From the NCBI GenBank assembly GCA_015058295.1, contig SVCP01000011.1, positions 1-42,481 of the forward strand: a DNA stretch of 42,481 nt, given 5' to 3'. Source of the stretch: Anaerofustis stercorihominis. Lineage in GTDB: Bacteria > Bacillota > Clostridia > Eubacteriales > Anaerofustaceae. Both the position numbers and the translations under genes were made by a program. Positions 1 to 42,481 of this stretch are shown here, piece after piece. Position 1 is the first letter of the stretch; each line of letters starts with the position of its first letter. The notes below the pieces were generated by a model. That model was given only the letters and a program-made list of their open reading frames with translations. It was not told where the DNA came from and did no database searches.

Positions 1-16
1 CCCTCCTTCTCCGCCA
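1..16 (+). tRNA. 3' end of a tRNA gene cut by the window edge, probably tRNA-Ser
   Basis: The first 16 bases read as the 3' part of a tRNA: CCCTC (3' strand of the T stem), CTTCTCC (3' strand of the acceptor stem), discriminator G, then an encoded CCA. The complete tRNA-Ser at 11504-11595 ends in the same way (CCCTG, CATCTCC, G, CCA). The implied 5' acceptor strand GGAGAAG with G73 is typical of serine tRNAs. The anticodon lies outside the window, so the identity is inferred. Confidence 0.75.
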
Positions 17-24
17 TCTTTTCA

Positions 25-602
25 GAAATAGACAGACTGCTTAAAGGCAGTTGTTTTTTTATTTGTAAAACCTCCGTGGAGGGATTTGAAGCCTAAGAGG
101 GTGAGGAGCGTGAAGAAAATAGCCCTGTGGGCTGTTTTTAGCTCCGATATGCGACTGAGTGTAAGCGCCAGCGTCGAAGAAGCATCTTCAAATCGGACGC
201 ATTTTCTGCAGGCAGTCATAGAAAAAGCAAATGTGGTATTTACAGTGAATGTGTACAAATGCAGGAGATTTGCGAGCCGCTGGGGTTATTCGTGAAACAG
301 ACAGACTGCTTAAAGGCAGTTGTTTTTTTATTTGTAAAACCTCCGTGGAGGGATTTGAAGCCTAAGAGGGTGAGTAGCGTGAAGAAAACAGCCCTGTAGA
401 CTGTTTTTAGCTCCGATATGCGACTGAGTGTAAGCGTCAGCGTCGAAGAAGCATCTTCAAATCGGACGCATTTTCTGCAGGCAGTTATAGAAAAAAACAA
501 ATGCAGTATTTACGGTGAATTTGTACAGATGCAGGAGATTTGCGAGCCGCTGGGGTTATTCGTGAAACAGACAGACTGCTTAAAGGCAGTTATTTTTTTA
601 TG
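25..602. repeat. 270-bp tandem direct repeat, two full copies plus the start of a third
   Basis: Copy 1 runs about 31-299, copy 2 about 300-569, and a third copy starts at 570 and ends after its terminator-like head near 602. The full copies differ at only about a dozen positions. Each starts with a hairpin and T-run (ACTGC/GCAGT then TTTTTTT). Inside are further small palindromes, such as CCTCC-GT-GGAGG and, in copy 1, AGCCC-TGT-GGGCT. Both strands carry short open frames, but none has a ribosome site and the frames differ between copies, so I read the unit as non-coding. It begins 9-15 bases behind a tRNA gene. Function unknown. Confidence 0.85.
34..61 (+). terminator. Terminator behind the tRNA; head of the repeat unit
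   Basis: ACTGC (36-40) pairs with GCAGT (47-51), extendable by one G-T pair, and is followed by a T-rich run at 52-61. The same hairpin recurs at about 305-331 and 575-600 as the first element of each repeat copy. Confidence 0.65.
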
Positions 603-652
603 CTTGAATGAATTTGTGTAGACTGCGTTGTTTTTTTGATTACCCGGCAATC

Positions 653-681
653 TTGACGCAAGCCTAAAGTTTGTATATAAT
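653..681 (+). promoter_or_regulatory. Sigma-A promoter of the zinc-ribbon gene
   Basis: TTGACG (653-658), a 17-bp spacer and TATAAT (676-681), ending 41 bp before the start codon at 723. Confidence 0.8.
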
Positions 682-722
682 ATGATGCAATAAGAAGTGA
701 CAGATAAAAAGGAGGCACTGAT

Positions 723-968
723 ATGGCAGTACATGACGGATGCAAAAGTGGCAAGAAAACAGCTAAGCTCGAAGAAAGAATCTGCCCTGTGTGCGGTGAA
801 GATATGGATGTATTTCTTTCAAACGGCCGCATTATCGAGGACAGTATATGCGTATGCGGATATGTGATAAAGGCTGATGAAGCTTTCGGATACAAGACAA
901 GATTCGAAATGTTGCAGGAAGAGGAAGTTGCGAGAGTAAACGCACAGAGCAGAGGTATCGAGCAGTAA
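723..968 (+). CDS. Small zinc-ribbon protein, 81 aa
   Basis: I do not recognise a named family. Two cysteine pairs are visible, CPVCG near residue 21 and CVCGY near residue 43, spaced as in a zinc ribbon that binds one Zn2+ with four cysteines. The N-terminus is lysine-rich and the C-terminal third is a charged probable helix. There is no signal peptide or membrane segment, so it should be cytosolic. The ATG at 723 follows an AAGGAGG site at 711-717. The gene has its own promoter and a terminator, so it is monocistronic just upstream of secA. A nucleic-acid-binding or metal-handling role is possible but not shown. Confidence 0.85.
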   Translation: MAVHDGCKSGKKTAKLEERICPVCGEDMDVFLSNGRIIEDSICVCGYVIKADEAFGYKTRFEMLQEEEVARVNAQSRGIEQ

Positions 969-978
969 TTGTACAGAA

Positions 979-1001
979 GGCGCATTATGCGCTTTTTTTT
1001 T
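979..1001 (+). terminator. Intrinsic terminator after the zinc-ribbon gene
   Basis: GCGCA-TTA-TGCGC hairpin (980-992) followed by nine T residues. Confidence 0.9.
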
Positions 1002-1036
1002 CGACAAAATCACACTTTTTAAATTTTTATGATACA

Positions 1037-1065
1037 TTGTAATTTGACATTCGCTGTGATATAAT
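1037..1065 (+). promoter_or_regulatory. secA-prfB promoter with extended -10
   Basis: TTGTAA (1037-1042), 17 bp, TATAAT (1060-1065), with TGA directly before the -10 box (extended -10). A TTGACA at 1044-1049 looks better as a -35 but lies only 10 bp from the -10, so it was not chosen. Confidence 0.7.
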
Positions 1066-1092
1066 TGTACGGATAATACACAGGAGAGTAAA

Positions 1093-3612
1093 ATGGGACT
1101 TTTCGATAAGATTTCTAAAATATTTGATGACAGAGAACTGAAAAAATATAAAAAAACAGCCGATGAGGTGCTTGCTCTTGAAGGAGAATATTCATCACTT
1201 ACGGATGAACAGCTCAGAGATAAGACAGCTCAGTTTAAACAGCGTTATCAGTCAGGGGAAACACTCGACAGCATGATGACTGAAGCATTTGCAACTGTCA
1301 GGGAAGCGGCTAAACGTGTTGTGGGACTTATGCCGTATCATGTACAGGTAATGGGTGCCGCTATCCTTCACGGCGGCAATATTGCCGAAATGAAAACAGG
1401 CGAAGGCAAAACTCTCGTTGCGACAATGCCGGCTTATCTTAATGCCCTCAGCGGAAAAGGCGTTCATATCGTAACCGTAAACGAATATCTTGCTTCCCGT
1501 GATGCAGAATGGATGGGTAAGATATATGAATTCCTTGGTCTTACTGTAGGTCTTAACCTCAGAGAGCTGGATAAACAGGGAAAAAAAGCCGCATATGAAG
1601 CGGATATTATGTATACGACAAACACAGAGCTCGGATTTGATTATCTCAGGGATAACATGGTCCGCTCAAGAGAGTATATCGTTCAGCGAGATCTGAATTA
1701 TGTAATCATAGACGAAGTCGACTCTGTTCTCATAGACGAAGCGAGAACACCGCTTATTATCTCTTCACTTGCTGACAAAGAGGACGACAAATATTTCTCC
1801 CTTGCGGACCGTTTTGCAAAAGGCCTGAAAGAAGAGGATGATTATACCATCGATGAAAAAGCGAAGACTGCCACACTTACGGAAGCAGGCTTTGCAAAAG
1901 CAGAATCGTTCTTCAAGGTTGAAAACCTCAGTGATACATCCGATGCAGAGAACAGTGAGATTCTCCACAGAATCAACCAGTCCCTCAAGGCAAACTATAT
2001 TATGAGCAGGGATATAGATTATGTAATTGAGGACGGCAAAATCATTATTGTAGATGAATTTACCGGCAGACTTATGCACGGAAGAAGATTCAATGACGGT
2101 CTTCATCAGGCAATCGAAGCGAAGGAAAATGTAAAAGTCGAAAGTGAAAACAAGGTCAGCGCAACTATCACATATCAGAACTATTTCCGCCTGTATCCGA
2201 AGACATCGGGGATGACAGGTACTGCGAAGACCGAGGAAGAAGAATTCAAAGCAATATATAATATGGATGTTGTATGCGTTCCGCTTAACAGTGTGACACT
2301 TAACCGTGTGGATCATAACGACAGCGTTTTCGCAACTCAGGATGCGAAATTCAAAGCTATCGTTGAAGAAATAGAGCGTGTACACGCAACGGGACAGCCT
2401 ATACTCGTAGGTACTGTATCAATTGAAAAATCAGAATATTTAAGCAAACTCCTTACGAGGAAGAGAATCCCTCACAATGTTCTCAATGCAAAGAACCATC
2501 AGAGAGAAGCGGAGATAATCGCGCAGGCCGGACAGAAGGGTACTGTAACGATCTCCACGAATATGGCAGGCCGTGGAACGGATATTATTCTCGGTGAAGG
2601 GGTGAGGGAACTCGGCGGATTATATGTACTCGGTACGGAAAGACACGAAAGCAGGCGAATCGACAATCAGCTTATCGGTCGTTCCGGAAGACAGGGAGAC
2701 CCGGGTGAAAGCAGATTCTTCGTGTCCTTTGAAGATGACATGCTCAGGATTTTCAATCACGAAAAATCCATGGCCCTTATCAAAAAAGCAACGGACAATG
2801 ACACTACTTCCATTGACTTTGCAATAGCCTCAAAAGCCATCGAAACAGCACAGAAGACGGTTGAAAGCCGTAACTTCAACGCAAGAAAAAATGTCCTTCA
2901 GTTTGATGATGTAATGAACAAGCAGAGAGATGTCATCTACACACAGAGAAGAAAGATCCTTATGGGTGATGACATTACGCAGGATATTCTCGGCATGATC
3001 GAAAGGGTGATCGAGAAGTATGTCATTATGTATACTCCCGAAGCAGAAACCGGGGAAGACTGGGATATTGAAGGCCTTACAAGAAAAGTCAGGGAATATT
3101 TCTTTGTACAGATAGATCTGACTCCGTTCAAAGACCGTCAGGCGCTTATTGATATAATTTATGAAGCTGCCACAAAAGTCCGTGAAGCAAAAATGCAGAT
3201 GCTTAACGACGATGATCTTTACAAAGCATACGAAAGATATGAAGTCCTTAACTGTGTAGACAGACACTGGATGGAACATATAGACAATATGAGCCAGCTC
3301 AAGCAGGGTATCGTTCTGAGAGCTTATGCACAGAGCAATCCCGTTCAGGCATACACAAAAGAAGGTTTTGAAATGTTCGACGAAATGAATGAAAATATCG
3401 TCGATGCAGTTGTAAAGAACATTTTTGCGGTACGCATAGAAAAGAAGAAGAAAGTCGAAGACGGCGTAAAGAAAAAAGCACCTGTGCTTATTACAAATCA
3501 GATCAAGGAAACAAAGGTCAAAAAGACAGGAGAAATATCCCTTAACGCAAAATGTCCCTGCGGAAGCGGAAAAAAATACAAACGTTGTTGCGGAAAACAT
3601 CTTGTGGGATAA
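1093..3612 (+). CDS. secA: Preprotein translocase ATPase SecA, 839 aa
   Basis: SecA is the motor ATPase that pushes unfolded preproteins through SecYEG. The length is normal for a Firmicute SecA (about 840 aa). Visible motifs are Walker A GEGKT at residues 103-107, the DEVD box within IIDEVDSVLIDEART, the GMTGTAKTEEEEF segment and the TNMAGRGTDI helicase motif. The protein ends with the zinc-binding SEC-C tail CPCGSGKKYKRCCGKH, which contacts SecB-like partners or ribosomes in the family. The ATG at 1093 follows AGGAGA with good spacing. prfB starts 27 bp after its stop with no terminator between them, so the two are probably co-transcribed, a common Firmicute arrangement. Confidence 0.98.
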   Translation: MGLFDKISKIFDDRELKKYKKTADEVLALEGEYSSLTDEQLRDKTAQFKQRYQSGETLDSMMTEAFATVREAAKRVVGLMPYHVQVMGAAILHGGNIAEMKTGEGKTLVATMPAYLNALSGKGVHIVTVNEYLASRDAEWMGKIYEFLGLTVGLNLRELDKQGKKAAYEADIMYTTNTELGFDYLRDNMVRSREYIVQRDLNYVIIDEVDSVLIDEARTPLIISSLADKEDDKYFSLADRFAKGLKEEDDYTIDEKAKTATLTEAGFAKAESFFKVENLSDTSDAENSEILHRINQSLKANYIMSRDIDYVIEDGKIIIVDEFTGRLMHGRRFNDGLHQAIEAKENVKVESENKVSATITYQNYFRLYPKTSGMTGTAKTEEEEFKAIYNMDVVCVPLNSVTLNRVDHNDSVFATQDAKFKAIVEEIERVHATGQPILVGTVSIEKSEYLSKLLTRKRIPHNVLNAKNHQREAEIIAQAGQKGTVTISTNMAGRGTDIILGEGVRELGGLYVLGTERHESRRIDNQLIGRSGRQGDPGESRFFVSFEDDMLRIFNHEKSMALIKKATDNDTTSIDFAIASKAIETAQKTVESRNFNARKNVLQFDDVMNKQRDVIYTQRRKILMGDDITQDILGMIERVIEKYVIMYTPEAETGEDWDIEGLTRKVREYFFVQIDLTPFKDRQALIDIIYEAATKVREAKMQMLNDDDLYKAYERYEVLNCVDRHWMEHIDNMSQLKQGIVLRAYAQSNPVQAYTKEGFEMFDEMNENIVDAVVKNIFAVRIEKKKKVEDGVKKKAPVLITNQIKETKVKKTGEISLNAKCPCGSGKKYKRCCGKHLVG

Positions 3613-3639
3613 ATATAAATATTTTAAGGAAGTGATATA

Positions 3640-4755
3640 ATGCTCGCTCTTGATGAAATCAGAAGTGAAATATCAAAAATAGAAAAAACAATTACGGAAA
3701 TGGGGCAGTCAATAAATATTGACGGTCTTGCGGAGGAATATGCGGCTCTTGAAGAAAAGATGGCTGCTCCGGACTTCTGGGACGACAACGAATCCGCACA
3801 GAAAGTCCTCAAGGATATGAAAGTCCTCAAAAACAAAATAGACAAGTTCAATGCCGTAAAGAATATGGTTGAGGACTGTATGGTTATGTCTGAACTCATT
3901 GAGGATGAGAATGATGAAGAAGAAGTTCTTCAGCTTGAAAACGACCTTGCAGAACTCAGAAAGAAAAACGATGCGTTTGTGCTTGAAATGCTTCTTACGG
4001 GAGAATATGATTCCAACAATGCGATCCTTTCCATTCACCCGGGCGCAGGCGGAACAGAAAGTCAGGACTGGGCGGATATGCTCCTCCGCATGTATACCCG
4101 TTATGGGGAAAAAGCAGGATATAAAGTATCCATGCTTGATTATCTTGAAGGGGATGTTGCAGGTATTAAAAGTGTTACGCTTATGTTTGAAGGTATCAAT
4201 GCTTACGGATATCTCAAGGCAGAAAAAGGCGTTCACCGTCTTGTAAGGATCTCTCCGTTTGATTCCGCAGGAAGGAGGCATACTTCATTCGCTTCCGTTG
4301 ATGTTATGCCGGAAGTAAATGATGTTATAAACATCGAGATCGATCCGTCTGATCTGAGAGTTGATACTTACCGCGCAAGCGGTGCAGGCGGACAGCACGT
4401 AAACAAGACAGAATCCGCAATCCGTATCACACATATTCCTACGGGAATCGTTGTTGCTTGCCAGAATGAAAGAAGCCAGCATCAGAACAGGGAAGTTGCC
4501 ATGAAGATGCTCGTATCAAAGCTTACGGAGCTTATGGAGCAGGAACATAAAGACAAGATCAGTGATCTTCAGGGGGATTACGGACAGATTGCATGGGGAA
4601 ATCAGATCCGTTCATATGTTTTCCACCCGTATTCCATGGTAAAAGACCACCGCACAGGTGAACAGACAGGTAATGTCAGCGCTGTAATGGATGGAGAGCT
4701 GGATGCGTTTATAAATGCATTTTTACGCGGAAAATTAAATCCGGACGAAGAATAA
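3640..4755 (+). CDS. prfB: Peptide chain release factor 2, 371 aa, without a frameshift site
   Basis: RF2 reads UGA and UAA stop codons and triggers peptidyl-tRNA hydrolysis. The stop-codon recognition motif SPF is at residues 205-207 and the catalytic GGQ is at 250-252. The N-terminal helical domain and the C-terminal [14 protein letters not shown] segment match the family, and the length is close to the usual 365-371 aa. Many bacterial prfB genes carry an in-frame UGA near codon 25 that needs a +1 frameshift. Here the same region reads continuously through [13 protein letters not shown], so that autoregulatory switch is absent. The ATG at 3640 follows AAGGAAGTG. The gene is downstream of secA in a probable operon. 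Confidence 0.97.
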
Positions 4756-4778
4756 GGCTGAAATATGCCTTATTTTTT
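4751..4778 (+). terminator. Intrinsic terminator of secA-prfB
   Basis: AATAAGGC (4751-4758) pairs with GCCTTATT (4767-4774), followed by T residues. The left arm contains the prfB stop codon. Confidence 0.8.
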
Positions 4779-4790
4779 ATTCGGACAATA

Positions 4791-4819
4791 TTGAACAGAA
4801 TTTTATATTCTGATAAAAT
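4791..4819 (+). promoter_or_regulatory. Promoter of the methyltransferase gene
   Basis: TTGAAC (4791-4796), 17 bp, TAAAAT (4814-4819) with TGA before it (extended -10). The TTG that opens the longest frame is therefore part of the -35 box, which supports the ATG at 4851 as the true start. Confidence 0.7.
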
Positions 4820-4850
4820 CAATGAAGTAAATATATTTGCGGAGGATAGT

Positions 4851-5657
4851 ATGAACCTTGAATATCTTAAAGAAAACTGGATTTCGGATATAAATATAAA
4901 TGTGATGAGAGAACTGTGGGATAATTCTGCGGGAGATTATTACAAAAAGCCTGTTCCGGAAATTGATAAAGACAGTTTTCTGTGTTATATGAAAGAAAAC
5001 GGAGGAATTGATGAAGAGTACACGACACTTGATATCGGCTGCGGCTCGGGTGTATATTCGATGGCTCTTGCACCGTATGTGAAAAAAGCTGTCGGCTGTG
5101 ATCTTTCTCCGAAAATGATTGAAACTGCAAATCTGAGAGCAGGAGAAGAGAAATTGACAAATACAGAGTTTGTTGCGGTTGACTGGTATGCCTGCGATAT
5201 AGAAGAGTATGGCTGGGAAAAGGCATTTGATGTTGTATTTGCTCATATGACACCTGCTGTTGGGGACTATGTCTCTCTTGAAAAGATGCTCCTGTGCGCA
5301 AAGAAAAAGTGTTTTATTCAGAAGAATGTAAGAAGAACAGACAAGATACAGGACGAGTTGTTCGTAAAGCTCGGAATTCCCGTAAAGAAGGACAATGATC
5401 CTCTTATTTCAAATGCTTTTTCGTATCTGTGGCTCAATGGATATGAACCGAAGGTATCTTTCCATAAGGAAGTGTGGAATGCGGACAGAGAGTACGAAGA
5501 TGCTGTGAAATGGTACATAAACAGAGCAAAACAGAGAGCGGATATTTCTGCAAATGATGAGGATAAAATAAAAGAATATCTCCGTGACTGCGTTGAAGAC
5601 GGTCTTGTCAGGGAAATAATGAGCGCCACTATCGTAACCATGCACTGGGATATGTAA
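4851..5657 (+). CDS. SAM-dependent class I methyltransferase, 268 aa
   Basis: The glycine-rich SAM-binding motif I reads LDIGCGSGVYS, near residues 60-70, followed by an acidic motif II (VGCDLSPKMIETA), the usual pattern of Rossmann-fold methyltransferases. The substrate cannot be read from the sequence. There is no signal peptide or membrane segment. The start at 4851 has GGAGG at 4841-4845. The frame is open from a TTG at 4791, but that TTG lies inside the -35 box. The gene stands alone between its own promoter and terminator. Confidence 0.85.
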   Translation: MNLEYLKENWISDININVMRELWDNSAGDYYKKPVPEIDKDSFLCYMKENGGIDEEYTTLDIGCGSGVYSMALAPYVKKAVGCDLSPKMIETANLRAGEEKLTNTEFVAVDWYACDIEEYGWEKAFDVVFAHMTPAVGDYVSLEKMLLCAKKKCFIQKNVRRTDKIQDELFVKLGIPVKKDNDPLISNAFSYLWLNGYEPKVSFHKEVWNADREYEDAVKWYINRAKQRADISANDEDKIKEYLRDCVEDGLVREIMSATIVTMHWDM

Positions 5658-5662
5658 TTGTT

Positions 5663-5692
5663 TTCCGGAAGTCTGTGACTTCCGGAATTTTT
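5663..5692 (+). terminator. Terminator of the methyltransferase gene
   Basis: TTCCGGAAGTC (5663-5673) and GACTTCCGGAA (5677-5687) form an 11-bp stem with a TGT loop, then five T residues. Confidence 0.9.
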
Positions 5693-5700
5693 ATCGTTTT

Positions 5701-5910
5701 TCAGCCTGTATAAGTGTTGCCTGTTTCACTCATAGCTTTTACAAGTCTTCTCATGTCTGCTTTTGAGGAAACCTCTCTTGCCTGTTGTATAAATGCGGAT
5801 TTTTCCTGATTTGTCAGGGAAGCGAATGCCATAAGGGCTTTTGTGTCCTGAGCAAGAAGCATCGCAAGCCCTGAAGGGAGATCGTCATATATATCGTTTG
5901 TGTTTTTCAT
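5701..5910 (-). CDS. Small conserved protein of unknown function, 69 aa
   Basis: No function is recognised. The protein is hydrophilic and helical, with a central stretch (LAMLLAQDTKALMAFASLTN, then EKSAFIQQAREV) and a C-terminal MRRLVKAM. The layout resembles short cytosolic proteins common in Clostridia, but I recognise the pattern only and no activity. There are no cysteines and no membrane segment. The start at 5910 has GGAGG eight bases upstream on the minus strand, which supports a real gene despite its size. It faces the methyltransferase gene, whose terminator lies between the two stop codons. Confidence 0.75.
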   Translation of the reverse strand: MKNTNDIYDDLPSGLAMLLAQDTKALMAFASLTNQEKSAFIQQAREVSSKADMRRLVKAMSETGNTYTG

Positions 5911-6040
5911 TTATTCCTCCGGTAAGTGTTGTTTTGTGAAGTTAGTATTCTCGGAATTGTCCAAAAAAAACGTGAAACTTATAAAAAAGACTTTATTTTT
6001 ATTATGATTTGGTGTAATATAATGTCAGCACTCTTTGAGT

Positions 6041-6116
6041 GACACTGTAGCTCAGCTGGAAGAGCGCCACCTTGACACGGTGGAGGTCATCGGTTCAAGC
6101 CCGGTCAGTGTCACCA
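6041..6116 (+). tRNA. tRNA-Val(GAC)
   Basis: Complete cloverleaf with acceptor GACACTG/CAGTGTC, anticodon stem CCACC/GGTGG around loop TTGACAC (anticodon GAC, reading GUC/GUU), a T arm with loop TTCAAGC, discriminator A and encoded CCA. TATAAT at 6018-6023 is a likely -10; no convincing -35 is seen. No terminator separates it from pncB. Confidence 0.97.
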
Positions 6117-6172
6117 TTTTTGTATGTAGTAATAATTTCTGAAAGAAGTATATATATTTAAAGGAGGCATTT

Positions 6173-7627
6173 ATGGAAATGAAACAGAGAAAGCTTCACC
6201 TGGCAACAGACTTTTATCAGTTCAGTGTCAGCAATGTTTATCACGAAGTTGGTCTTGGAGATCGCACGGCAGTTTTTGATCTCTTTTTCCGCAAAAATCC
6301 GTTTGACGGAGGATATGCCATCTTCGCAGGTCTTGAGCAGGTAATCGAATACATTCAGAACATGAAATTCGAAGAAGAAGACCTGAGAATGCTCAAGGAA
6401 AACCACCCGGAACTTACTGACGGATATATTGATTTCCTCAGAAACTTTAAGTTCTCCGGAGAAATTTATGCTATGCCGGAAGGTACTGTCGTATTCCCGC
6501 AGGAACCGCTCATCAGAGTAAAAGCACCTCTGGCAGAAGCTCAGCTTATTGAAACAACAATGCTTGCAATCGTCAACCATCAGACACTTATTGCCACAAA
6601 AGCATCAAGAGTATGTGATGCGGCAATGGGCGACAGCGTTCTTGACTTTGGTCTCCGTCGTGCTCACGGCACGGAAGCCGGCCTTTACGGAACACGTGCG
6701 TGCATTATCGGCGGATGCTCCGGTACCGCTGACACGGAAGCGGAATATTACTTTGATATCGTATCAAAGGGTACAATGTCTCACGCATTTGTAATGTCAT
6801 TTGAAGACGAATATGATGCATTCGAAGCATTTGCAAAATATAATCCGAATAACGTTATAGTGCTTGTAGACAGCTACGACACACTCAAAAGCGGAGTGCC
6901 CAATGCTTGTAAGCTCTTCACAAAGCTCAAAGCCGAAGGTGGCTGCAAAGGAAGTTACGGAATCCGCCTTGACAGCGGGGATCTTTCTTATCTTTCAAAG
7001 GAAGCAAGAAAAATGCTCGATGCAGCAGGTCACGAAGGAGCTGTAATTTCAGCATCAAGCGATCTTGACGAATACAGAATCCTTGACCTTAAAAACGACG
7101 GCGCGCAGATCGGTATGTGGGGTGTAGGCACAAAGATGATCACAGCATACGACTGCCCGGCTCTCGGTGCAGTATATAAACTCAGTGCTCTCGAAGACGA
7201 AAACGGAAACCTCATTCCGAGAATGAAGATCTCCGACACACCGGAAAAGATCACAAACCCCGGCTACAAGAAAGTAGTAAGACTTTACGACAGGGCAACG
7301 GGAAGGGCAAATGCGGATCTTATCACATTTGCTGACGAAACTGTGGATGATACAAAAGACCTGAAGATATATCACCCCAACTATACATACAAGAACAGGG
7401 TAGTCACTGACTTCTATGCGAAGGATCTTCTGGTTCCTGTTTTTGTTGACGGAGAACTTGTATATAATTCTCCGAAGCTCGAAGATATCAGGGCTTACTG
7501 CAAGAAGGAAAAGAAAACATTCTGGAGCGGAAATCTTCGCTTCATGAATCCCAACGAGTTCCATGTGGATATCTCCGACAAGCTTTACGATTACAAGAAA
7601 GAATTATTTAACAGACATAAAGGATAA
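6173..7627 (+). CDS. pncB: Nicotinate phosphoribosyltransferase, 484 aa
   Basis: PncB joins nicotinate to PRPP with ATP hydrolysis, the entry step of NAD salvage. The N-terminal [16 protein letters not shown], the [14 protein letters not shown] segment, the [13 protein letters not shown] phosphate-binding region and [12 protein letters not shown], which carries the conserved histidine, are all as expected for NAPRTase. The length fits the long bacterial form. The ATG at 6173 has an AAAGGAGG site. It is followed 21 bp later by ddl and then argS with no terminator, so the three probably form one transcript. Read-through from the tRNA-Val promoter is possible, because no separate promoter is clear. 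Confidence 0.95.
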
Positions 7628-7648
7628 TTGTTTCGGGAAGGAATACAA

Positions 7649-8725
7649 ATGGATAAAAAGATCAACGTAGGAGTTCTTTTTGGCGGAAAGAGCGGCGAAC
7701 ATGAAGTTTCACTGAATTCCGCATACAATGTCATCAATGCCATTGACAAAGAAAGATTTGATATCACAATGATCGGCATCGACAGAGACGGAAAATGGAT
7801 GATTTACGAAGGTGAACCGGAAAATATCAAAAACGACACATGGCACCATGGCCTCACAGCACCGAAGAGCAATCTTGAAGTTCTCGGCGACGAAAGGATC
7901 GGAAATATTGACGTGTTTTTCCCGGTGCTTCACGGCACATTCGGTGAAGACGGAACAATACAGGGTATATTTGACATAATGGATGTTCCGTATGTCGGCT
8001 GCGGTGTTCTCGGCAGCAGTGTTGCTATGGATAAAGTCGTCACAAAACAGGTATGTGAAAGTGCAGGCGTAAGCACATGTGAATATACATGCCTTTACAA
8101 AAAAGAGATCCTTGATGATATTGACAGATGTGTAGCAACCCTTACGATATGCTATGATCTTCCGCTGTTTGTAAAACCTGCAAATATGGGTTCATCCGTA
8201 GGTATCTCAAAGGCTGTGGACAAAGACAGTCTCAAAGAAGCGCTTCTGGAAGCTATAAAATATGACAACAAAGTAATTATCGAAACTTTCGTAAAAGGCA
8301 GAGAGGTTGAAGTTGCTGTTATGGGCAATGATACTATTGAAGCAAGCTGTGTGGGAGAGATCGTTCCCTGCAACGAATTTTATGATTACGAAGCAAAATA
8401 TCTCAGCGGGGATAATTCCGCAGTGATCATTCCTGCCGACCTTCCGGAAGAACTGTCCGAAAGAATCCGCAGAATGGCGATCAAGTCATACCAGGCTATA
8501 GGCGCAAGCGGATTATCGAGAGTTGATTTCTTTGTTACAGATGCAGGAAATGTCCTTCTTAATGAAATAAACACACTTCCGGGCTTCACGAACATAAGTA
8601 TGTATCCGAAACTCTGGGAAGCAAGCGGACTTATGTACACGGATCTTATCACAAAGCTTATTGACCTTGCATTCGACAGATATGACAGCCGTAAAGCATT
8701 ACTTTATGCAAAGGAGACCGAATAA
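7649..8725 (+). CDS. ddl: D-alanine--D-alanine ligase, 358 aa
   Basis: Ddl makes the D-Ala-D-Ala dipeptide of peptidoglycan precursors using ATP. The N-terminal [19 protein letters not shown] motif, the ATP-grasp core ([18 protein letters not shown]) and the C-terminal [20 protein letters not shown] are present. The omega-loop region reads FYDYEAKY with the tyrosine typical of D-Ala-D-Ala ligases rather than the residues of D-Ala-D-Lac (VanA-type) enzymes. The start at 7649 has GGGAAGG upstream; a TTG further up, at 7628, lacks a ribosome site. The stop codon shares its last base with the argS start (TAATG), so the two are translationally coupled. Confidence 0.95.
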
Positions 8726-10395
8726 TGGACGGTAAACTTTCAGTTATCAGTTATATAAAAGAAAATATTACAAAAAGCATCGCTTCAGCAATTGATGCAG
8801 GAAGTATCTCTCTCGAAGCAGTACCGAATGTTCATGTTGAGATTCCGAAAGATGTGAAAAACGGAGACTTCTCTTCCAATGCGGCTATGCAGCTTGCAAA
8901 AAGTGCAAGAATGAATCCGAGAGTTCTTGCCCAGATTATTATTGACGGGCTTGAAATTGATGAAAACATCATCGCTAAAGTTGAGATGGCAGGAGCCGGA
9001 TTTATTAATTTCTATGTTGCCGATCAGTGGTATTATAATGAACTTCGTGATGTACTTAAATATAAGGACGATTACGGCAAAATGACTCTTCCCGAAAAGA
9101 AGAGCATAAACTTTGAGTATGTAAGTGCGAATCCGACAGGTCCCCTTCATATCGGAAATGCAAGAGGCGGCGCTGTAGGTGATTGTATATCCAATATATA
9201 CACATACTGCGGCTGGGATGTTACGAGGGAGTTCTATATCAACGATGCGGGAAATCAGATTCTTAAATTCGGTGAATCCATCGGAGCAAGATATATGCAG
9301 TTGTTTGACAGCAGTTATCCTTTCCCCGAAGACGGATATCAGGGCAGTTATATTACCGATTATGCGGGAGCTTATTTCGAAAAGCACGGTGATTCTCTTC
9401 TGAATCTCTCAAAAGAAGAAAGAAACAAGGCCCTTTCCGACTATGCTCTTGAAATCGCCGTGGCAAAAATGAAGGAAGACCTTCTTGCGTATGGTGTTGA
9501 TTATGATGTATGGTACAGCGAAACATCTCTTCACGAAAGCGGAGAGATAAATGATGTTATCAACGTAATGACACAAAACGGTGCCACATACGAAGCAGAT
9601 GATGCCGTATGGTTCAAGGCTACGGATTACGGTTGTGAAAAAGATGAAGTTCTTATCCGTAAGAACGGTATCCCCACATATTATGCCGCTGACCTTGCAT
9701 ACCATTATGACAAATTTGCCAAAAGAAAATTCGACATGGCAGTAAATGTATGGGGTGCAGACCATCACGGTCATGTAAAGAGAATGAAGGAAGGTATGAA
9801 AGCCCTCCTCAATACAAAAGAAGAAAAACTCGAAGTAATCCTTATGCAGCTGGTTCAGCTGAAGATCGGTGAGGATTTTGTCCGCCTTTCAAAGAGAAAA
9901 GGACAGATCGTAACTCTTACTGACCTCATCGACGAAGTAGGCACAGATGCCGCAAGATTTATGTTCAACTCTCTTGCACCGTCTACTCATATGGAATTTG
10001 ATCTCGGTCTTGCCATAAAGCAGTCAAACGACAATCCGGTATTTTATGTTCAGTACGCACACGCACGTATGTGCTCGATCATCAGGAATATCAACGAATG
10101 CACAGACGGAGCGGATCTTTCACTCCTGAAAGAAAAGCAGGAAATGGAACTTCTGGACAAGCTTGCAAGCTTCTCCAAAGAGATCAGCGATGCTGCGGCG
10201 GAATTTGATCCGTCAAGAATGACCCGTTATGCAACAAGCCTTGCGGGATTGTTCCACAGCTTCTATAATTCCTGCAGAGTAAAATGTGATGATGCCGAAC
10301 TCAGAAAAGCAAGACTTGCCCTCGTTGAAGGTGCAAAATATGTGTTGAAAAACACTCTTACAATTATCGGTGTTTCAGCACCGGAACAGATGTAA
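8725..10395 (+). CDS. argS: Arginyl-tRNA synthetase, 556 aa
   Basis: Class I synthetase charging tRNA-Arg. The HIGH motif is H142-I-G-N145 within ANPTGPLHIGNARGG, and the KMSKS counterpart is SKRKG at 389-393. An N-terminal Add1-like domain and the C-terminal DALR anticodon-binding domain (YVQYAHARMCSI onwards, ending LTIIGVSAPEQM) are complete. The length is normal. The ATG overlaps the ddl stop by one base. A GC-rich hairpin follows the gene. Confidence 0.97.
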   Translation: MDGKLSVISYIKENITKSIASAIDAGSISLEAVPNVHVEIPKDVKNGDFSSNAAMQLAKSARMNPRVLAQIIIDGLEIDENIIAKVEMAGAGFINFYVADQWYYNELRDVLKYKDDYGKMTLPEKKSINFEYVSANPTGPLHIGNARGGAVGDCISNIYTYCGWDVTREFYINDAGNQILKFGESIGARYMQLFDSSYPFPEDGYQGSYITDYAGAYFEKHGDSLLNLSKEERNKALSDYALEIAVAKMKEDLLAYGVDYDVWYSETSLHESGEINDVINVMTQNGATYEADDAVWFKATDYGCEKDEVLIRKNGIPTYYAADLAYHYDKFAKRKFDMAVNVWGADHHGHVKRMKEGMKALLNTKEEKLEVILMQLVQLKIGEDFVRLSKRKGQIVTLTDLIDEVGTDAARFMFNSLAPSTHMEFDLGLAIKQSNDNPVFYVQYAHARMCSIIRNINECTDGADLSLLKEKQEMELLDKLASFSKEISDAAAEFDPSRMTRYATSLAGLFHSFYNSCRVKCDDAELRKARLALVEGAKYVLKNTLTIIGVSAPEQM

Positions 10396-10402
10396 TAAAC
10401 CG

Positions 10403-10430
10403 AAGCGACATCTATGTGATGTCGCTTTTG
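10403..10430 (+). terminator. Terminator of pncB-ddl-argS
   Basis: AAGCGACATC (10403-10412) and GATGTCGCTT (10418-10427), a 10-bp stem with a short T-run. Confidence 0.7.
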
Positions 10431-10461
10431 ATAAATTTCCCGGGAAATAAGGAGGGAGCAT

Positions 10462-11436
10462 ATGAAATATATACAGACCGCATGGGATATTCCGTATTAC
10501 AATATGGCACTGGAAGAGTATCTGATGCAGAGCGATAAATTTACGGATGATTATCTGTTTTTTTACATTCATAAACCGTCTGTCATAATAGGTAAATATC
10601 AGAATGCCATGAGTGAAGTGGATATAAAATATCTCAGAGAAAATGATATTATCCTTGCAAGACGTATTTCCGGAGGCGGTGCTGTGTATCACGATGAAGG
10701 TAATCTGAATTTTTCATTCATATGCAGGAAAAAGTCAGACACCATTGACTTCCGTCCGTTTGTTGAACCGATAGCAAAAGCGCTTCTGTCCCTTGGCGTA
10801 AACGCATCTCTCAGTGGAAGGAATGATCTTCTGCTTGACGGAAAAAAAATCGGAGGAAATGCACAGCATATTTCCGGCGGGAAAGTCCTTTCCCACGGGA
10901 CAATACTTGCGGATGTTGATATGGAGAAAATGACAAATGCACTGAGTGTTGATCCTGAGAAGTATAAGTCGAGAGGAATAAAATCTGTCCGTTCAAGGGT
11001 AACGAATATATCCGATTATCTCGGAAGAAAAACAGATGCATACGAACTTCGTGAACATATTGTATCGGAGTTAAGAAAAGATACGCTTATACAGATTATG
11101 GATTTGTCTGATGAAGATATCAATGAAGTCGAAAAGCGAGTAAAAGAGAAATTCTCTTTGTGGGAGTACAACTACGGAGGCCGCACATCTTTCAGTACCA
11201 CAAACAAGAAAAAATATCCTGCGGGGCTTATTGAACTATCCTATAACGCAAAGGCAGGTATAATTACCGATATATCTGTAAGCGGTGATTTTTTTGCAAA
11301 CGGCCCTGTTGAGAATTTGTATGAGAGACTTATCGGTTGTCCTCTTAAATACGATGCTGTTTCGGAAGCTCTCGAAGGAGATGATACTATTTCGGGCCTT
11401 TCAAAGGAAGAACTCATCGAACTGATACTTTATTGA
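10462..11436 (+). CDS. lplA: Lipoate--protein ligase, 324 aa
   Basis: LplA activates lipoate to lipoyl-AMP and transfers it to lipoyl domains (glycine cleavage H protein, 2-oxoacid dehydrogenases). The conserved RRISGGGAVYHDEGNLNFSF motif and the later GRNDLLLDGKKIGGNAQ with its lysine are present. A C-terminal accessory domain (about residues 240-324) follows the catalytic part, as in full-length LplA. The ATG at 10462 has an AAGGAGGGAG site. No lipoylated acceptor is encoded in the window. It lies just upstream of tRNA-Ser(CGA). Confidence 0.93.
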   Translation: MKYIQTAWDIPYYNMALEEYLMQSDKFTDDYLFFYIHKPSVIIGKYQNAMSEVDIKYLRENDIILARRISGGGAVYHDEGNLNFSFICRKKSDTIDFRPFVEPIAKALLSLGVNASLSGRNDLLLDGKKIGGNAQHISGGKVLSHGTILADVDMEKMTNALSVDPEKYKSRGIKSVRSRVTNISDYLGRKTDAYELREHIVSELRKDTLIQIMDLSDEDINEVEKRVKEKFSLWEYNYGGRTSFSTTNKKKYPAGLIELSYNAKAGIITDISVSGDFFANGPVENLYERLIGCPLKYDAVSEALEGDDTISGLSKEELIELILY

Positions 11437-11457
11437 TAGTTTTTTATATATAATTTG

Positions 11458-11489
11458 TTGAAACAGAATACATTTTGTGGTAATATAAT
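11458..11489 (+). promoter_or_regulatory. Probable promoter of tRNA-Ser
   Basis: TTGAAA (11458-11463) is followed 17 bp later by TAATAT (11481-11486), which overlaps TATAAT (11484-11489) at 20 bp. Either can serve as the -10, about 15-18 bp before the tRNA. Confidence 0.5.
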
Positions 11490-11503
11490 TACCGCTCTAA
11501 TGC

Positions 11504-11595
11504 GGAGATGTACCCAAGAGGCTGAAGGGTCCGGATTCGAAATCCGGCAGGTCAATTTAGTTGGCGCCAGGGTTCAAATCCCTGCATCTCCGCCA
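11504..11595 (+). tRNA. tRNA-Ser(CGA)
   Basis: Class II tRNA with a long variable arm: acceptor GGAGATG/CATCTCC, anticodon stem CCGGA/TCCGG around loop TTCGAAA (anticodon CGA, codon UCG), variable arm of about 20 nt, T loop TTCAAAT, discriminator G and encoded CCA. Confidence 0.97.
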
Positions 11596-11747
11596 TGTAA
11601 TGCTCGTCTAAATGAACGAATACTACGTTGTTTTGTATTTTTGCTTGCTCGTGTACTCTCGGGTACACCACGCTGCGCAATAATCCAAAGCCGCCTTGTC
11701 TTCGTCCATTTATACTTCGCATTAAGCAGAACTATGTTGAAAAAATT

Positions 11748-11771
11748 GCTGCCCGGAAGGGTGGCTTTTTT
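11748..11771 (+). terminator. Terminator-like hairpin in repeat module A, copy 1
   Basis: GCTGCCC-GGAA-GGGTGGC (two wobble pairs), then six T residues. A run of A residues upstream would allow it to act in both directions. It may end the tRNA-Ser transcript. Confidence 0.6.
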
Positions 11772-12200
11772 AATGCTTGTCTAAATTGACCTATGCTGTG
11801 TTGGTTGCATCACCGTCCATGCTCATTTACCGGAAGTAAACCACGCATATCCGGTTCGCAATCCGCCTTGCCTACGAAAATTTATACTGCGCATAAAGGT
11901 AATTTGTACAGACGTGTACTGATATGTTGCGTTGTTTTGTATTTTTGCTTGCTCGTGTACTCTTGGGTACACCACGCGCGTCGAAACATCTTTGATTTGC
12001 CTCGAAAGTACCTGAAGGCACTTTCTCATTTCATAAAGATGTTTCTCCTTGTTTCGCCAAAATAGGATTTTGGCGAGAGTGGGAAAGTAACTGCAGATTG
12101 TGCGGAGTTTTTAAATTTTTGTTGTGGGTAATGATATCAAAAGCCGCCTTGTCTTCGTCCATTTATACTTCGCATTAAGCAGAACTATGTTGAAAAAATT

Positions 12201-12224
12201 GCTGCCCGGAAGGGTGGCTTTTTT
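12201..12224 (+). terminator. Terminator-like hairpin in repeat module A, copy 2
   Basis: Identical to the hairpin 453 bp upstream. Confidence 0.55.
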
Positions 12225-12297
12225 AATGCTTGTCTGAATTGATTTATGCTGTGTTGGTTGCATACGAAATATTATTATGCGCATGAGAGAGTTTTGT

Positions 12298-12319
12298 AAC
12301 TGCTGTAAAGCAGTTTTTT
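12298..12319 (+). terminator. Intrinsic terminator closing the repeat mosaic
   Basis: AACTGCT-GTAA-AGCAGTT followed by T residues. The hairpin and the following ATTTG resemble the head of the 270-bp repeat near position 36. Confidence 0.7.
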
Positions 12320-12339
12320 ATTTGAAACACTTATAAAAA

Positions 12340-13101
12340 TCATCCCGGAAAGTATGTGCAGATGGCATCTTCAAAGTCCGATATCCATTCGGGAAGTTCT
12401 CCGGATGATGTAGACGGCAGAATGTACATAAAAGCGGTTTTGTTGTTCTGAATAGTACCTGTACATACGAATTTATATGTAAGTTCCTCGTAAGTAACAT
12501 AAAAATCCGTCTCTGTTGTCATAAACATATCCTCAAGATGAGTATCGGACAGTTTCGTTTCATACGAGTCAATGTAAATTCCCTTATCATACAGCTCTAA
12601 TAAATTTTCATACATATCTCTGGCATCGCTGATATACATATTTATATTGTCTTTATCACAATCTGTGATCGCATCTGCGGCGGCTTTTGTCTTTATGTAC
12701 GCAGGTATGCACGAGTATGTGAATCCATCGCCGCGGATTATTCCGTTGAATACAGGCATCAGCATAATAACAGCAATGAAAAGACTCAAAGCCCTGCGGA
12801 AACCTTTTTTCTTGTGTATCTGTATTTGTTCCGACGAATAGTCTATAAAAGCTTTGTCATTATTATGTATCAGTTCGACCTGATCATATGTATGTCGTTC
12901 ACCTGTTATTATTTCTGTAATAGTCAATTCAAGTATTTCCGACAGCGGTTCTATGATTGATATGTCCGGTGCGCTGAGGCCACGTTCCCATTTTGATACG
13001 GCTCTGTCGGTTATGTGAAGCTTGTCTGCAAGCTGTTTTTGTGTCAGGTTCTTTTGTTTTCTGGCTTCTTTTATCAGTAAGCCCGTTTTTTCATTGTTCA
13101 T
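12340..13101 (-). CDS. XRE-family regulator with a membrane segment, 253 aa
   Basis: The N-terminal 60 residues are a Cro/C1-type helix-turn-helix (KQKNLTQKQLADKLHITDRAVSKWERG in outline). A linker follows, then one hydrophobic segment near residues 98-117 (ALSLFIAVIMLMPVF) and a C-terminal domain of about 135 aa that would lie outside the membrane. This suggests a one-component regulator anchored in the membrane, although target and signal are unknown. The second ATG of the frame (13101) has GGAGG eight bases upstream; the first, at 13107, is too close to it. No terminator is visible on the minus strand downstream. It is divergent from the phosphodiesterase gene. Confidence 0.88.
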   Translation of the reverse strand: MNNEKTGLLIKEARKQKNLTQKQLADKLHITDRAVSKWERGLSAPDISIIEPLSEILELTITEIITGERHTYDQVELIHNNDKAFIDYSSEQIQIHKKKGFRRALSLFIAVIMLMPVFNGIIRGDGFTYSCIPAYIKTKAAADAITDCDKDNINMYISDARDMYENLLELYDKGIYIDSYETKLSDTHLEDMFMTTETDFYVTYEELTYKFVCTGTIQNNKTAFMYILPSTSSGELPEWISDFEDAICTYFPG

Positions 13102-13120
13102 GAGCATATCCTCCGCTTTT

Positions 13121-13148
13121 ATTATATAGTAAGCTGCATAAAATTCAA
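13121..13148 (-). promoter_or_regulatory. Promoter of the XRE membrane regulator
   Basis: On the minus strand: TTGAAT (13148-13143), 16 bp, TATAAT (13126-13121). Confidence 0.7.
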
Positions 13149-13210
13149 CAAACCTGTGGTTGAGTCTGTGTTCCGGGCTGAAAAATATTTCCGAAAAATG
13201 AAATTATAAA

Positions 13211-13239
13211 TTTACAGTTGTTGTTGTTTATGGTATTAT
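13211..13239 (+). promoter_or_regulatory. Promoter of the phosphodiesterase-family gene
   Basis: TTTACA (13211-13216), 17 bp, TATTAT (13234-13239). Confidence 0.65.
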
Positions 13240-13269
13240 TATGAAAATTGATTTTTAAGGAGTTGCTGT

Positions 13270-14046
13270 ATGCAAAAGGTAGTTCTTATTCTCATAGACG
13301 GGATGCGTCCCGACGGATTCTTGCAATGCGGAAATCCGTTTATTAATGAAATTATGGAAAAAAGCACATATACGCTCACAGGCACAACGGTATATCCGTC
13401 GCTTACGCTTCCCTGTCATATGTCGCTTTTCCACAGCGTGCCCACAGATGTTCACGGAGTAAAATCAAATCTTTACGTTGCTCCTGAAAAGCCCATAAAC
13501 GGATTGTTTGATCAGATAAAGCTTTTCGGCGGAAAATGTGCAATGTACTACGGATGGGAAACTCTCAGGGACCTTGGAAGACCGAAAGCCCTGCAGTATT
13601 CATCATATGTTGAGTTCGATGATGAAGAAGGCACGGATATGATCCTTACTGAGCTTGCTGTTGACAGGATCAAAAAAAGCAGTCCGGACTTTGTGTTTAT
13701 ATACCTTGTGGAAGTTGATGACAAGGGCGGACATAACGTTGCGTGGATGAGTGATACATATCTTTATTATGTAAACAAAGCTATTGACTGTGTGAAAAAA
13801 GTATACGAAGAAGCCGGAGATGAATACACCGTTATCCTTACAGCGGATCACGGCGGACATGACGATAATCACGGCACAGATATGCCTGTGGATATGACGA
13901 TCCCCATTTTCTTCAAGGGAAAAGATTTTGAGCCCGGCAAGAAGATCGACGGTGTGAACATTATGGATATAGCGCCGACAATCGTTGATATAATGGGAAT
14001 TTCTCCTGCACCTGAGTGGGAAGGCAAATCAATATTAAAGAAATAG
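13270..14046 (+). CDS. Alkaline-phosphatase superfamily protein (type I phosphodiesterase / nucleotide pyrophosphatase-like), 258 aa
   Basis: The fold is recognised from VLILIDGMRPDGF with the first metal-binding aspartate, the nucleophile region TVYPSLTLPCHMSLF, where a threonine is expected to be phosphorylated, VEVDDKGGHN, and ADHGGHDDNHG with further metal ligands. It should use two Zn-type ions to hydrolyse a phosphodiester or phosphomonoester; the substrate is not predictable. It is shorter than eukaryotic NPP enzymes, as in many bacterial members. No signal peptide is visible, so a cytosolic site is likely. ATG at 13270 with AAGGAG. It shares a bidirectional terminator with the symporter gene. 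Confidence 0.88.
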   Translation: MQKVVLILIDGMRPDGFLQCGNPFINEIMEKSTYTLTGTTVYPSLTLPCHMSLFHSVPTDVHGVKSNLYVAPEKPINGLFDQIKLFGGKCAMYYGWETLRDLGRPKALQYSSYVEFDDEEGTDMILTELAVDRIKKSSPDFVFIYLVEVDDKGGHNVAWMSDTYLYYVNKAIDCVKKVYEEAGDEYTVILTADHGGHDDNHGTDMPVDMTIPIFFKGKDFEPGKKIDGVNIMDIAPTIVDIMGISPAPEWEGKSILKK

Positions 14047-14058
14047 CTGAAAAAATAA

Positions 14059-14084
14059 TGCCATCGCTTTTGCGATGGCATTTT
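14059..14084. terminator. Bidirectional terminator
   Basis: TGCCATCGC-TTTT-GCGATGGCA with T residues on the plus strand and A residues upstream, between two convergent genes. Confidence 0.85.
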
Positions 14085-14100
14085 ATGTATGTATCTGTGA

Positions 14101-15318
14101 TTATTTTTTCTGTTTTGCAGCACGGCGTTCTTCGATTTTTGAGATGATAACCGCACATGAAGCATCGCCTACGATGTTGAGTGTTGTTCTTCCCATGTCG
14201 AAGATCTTGTCAACGCCGTAAATAAGGCCGATACCTTCAACCGGAAGGCCAACGCTTTCGAGAACCATAGTGAGCATGATCATACCTGCGCCTGATACGC
14301 CTGCTGTACCGATGGAAGCGAGAGTTGCTGTGATGATTACAGAAACAAGCTGTGCAATCGTGAGTTCCACATTATAGCATGTTGCAATAAAGATAGTTGC
14401 AACACCCATGTATATAGCTGTTCCGTCCATGTTTACTGTTGCCCCGAGGGGAAGAATGAATGAACTGTATTCCGGGTTTGCACCGCATTTTTCAGAGCAT
14501 TCTTTTGTAAGCGGAAGTGTAGCAACGGAAGATGTGCTTGTGAATGCGAAGATGATCGCAGGAATCATATTCTTGAAGAAGTCAACGGGGCTTGATTTTC
14601 CGATGCCTTTGATTGTTGCGGAATATACAACGAGCATATGAATGATATAACCCACATACGCCGCAGCAAGAACTATAGCAAGGGATCCGACGATCTTCGG
14701 ACCGTTTACCGCAACTACGTTTACCATGATGCAGAATACGCCGATAGGTGAGCAGTTGATGATGAGCATCATTATCTTCATGAATACTTTGTAAAGGCTG
14801 TTGATGAGTTCAACCACAGGTTTCGCTTCGTCACCCACAAGAAGGATACCTGCACCGAGAAGGAGTGCAATTACGATTACCTGAAGCATTGTCGCATTAA
14901 CGAGCGGCTGCCAGAAGTTTGACGGGAAGATGTTTACGATAGTATCCATAAGGTTGGAAGTGGAAGCTGAATATTCGGCACCTGTTGTATCGAGGATCGG
15001 GAATGCGCCTTTGAAAATAAGAGCAACGCTTAAACCGATGATGATAGCTACGATCGTTGTACCTGTATAATACAGGATCGTTTTCCATCCGATAGATCCG
15101 ACTTTTTTGATATCTTTCATTGAGATCATTCCGTCGATAAGAGAGAGGATAACGATAGGTACTACGATAAATTTAAGTAAGTTGATGAAAATAGTACCGA
15201 TAGGTTTGATGTAGTCTGTTGTGAATTGCGGGCTTTTGATAAAGCAAAGACCGACGAGGATACCTGCGACCATTGCTATGAAAATATAACCGGCAAGATT
15301 CAGTTTTTTCTTTTTCAT
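14101..15318 (-). CDS. Dicarboxylate/amino acid:cation symporter (GltP/DAACS family), 405 aa
   Basis: Na+- or H+-coupled uptake of acidic amino acids or C4-dicarboxylates. About eight membrane helices and the two re-entrant hairpins are present. Signatures are FTSTSSVATLPLT (HP1), NMDGTAIY (TM7), GTAGVSGAGMIML (HP2) and DMGRTTLNIVGD (TM8). In the archaeal homologue GltPh the last motif supplies the aspartate for the substrate amino group and the arginine for its side-chain carboxylate. Both are retained, so glutamate or aspartate is the likely substrate. ATG at 15318 with a GGAG site; a TGATATAAT extended -10 lies at 15352-15360 on the minus strand. Confidence 0.93.
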   Translation of the reverse strand: MKKKKLNLAGYIFIAMVAGILVGLCFIKSPQFTTDYIKPIGTIFINLLKFIVVPIVILSLIDGMISMKDIKKVGSIGWKTILYYTGTTIVAIIIGLSVALIFKGAFPILDTTGAEYSASTSNLMDTIVNIFPSNFWQPLVNATMLQVIVIALLLGAGILLVGDEAKPVVELINSLYKVFMKIMMLIINCSPIGVFCIMVNVVAVNGPKIVGSLAIVLAAAYVGYIIHMLVVYSATIKGIGKSSPVDFFKNMIPAIIFAFTSTSSVATLPLTKECSEKCGANPEYSSFILPLGATVNMDGTAIYMGVATIFIATCYNVELTIAQLVSVIITATLASIGTAGVSGAGMIMLTMVLESVGLPVEGIGLIYGVDKIFDMGRTTLNIVGDASCAVIISKIEERRAAKQKK

Positions 15319-15351
15319 AGATTTCTGCTCCGATTTAAATTATTCTTGCTT

Positions 15352-15360
15352 ATTATATCA
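15352..15360 (-). promoter_or_regulatory. Extended -10 of the symporter promoter
   Basis: On the minus strand TGA-TATAAT. No good -35 at 17 bp; the TGn motif can compensate. Confidence 0.5.
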
Positions 15361-15433
15361 TATTTTCATATGATTGTATATTCAATATCTTCATTTTATG
15401 GAATAAAACGGATTTATATTTCATTCCGTATGT

Positions 15434-15461
15434 AAAAAAACTGCCGTACAGTACGGCAGTT
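15434..15461 (-). terminator. Terminator of the glutamine amidotransferase gene
   Basis: AACTGCCGTAC-A-GTACGGCAGTT, an 11-bp perfect palindrome, with a T-run on the minus strand (A residues 15434-15440 on plus). Confidence 0.85.
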
Positions 15462-15480
15462 ATGTGAGATAAAATATTTA

Positions 15481-16191
15481 TTATTTATTTTTGCTTGCAT
15501 TTACGAGTGCTCTGAAAAGTGCCTGAGAAACAGGATCATCCATATAGAAATATTCCGGATGCCATTGTACAGCAAATATATTCGGATTTTCAGGCATATA
15601 GATAGCTTCCACAAGCCCTTCTTCGCTCGTTGCCATTGCTTTGAAGCAGGGAGCAAGCTTTTTCACGCCCTGATGATGGCGGCTGTTGACATTGAATGTC
15701 TTGTTTTCGACCATATCAAAAAGAGGTGTTCCTTCAATGGCTGTTACTGTATGAGCGGCTCTTTCCTTCGGGTCGAGAACTCTGTGTCTTATATCGGAAG
15801 GGCAAAGTGTGGGAATGTCCTGATAGAGTGTTCCGCCGAAAAAAACATTGAGAAACTGCATTCCACGGCAGATACCCATAACAGGTTTGTTTTGTTTTAC
15901 GGCTTCTTTCATAAGAGCTGTTTCGGAACGGTCTCTGAGATCCACGAGCTTTTCGCAGTAAGGCATGATCTCTTCTCCGTAAAGAGTCGGGGAAACATCC
16001 ACTCCACCTGTAAGAAGTATTCCGTCAAGAACCGATACGAGGCTTACTATTTCATCTTCGTCTTCCGTTATGGGCAACATAAATACGGCCCCACCTGCGT
16101 GCTCAATGCTTCTCATATAGTTCGGCAGCATCTGATAAGGGTCGTTTTCATTGTCTAAGATCGGTGAAATTCCGATCAATGGCTTTTTCAT
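15481..16191 (-). CDS. Gamma-glutamyl-GABA hydrolase family (peptidase C26, class I glutamine amidotransferase), 236 aa
   Basis: The nucleophile elbow GICRGMQ carries the catalytic cysteine, and QWHPEYF carries the histidine and glutamate of the triad. The LTGGVDVSPTLYGEE segment is typical of PuuD-like enzymes that hydrolyse gamma-glutamyl bonds of polyamine derivatives. No putrescine pathway genes are adjacent, so the substrate is open. The start at 16191 (MKKPLIGISP) has TAGGAGAAG upstream; an ATG seven codons earlier lacks a site. It is divergent from the PadR operon with separate consensus promoters. Confidence 0.9.
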   Translation of the reverse strand: MKKPLIGISPILDNENDPYQMLPNYMRSIEHAGGAVFMLPITEDEDEIVSLVSVLDGILLTGGVDVSPTLYGEEIMPYCEKLVDLRDRSETALMKEAVKQNKPVMGICRGMQFLNVFFGGTLYQDIPTLCPSDIRHRVLDPKERAAHTVTAIEGTPLFDMVENKTFNVNSRHHQGVKKLAPCFKAMATSEEGLVEAIYMPENPNIFAVQWHPEYFYMDDPVSQALFRALVNASKNK

Positions 16192-16242
16192 AATATCTTC
16201 TCCTAAATCCAATCTGTTGTAGAATAAGCAACAGATAAGCTA

Positions 16243-16270
16243 ATTATAATGGAAAAATAGTATTTGTCAA
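16243..16270 (-). promoter_or_regulatory. Promoter of the glutamine amidotransferase gene
   Basis: On the minus strand TTGACA (16270-16265), 16 bp, TATAAT (16248-16243). Confidence 0.8.
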
Positions 16271-16311
16271 TCGGAATTTTCAGAAAGTTGTAACATAATG
16301 TTATGTATTGC

Positions 16312-16340
16312 TTGACAATATCGTATATTGATATTACAAT
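16312..16340 (+). promoter_or_regulatory. Promoter of the PadR-DUF2812 operon
   Basis: TTGACA (16312-16317), 17 bp, TACAAT (16335-16340). The -10 lies inside the palindrome at 16328-16345. Confidence 0.8.
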
Positions 16341-16368
16341 ATCAATAGATGATATCAATAAATGATAT
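16316..16368. promoter_or_regulatory. Probable PadR operator, a cluster of TGATAT/ATATCA palindromes
   Basis: TTGATATT-AC-AATATCAA (16328-16345) is a perfect inverted repeat over the -10 box. CAATAT-CGT-ATATTG (16316-16330) lies just upstream and ATATCA-n5-TGATAT (16352-16368) downstream. PadR proteins commonly repress their own operon at AT-rich palindromes, so this is the obvious autoregulatory site. Confidence 0.65.
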
Positions 16369-16378
16369 TGGAGGATAA

Positions 16379-16687
16379 ATGGCAAAGAAAACACTTGATG
16401 TACTTACGGAAAGTATGTTCTATATACTTATGGCGCTGAAGAGGGAGAACCTTTGCGGTACGGACATTGCCGCATTCATAAAGGAAAAGACGAACGGAAG
16501 GGTGCTTATCGGGCCTGCAACGCTTTATACTATTCTCGGTAAATTCGAACAGGAAAAGATCGTAAAAGAGATAGATGTAAGCGGCAGAAAAAGGACATAT
16601 GAAATAACGATCAAAGGAAAAGACCTTTACGAAAGAGAGCTTCAGAGGCTCCGTCTTTGCATTATTGATGCGGAAAGTGAGAGTTAA
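16379..16687 (+). CDS. PadR-family transcriptional regulator, 102 aa
   Basis: The N-terminal LTESMFYILMALKRENLCGTDI and the winged-helix part (GPATLYTILGKFEQEKIVKE, then GRKRTYEITIKGK) match small PadR repressors. The C-terminal helix is short, as in the PadR-s2 type. The ATG at 16379 follows TTGGAGG. The stop codon is immediately followed by the ATG of the first DUF2812 gene (16688), so translation is coupled. PadR next to DUF2812 membrane proteins is a recurring Firmicute arrangement in which the regulator is thought to control its neighbours. Palindromes over its promoter fit autoregulation. Confidence 0.93.
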   Translation: MAKKTLDVLTESMFYILMALKRENLCGTDIAAFIKEKTNGRVLIGPATLYTILGKFEQEKIVKEIDVSGRKRTYEITIKGKDLYERELQRLRLCIIDAESES

Positions 16688-17869
16688 ATGGAAAAAGTAA
16701 AGAAAAAAAGAATGCTTATACCTGTTGCGAGCGAAGATATATTTTCACTTGAAAGATATTTTGAAGAAATGAGCAGACAAGGACTGCATTTTTCCGATTT
16801 TCACGGATATGGTGTATTCATACAGGGTGAATACAAGAATTACCGATATTATCTTGAGCCTTATGACAGGAAAAAGTCGTGGCCCGATTACGAAAAAGTA
16901 AATTATTACGAAGAAAACGGATGGGAGCTTGTAAACAAATTCGGAAATATGTATGAAGTTTACAGAACCGACGACCCCAGCGCTCCTGAACTCCACAGCG
17001 AAGTAGCCAGCGAGAGTTATGTCTATGATGACCTTCTGAAACGAATGAGAAATGATATGATCGGAAACATCATCGGATTATTTCTCTTTCCGATAATGCT
17101 TGCGACAATATATTTTTCGGCACCGAACCCTGTGATGATCCTCATAAAGACATCATCCGTACTTGTGCCGCTGGTAATAATATGTTCTTTCTATACTGTG
17201 AAAAGAAATATTTCAGGTTACAAAAGGATAAAAAGCATCAGAGAAACATTCCTTCAGGGTATTGACGCAAGGGAAAATGCTGAAATAAAACGTATTCCTC
17301 TCTGGAAAAAACGCATCGGTTTTTCTCTGGACATTCTGCTTATCGTTGTTCTTCTTATCCTGTCAACAGCGAATTTTTTCCCGGGAAGGCAGTTTACGCT
17401 TCATTCCGAAGATACGGATATATACCCGTTTGTGGCACTTCATGAACTTGTTGAAGGAGGTGTTGAAATATCATACAGTCCGTACAGGGGGGTTAATATG
17501 TTCTCCCACGGCAAAGAAGAATCAAGTTTTTTCGCAAAAAACATATATACATTTTATCAGGCGGGAGATGACATAAATGATGAATTCTCCACAGCCCAGA
17601 CATATTTTTACGATCTGAACATAAAAGCCCTTGCAGAGCCTCTTGCTGAGGACATAATGGCGGAGTATGACGGCTTCACATTCGTAAACATAAATGATGA
17701 AAGATTCGATATGCTTTACAAAGGATATTATGAAGACAACGTACAGTCTGCATCACAGTTTCTCGTCGCTGTATACGAAAACAAAGTCATGGCAATAAAT
17801 TTCCGCCATACAACACCACTTGAAAATTCTCTCGACAGAGTATACGAGGTCATAAGTTCATCTTACTGA
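16688..17869 (+). CDS. DUF2812 domain membrane protein, 393 aa
   Basis: The N-terminal region of about 110 residues is a DUF2812 domain (SLERYFEEMSRQGLHF, YRYYLEPY, ENGWELVNKFGNMYEVYR). Three hydrophobic segments follow at roughly 120-140, 145-166 and 210-232. The last about 160 residues, ending in AVYENKVMAINFRHTT, would lie outside the membrane. The function of the family is not known. The gene directly follows padR and is followed 11 bp later by a paralogue with the same layout. A membrane sensor or stress-response role through PadR is inference. Confidence 0.85.
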   Translation: MEKVKKKRMLIPVASEDIFSLERYFEEMSRQGLHFSDFHGYGVFIQGEYKNYRYYLEPYDRKKSWPDYEKVNYYEENGWELVNKFGNMYEVYRTDDPSAPELHSEVASESYVYDDLLKRMRNDMIGNIIGLFLFPIMLATIYFSAPNPVMILIKTSSVLVPLVIICSFYTVKRNISGYKRIKSIRETFLQGIDARENAEIKRIPLWKKRIGFSLDILLIVVLLILSTANFFPGRQFTLHSEDTDIYPFVALHELVEGGVEISYSPYRGVNMFSHGKEESSFFAKNIYTFYQAGDDINDEFSTAQTYFYDLNIKALAEPLAEDIMAEYDGFTFVNINDERFDMLYKGYYEDNVQSASQFLVAVYENKVMAINFRHTTPLENSLDRVYEVISSSY

Positions 17870-17880
17870 GGAGGATTATT

Positions 17881-19029
17881 ATGAAGAAAAAGAAAATTTA
17901 TTTACCTGTGGACATTTATGATGCATCGTCTCTGAAGCTGTATTTTGAAGAGTCAAGCAGGGAGGGGCTTCATTTTCAGGAACTGAACACAAAGGGTTAC
18001 GGGATTTTTTCTGTCGGTGAGCCGCAGGATTATGGTTATATGCTCATACCTCCTGACAAAGACAGTATGTGGCCCGACAAAAATACGGTTGAAAAGTATG
18101 CAACTTACGGCTGGGAGCCGTTGACGCTGATACGTGGATATTATGAAGTATACCGTACATCGGATAAATCTGCTCCTTTGCTTAACGAAACCGCCGATGC
18201 AAAAGAAAAAGCATACAGGAATATAATGCGCGCCAAGAAAAGAACATTGTATCTTGAGGCGGGGGTGACACTTATTGCGGCTCTGATCGTATATATGGTT
18301 GTATCGCCTTCATTCGGATCTGTTATATCTGCCATTGAGACTCCTTTGTATATAATACCCACACTTATATTACTTACGTTGTTCTCCGTATTTTCGGTTA
18401 TAAAAGATTATATACGGTTAAGACAGTGGGAAAAGTTACATTCGGAATCTTATCCTGTTAACAATGACGGAAAGATCAGGTATATTCCGAAATGGAAGCT
18501 CATGGCAAAACGTTATGCGGGCATCGTCCTCGCTGTGTTTATGATAGTTGCCCCGTTCAGTGATCTTTTCATTAAAAAGAGCGGTTCTCCGGAAGATTTC
18601 CCGGGAGGATATCCTTACATACATACAGATGTGCTTGCCGGCACAGTTGATGATGTGAGTGATGGCGACGGATATTGCTATATACGCAAGAATTCATCTG
18701 TGTTCGCAAAAGAATATTATGAGGTAAGTTATGGTATCGGTTCCGGCACAGAAAATGCAATAAGCGCAAATATTTATTGCTGTAATCTGAATTTTGCGTT
18801 TCTGGCAGAGCCTCTTGCGGAAGAATTAATGGAAAGGTACTCTGTCTATGAATATTCAGAGATTCAATACGAAGGCTTTGACAGACTTTATGCAGGCAGT
18901 TTTGAGGGTTCTGTTCATGTACTCGTTTGCATGAAAGATATGCGTGTTATGAGTGTCCGGCTGGTGGGAGCACCTGTATCCGAAAGTTGTTTTGATGAAG
19001 TTCTTGACGTTATGAGCGGAATATACTGA
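17881..19029 (+). CDS. DUF2812 domain membrane protein, second paralogue, 382 aa
   Basis: Same architecture as its neighbour: N-terminal DUF2812 part (SLKLYFEESSREGLHFQEL, YGYMLIPPDKDSMWPDKN, YGWEPLTLIRGYYEVYRT), three hydrophobic segments near 125-145, 155-175 and 210-230, and a C-terminal extracytoplasmic domain ending in CMKDMRVMSVRLVG. Shared segments such as LAEPLAEE(L/I)M and the C-terminal pattern show a tandem duplication that has since diverged. ATG at 17881 with a GAGGAGG site. Last gene of the PadR operon, closed by a strong terminator. Confidence 0.83.
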   Translation: MKKKKIYLPVDIYDASSLKLYFEESSREGLHFQELNTKGYGIFSVGEPQDYGYMLIPPDKDSMWPDKNTVEKYATYGWEPLTLIRGYYEVYRTSDKSAPLLNETADAKEKAYRNIMRAKKRTLYLEAGVTLIAALIVYMVVSPSFGSVISAIETPLYIIPTLILLTLFSVFSVIKDYIRLRQWEKLHSESYPVNNDGKIRYIPKWKLMAKRYAGIVLAVFMIVAPFSDLFIKKSGSPEDFPGGYPYIHTDVLAGTVDDVSDGDGYCYIRKNSSVFAKEYYEVSYGIGSGTENAISANIYCCNLNFAFLAEPLAEELMERYSVYEYSEIQYEGFDRLYAGSFEGSVHVLVCMKDMRVMSVRLVGAPVSESCFDEVLDVMSGIY

Positions 19030-19045
19030 TTATTATTATGTGTAT

Positions 19046-19072
19046 GCTCCCCGGTACAGGGGAGCTTTTTTT
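19046..19072 (+). terminator. Terminator of the PadR-DUF2812 operon
   Basis: GCTCCCC-n6-GGGGAGC then seven T residues. Confidence 0.92.
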
Positions 19073-19078
19073 GTGGAA

Positions 19079-19167
19079 GCGCCGCAGGCGCTCACGCACA
19101 GCGTGAGCTGCAAAGGCGAAGCCTTTGTGTGTGAAAGCCCGCAGGGCTTTCACACTGCCTGCGGCGC
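19079..19167. repeat. GC-rich 89-bp cloverleaf palindrome (four perfect stems)
   Basis: An outer 11-bp stem (GCGCCGCAGGC at 19079-19089 with 19157-19167) encloses three perfect hairpins, each with a three-base loop: 8 bp at 19090-19108 (loop ACA), 7 bp at 19111-19127 (loop GAA) and 12 bp at 19129-19155 (loop GCA). The outer arms can instead fold locally into GCGCC-GCA-GGCGC and GCC-TGC-GGC, giving a chain of five hairpins. Only four bases in the element are unpaired outside loops. It is far richer in GC than its surroundings and lies between a terminator and sleB. No protein is encoded. It may be a miniature palindromic repeat. Confidence 0.9.
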
Positions 19168-19259
19168 CCCGTCCGGAAAATTACAAAATATGTTTTTTTG
19201 TTGTATTTTTACATGCATTTCGGCCAAAGATATTAGCGATAACATATAAAGGAGTGAAT

Positions 19260-19967
19260 ATGAAAAGCTCAGTAAAAATAACAGCGATAGTCATCATTTT
19301 TGTGCTTGTAATTGCCATGATCCCTGTTTCAATCATGGCAAGAGAGACCGTATACTACGGAAGCACCGATACGAAGACTGTCAGAGAAATACAGACAAAG
19401 CTGAAAAACTGGGGTTATTATGAAGGAGAGGTTGACGGAAAATTCGGATATCTCACAGAAACCGCAGTTAAAGAGTTTCAGCGTAAAAACGGACTGAAAG
19501 TAGACGGAAAGGTCGGAAATCAGACTTTCGCCGCTCTCGGTATGCCTACAGGTTCATCATCAGGATCTTCATCCGGCAGCACGTCATCTTCTTCGGGAGG
19601 CTCTTCCGGCGGGGAATCAAAAGATGTGATGATGCTTGCAAGATGCGTCAACGGCGAAGCGAGAGGAGAGCCTTATGCGGGGCAGGTTGCTGTTGCGGCT
19701 GTAATACTCAACAGAGTGGAACATTCTGATTTCCCGGATACGGTCAGCAGTGTAATATATCAGTCCGGTGCGTTTGATGCGGTAATGGACGGACAGATAA
19801 ACCTCACGCCATCGGATTCTGCTATCCGTGCGGCAAAAGATGCACTCAATGGCTGGGACCCTACAGGCGGTGCGATATATTATTACAATCCCCGCACAGC
19901 GACAAATCAGTGGATTCGCACACGTCCGATAATCACGACGATCGGGCAACATGTTTTCTGTGAATGA
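19260..19967 (+). CDS. sleB: Spore cortex-lytic enzyme SleB, 235 aa
   Basis: SleB hydrolyses muramic-delta-lactam-containing cortex peptidoglycan during spore germination. An N-terminal signal segment (IVIIFVLVIAMIPVSIMA, residues about 9-26) is followed by a peptidoglycan-binding domain (TVREIQTKLKNWGYYEGEVDG, then VKEFQRKNGLKVDGKVG), a Ser/Gly linker near 98-118 and the Hydrolase_2 catalytic domain, where ARCVNGEARGEP carries the expected catalytic glutamate. It is shorter than the Bacillus protein (about 305 aa), mainly in the linker. The ATG at 19260 has AAAGGAG. ypeB starts 7 bp after its stop, the usual sleB-ypeB pair. Confidence 0.93.
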   Translation: MKSSVKITAIVIIFVLVIAMIPVSIMARETVYYGSTDTKTVREIQTKLKNWGYYEGEVDGKFGYLTETAVKEFQRKNGLKVDGKVGNQTFAALGMPTGSSSGSSSGSTSSSSGGSSGGESKDVMMLARCVNGEARGEPYAGQVAVAAVILNRVEHSDFPDTVSSVIYQSGAFDAVMDGQINLTPSDSAIRAAKDALNGWDPTGGAIYYYNPRTATNQWIRTRPIITTIGQHVFCE

Positions 19968-19974
19968 GGGCAAT

Positions 19975-21300
19975 ATGAAAAAGTATCTTATTATAGTGTT
20001 GCTTTTGTGTGCTGTGGTTGTTCTCGGTGCATGGGGGATAAGTATGTACAGCGAAAATTCTTCCCTGAATTATGCTCTTGAGCAGAAATATGAGGCAGAT
20101 TTTGAGGAATTTTATGAAGATGTTGAGATACTTTCCGATTCATTGAAAGGATGTACCGTAAGTATGGACGAAACATATGTTGTGAATACGCTTTCAGAGG
20201 CTGCGGAAAGTGCTTCATCGGCGAAACAGATGCTCTCGAAACTTCCCGTTAGTCAGATATACGCATCAAAGATTCAGAGTGTGCTTTCCCGTGGGGAGGG
20301 GTTTGCAAGATCCGTATTGAAAAGCTATCTTTCGGGAAACTCCCTGACGGATGAACAAAGACGAGGAGTTCTCGCTGTAAGCACTGCCTGCGAAAGCTTT
20401 CTTGATGAGCTTGACTTATTTTATGATAAGCTTGAGACAAACGAAAGTTTTTCGTGGATAAAAAACAATGCAGATTACTATTTTTCGGAAGCTGATGATA
20501 TTTTCGGAGACAGTATGTCGGATATGAGTGACAGAACTGACGATTTCCCGGATATCAATTACGACGGAATCTATTCGTCCCATATGCAGAATGTTGAATA
20601 TAAGGGGATCATCGGTGATGAAGTTTCTCATTCCGATATAAGCAGTAGTCTCACGGAAAATATGGGCGAAGGCTGGCAGGTTGAATATGCAGGTGAAGGA
20701 GCAGGGGACCTTCCGACTCATTCATTTACCGCAAGTGACGGAAGCAATACGATGTATGCTGTGTTTTCGAAAACAGGGGGAAACCTCATCAGCGCATCAT
20801 CGTCCGTGTATCCGGAAGAAGTATCTGTAAGTACAGATGACGCAAAAGATAGTGCGGACAGATTTATAGAGCAGCTGAATCTTGAGAATATGCAGGCAGA
20901 GTACTATGATTATTATAATAATATACTCTCCGTCACATATGTGTATATGCACGACGGCATCAAATGCCTCAGTGACACCATGACTGTTCAGGTATCCATG
21001 CAGGACGGAAAGATCCTCGGATATGAAGCGGACTCTTATTACAGATCGCACTTTGACAGAGATGACCGACTGCCTGTAATCAGTGAAGACGGTGCAAGGA
21101 GTCGTGTTTCGGCAAATCTTACAATAACCGGTTCATCTCTGTGTTATCTTCCCACAGACGGAGGTGAAGAAAACCTGTGTTATGAGTTTGTCGCAGAACG
21201 AAATGATGATATATATCTTGTGTATATCGATGCGGACAGCGGTGTTCAGAGGGATATAGTAAGAGTAACTTCCGGAGAAAATATCTTCAAGGTCAAGTAG
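19975..21300 (+). CDS. ypeB: Germination protein YpeB, 441 aa
   Basis: YpeB is the partner that SleB needs for stability and localisation in the spore. The N-terminal membrane anchor (YLIIVLLLCAVVVLGAWG) is followed by a helical region and PepSY-like repeats (the segments after GEGAGDLPTHSF and FIEQLNLENMQAEYYDYYNN). The length fits the Bacillus protein (about 450 aa). The ATG at 19975 has a GAGGG site; a start eight codons earlier would overlap sleB and lacks a ribosome site. Together with sleB it shows that the organism forms spores. No terminator is obvious before the T-box promoter. Confidence 0.9.
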   Translation: MKKYLIIVLLLCAVVVLGAWGISMYSENSSLNYALEQKYEADFEEFYEDVEILSDSLKGCTVSMDETYVVNTLSEAAESASSAKQMLSKLPVSQIYASKIQSVLSRGEGFARSVLKSYLSGNSLTDEQRRGVLAVSTACESFLDELDLFYDKLETNESFSWIKNNADYYFSEADDIFGDSMSDMSDRTDDFPDINYDGIYSSHMQNVEYKGIIGDEVSHSDISSSLTENMGEGWQVEYAGEGAGDLPTHSFTASDGSNTMYAVFSKTGGNLISASSSVYPEEVSVSTDDAKDSADRFIEQLNLENMQAEYYDYYNNILSVTYVYMHDGIKCLSDTMTVQVSMQDGKILGYEADSYYRSHFDRDDRLPVISEDGARSRVSANLTITGSSLCYLPTDGGEENLCYEFVAERNDDIYLVYIDADSGVQRDIVRVTSGENIFKVK

Positions 21301-21331
21301 AATAAAAATTCTGAATTTTTTTAAAAACTGC

Positions 21332-21360
21332 TTGACAAATCCTCCTTTTGCGGGTATAGT
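21332..21360 (+). promoter_or_regulatory. Promoter of the T-box operon
   Basis: TTGACA (21332-21337), 17 bp, TATAGT (21355-21360). Confidence 0.85.
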
Positions 21361-21366
21361 ATCATC

Positions 21367-21622
21367 ATTAAACAAATAAATGCTATGACAGGGGCAAAAA
21401 TACGCAGGGAAACTTACAGAGAGTTGTCGGTTGGTGCAAGACATAAGCGGAACTACGGAAAATATCACCCTTGAGCAGCCCGCTGAATCAAGTAAGCGAG
21501 GACGGGTTCTCTCCGTTATAAAGAGGGCACATTGTTGGATGTGGGGTTAAGTGGCAGTTTTTCTGCAAATTGAGTGGTACCGCGGTTATTCCGTCTCATT
21601 ATTGTATGAGACGGATTTTTTT
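21367..21622 (+). promoter_or_regulatory. T-box riboswitch leader, probable isoleucine (AUC) specifier
   Basis: The leader has the AGAGAG and GGTTGGTG elements of stem I (21418-21436), the TTGAGC that closes the specifier region (21471-21476), the T-box TGGTACCGCGG (21575-21585) and a terminator CCGTCTCAT/ATGAGACGG with seven T residues (21591-21622). The likely specifier is ATC at 21464-21466, four bases before TTGAGC as in known T-boxes. AAT (Asn) just upstream is the main alternative but is wrongly spaced. The TGGT bulge would pair with an ACCA end, and tRNA-Ile has A73. Uncharged tRNA should favour the antiterminator and switch the operon on. Confidence 0.9.
21591..21622 (+). terminator. 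Regulated terminator of the T-box leader
   Basis: 9-bp stem CCGTCTCAT/ATGAGACGG followed by seven T residues, competing with the antiterminator that contains TGGTACCGCGG. Confidence 0.9.
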
Positions 21623-21643
21623 ATTTAATCATGGAGGTAAGTT

Positions 21644-22210
21644 ATGGAATATGTAATTGAACAGGTAGCTCAGAGAATTCAGTTTATGAGAGAAATTATG
21701 GAATTTACTTACGAAGAGATGGCCGAACATCTGCATGTAAGTGTTGAGGAGTATATTGCGGCGGAAGAAGGCCGTATGGACTTCTCATTCACATTCCTTT
21801 ATAAATGTGCCGAAAAATTCGGTATCGACATCACGGAACTTATGATCGGTGAAACACCGAAACTTGACTTCTATTCCATTATCCGCAGCGGCAAAGGTCT
21901 TAAGGTCAAGAGAAGAAGCGGTTTTGAATACCGTCATCTTGCGTATCTTTTCAAAAACAAGATCGCAGAGCCGTTCCTTGTTACTGCTCCGTACAGCGAA
22001 GAAGAACAGGATCAGCCTATCCATCTCTCAACACACGAAGGTCAGGAAATGGATTATATCCTTTCAGGTCAGCTTAAGTGTTGTTTCGAAGACAATATCG
22101 AGATCCTCGGTCCCGGCGACTGCGTATATTACGACTCATCACGCGGTCACGGTATGATAGCAACAGGCGGAGAAGATTGTGTATTTATCGCAATCGTTAT
22201 GAAGGAGTAA
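21644..22210 (+). CDS. XRE-cupin transcriptional regulator, 188 aa
   Basis: Residues 8-65 form a Cro/C1-type helix-turn-helix (RIQFMREIMEFTYEEMAEHLHVS, then FLYKCAEKFGIDITELM). Residues about 110-186 are a cupin beta-barrel (STHEGQEMDYILSGQLKCCFEDN, GPGDCVYYDSSRGHGM). Such proteins bind a small molecule in the cupin and DNA through the HTH. This is the first gene behind the T-box, 22 bp before the acyl-CoA synthetase gene, a pairing that suggests it senses the acid or acyl-CoA handled by that enzyme (inference). ATG at 21644 with GGAGG at 21633-21637. Confidence 0.9.
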   Translation: MEYVIEQVAQRIQFMREIMEFTYEEMAEHLHVSVEEYIAAEEGRMDFSFTFLYKCAEKFGIDITELMIGETPKLDFYSIIRSGKGLKVKRRSGFEYRHLAYLFKNKIAEPFLVTAPYSEEEQDQPIHLSTHEGQEMDYILSGQLKCCFEDNIEILGPGDCVYYDSSRGHGMIATGGEDCVFIAIVMKE

Positions 22211-22232
22211 TCAGGAAGGTAAGGAGTAAATT

Positions 22233-23903
22233 ATGCAACAACTTTGTTATCAGAGATTTGTAGATGAAGCATTTGACGAAAACGGTCGTCTGTGCAAATT
22301 TGAATTCAATGCAGATGAAAATTATAATTTCGGATATGATGTAGTGGATTATCTGGCTGAAAAATGCCCGGATAAAGTGGCTATGATCTATCTGAGTGCA
22401 GATATGAAAACGGAAAAACGCTTTACATTCGGCGATATGAAAAAATATTCCGATATGTGCGCAAATTACTTCCTCTCTCTTGGAATCAGAAAGGGAGATA
22501 CGGTAATGCTCATTCTCAAAAGACATTACCAGTTCTGGTTCTCTATCGTTGCTCTTCACAAAATCGGCGCGGTAGTCGTTCCCGCAACAAATCAGCTTCA
22601 GAAAAAAGACCTCACATACCGTTTCAACAAGGCAAATATCAAAGCTGTTGTTGTAACGGCTGACGGAGACATCACACAGAGCTGTGACGAGGCTATCAAA
22701 GAATGTCCGCAGGTTGAAATCAAGGTCATCGTAAACGGACAGAGAGACGGCTGGCATGATTTTAATAAGGAACTTTACGAACATGATTATGAATTTGTCC
22801 GTCCCACAGGTGAAGATGCTCCCAAAAGAGATGAAGCGATGCTTATGTATTTCACATCAGGTACGACAGGATATCCAAAACTTGCGGTGCATGCACATAC
22901 ATATTCCCTCGGCCATATCGTAACAGCAAGACACTGGCATAATGTTGATCCTGACGGAGTTCATTTTACTATTTCCGAAACAGGCTGGGGAAAATCCGTA
23001 TGGGGTAAACTTTACGGACAGTGGTTCTGCGAAACAGCTGTAATGGTATTCGACTTTGATAAATTCGACGCAAATGAGATATTGCCGCTCTTTAAGAAAT
23101 ACAACATCACATCATTCTGCGCACCCACAACAATGTATCGTTTCTTCATTAAGGAAGACCTGTCAAAATTCGATCTGTCAAGCCTTAAATACGCAAACGT
23201 AGCAGGGGAAGCAATGAACCCGGAAGTGTTCAAACAGTTCTATGAAGCTACAGGCCTGAAAATCATGGAAGGATTCGGACAGACAGAAACGACACTTACA
23301 ATCGCAAACCTTGTAAATGATGAACCGAAACCGGGCTCAATGGGCAAACCGAATCCGCAGTATCATGTGGTTATCTGCGACAGCGAAGGTAATGAGTGTA
23401 ATGTAGGCCAGGTCGGAGAAATCTGTATCAAAGTAGATGAAAAAATACCTTACGGTCTGTTTATGGGATACCTTGAAGATGATTTTTCTATCGACAGAAG
23501 AATCGAAGACGGAATATACCGTACAGGCGACACAGCATGGATGGATGAAGACGGTTATTTCTGGTTCAACGGCAGAAGCGATGACCTTATCAAATCATCA
23601 GGCTACAGAATCAGTCCGTTTGAAATCGAAAGCGTGGTTATGGAACTTCCGTATGTTCTTGAATGTGCTGTAACAGCTGTTCCCGATGAAATCCGTGGTC
23701 AGCTCGTAAAAGCGACTATTGTTCTCGTAAAGGGCAAAGAAGGCACTGACGAACTTAAAAAAGAAATTCAGAAATATGTCAAAGATGTTACAGCTCCCTA
23801 CAAATACCCCAGAGTGGTTGAATTTGTAGATGCTCTTCCGAAGACCATCAGCGGAAAGATCAGAAGAGTGGACATCAGAAAACAGGATAATATGGAGAAA
23901 TAA
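22233..23903 (+). CDS. AMP-forming acyl-CoA synthetase, medium-chain (MACS) type, 556 aa
   Basis: The enzyme activates a carboxylic acid to acyl-AMP and then acyl-CoA. The ATP-binding loop TSGTTGYPK is at residues 208-216, EGFGQTETT and the YRTGDTAWMDEDGYFWFNGRSDD hinge region follow, and the catalytic lysine is K542 in SGKIRR. The TGWGKSVWGKLYGQW segment is of the MACS type rather than acetyl-CoA synthetase. A methanogen MACS is known to prefer 2-methylbutyrate, the branched acid from which some anaerobes make isoleucine by reductive carboxylation. Placement in a probable Ile T-box operon suggests that role or propionate activation (inference). ATG at 22233 with AAGGAG; cimA follows after 5 bp. 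Confidence 0.9.
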   Translation: MQQLCYQRFVDEAFDENGRLCKFEFNADENYNFGYDVVDYLAEKCPDKVAMIYLSADMKTEKRFTFGDMKKYSDMCANYFLSLGIRKGDTVMLILKRHYQFWFSIVALHKIGAVVVPATNQLQKKDLTYRFNKANIKAVVVTADGDITQSCDEAIKECPQVEIKVIVNGQRDGWHDFNKELYEHDYEFVRPTGEDAPKRDEAMLMYFTSGTTGYPKLAVHAHTYSLGHIVTARHWHNVDPDGVHFTISETGWGKSVWGKLYGQWFCETAVMVFDFDKFDANEILPLFKKYNITSFCAPTTMYRFFIKEDLSKFDLSSLKYANVAGEAMNPEVFKQFYEATGLKIMEGFGQTETTLTIANLVNDEPKPGSMGKPNPQYHVVICDSEGNECNVGQVGEICIKVDEKIPYGLFMGYLEDDFSIDRRIEDGIYRTGDTAWMDEDGYFWFNGRSDDLIKSSGYRISPFEIESVVMELPYVLECAVTAVPDEIRGQLVKATIVLVKGKEGTDELKKEIQKYVKDVTAPYKYPRVVEFVDALPKTISGKIRRVDIRKQDNMEK

Positions 23904-23908
23904 ATTAT

Positions 23909-25477
23909 ATGAGATCCGTTGAGATACTGGACACAACACTTCGTGACGGCGCCCAGGCGGAAGGGATATCCTTCAGTGTGGAGGATAAGCTGGCGATAAT
24001 AAAAATCCTCGACGAGGCAGGAATTCACATCATTGAGTGCGGAAACCCGTATTCCAATCCAAAAGACCGTGAATTGTTTGAAAAACTCAGATCCGTAAAG
24101 ACCAATTCCCTTGTCGCAGCATTCGGATCCACAAGAAAAAAAGACAGCGATGTAAAAAGTGACATGACGCTCCGCAGCCTTATTGGCAGCGGGGCTTGTG
24201 TTGCGTCTGTCGTAGGGAAAAGCTCTCTCTTTCAGGTTGAGCATGTCCTCGGGACAACAGGGGACGAAAACCTGAAAATGATAAGCGAAAGCATATCCGA
24301 ATTGAAAAATGCAGGTATGAACGTGTATTTTGACTGTGAGCACTTTTTCGACGGATACAAAAACAACAAAGATTATTCCATGAGAAGCCTTCAGGCTGCT
24401 TCTGATGCAGGGGCGGACTGCCTTGTTCTTTGTGATACAAACGGTGCTGCACTCTGCGATGAAGTTACACAAATCGTCAGCGAAGTTGTGAAGACATTCC
24501 CCGATACGAAAATAGGGGTGCATTTTCATAATGATCTTGGTCTTGCCACTGCAAATACTCTTGCAGCGGTAACTGCCGGTGCAGTACACATTCAGGGGAC
24601 ACTTCTCGGTTTTGGTGAAAGATGCGGAAATGCTTCTCTTGCAGAAATAATCCCGACGCTTACATACAAAATGGGGTATGAATGTATACCGGAAAGCTCT
24701 CTCAGAAAGCTTTATGAATATGCGAGATCTGTTGCAAATGTATGTGAGTATGAAATAAATAAATCAACTCCGTATATCGGTGAAAGGGCTTTTTCACATA
24801 AAGGAGGTATGCATATTGACGGAATGTTGAAGGATTCCTCTGCATTCGAGCATATCTCTCCGGAAATGGTGGGAAATCAAAGGAATTTCCTGCTCAGCGA
24901 AGTGTCGGGAAAAGGTGCAATACTCAATAAAGCCGGCGAATATATCAGTTTCAGCGGAAAAAACGATGAAAAGGCTATAAAAGTACTTGAAGCCATAAAG
25001 CAAAAGGAACTTGAAGGATATCAGTACGAAAATGCAGAAGCATCATTTGAGCTTCTTGTGAAAAATCTTTTCGGAATGGTGAAGGAATACTTTACTGTAG
25101 AGCTTTACAGGGTTATGGGTGAAAAATCCGTCGGAGCAACGAAAAATATTGCGTCCGCAATGGTGAAGATCGAAGTGGGAGGAAATACGGAATTTACCGC
25201 AGCAGAAGGCAACGGCCCCGTAAATGCCCTTGACGGAGCATTAAGACGTGCCCTTGAAGTATTCTTCCCGTCACTTAAAGAGCTCAGGCTCATCGACTAT
25301 CGTGTTCGTGTTGTAAACCCGGAAGAAGCAACGGGAACGAAAGTAAGGGTAACAATTACTTCCCAGAGTGACAGTCTGCCACAGTTTTCAACAATAGGAG
25401 TTTCAACGGACGTAATAGACGCATCGTTCAATGCGTTGTATGATTCGTATATTTATTTTCTGTCAAAGACGGAATAA
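23909..25477 (+). CDS. cimA: (R)-citramalate synthase, 522 aa
   Basis: CimA condenses pyruvate with acetyl-CoA to (R)-citramalate, the first step of the threonine-independent route to 2-oxobutyrate and isoleucine. The LDTTLRDGAQAEGISFS motif has the substrate/metal residues R12 and D13; the metal-binding HxH is H205/H207 in GVHFHNDLG; GFGERCGNASL follows. The AEHFFDGYK-type segment (here CEHFFDGYKNN), length and C-terminal LeuA-type regulatory domain (about residues 395-520) match the citramalate synthase branch rather than 2-isopropylmalate or homocitrate synthase. The start at 23909 has a modest GGAGA site. Last gene of the T-box operon. Confidence 0.9.
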   Translation: MRSVEILDTTLRDGAQAEGISFSVEDKLAIIKILDEAGIHIIECGNPYSNPKDRELFEKLRSVKTNSLVAAFGSTRKKDSDVKSDMTLRSLIGSGACVASVVGKSSLFQVEHVLGTTGDENLKMISESISELKNAGMNVYFDCEHFFDGYKNNKDYSMRSLQAASDAGADCLVLCDTNGAALCDEVTQIVSEVVKTFPDTKIGVHFHNDLGLATANTLAAVTAGAVHIQGTLLGFGERCGNASLAEIIPTLTYKMGYECIPESSLRKLYEYARSVANVCEYEINKSTPYIGERAFSHKGGMHIDGMLKDSSAFEHISPEMVGNQRNFLLSEVSGKGAILNKAGEYISFSGKNDEKAIKVLEAIKQKELEGYQYENAEASFELLVKNLFGMVKEYFTVELYRVMGEKSVGATKNIASAMVKIEVGGNTEFTAAEGNGPVNALDGALRRALEVFFPSLKELRLIDYRVRVVNPEEATGTKVRVTITSQSDSLPQFSTIGVSTDVIDASFNALYDSYIYFLSKTE

Positions 25478-25486
25478 TAAACATAA

Positions 25487-25519
25487 AAAAGCCATTCATC
25501 AATCTGATGAATGGCTTTT
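25487..25519. terminator. Bidirectional terminator between cimA and the MFS gene
   Basis: AAAAGCCATTCATC pairs with GATGAATGGCTTTT (14 bp, loop AATCT). Confidence 0.9.
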
Positions 25520-25523
25520 GTGT

Positions 25524-26735
25524 TCAGTCATTGTTAATAAACCTGTTCCATGGCTTTGTTGCAAGAATACATATCATAGTGCCTGAAAGTGCAATGCCGA
25601 TCCAGCTCAGGAGAGTAAAATTCCAGCCGAGTTTTTCGGAAAGAAGGGCGATACCGTATGTGGATATTGCACTTCCAACATATGTGCAGGAGTTGAGAAC
25701 TCCCGATACGGTGGATACGTTGCCGTGTTTTTCAAAATATGGCGGGAGCATAGTGATAAGCATCATATTTACGCCGTGCATGCTGCCCGTAAGTATAGCC
25801 AGAAAAAGTATGGACAACGGGGCGATGTTTCCGGTTGTTATAAACAACATCACAGCAGATACAGCCCCTGCGCCGAATAGCACGGAGGCGCATTTTATTG
25901 GATTTGTGAATTTATTTTTGTAAAGAATGGACGTTGCCTGAATGCAGATGATGCTGAACACAGGAAGAATCACACCCGAAAGAATGCATATTTTGCTGCT
26001 GATATTATATGTTTCGTTTATGTACGAAGGCATCCACGTTGTGACTCCGTCGCGGAGCATTCCCTGAAGAATTATGGCAAGCATAATACATACCATGAAC
26101 GGCCTGAACAGAACTTTATTGTCTGCACGAGAATCTGCCACGGACTTTTTTTTATACACAGTATCGCATCGGAGTGATGAACTGCACCACAGAACAAGCA
26201 TAATGAATCCTGCGGTTGCGCAGAAGACAAACACCTGTTTCCATCCGAAGAATGAAATTACTACCGGCGACAGCAGATATACGGCTATGGTCCCGAAACT
26301 GCTTGCCCGGATAACACTTACGGATACTTTTGTATAATCTTCTTTGCTAAGAAGCGAGCTCATGATTCTGACGAGCGGAGGCCACATAAATGCCTGTGCA
26401 AATCCGTTTATGCTCCATACAATGAGCATCTGATACGGGCTCTTGCATAAGGTTACAAGAATATTCATTGCGGAAGATACCATCAGGCCAAGAGCAACGA
26501 GCTTTTTCGGAGAAAATCTGTCCCCGCATATGCCGCTTACTATCTGACCTGTTCCGTAAAATGCAAAACATCCGGTGACTGACATGGACAGAAGCGTTCG
26601 GGAAAATTGTGTTGCGTTTTCCATTTCGGAGATTATTGCACCGAAGTTTATTCTCGTCATATAGCTTATCATATATGTTGCGGAAAGCAGAACGGACAGT
26701 TTTGTTACATCTTTTCTGTCCACGATCTTGTTCAT
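25524..26735 (-). CDS. Major facilitator superfamily transporter, 403 aa
   Basis: About twelve hydrophobic segments in two halves. The N-terminal part (YMTRINFGAIISEM, GQIVSGICGDRFSPKKLVALG) and the mid-protein TWMPSYINETYN resemble the organophosphate:phosphate antiporter branch (GlpT/UhpT), but the substrate is uncertain. ATG at 26735 with AGGAG on the minus strand and its own consensus promoter. It is convergent with the T-box operon and divergent from the radical SAM gene, with no sign of joint function. Confidence 0.88.
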   Translation of the reverse strand: MNKIVDRKDVTKLSVLLSATYMISYMTRINFGAIISEMENATQFSRTLLSMSVTGCFAFYGTGQIVSGICGDRFSPKKLVALGLMVSSAMNILVTLCKSPYQMLIVWSINGFAQAFMWPPLVRIMSSLLSKEDYTKVSVSVIRASSFGTIAVYLLSPVVISFFGWKQVFVFCATAGFIMLVLWCSSSLRCDTVYKKKSVADSRADNKVLFRPFMVCIMLAIILQGMLRDGVTTWMPSYINETYNISSKICILSGVILPVFSIICIQATSILYKNKFTNPIKCASVLFGAGAVSAVMLFITTGNIAPLSILFLAILTGSMHGVNMMLITMLPPYFEKHGNVSTVSGVLNSCTYVGSAISTYGIALLSEKLGWNFTLLSWIGIALSGTMICILATKPWNRFINND

Positions 26736-26773
26736 TTTATGTTACTCCTTATGAGATATGTTTATCTCCGGGA

Positions 26774-26802
26774 ATTTTATCACTTCATAATCATTATGTC
26801 AA
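26774..26802 (-). promoter_or_regulatory. Promoter of the MFS gene
   Basis: On the minus strand TTGACA (26802-26797), 17 bp, TAAAAT (26779-26774), with TGA before the -10. Confidence 0.8.
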
Positions 26803-26831
26803 CGATGCAGGGTTTACTTCATAAGGTTTTG

Positions 26832-26860
26832 TTTACAAACGGGCAAAAAGGTTATATAAT
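26832..26860 (+). promoter_or_regulatory. Promoter of the radical SAM gene
   Basis: TTTACA (26832-26837), 17 bp, TATAAT (26855-26860). Confidence 0.8.
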
Positions 26861-26904
26861 CATTTAATACAAATTGTTTATAAATATTTTACGGAGGTGA
26901 TACT

Positions 26905-27918
26905 ATAAAAGCACGACATATACCCAGAATTGATATCCGTGACAGAATAGAATTAAAAAATGCGCTTCCGCTGCGCACACCGTATGTAATATATATAGAT
27001 CCGTGTGATACCTGCAATTTCCGCTGCAAATTCTGTCCGTCAGGCAATATTGATCTTATGAAAAAAACAGAAGGCAGAAGCCACGGTCCGATGGATATGC
27101 AGAGATATGAATGGATAATAGATTCCCTCGCAGAATTTGACGACCCCATACAGGTCATAAGACTTTATAAGGAAGGTGAACCGCTTCTGCATCCGAAATT
27201 TGCGGATATGGTCAGATATGCGAAAAAGTCTCCCCATTGTATAAAAGTAGATACCACAACAAACGGTTCTCTGCTGACTCCCGAAAGAAGCCTTGAAATA
27301 ATAGATGCAGGCCTTGACAGAATAAACATTTCCGTGGAAGGGATAAATCCCGAACAATACAAAGACTTTTCACGCTACAGCATAGATTATGACAGATTCG
27401 TGGATAACATCAGATTTTTCTACGAACATAAAAAGCAGTGTGAAATGAATATCAAGATAAACGGTGATATTCTCACCCCACAGCAGGAAGAAGATTTTTA
27501 TCGTATTTTCGGAGACATCACCGATGGCATTTCCGTCGAGCGGACCATAGATTACTGGCCGAAATACAACGAAATGAGTGTTGAATACGATGAAAGTGTG
27601 AGCCTTCTCGGTGGAATGGCAGGAGAAGTGGAAGTTTGTCCGTATGTATTTTACGAAATGTGCATCAACTCAAACGGAAGTTACAGTCTTTGCCGTTTTG
27701 ACTGGAATCACGCAATGATCCTCGGAAGGGATATGGCTGAATGGCCCACACCGAGAAAGATATGGGACAGCATTACTCTGTGGCAGTTCCAGCAGAGATT
27801 TCTCCGCAAAGAGAAAAAGCTCCTGACTGTGCTTTCCTGCCCAAAATGCGGAATACTCAAACAAGGTGTTCCGGAAAATATAGACGAATTCGCAGATGAG
27901 ATACTTGATCTGATGTGA
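26905..27918 (+). CDS. Radical SAM/SPASM protein, 337 aa, apparent AUA start
   Basis: The CxxxCxxC motif that binds the SAM-cleaving [4Fe-4S] cluster reads CNFRCKFC, near residue 38. The C-terminal SPASM-like part has CPYVFYEMCINSNG, LCRFDW and SCPKCG for auxiliary clusters. The first ATG, at 27058, lies after the cluster motif and cannot be the start. The frame is open upstream to 26884 with no ATG, GTG or TTG. A GGAGGTGA site at 26893-26900 is correctly spaced for ATA at 26905 (ATA AAA GCA). The alternatives are CTG at 26971 without a site, or a sequence error. Substrate unknown; no precursor peptide gene is seen nearby. Confidence 0.85.
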   Translation: MKARHIPRIDIRDRIELKNALPLRTPYVIYIDPCDTCNFRCKFCPSGNIDLMKKTEGRSHGPMDMQRYEWIIDSLAEFDDPIQVIRLYKEGEPLLHPKFADMVRYAKKSPHCIKVDTTTNGSLLTPERSLEIIDAGLDRINISVEGINPEQYKDFSRYSIDYDRFVDNIRFFYEHKKQCEMNIKINGDILTPQQEEDFYRIFGDITDGISVERTIDYWPKYNEMSVEYDESVSLLGGMAGEVEVCPYVFYEMCINSNGSYSLCRFDWNHAMILGRDMAEWPTPRKIWDSITLWQFQQRFLRKEKKLLTVLSCPKCGILKQGVPENIDEFADEILDLM

Positions 27919-27942
27919 AAAATAAAACTTATATATAAATTT

Positions 27943-27974
27943 AACCTCCGGTGTAATTCCGGAGGTTTGTTTTT
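27943..27974 (+). terminator. Terminator of the radical SAM gene
   Basis: AACCTCCGG-n7-CCGGAGGTT, then TTGTTTTT. Confidence 0.85.
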
Positions 27975-28161
27975 ACCACCCTGCAGGTTCATCATCTTCA
28001 ACATATTCCGCAATATCCTCAAGCCTGCAGTCTGGAATCTTGCAGAGCTGGTTGAGGGTGTAAGTATTGACATTTGCATTTTTTCTCAGTCTGTCAAGCT
28101 GACCGTTGCTGATATGGTAATCTTTGATCAGCTTATATTGCGAAATATTCTTTTCCTTCAT
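27973..28161 (-). CDS. Small XRE-type helix-turn-helix protein, 62 aa
   Basis: Almost the whole protein is a single Cro/C1-type HTH (ISQYKLIKDYHISNGQLDRL, then TYTLNQLCKIPDCRLEDIAEYV). The ATG at 28161 gives the usual MKEKNIS start; a GTG three codons upstream (28170) is also possible. The ribosome site is weak. It follows the larger XRE gene by 28 bp on the same strand, so the two may be translated from one message. Target unknown. Confidence 0.78.
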   Translation of the reverse strand: MKEKNISQYKLIKDYHISNGQLDRLRKNANVNTYTLNQLCKIPDCRLEDIAEYVEDDEPAGW

Positions 28162-28189
28162 GGTTTCCACAATCTATCATAAATTATCA

Positions 28190-28504
28190 TTATTTATTCT
28201 GTTTCAAGCCCTTTGCCAAATTTATGATAAGATTCAGCTGTTCATTGCTGAGACCTTTTGTGGCATCGAGAAGCTCCTGTGTTCTGATGGGATTTTTATT
28301 TTCCGTATCGAAAAACTCTGAAGGAGTTATGCCGAAATACTCACAGATATAGAAAAATACCGTCATTGACGGATAGTTTACTCCGTTTTCTATGTTGTTA
28401 ATATAATTGGCACTCTGCCCTAAAGACAGGCTCATATCCCGTGCCGAAACACCTTTATTTATTCGTAATTGAGTTAATCTTCTTGCGAATTCATCTTTTT
28501 CCAT
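28190..28504 (-). CDS. XRE-family regulator, 104 aa
   Basis: N-terminal HTH (RRLTQLRINKGVSARDMSLSLGQSANYINNIENG) with a C-terminal helix pair (ELLDATKGLSNEQLNLIINLAKGL) likely to mediate dimerisation. The ATG at 28504 has AGGTGG upstream on the minus strand; an earlier in-frame ATG at 28528 lies upstream of that site. It is divergent from the SLOG gene across about 140 bp, so it may control that gene and its own pair (inference). Confidence 0.85.
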   Translation of the reverse strand: MEKDEFARRLTQLRINKGVSARDMSLSLGQSANYINNIENGVNYPSMTVFFYICEYFGITPSEFFDTENKNPIRTQELLDATKGLSNEQLNLIINLAKGLKQNK

Positions 28505-28644
28505 GCATACACCACCTAATATACACAATTGTAATATACAGTATTTGTAAAACCGTGCATTTTATTTGGGTGTATGTGTTGATGTGCACAGTAAAAATGT
28601 GTATTATTGATGTGATGCATATTTTATTTAGATAAAGGTGGCAT

Positions 28645-29130
28645 ATGAAAAACAAAACATGCTGTTTTACGGGGCACAGAAAAATCCCCGCAGATGAAGT
28701 TGCGATTATAGAAAAACGTACGGAAGAAGCTGTAATAAATCTTATCGGAAAAGGCTATCGCTTTTTCGGGACGGGCGGAGCCCTCGGATATGATACTGTT
28801 GCCGCAACAGTTGTTTTGAAATTAAAATTAATTTATCCGCATATCAGGCTGATTCTTGTGCTTCCGTGTCGTGATCAGGCAAATTTATGGAGTAATCGGG
28901 ACAGGGAGATTTATGAAAATATAAAACGAAGCGCAGATAAAATAGTTTATGTATCGGAAAAATATACGTATGATTGTATGCAGAAAAGAAATCGTCATCT
29001 TGTAGATCACAGCGCTGTATGCATCTGTTATCTGAAAAAAAGCAGTGGCGGAACAGCTTACACTGTGGATTATGCGTTGAAAAAAGGATTGTTTGTTTTT
29101 AATGTAGCGTCATACAGGCGTGTGAGCTGA
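28645..29130 (+). CDS. SLOG-superfamily protein (DUF1273/YpsA-like), 161 aa
   Basis: The N-terminal CCFTGHRKI and the FGTGGALGYDTVAA segment are the nucleotide-binding signature of the SLOG fold, and the C-terminal VCICYLKKSSGGTAYTVDYA completes it. Family members are thought to bind nucleotide-derived ligands; B. subtilis YpsA is linked to cell division and oxidative stress, but no enzyme activity is established. ATG at 28645 with AAAGGTGG. Adjacent XRE genes on the other strand make it part of a small regulatory island. Confidence 0.87.
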   Translation: MKNKTCCFTGHRKIPADEVAIIEKRTEEAVINLIGKGYRFFGTGGALGYDTVAATVVLKLKLIYPHIRLILVLPCRDQANLWSNRDREIYENIKRSADKIVYVSEKYTYDCMQKRNRHLVDHSAVCICYLKKSSGGTAYTVDYALKKGLFVFNVASYRRVS

Positions 29131-29138
29131 AAAAAAGC

Positions 29139-29160
29139 AACGCACTCATATGAGTGCGTT
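29139..29160. terminator. Bidirectional terminator (palindrome)
   Basis: AACGCACTCAT followed directly by ATGAGTGCGTT, an 11-bp perfect palindrome, with T-rich flanks on both strands. Confidence 0.8.
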
Positions 29161-29183
29161 TTCGTGTTTTTGTCTGTGAATAA

Positions 29184-30170
29184 TTATTTATTTTTATAGT
29201 ACCATGTAGAGTATTCGTACAGTTCGTTTGCCATAAGTTCCGCGATTTTCGGATCTTTGTGGCTTGTGGAAGTGAGAAGGCCGCCTTCGAGAGCGTATGT
29301 ATCAACGAAGTTATGGATATAGTTGATGATTTCTTCTTCTGTTCTTTCTTCGCTTCCGAGCCAGTCTCTGTCCATGCCGATCTGGATGGGAAGAGCATTT
29401 CCGTAGCGTTTTCTGATAGCAACAAGGTCGTTCATTCCCTGTGCTTCCCACATATCCGCTCCGCATTCGATCGTCTGCCGTGCGAGTTCGCCGCATTTAC
29501 CGCAGGAGTGGTAGTCAACATATTTGCCGTTTGCGTGTGCGAAGTCTGTTATTCTCTTCATTTCGTCGTGAACGAGTTCTCTCCAGAGTGCAGGGGAGAT
29601 GAACATTGACTGCTGTGTGCCCCAGTCATCTGAGTTGATGAAGCCGTCGATGGGAGCAAATTCTTTGATTACTTTGTCCATCATAGCGATTTTATAATCT
29701 GCCATTTTTACGAAATATTCTTTTACTGTATCTTTTTCTTCGTAAAGATATGCAAGTCCTTCAGCAGGGTCTACGAGAGAAAGCCATCTTTCAAACAGGC
29801 CGTTCTGCATAAGATAGAAGTTGAATTTTGTGGGGTCTGCATTTTCAGCTGCTTTTTTTCCTGCTTCTGTGAAATCATATTCATCAAGGTTCGGGAATTT
29901 GAGTTTTTCAACCCATTCAGCAGGATCATCAAGAAGGAATGTGCCCGGTGTTACCATCTGACCGCCTACTGTGGGAACGTCTGTCCAGTGTACTCCGAAC
30001 CAGTCGTAGTCTGTTTTGCCGAAAAACGGGCGGTCGTTGTCTGCTGTGTTGAAGATAACGCCTTTGTCGAGTGTCATGTTCGGAACCCAGAGGGGTTTTT
30101 TCTTGTCAAATACCATCTGCATATTTTCTTTCGCAGTGATGGGATAATCGATTTTGATGGGATTTGCCAT
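29184..30170 (-). CDS. Uroporphyrinogen decarboxylase-like (MtaA/CmuA type) protein, 328 aa
   Basis: The UroD fold is shared by haem UroD and by methyltransferases that move methyl groups from corrinoid proteins. VDYHSCGKCGELARQ provides a His and Cys pair as in the zinc site of MtaA-type enzymes, which haem UroD lacks. The C-terminal position where these enzymes often have a third zinc cysteine reads LLTSTSHKDP, with no cysteine. No corrinoid protein or partner methyltransferase gene is adjacent, so a demethylation role is only suggested. The ATG at 30170 has an AAAGGAG site. It is divergent from the PucR-type gene. Confidence 0.82.
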   Translation of the reverse strand: MANPIKIDYPITAKENMQMVFDKKKPLWVPNMTLDKGVIFNTADNDRPFFGKTDYDWFGVHWTDVPTVGGQMVTPGTFLLDDPAEWVEKLKFPNLDEYDFTEAGKKAAENADPTKFNFYLMQNGLFERWLSLVDPAEGLAYLYEEKDTVKEYFVKMADYKIAMMDKVIKEFAPIDGFINSDDWGTQQSMFISPALWRELVHDEMKRITDFAHANGKYVDYHSCGKCGELARQTIECGADMWEAQGMNDLVAIRKRYGNALPIQIGMDRDWLGSEERTEEEIINYIHNFVDTYALEGGLLTSTSHKDPKIAELMANELYEYSTWYYKNK

Positions 30171-30208
30171 TGTATATCTCCTTTGTGCTATATTGTATTC
30201 TGTATAGA

Positions 30209-30237
30209 ATTGTAACACCTTTATGTTTGATTAACAA
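30209..30237 (-). promoter_or_regulatory. Promoter of the UroD-like gene
   Basis: On the minus strand TTGTTA (30237-30232), 17 bp, TACAAT (30214-30209). Confidence 0.6.
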
Positions 30238-30245
30238 GTGTTAAT
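30230..30245. promoter_or_regulatory. Palindrome over the UroD-like -35 box
   Basis: ATTAACA-AG-TGTTAAT, a perfect 7-bp inverted repeat that covers the minus-strand -35; a candidate operator for the divergent regulator. Confidence 0.5.
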
Positions 30246-30399
30246 GATTATCCCGTATTAAGTTATTTTGGCTGTGTGTCTTTGATTTTTGAACGAAATT
30301 TGTACCCTATGCATAAAAAAATTAAGGAATTTATAGATTTTTGCGCAATTACTATTTGTGCTGCGAGTACAAATGTGTTATTATATTTACAGTAAATCG
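30246..30399. other. Rest of the UroD/PucR intergenic region, no gene seen
   Basis: Part of the roughly 380-bp gap between the divergent genes. AT-rich, with no open frame carrying a ribosome site and no RNA structure recognised. Confidence 0.6.
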
Positions 30400-30427
30400 T
30401 TGAATGGTCTGTCGTGAATTATACAAT
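30400..30427 (+). promoter_or_regulatory. Promoter of the PucR-type gene
   Basis: TTGAAT (30400-30405), 16 bp, TACAAT (30422-30427). Confidence 0.65.
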
Positions 30428-30440
30428 GTTAGAATTCACG
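30413..30440. promoter_or_regulatory. Inverted repeat around the PucR-type -10 box
   Basis: CGTGAATT (30413-30420) and AATTCACG (30433-30440), 12 bp apart, flank the -10; a possible autoregulatory operator. Confidence 0.5.
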
Positions 30441-30549
30441 GTACTAAAAATCTTGTTCAGTTTGATTTTCCTGCGATAATGTATAGAAAATTGTTTGTGA
30501 TTAATATACAATTCGCCTGTGTCCGAAATTATCCGAAGGAGTATTGTTT

Positions 30550-32025
30550 ATGAGATTAAGTATGTGGATGATTGCGAACCGCCTCAGTGCACTTGATCCG
30601 GAAATTCATATCAGGGATTCCGCCCCTATCACGCTCAGAAGTGCGAGAAGAGCTTATGCGACAAATTGTGTTCATGTATACCAGGAAGGTAATGATATTA
30701 TCTGTAACGGCGAAGGTGATTACATCAAGCTTAAAGATATGGGGACAGAGCAGGCATTTGAGCTTGTTCAGTACATATTTGACTTTTATGATGACTGGGC
30801 AGCAGGAGTTCGTCAGGCCGCAGAAGAGATGGACTATCAGAGGATAGTTGACGAGTGCTGGCATGTTTTTCATAATCCCATCGTTTTTCTCGATGCAAAC
30901 TGCAAGGTTCTTGCCATGAGCGGAGAATATGCGGAAGATGAGATCGACAGCGAATGGCAGTATCTGAGCAGATACGGATATTCTTCTGTTGTTGCTGTAA
31001 GTTCGTATGCAAACAGCGGTCCACAGGACGGTCAGTCCGCAAAGCCCTATGTATTCCACGCACAGTCTCCGGATCAGATAGATTGTCTTTCGATTCCCCT
31101 TGTTCATGAAAATGCCAACTGCGGAAGAATAAATGTCCTGCAGTTCGGAAGAAAACTTAATCTTGGGGATATGCAGCTTCTGGGATATCTTGCAGACATA
31201 ATCACTTCAACTCTCGGTGCACTCACGCCCAGTGATGAACATACATCTACGAGAAACGTATTTTATGATCTTCTCATCGGTCAGAATGTGGCAAAAGATA
31301 CTCTTGATTTTCAGATGCAGTATATGCACTGGGATAAGGAAGATCCGCTTTATGTTGTGACACTCGTGCCGAAAGATGAAAGCCTGCCGACGGAACTGTT
31401 GTCTCTTGTATCAAGTCTTCTGTCAAAGCAGATTCCCGGTGCAGTGGTTCTTGTCATAGACCGTTCTGTAATAGTCGTATATAACGAAAAGCATACGCCG
31501 AAAGAGCAGTTTATGAATGTCATCCGCCATATCGTAAAACAGAACGGACTGTATATGGGCATAAGTCTTCCGGTGTTCAGTGTGTATTCTCTGGATATGT
31601 TCTATAAACAGGCTGTCTCAGCCATTGAATACGGGAAATTGTTCAGAGACAAAAAAGACGGGGAAGATATTTTCAGTTTCTATGATTATGCAATAGATTA
31701 TATTATCGAAAACAGCGGAACTGAGAATCTTCTGTATGTATGTCATCCGGACATTCTGTCAATATATATGTCCGACAATGAAGCATCTTCGGACAGAATG
31801 ACGACTCTTCGGTCATATCTGAACAATGAGAGGTCCCTTGTGAATACTGCGCAGGAATTGTATGTTCACAGAAACACTCTCGTATACAGAATCAAAAAGA
31901 TTACAGACAGTATGAAATATGATATAAATGATGTATATACACGTGATTATATGAAAATATCTATCAAGCTTATCGATCTTGCATCAAGCAGGGGAGGTAT
32001 TGCATCGTTTATGCGCAAAAAGTAA
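30550..32025 (+). CDS. PucR/CdaR-type transcriptional regulator, 491 aa
   Basis: The C-terminal 60 residues hold the PucR-type HTH (LRSYLNNERSLVNTAQELYVHRNTLVYRIKKI), preceded by a GGDEF-like middle domain without catalytic residues (VFYDLLIGQNV to KLFRDKK). The N-terminal half is a sensor-like region (WHVFHNPIVFLDANCKVLAMSGEY), reminiscent of a PAS/GAF fold. The ATG at 30550 has AAGGAG at 30536-30541; a TTG two codons earlier is too close to it. Divergent orientation suggests it controls the UroD-like gene and itself, with the two palindromes as candidate sites (inference). Confidence 0.87.
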   Translation: MRLSMWMIANRLSALDPEIHIRDSAPITLRSARRAYATNCVHVYQEGNDIICNGEGDYIKLKDMGTEQAFELVQYIFDFYDDWAAGVRQAAEEMDYQRIVDECWHVFHNPIVFLDANCKVLAMSGEYAEDEIDSEWQYLSRYGYSSVVAVSSYANSGPQDGQSAKPYVFHAQSPDQIDCLSIPLVHENANCGRINVLQFGRKLNLGDMQLLGYLADIITSTLGALTPSDEHTSTRNVFYDLLIGQNVAKDTLDFQMQYMHWDKEDPLYVVTLVPKDESLPTELLSLVSSLLSKQIPGAVVLVIDRSVIVVYNEKHTPKEQFMNVIRHIVKQNGLYMGISLPVFSVYSLDMFYKQAVSAIEYGKLFRDKKDGEDIFSFYDYAIDYIIENSGTENLLYVCHPDILSIYMSDNEASSDRMTTLRSYLNNERSLVNTAQELYVHRNTLVYRIKKITDSMKYDINDVYTRDYMKISIKLIDLASSRGGIASFMRKK

Positions 32026-32029
32026 TATT

Positions 32030-32062
32030 ACGGGATGCATTATATAACGCATCCCGTTTTTT
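32030..32062 (+). terminator. Terminator of the PucR-type gene
   Basis: ACGGGATGC/GCATCCCGT stem (32030-32038 with 32049-32057), then T residues. Confidence 0.85.
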
Positions 32063-32549
32063 ATGTGTCTTTTGCAGATTTATCTGTTTTTGCGTTCTCT
32101 GTTTCCTGAAGAGCCTGTATCATAGTGCACAGTGCCTGATCTGCGATTCTCTGGGTATGGCGGACGGAATAGTTCATTTCGGAGGCTATCTGTTCGAAGG
32201 ACTTGTTGTCTATGTATTTTTTTATAAGCACAAGTCTGTGTCTGTATTCGGGAATCCTGTTGATCAGAGAATTTATCTTCCTCTGCTGGTTTATAAGCCT
32301 GGCTGTTTCTTTTACAATCTGTTCGTCAAGCTTTTCAGCTTCGATCACAAGTCTTTCAACCTGCGAGTCAGAGTAATTTCTGTTTGATGCCCTTGCTTTA
32401 TCGTATGTCACTCCCGCAACAGCCAGCATTTCGAACATATCATCCCTTCTTTGTTGCATTTCTTTTACAAGCATATTTGTGTACTGAATGTTCTCGAGAG
32501 ACGTTTTCAGCTTCAGTTCTGATATTTTGTATGTATTGTTTTCAGTCAT
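32061..32549 (-). CDS. Sigma-70 region 4-like / ArpU-DUF1492-type protein, 162 aa
   Basis: The N-terminal two thirds form coiled-coil helices (RLVIEAEKLDEQIVKETARLINQQRKI). The C-terminal part is a sigma region 4-like HTH (YRHRLVLIKKYIDNKSFEQIASEMNYSVRHTQRIADQAL). Similar proteins (ArpU, DUF1492) are late-gene regulators or sigma-like factors of Gram-positive phages and mobile elements, but no phage genes surround this one. ATG at 32549 with an AGAGGAATT site. A consensus promoter and an SOS-type LexA box precede it, so damage induction is likely. Target genes unknown. Confidence 0.82.
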   Translation of the reverse strand: MTENNTYKISELKLKTSLENIQYTNMLVKEMQQRRDDMFEMLAVAGVTYDKARASNRNYSDSQVERLVIEAEKLDEQIVKETARLINQQRKINSLINRIPEYRHRLVLIKKYIDNKSFEQIASEMNYSVRHTQRIADQALCTMIQALQETENAKTDKSAKDT

Positions 32550-32573
32550 TTTAATTCCTCTTTGCGTTTTATT

Positions 32574-32587
32574 AGAACATAAGTTCG
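32574..32587 (-). promoter_or_regulatory. LexA/DinR SOS box in the leader of the ArpU-like gene
   Basis: On the minus strand CGAACTTATGTTCT, 12 of 14 matches to the Bacillus-type consensus CGAACATATGTTCG, with both GAAC and GTTC halves perfect. It lies about 8-20 bp downstream of the expected transcription start, where repressor binding would block transcription. Confidence 0.75.
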
Positions 32588-32600
32588 AATGTTTATTGAG

Positions 32601-32629
32601 ATTATATACCCATGTACTGTGATTGTCAA
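32601..32629 (-). promoter_or_regulatory. Promoter of the ArpU-like gene
   Basis: On the minus strand TTGACA (32629-32624), 17 bp, TATAAT (32606-32601), a full consensus match. Confidence 0.9.
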
Positions 32630-32705
32630 TAAAAGTATGTGAATTTTTTTCACACTGTCATTTTATGTCGTACAGTGTCTGATGTACATTTTTCCGTGAT
32701 GCTCA

Positions 32706-32734
32706 TTGCGCAGAGATTTCGTTTGTGATAAAAT
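32706..32734 (+). promoter_or_regulatory. Promoter of pth-mfd
   Basis: TTGCGC (32706-32711), 17 bp, TAAAAT (32729-32734) with TGA before the -10 (extended -10). Confidence 0.65.
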
Positions 32735-32788
32735 ACACACAGCGCCGCTTTTGCGACGATTTTTGAGTTTGAATGAAAGGTGTTTGTT

Positions 32789-33418
32789 ATGTATCTGATA
32801 GCAGGTCTGGGAAATCCCGGAAGAGATTATGAAAATACTCGCCATAACATCGGTTTTGATGTTGTTGATTATTATGCGAAAAAATATAATTTATCATTCG
32901 ACAGGAGTAAATTCGACGGAATATACGCACAGGGTATAATACACTCTCAGAAGGTCATACTTCTCAAACCTATGACTTTTATGAACCTCAGCGGGCAGAG
33001 TGTGGCTCCTTTCGCTAATTATTTTGATATCCCTCATGAAAATATCATTCTTATTCACGACGATATAGAATTTGATGTGGGAACGGTCAAAATCCGCAAA
33101 AAGGGAAGCGGAGGAACTCACAACGGCATGAAAGATGTCGTAAAAATGATCGGACAGGATTTCCCCAGAATAAGGGTAGGTGTGGGCAATGACAAAAAAA
33201 TGGAGCTTTACAGCTATGTTCTTGGAAGGATCCCCGATGAGGAAAGAAAGATACTTGATGGTGCAGTTGAAAAATGCGGTCTGATTCTCGATGAATACCT
33301 GACAAACGGCATCGACAGCGCAATGAACTTGTATAACGAAAAGAAAAAAAAGAAAACTAAGGAAGAAGCTCCTTCCGAAACAGAAACGGCAGAAGTACCT
33401 GCAGAAAAACAGGAGTAA
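32789..33418 (+). CDS. pth: Peptidyl-tRNA hydrolase, 209 aa
   Basis: Pth frees tRNA from peptidyl-tRNA dropped by ribosomes. The MYLIAGLGNPGRDYENTRHNIGF start with the catalytic histidine, the PMTFMNLSGQSV motif, IHDDIEF with the catalytic aspartate region and GSGGTHNGMKDV are all present. A lysine-rich tail of about 25 residues (KKKKKTKEEAPSETETAEVP) extends beyond the usual end. The ATG at 32789 has GAAAGG upstream; a GTG three codons earlier lies on that site. mfd starts 2 bp after the stop, with its ribosome site inside the end of pth. Confidence 0.95.
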   Translation: MYLIAGLGNPGRDYENTRHNIGFDVVDYYAKKYNLSFDRSKFDGIYAQGIIHSQKVILLKPMTFMNLSGQSVAPFANYFDIPHENIILIHDDIEFDVGTVKIRKKGSGGTHNGMKDVVKMIGQDFPRIRVGVGNDKKMELYSYVLGRIPDEERKILDGAVEKCGLILDEYLTNGIDSAMNLYNEKKKKKTKEEAPSETETAEVPAEKQE

Positions 33419-33420
33419 TT

Positions 33421-36400
33421 ATGTATATATTTGAAGAGCTCGGCCTGTTTGATTTTTATGACGAAATATCAGCCGGCAGCTGTCTCGTAAGTTCCGCAGA
33501 ACTGAATTATAAAATGTTTCTGGCTCTTTCCCTTTTCTCAAAGGGGAAAAGCGTTTTTTTCGTGTGCCGGGATGATCTGCAGGCAAAGAATATATGTGTC
33601 AAGCTTGAAAAATATGTAGGAAACAAAGTGCTTTTTTATCCGAAAGAGGGACTGTATTTTTCCTATCTGGACAGCTATTCGCAGGATAATATAAGTGACA
33701 GACTGAATGTTATATATAAGTCACTCAGAAATGAGCCTGTCATCGTAGTCTGCGGAATATGGGCTCTCAGCGAAAAGAGGGCTTTTTTCTCTGATGAAAA
33801 TATCCTTGCGCTTTCGGTAGGAGATACTCTTGAACTTGAAGAACTCGCACAAAAACTTGTTTTATGCGGGTATACAAGAGATGAACGGACTGAAGGCATC
33901 GGTCAGTTTACTCTCAGGGGAGGTATTGTTGATATATTTTCGCCGAATATGAGTGAGCCTGTCAGAATTGAGCTTTTCGGTGATGAAATCGACAGCATAA
34001 GGACATTTGATCCCATGAGTCAGCTTTCAACGGGAAATATAGATCGTATCGAGATTCTTCCGTGTACGGACTGTGTGCTTACTAAGGAGGAAGCAGAGGA
34101 AGCCTTCGCAGAATACAAAAAAGAAGCTCTTGATGAAATATCACGTATGAGCGACGATGTGGCAGATAAAGCAAAAGATGAGTTCGGATATCTTGCAGAC
34201 AGGCTTTCCCGCTCATATTCCAACATAAACAGGCTTCTTTATATGTATTCCGGAAAGGAACTTTCAAGCATAGTGGATCTGTTTTTAGACTCTGCAGTTA
34301 TTCTTTCGGAGCCGGGGCTGAAAGACAGCTTCAGGGAAGCAAAGAGGGCTGTGTATTCGGATTTCACCATACAAAAAGAAAATTATATAGCTTTTAAAAG
34401 GCAGGCAGAAATATTCTTTGATTTTGACGAGATAATAGAACGGGTGAAATCTCATACATTGTTCGTCGTCAGCGGAAGTGACGACAGCTATGATTATTTC
34501 AATCCTGATGTGACATACAGGGCAAACTGCATCAATGTTCTTTCGTACAAGGGCAATATGACTGCTCTTATGAATCAGGTGCCGATGTACCTTTCCGATG
34601 AATACAGGGTAATATTTACTTATACCACAGAGGACGAACTGCTGACACTGACCAATCTTCTGGAAAATTTCGGTCTCAGGCCGCAAAACGTAGCCTATGG
34701 AAATATCAGCCTTGTGAAAGCTGAGCTTTACCATGGTATTGACAGTATTGTTGGCAGGACTTTACTTATCCCTGCCTGTGATATACTCGGAGGCACCCTT
34801 CCGAAGCCGAAAAAGAAGAAAAAAGCCGTTTCCGAAACATTTTTCAGCGATGTGGTCCCGGGAGATTATATCGTTCACGAAAAACACGGTATCGGAAGAT
34901 ACGAAGGCATTGAGCGGATTGAAACTGCAGGAGTAAGCAGGGATTATTTCAAAATAATCTATGCAAAGGACGATGTGTTGTATGTTCCTGCGGAAAATAT
35001 GGACAGAGTCCAGAAATATGTCGGCTCAAACGATGCCCCTCCGAAGCTGAACCGTCTCGGAGGAAATGAATGGGCAAACACAAAGAGCAAAGTTTCGAAG
35101 GCTGTAAAGGAGCTCGCGAAGGAATATGTGGTGATGTACGCAAACCGACAGCGGATAAAGGGCTTTGCTTTCAGCGAAGACAGCGACTGGCAGAGCGGAT
35201 TTGAAGCTAAATTTCCGTATGAACCTACTGCAGACCAGCTTAAGGCTGTAGAAGAGATAAAAGCCGATATGCAGAAGGCTTCGCCTATGGACAGGCTTCT
35301 CTGCGGAGATGTTGGTTTCGGAAAGACAGAAGTTGCAATCCGGGCGGCTTTCAAGGCAGTGCTTGATTCAAAACAGGTTGCAGTACTTGCCCCGACAACA
35401 ATACTCGCACTCCAGCATTACAACAATTTCGTCGAGCGATTCAAGGATTATCCCATAAAAATAGAGATGATGAGCCGTTTCAGGACAGCGAAGCAGATCA
35501 AGGAAACTGTGAAGAATCTTGCAAACGGAACGACGGAGATTGTCATCGGTACTCACAGACTGCTTTCGAAAGATGTTGAGTTCAAGGATCTGGGTCTGTT
35601 GATTGTTGATGAAGAACAGCGTTTCGGTGTTGCCCACAAGGATAAGTTGAAGGTAATGAAGCAGGATATCGATACATTGTCCCTGAGCGCAACTCCTATT
35701 CCGAGAACACTTCATATGTCTCTTTCCGGCATAAGGGATATAAGCACCATTGAGGAAGCTCCCGCAGACCGCCTTCCCGTACAGACTTATGTCATGCAGT
35801 TTGATGCAGGCGTGATAAAGCAGGCAATATCAAACGAAATAGCAAGAGACGGACAGGTATTTTATCTGCACAATCGCGTAGGCGATATTGACGAATGTGC
35901 GGCAGATGTATCCGCACTTGTGCCTGAGGCAAGAGTTGCTTACGCACACGGACAGATGGACGAAAAAGAGATCGAGCGCACGGTGATGGCATTTCTCAAC
36001 AAAGAATTTGATGTTCTGGTATCCACCACAATCATCGAAAACGGAATTGATATTGTAAATGCCAACACCATGATAATCGAAGATGCTGATAAATTAGGGC
36101 TTTCGCAGCTTTATCAGCTTCGCGGAAGGGTTGGAAGAGGCAAGAATCAGGCGTACTGCTATATGCTGTATGCAAGGGACAAACAGCTCAGCGAAATCGC
36201 AGAGAAAAGGCTTTCCGCAATGAAGGAGTTTACAAAATTCGGCTCAGGATTCAAGATCGCAATGAGGGACTTGCAGATACGCGGTGCGGGAAATCTTCTG
36301 GGAGCAAATCAGCACGGCCATTTTGCGAACGTAGGATATGAGATGTATTGCAGGATGCTTTCGGAAGCTGTGGCTGATGAACTCGGGCAGGAAGCGGACA

Positions 36401-36852
36401 CGATCAGACCTATAGAAACAGAGATTGATATTACGGTAGATGCGTATATTCCGAAGGATTATATACAGGGAGAAGCAGACCGTATTGAGGTATATAAACT
36501 TATTGCTTCCATCAAGGACGAAGAAGATTTTGATGATGTGGCATATAATCTCACGGACAGATTCTCCGATATGCCGCAGCCGGTTGAAAATCTGCTGAAA
36601 ATCTCTCTTCTCAAAGCGTTGGCTTCCGGAGTCGGGGTGACGAAAATCAGACAGAATGATGATATGTATCTGTTTGAATATGAGGATGCTGAAAAGTTCG
36701 ATCCCTCGGTGCTTCAGATGCTTGCGGACAAGAAATACATCGTCAAACTTCGCAGGAACTCAAAGTATCCCATATTTGCGGTTGTGAAGCCGAAGGACAA
36801 AAATAATATACGTTTTTGCATGGAAATAATTAAAAATATTGTTTCAAAATAA
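33421..36852 (+). CDS. mfd: Transcription-repair coupling factor Mfd, 1143 aa
   Basis: Mfd removes RNA polymerase stalled at lesions and recruits UvrA. An N-terminal UvrB-homology region is followed by the RNA-polymerase-interacting domain beginning near D477 ([20 protein letters not shown]), the RecG-like motor with Walker A GDVGFGKT at 629-636 and DEEQ at 730-733, and the TRCF C-terminal domain ([15 protein letters not shown] onwards). The length is close to the Bacillus protein (1177 aa). The ATG at 33421 has AGGAG at the end of pth. pth-mfd is a common Firmicute pair. No terminator is obvious; a separate promoter precedes the foldase gene. Confidence 0.97.
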
Positions 36853-36870
36853 ACGGAAATAGGTTATAAT
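36842..36870 (+). promoter_or_regulatory. Promoter of the PrsA-like gene
   Basis: TTTCAA (36842-36847), 17 bp, TATAAT (36865-36870). Confidence 0.6.
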
Positions 36871-36926
36871 ACCACTTATGAGTATTGGAAGAGAATAATA
36901 ATCCATAAACATAAACGGAGGAAAAA

Positions 36927-38381
36927 ATGAGATCAATAAAAAAACTTGCGGCGATCCTTCTGGCATTACTGCTCGTAATGAACATTACAGGATGTTCCGC
37001 ACTTGTACTTAATGAGGAAAAAGATGCAAAATCTGTAGTAGCTACGATTGATGGTACAGAGCTCCTCAAAGGTGACTTTACAGAATACTATCAGTTTTAT
37101 ATGTTTGTACAGGAAGCTTACGGACAGTCCGTAAAAGGAACAAAAGAAGAAATGAAGGAAGTCAAGCTGACATTGTTCAAAGATTATATTCTTGCCAACC
37201 TTCAGAAGCTTGAGTGCGAAGCAGCAGGCGAAACAGTTGATGAAAAGACTATTGACGAATCCGTAACAGCTCTTGTAGATCAGGCAAAAAAGACGTTCCC
37301 TGAAGTCGGAGAATACGAGTCTGTACTTAAAAAATACGGCTACACCGAAGAAAGTATCCTCACAACCGCAGACGAAATGCTCACACTTATGCAGTACAAC
37401 AATATTTACACACAGGGTAAAGTTGACTTTTCTCATGTAGGATCTCAGCTTGCGGCTACGGTTGAAGGCGATGAACTCAGCATGGGAATGTTCTATTACT
37501 ATGTAATTATGGAATATCTCGTATCTGCAATGAACGGCGATACTACAGCAAATCTTTACGATACAGATGCATTCTATGAAAAATGCTACACATATATGGT
37601 AAGCGGATATAAGGCACTTCTGTATGCACAGGAAAACGGTCTTGAACTTACGGAAGAAGTCATCAACGAAAACTACGGAACGATCGACCTTCTTGATGCG
37701 TATTACGGACTTAATCAGTATGCAAAGGAAATGTTCTTCGTGACAGACGAACAGATCGCTGAAGTAAGTGAACTCATCGCAAAATGCCTCGCAGCACAAC
37801 AGCTTATGTTTGAAGAATATGCAGATGGTCTTGAAATCACGGACGAAGCACTTAAAAGCCACTATGAACTGTATGAAAGCGATTATGATACATCAACAGT
37901 AAGTGCATATCATATCCTTACGGAAGATGAAGACTTTGCGGCACAGCTTATTGCTGAAGCAGGTACAACAAAAGACGGATTTATGGCTGTGTATGAAAAG
38001 TACAAAGAAGACAGCAGAGTAACTCAGGCAATGGACCTCGGTTCATTCGGCAGAGGTCAGATGGTAGCGGAATTTGAAGATTGTGCATTCTCTCTCGGCG
38101 AAGGCGGAGTTGGAAACTGCGTTACTTCATTCGGTACACATCTTGTATATGTATATGATGCTAATCTGACAGAAGTTTCATTCGAATCTGTAAAAGAAAA
38201 AGTTCTCGAAGATTACAGAGACGAACAGATCAACTACTATGGTCAGAACTACATTGACGAAAAGATTTCTGATATGAAGGATAAGCCGGGCGAATACAAG
38301 GTTCTTCCCACAGAGCTTCTTTCAGAATATTTGTATGAAAAATACAATGTAGATATTGACGAAAAGGCAGCAGTAAGATAA
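36927..38381 (+). CDS. PrsA-like peptidyl-prolyl isomerase lipoprotein, 484 aa
   Basis: A secreted foldase anchored to the outer face of the membrane. The lipoprotein signal peptide ends at the lipobox NITGC, with the lipidated cysteine at residue 23. A SurA/PrsA-type N-terminal chaperone region follows (DGTELLKGDFTEYYQF). A parvulin-type rotamase domain lies near residues 325-420 (VSAYHILTEDE, MDLGSFGRGQMVAEFEDCAF, VTSFGTHLVYV). It helps exported proteins fold after Sec export and so works downstream of SecA. Longer than Bacillus PrsA (about 292 aa). ATG at 36927 with GGAGG. Possible cross-name: foldase protein PrsA. Confidence 0.9.
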   Translation: MRSIKKLAAILLALLLVMNITGCSALVLNEEKDAKSVVATIDGTELLKGDFTEYYQFYMFVQEAYGQSVKGTKEEMKEVKLTLFKDYILANLQKLECEAAGETVDEKTIDESVTALVDQAKKTFPEVGEYESVLKKYGYTEESILTTADEMLTLMQYNNIYTQGKVDFSHVGSQLAATVEGDELSMGMFYYYVIMEYLVSAMNGDTTANLYDTDAFYEKCYTYMVSGYKALLYAQENGLELTEEVINENYGTIDLLDAYYGLNQYAKEMFFVTDEQIAEVSELIAKCLAAQQLMFEEYADGLEITDEALKSHYELYESDYDTSTVSAYHILTEDEDFAAQLIAEAGTTKDGFMAVYEKYKEDSRVTQAMDLGSFGRGQMVAEFEDCAFSLGEGGVGNCVTSFGTHLVYVYDANLTEVSFESVKEKVLEDYRDEQINYYGQNYIDEKISDMKDKPGEYKVLPTELLSEYLYEKYNVDIDEKAAVR

Positions 38382-38430
38382 AATATCACACGGAGTATTC
38401 CGGGTTGAGCACTCTACCGGTTAAAAAAGT

Positions 38431-38466
38431 AAGGCTATTCGCATATTATGCGGGTAGCCTTTTATT
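38431..38466 (+). terminator. Terminator of the PrsA-like gene
   Basis: Stem of up to 14 bp from AAGGCTATTCGCAT to ATGCGGGTAGCCTT (two wobble pairs), then T-rich sequence. Confidence 0.8.
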
Positions 38467-38487
38467 AAGGCATAAAGAGGGGTATAA

Positions 38488-39399
38488 ATGAAAAAAATTT
38501 CCGAAAAAGTCGCATTGCCGCAGGCAGCATTATTTCTTGCAACGATAATATGGGGTGGATCTTTCGTAATTATGAAGAATGCGGTGGATTGTGTTCCTCC
38601 TAATTTTCTTCTTGGTATACGTTTCACAGGTGCAAGCATTCTGCTGGCTGTAATATTCAGAAAGAAATTAAAAAAGATAAACAAAACATATATCAAAGGC
38701 GGAGTGAAAATGGGGACTGCTCTTTTCTGGGCATATTGTTTCCAGACATGGGGACTTCTTACGACGACACCGGGAAAAAATGCATTCCTTACGGCCATAT
38801 ATTGTGTAACGGTTCCGTTTCTGAGCTGGTTTGTTACGAGGAAGCGTCCCGATATATATAATTTCACGGCGGCATTTGTGGGAATAATTGGTATCGGATT
38901 TGTAAGCCTTGATTCATCACTTACAATGGAAAAAGGTGATATTCTGACACTTATCGGTGGTTTTTTCTTTGCGGTACATATGATATGTACATCTCAGGCA
39001 ACCAAAACAGATGATTCTGACCCGGTGGTACTTACAATTATCCAGTTTGCCACAGCAGCTGTATTTTCATGGGGAATGAGCTTTGTTCTGGGAGAACAGC
39101 CTGTCGCGTTTGAATTTTCTACAGTACTGGGCATTATGTATCTTATATGCTTTGCCACAGCGACAACACTGCTCCTTCAGAGCTATGGACAGAAATACAC
39201 AGATCCGGCATCTGCATCACTGATACTCTCCCTTGAATCGGTATTCGGAGTAATATTCTCTGTTATCTTCTATAAAGAGAAACTCAATGCACTGATGGTA
39301 ACGGGATTTATGCTCATATTCATTGCTATTGTAATATCAGAGACAAAGCTTTCGTTTTTGAGACGGAATACGGAAGTTGCGGAAAACATCGGAGATTAA
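38488..39399 (+). CDS. EamA-family (DMT) permease, 303 aa
   Basis: Ten hydrophobic segments in two EamA repeats, the first containing TIIWGGSFVIMKNAV and the second ILTLIGGFFFAVHMIC with LESVFGVIFSVIFYKEKL. Family members export amino acids and related metabolites; the substrate cannot be read. ATG at 38488 with GAGGGG upstream. No clear promoter after the preceding terminator; a weak AT-rich hairpin follows. Confidence 0.88.
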   Translation: MKKISEKVALPQAALFLATIIWGGSFVIMKNAVDCVPPNFLLGIRFTGASILLAVIFRKKLKKINKTYIKGGVKMGTALFWAYCFQTWGLLTTTPGKNAFLTAIYCVTVPFLSWFVTRKRPDIYNFTAAFVGIIGIGFVSLDSSLTMEKGDILTLIGGFFFAVHMICTSQATKTDDSDPVVLTIIQFATAAVFSWGMSFVLGEQPVAFEFSTVLGIMYLICFATATTLLLQSYGQKYTDPASASLILSLESVFGVIFSVIFYKEKLNALMVTGFMLIFIAIVISETKLSFLRRNTEVAENIGD

Positions 39400-39408
39400 A
39401 TTTATCAT

Positions 39409-39449
39409 AAAGAGTGCGTGAAAGTATTTTGCGGCACTCTTTATTTATT
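39409..39449 (+). terminator. Weak terminator after the EamA gene
   Basis: AAAGAGTGC/GCACTCTTT (9 bp) with a long loop and only a broken T-run. Confidence 0.45.
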
Positions 39450-39469
39450 TGGGGAGTATGTGATATAAT
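39441..39469 (+). promoter_or_regulatory. Promoter of the flavin reductase gene
   Basis: Extended -10 TGATATAAT (39461-39469); the -35 (TTATTT at 39441-39446) is weak. Confidence 0.55.
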
Positions 39470-39502
39470 AGCTGCAGTTATTATAAACACAAGGAGATAT
39501 AT

Positions 39503-39976
39503 ATGAAAGACTTTAACGTAAACGCATTTAATTTATATGATAAACAGTGGGCACTTGTCACGGCGGGAAGTATTGATGATTACAATACAATGACCATTTC
39601 CTGGGGCGGAGTGGGCACAATATGGAACAAGCCTGTTGCTACGGTATATGTAAAACCCATAAGACACACATATAACTACCTTGAAAACAGTGAATATTTC
39701 ACAGTAAGCTTCTATTCCGACGAATATAAAAAAGATCTCGGTATCCTCGGAAGTAAATCCGGAAGAGACACAGACAAAGTTGCTCTTACAAAGCTCACAG
39801 CAAAGGAAGTTGAAAATTCCGTGACATTCGAGCAGGCGGAAATCACACTTCTCTGCAGAAAAATATACTGGCAGGATCTTGTGACAGAAAATATGCCGCA
39901 GGATGTTATTGACAAATATTATGTTACTGAAGAGCCGCACAGAATGTATATCGGAGAGGTTGTCGGTATTGTCTGA
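39503..39976 (+). CDS. Flavin reductase-like FMN-binding protein, 157 aa
   Basis: Matches the short flavin reductase domain: WALVTAGSIDDYNTMTISWGGVG near the N-terminus, then KPIRHTYNYLENSEYFTVSFYSDEYKKDLGILGSKSGRD in outline, a pattern seen in FMN-binding split-barrel proteins. It probably binds FMN and reduces it or a small electron acceptor; the partner is unknown. ATG at 39503 with AAGGAG and an extended -10 promoter; alone between terminators. Confidence 0.88.
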   Translation: MKDFNVNAFNLYDKQWALVTAGSIDDYNTMTISWGGVGTIWNKPVATVYVKPIRHTYNYLENSEYFTVSFYSDEYKKDLGILGSKSGRDTDKVALTKLTAKEVENSVTFEQAEITLLCRKIYWQDLVTENMPQDVIDKYYVTEEPHRMYIGEVVGIV

Positions 39977-40040
39977 ATCCGTCAGTGAAAAAAATTTTAT
40001 TGCACATTTCAGTTACAGACAGATATATTATGCAGAAAAA

Positions 40041-40074
40041 TCCCGTCATAAATTTTTATGACGGGATATTTTTT
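40041..40074. terminator. Bidirectional terminator
   Basis: TCCCGTCATAAA-TT-TTTATGACGGGA (12 bp), T-rich on the plus strand and A-rich upstream, between two convergent genes. Confidence 0.85.
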
Positions 40075-41755
40075 ACAGATTGAATTTTACGAACTGGCAG
40101 ATTCTGTAACCGTAGTCGCTGAGTCTTTCCATATCGCTGATATATTCCAGGAAGATGACGCCCTGCTCCGGAGTGCAGAGGTTGTTGCTCATTCTGTCGA
40201 TGTGGTTCTTTCTTGCTTTTGACTGCATTTCGTCAACCGCATCCTCGAGAACTTTCGCCTGTGTGGCCGCATAGTGATCTCTGTCCTTCATTGAAGAAAG
40301 GGCAAGCTGAAGGATCTCATCCACTTTACCGTAGATATTGTGGATCTCGCTTATGGCAATTTCGCTGAATGAGATATTCTGATCGACCTTTTCTTTTGCG
40401 ATCTCAAGAATATGCAGCTGAAGATCTCCGTATCTTTCAACATTGTGAACAAGCTGATGAAGTCTGTAAACAAATTCCGATTCCTTTTCGTTTATGGGAG
40501 AATTTGTTATCTTTACGAGGAAGTTTGTGATCTGTGTATCATAAGTGTTGATATCCGCTTCATTTCTCATGACTTCTTCGTATATTGCAGGGTCATAGTC
40601 AAGGAAACACTTGTTTGCAAGCTGCATATTTCTGTATGCAAGCTGTGCCATCTGCGTAATTGTATTGAATGATTCTTCGATTGCGATAGACGGGTTGTCG
40701 AGCATTCTGTCATCAAGTTTGATTACAAGTCCTTCTTTTACTTCGTCTTCTTTTACGAGCTTTTCGGCAGCAACAACGAACAATTTAATGAACGGGAGTA
40801 TTATAAACGCATTGACGATGTTGAAGAACATATGTGTATTTGCGATCTGCTTCGATACGTCTGCAACGACGATACCGTCGATTTGTGTTGTGCCGGAGAT
40901 CTTTATGATTGTGTTGTAAAGGAGGTTATCAGCGCCTGCAAATTCGTTAAGGCAGATTACAAGAGCAAGGAACCATACAGCACCGAATACTTTAAAGAGA
41001 AGATGAACAACCGCAGAACGTTTTGCGTTGTAGTTTGTTCCTACTGCTGAAATCACTGCTGTTATACATGTACCGATGTTCATACCGAGAAGGATAGGGA
41101 TTGTGATTCCGAGGGTGCTTTGTATTCCGTAAGAAGCAAACGCACCACCCATAGCAAGAGCCTGCAAAATACCGATTGCGGCGGAAGAACTCTGAATGAG
41201 TGCTGTGAACAGCGCGCCTACGATAAGTCCGAGTACGGGGTTCGAACCGAATGTTACGAGAACTTCCGAAAACCACGGCATCTGGGCAAGTGGTTTGAGG
41301 GTTGAGCTCATTGTTGAGATACCAACAAACAAAAGACCGAATCCTGCAAGAGCATCGCCTACGAGCTCATTTTTATTTGTCTTTCCGAACATTGTCATGA
41401 ATACACCGAGGGCAAGGAATAAAGGAGCGATCTCGCTGAGGTCAAGGGCGATGAGCTGTGCGGTGATCGTTGTACCGATAGCAGCCCCGAGCATTACGCC
41501 TGCACCCTGATACACGCTCATAAGACCTGCGTTTACAAGACCTACGACCATGACTGTTGTTGCGGAAGAACTCTGTATGATCATTGTAACAATAGTCCCT
41601 ACAAGAACGCCTTTTATGGGGTTATTGGTGATTTTGTCAAGAAAGCTTTTTAATCTGTCTCCGGCTACACGGTTCAGACCGTCACTCATCATGTTCATTC
41701 CCATAAAGAACATCCCAAGACCGCCGAATAACTTAAAGAAATCTGTTATAGTCAA
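40073..41755 (-). CDS. Na/Pi cotransporter family protein with PhoU-like tail, 560 aa
   Basis: Two inverted repeats carry the QSSSATTVMVVG and QSSSAAIGILQ motifs that bind substrate in NptA/SLC34-type phosphate transporters, with about eight hydrophobic segments. Residues from about 345 onwards form PhoU-like helices (ITQMAQLAYRNMQLANKCFLDYD, then LHQLVHNVERYGDLQLHI) that may sense or gate. The start is TTG at 41755, seven bases after GGAGG; no ATG is near. It follows trmL by 50 bp on the same strand and may be co-transcribed. Confidence 0.92.
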   Translation of the reverse strand: MTITDFFKLFGGLGMFFMGMNMMSDGLNRVAGDRLKSFLDKITNNPIKGVLVGTIVTMIIQSSSATTVMVVGLVNAGLMSVYQGAGVMLGAAIGTTITAQLIALDLSEIAPLFLALGVFMTMFGKTNKNELVGDALAGFGLLFVGISTMSSTLKPLAQMPWFSEVLVTFGSNPVLGLIVGALFTALIQSSSAAIGILQALAMGGAFASYGIQSTLGITIPILLGMNIGTCITAVISAVGTNYNAKRSAVVHLLFKVFGAVWFLALVICLNEFAGADNLLYNTIIKISGTTQIDGIVVADVSKQIANTHMFFNIVNAFIILPFIKLFVVAAEKLVKEDEVKEGLVIKLDDRMLDNPSIAIEESFNTITQMAQLAYRNMQLANKCFLDYDPAIYEEVMRNEADINTYDTQITNFLVKITNSPINEKESEFVYRLHQLVHNVERYGDLQLHILEIAKEKVDQNISFSEIAISEIHNIYGKVDEILQLALSSMKDRDHYAATQAKVLEDAVDEMQSKARKNHIDRMSNNLCTPEQGVIFLEYISDMERLSDYGYRICQFVKFNL

Positions 41756-41805
41756 TGTTTTCCTCCGAATATTATTATGTATATATTATCTATATTTTAT
41801 CCGAT

Positions 41806-42285
41806 TCAGATAAGATCCTCAAAATTTGCCTGTCTGAGAGCTTCGTAGGTGATTATTGCTACGGAGTTGGCCAGATTCAGACATCTTGCGTGTTCGGTGT
41901 TTCTCATAGGAATTCTTAATCTGTTGTTCGGGAACATTCTGTGAACATTCTCATCAAGACCTTTATCTTCGCTTCCGAAGATGAAAAAGTCGCCCTTGTT
42001 GAATTTGAAAACAGCATAATGTTTGCTTGATTTTGTGGTTATAAGGAAAACTCGTTCATCGTTTTCCGTTATATTATTTTTTTCCATAAAATCATAAATA
42101 TCTTCGTATACGGAAATATCCGCTTCTTCCCAGTAGTCAAGTCCTGCTCTTTTCAGTGAGCGGTCATCAATGAAAAAGCCCAGAGGTTTTATAAGGTGGA
42201 GTTTCGCTCCGCTTACGGCAGCCGTACGCACGATATTTCCCGTATTCTGAGGAATCTGAGGCTGATAGAGTACTATATTAAACAT
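41806..42285 (-). CDS. trmL: tRNA (cytidine/uridine(34)-2'-O)-methyltransferase TrmL, 159 aa
   Basis: TrmL (YibK) methylates the ribose at wobble position 34 of tRNA-Leu species using SAM. The compact SPOUT fold is recognised from YQPQIPQNTGNIVRTAA at the start, FIFGSEDKGL in the middle and the knot motif PMRNTEHARCLNLANSVAI at the end. The length is typical (about 155-160 aa) and there is no extra RNA-binding domain. ATG at 42285. A promoter lies upstream on the minus strand. The Na/Pi transporter gene follows. Confidence 0.94.
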   Translation of the reverse strand: MFNIVLYQPQIPQNTGNIVRTAAVSGAKLHLIKPLGFFIDDRSLKRAGLDYWEEADISVYEDIYDFMEKNNITENDERVFLITTKSSKHYAVFKFNKGDFFIFGSEDKGLDENVHRMFPNNRLRIPMRNTEHARCLNLANSVAIITYEALRQANFEDLI

Positions 42286-42316
42286 GTTTTTGTTCCGTCC
42301 TTTTTATCAACATGGC

Positions 42317-42345
42317 ATTTATTTTAGCACAGTGTATTGTGTCAA
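42317..42345 (-). promoter_or_regulatory. Promoter of trmL
   Basis: On the minus strand TTGACA (42345-42340), 17 bp, ATAAAT (42322-42317). Confidence 0.55.
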
Positions 42346-42481
42346 GTAAATGAAAAAAAGCTCACATGATTGTAAAATTTGTGTAATTGCAGTTGCGCTA
42401 TATAAATTATGAATCGTAATAAATAGGGTGTTTACAGAGGAATGCTGTTGTACAATGTGTGATTTCGCCGGCGAAAAAATA

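Follow-up and report, generated by a model that had tools for sequence, protein, structure and literature searches.

The 89-nt cloverleaf at positions 19079-19167 of the window (the whole 42,481-nucleotide stretch analyzed here) is intergenic and belongs to a repeat family that is dispersed across its genome (G000), a 1.83-Mb Clostridia assembly in 91 contigs. We lean toward the view that it is a copy of a dispersed non-autonomous DNA element that behaves as a REPIN or MITE does and is recognized by its folded shape. What is new is a strict three-arm architecture in which the sequence is hypervariable and paired at the DNA level. Our search of the open-access literature turned up no account of a dispersed bacterial DNA cloverleaf with three arms, although such an account may exist.

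The cloverleaf upstream of sleB

The element lies between the end of a DUF2812 operon and sleB, and its parts and neighbors are as follows.

19046..19072, plus strand: intrinsic terminator of the upstream DUF2812 operon, GCTCCCC...GGGGAGC followed by T7 (sequence)
19079..19167, no strand: whole element, a three-armed cloverleaf palindrome of 89 bp (fold, and a family of at least 24 copies)
19079..19089, no strand: left half of the outer stem, GCGCCGCAGGC, which includes the family half-site GCCGCAGGC, itself a GCC-GCA-GGC hairpin (half-site count)
19090..19108, no strand: arm 1, 8-bp stem, triloop ACA (fold)
19110..19128, no strand: arm 2, 8-bp stem (7 Watson-Crick pairs and one G-T), triloop GAA (fold)
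19129..19155, no strand: arm 3, 12-bp stem, triloop GCA (fold)
19157..19167, no strand: right half of the outer stem, GCCTGCGGCGC (fold and half-site search)
19260..19967, plus strand: sleB, cell-wall hydrolase, a neighbor outside the element (Hydrolase_2, PF07486)

The DUF2812 gene ends at 19029, the T7 run of its terminator ends 6 nt before the cloverleaf, and ypeB follows sleB. The sequence and PF07486 thus agree with the neighbors named in the first-pass annotation, an operon terminator upstream and sleB downstream. The outer stem has 11 bp and all three loops are 3 nt long. Two junction bases are unpaired, or four when the G-T pair of arm 2 is left open, and the latter is the number given earlier.

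Folding with both DNA and RNA parameters bears out the four-stem, triloop cloverleaf that had been described. With DNA parameters, the centroid fold is the cloverleaf, which also makes up the core of the minimum-energy fold of 131 nt (-48.5 kcal/mol, compared with -24.4 +/- 2.8 kcal/mol for shuffled sequences; z = -8.6). With RNA parameters, it is the minimum-energy fold (-69.8, z = -8.8). The same DNA had also been said to fold as a chain of five hairpins. Such a chain can form, but it is much weaker than the cloverleaf (-49.2 vs -70.8 with RNA and -32.5 vs -46.7 with DNA parameters), a difference of about 14 (DNA) to 22 (RNA) kcal/mol.

Other repeats were observed in the window. An AT-rich chain of CAATATC inverted repeats (window 16316-16370 and L198 1781-1835) lies upstream of the DUF2812 operon in both G000 and a congener, G001, and is possibly an operator region. 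Near-identical tandem repeats with units of about 269 bp occupy 25-601 (repeat region 25-611), and near-identical 128-nt copies begin at 11683 and 12136, 453 bp apart (region 11683-12263), beside tRNA-Ser.

A dispersed family with three arms

The half-site GCCGCAGGC occurs 94 times in G000, compared with 4 occurrences of the reversed control. Many half-sites form facing pairs 70-100 bp apart, some stand singly within coding sequence and several are at contig ends. Searching the genome with the window element returned weak matches at first, and several of these proved to be further cloverleafs whose outer stem is the same and whose arms are unrelated. By reading all half-sites, with the outer stem as the sole guide, we identified at least 24 non-redundant elements with the outer stem GCCGCAGGC...GCCTGCGGC, each enclosing exactly three inner hairpins. 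The total is at least 26 with a second adjacent unit in L005 and an element with a variant outer stem (L250:2343). A model built from arm-trimmed copies (R1) served just to find more copies, and we draw no covariation claim from it.

The architecture is constant and the arms are hypervariable. Among the 24 elements there are 23 distinct stems for arm 1, 20 for arm 2 and 24 for arm 3, on outer stems of 9-15 bp. The middle arm alone is semi-conserved, and arm 2 of the window element is of this type (...AAAGGC nnn GCCTTT...). Triloops cap 52 of the 72 arms, the end is GC-loop-GC in 45, and 55 show strict self-complementarity.

All 24 elements are intergenic, as judged from long open reading frames, and many lie close behind a stop codon or terminator. 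A T6 run points at the element in 11 copies and has the opposite polarity in one; the left/right asymmetry of these runs depends on how the contigs happen to be oriented, and we draw nothing from it. In the window, the T-run lies ahead of the element as part of a different hairpin, so the arrangement of an intrinsic terminator, its own stem and then a T-run, was not found in this cloverleaf.

Two other dispersed repeats were observed in G000. One is about 130-200 bp long: its GCCGCAGGCGGC and GCGACGCGCAGCGTCGC hairpins are followed by AAAAGGGTGGGCGGGTGGGAATT and by a conserved, AT-rich tail that contains ACACAAGAAGATAT and GTTACTTTCCC (L031, L032, L040, L045, L046, L047, L049, L053, L065-L067 and L075). 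It has the half-site and G-tract of the cloverleafs and is not a closed cloverleaf. The other is a hairpin repeat, GCCCTCCCTTnnnnAAGGGAGGG ... GGGAGGGATTGTC, at L017, L044, L064, L065 and L067.

The first-pass annotation had proposed looking for copies in the genome and its relatives, and they were found in G000, in G001, in G007 (same family as G000) and in the Clostridia MAG BRZ_CD__bin5. We tabulated 60 elements from these four, and all have three hairpins; one enclosed four-arm chain and a few two-arm chains, the latter as short structures, were also seen. In 358 kb of sampled G001 sequence there are 13 three-arm elements, most of them with a different outer stem. Often two units lie side by side between CCCGCCCGCCC / GGGCGGGCGGG tracts, one outer stem (L111) reaches about 26 bp, and a compensatory series AACCGATGC, AAGCGATGC, AAGCGCTGC has the matching 3' arm in each case. 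G007 has 7 elements in 100 kb, with perfect outer stems 12-35 bp long, a different one at each locus. BRZ_CD__bin5 (about 37% GC) has 10 elements in 32 kb, with AT-rich arms, 4 of them reached through the GCCGCAGGC motif and 6 not. No three-arm element was found in 200 kb of G009, 40 kb of G005 or 40 kb of G002. The stretches sampled from all these genomes, G001 and G007 included, were picked for convenience (contigs of known length) and not at random.

Chance had been excluded in the first-pass annotation, and our controls agree. A structural scanner found the architecture 0 times in 1.36 Mb, made up of 582,575 bases of other loci, from which a few loci with recognized cloverleafs had been removed beforehand, and 781,116 dinucleotide-shuffled bases. 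A pattern scan of genome contigs gave 67 matches, most of them single hairpins or chance matches in GC-rich genomes. True three-arm folds were present in RGIG6509, E07__bin56 and BRZ_CD__bin5, whereas the folds in the cultured Neglectibacter sp. X58 (NZ_QWEO01000040.1, one copy) and in an uncultured Eubacterium were less perfect. On inspection, none of 20 pattern matches in viral contigs was a three-arm cloverleaf. A class-wide covariance search recovered 1 of the 24 known G000 copies, so its negatives mean little. As a separate observation, the GC-rich Acidobacteria MAG110 has three single long hairpins (L130, L140 and L157) with CCGCCGCAGGC ends as in the cloverleafs and one arm instead of three, possibly a case of convergence or a distant relative.

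Empty sites, an inversion and pairing at the DNA level

Elements are present or absent at orthologous sites, in both directions between the congeners. The syntenic obgE-yhbY gap holds an element in G001 and none in G000, and the gap at C61:43268 holds one in G000 and none in G001. Upstream of sleB, the region singled out earlier for comparison, G000 has the element and G001 lacks it; the adjoining gene also differs there. Because the intergenic sequence of the congeners is too diverged to define exact junctions, these empty sites may reflect loss instead of gain. A single copy fixed at this locus had been named beforehand as the pattern that would speak against mobility; the finding of at least 24 dispersed copies together with these differences supports the mobile palindrome that had been offered as one option.

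The elements also coincide with rearrangement. A two-gene block encoding a histidine kinase and a response regulator is inverted between G000 and G001. In G000 a cloverleaf stands at each breakpoint; these two have the same arm 2 and nearly the same arm 1. Neither breakpoint has a cloverleaf in G001. Other elements adjoin local rearrangements as well (both copies in L076, and C61:50763 beside an inverted gene). This coincidence lends weight to the recombination substrate that had also been suggested.

These observations bear on whether the cloverleaf is instead a selected, non-mobile chromosomal site, a cruciform bound by a nucleoid, supercoiling or junction-resolving protein (gyrase, IHF-like, RuvC/Xer-like). 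A four-way junction conserved at the DNA level, the intergenic location and the association with inversion would all suit such a site. However, the congeners differ strongly in how many copies they have and in the type of outer stem, sampled stretches of the family's other genera lack the element, and the tested sites are not common to both congeners. We therefore regard a fixed structural site as unlikely.

A structured RNA, the third option raised earlier, is disfavored by how the stems pair. Over the 60 elements, 2,470 of 2,482 pairs are Watson-Crick and 12 are G-U (0.5%). Our scanner demands mostly Watson-Crick stems, so the sets from outside G000 are biased against G-U; the 24 elements of G000, which the outer motif alone had first revealed, have 6 G-U in 1,003 pairs. 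By comparison, G-U makes up 36 of 603 pairs (6%) in 70 terminator-like hairpins of the same genome. Where one strand has a G-U pair, its complement has a C-A mismatch that does not pair. The near-absence of G-U therefore indicates that pairing is kept on both strands, and that the constraint acts at the DNA level. Moreover, the shape persists while the sequences of the arms change almost without restriction, a pattern that favors a DNA structure that moves or recombines over an RNA.

As RNA, the copies could be secondary terminators, insulators or protectors of mRNA 3' ends, as proposed for REPs, and both their frequent position close behind a stop codon or terminator and the extreme stability of the RNA fold would suit such a role. 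Yet many copies lie behind an already complete terminator and would thus be rarely transcribed, the fold is strand-symmetric, and the cloverleaf has no match in Rfam (gathering score) or to a tRNA (ARAGORN). Together with the G-U counts, these results make a 3'-end RNA element quite unlikely. It is improbable that the palindromes are self-made, with template switching at stalled replication forks making and perfecting nested hairpins at hairpin-prone 3' ends and no dedicated mobility: the long, perfect, locus-unique outer stems of G007 and the triloops that differ or are inverted (TGC/GCA) between otherwise alike arms fit such a process, but the GCCGCAGGC half-site common to distant genomes, the arms common to several copies and the constant number of three arms are left unexplained by it.

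Proposed mechanism and comparison with known systems

If the cloverleaf is a mobile element read by shape, the recognized feature would be an outer stem enclosing exactly three arms, so that a single DNA strand forms an almost perfect four-way junction. Active transposition would begin when the locus is single-stranded, as lagging-strand template or as an extruded cruciform, and the strand folds. A structure-specific enzyme acting in trans, most likely a Y1/HUH-type or similar single-strand transposase, would cut or copy the cloverleaf. New copies would reach other intergenic sites, often just past terminator T-runs, and recombination between related copies would invert the DNA that separates them. 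Perfect stems may be kept by selection, by hairpin-templated (quasipalindrome) correction or by both. Because shape and not sequence would be read, the arms would be free to change as long as the strands stay complementary. The outer stems vary from genome to genome and, within G007, from locus to locus, which simple copying does not explain.

The first-pass annotation had suggested a RAYT or other single-strand transposase as a partner, and our search of G000 tied none to the element. Y1_Tnp is represented there by an IS200-type TnpA broken into two parts, both at contig ends, and by a RAYT-like fragment at L110 1459-1743 (the end of contig C8), none of them adjoining a cloverleaf, and neither GCCGCAGGC nor a GCCGCC motif is present at these three loci. 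The fragment scores 21.5 bits against an NCBIfam cut-off of 80, and its HUH motif reads LPDRANFL, without the two histidines; from this sequence it is possibly a catalytically dead or domesticated protein. Since the G000 assembly is incomplete and in 91 contigs, an intact dedicated transposase linked to the family, which we did not find, may be absent from the data.

We tentatively extend the idea to a class of clostridial elements defined by shape alone, a stem and three arms, that a structure-specific enzyme would move or recombine. Repeat finders that work from sequence mostly overlook such elements, because within one genome the copies have little more than a 9-bp half-site in common and, elsewhere, the architecture alone. 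If true, they offer a natural system for how DNA shape, rather than sequence, is recognized and copied, and for how palindromes stay perfect during sequence turnover. They may also account for local inversions and contig breaks in these gut genomes.

The closest parallels are REPINs and MITEs. As in REPINs and BIMEs, two inverted copies of a small hairpin flank a spacer in intergenic DNA, and spacer length and pairing outweigh sequence; in all 24 copies GCCGCAGGC ... GCCTGCGGC encloses a spacer that folds. Alternative long-hairpin and clover configurations have been discussed for REPINs (PMC3116915). REPs are defined by a GTAG or CGTC tetranucleotide tag at the palindrome foot (PMC3733652). 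In contrast, the cloverleafs lack this tag: within 8 nt of the 24 copies we counted GTAG 1, GGAG 0-3 and CGTC 0-2, with no consistent side, and found no fixed terminal tag. Their spacer always forms three separate arms, nearly all different in one genome, and whereas REPINs are mobilized by a RAYT, no intact RAYT was found in G000. Like MITEs, the cloverleafs are short, non-coding, intergenic and patchy among relatives, with terminal inverted repeats (the outer stem, in G000 and at L111 of G001) and empty sites at obgE-yhbY and C61:43268, where exact junctions are not resolvable. Unlike MITEs, they have no target duplication (a direct repeat of at least 5 in 2 of the 24 copies, compared with 2.1 in shuffled pairs), their interior varies between copies, and no parent transposon was identified. 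Because tag, target duplication and transposase were not found, we describe the cloverleaf as working like a REPIN or MITE and do not file it as a member of either.

Hairpin recognition in single-stranded DNA and the lack of target duplication in IS200/IS605 elements would fit the cloverleaf, and G000 has an IS200-type TnpA, but the ends of its IS200 copy carry neither GCCGCAGGC nor GCCGCC. The GC-rich palindromes of organelles (Volvocalean algae, sponge and fungal hairpin elements) are likewise dispersed hairpin repeats in intergenic DNA; they belong to eukaryotic organelles, and the portions of those accounts available to us mention no three-arm rule. Integron attC sites have conserved outer ends and a variable interior and are read as a folded strand, and in this the cloverleaf would resemble them. 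The cloverleaf differs from them in its three separate arms with perfect stems.
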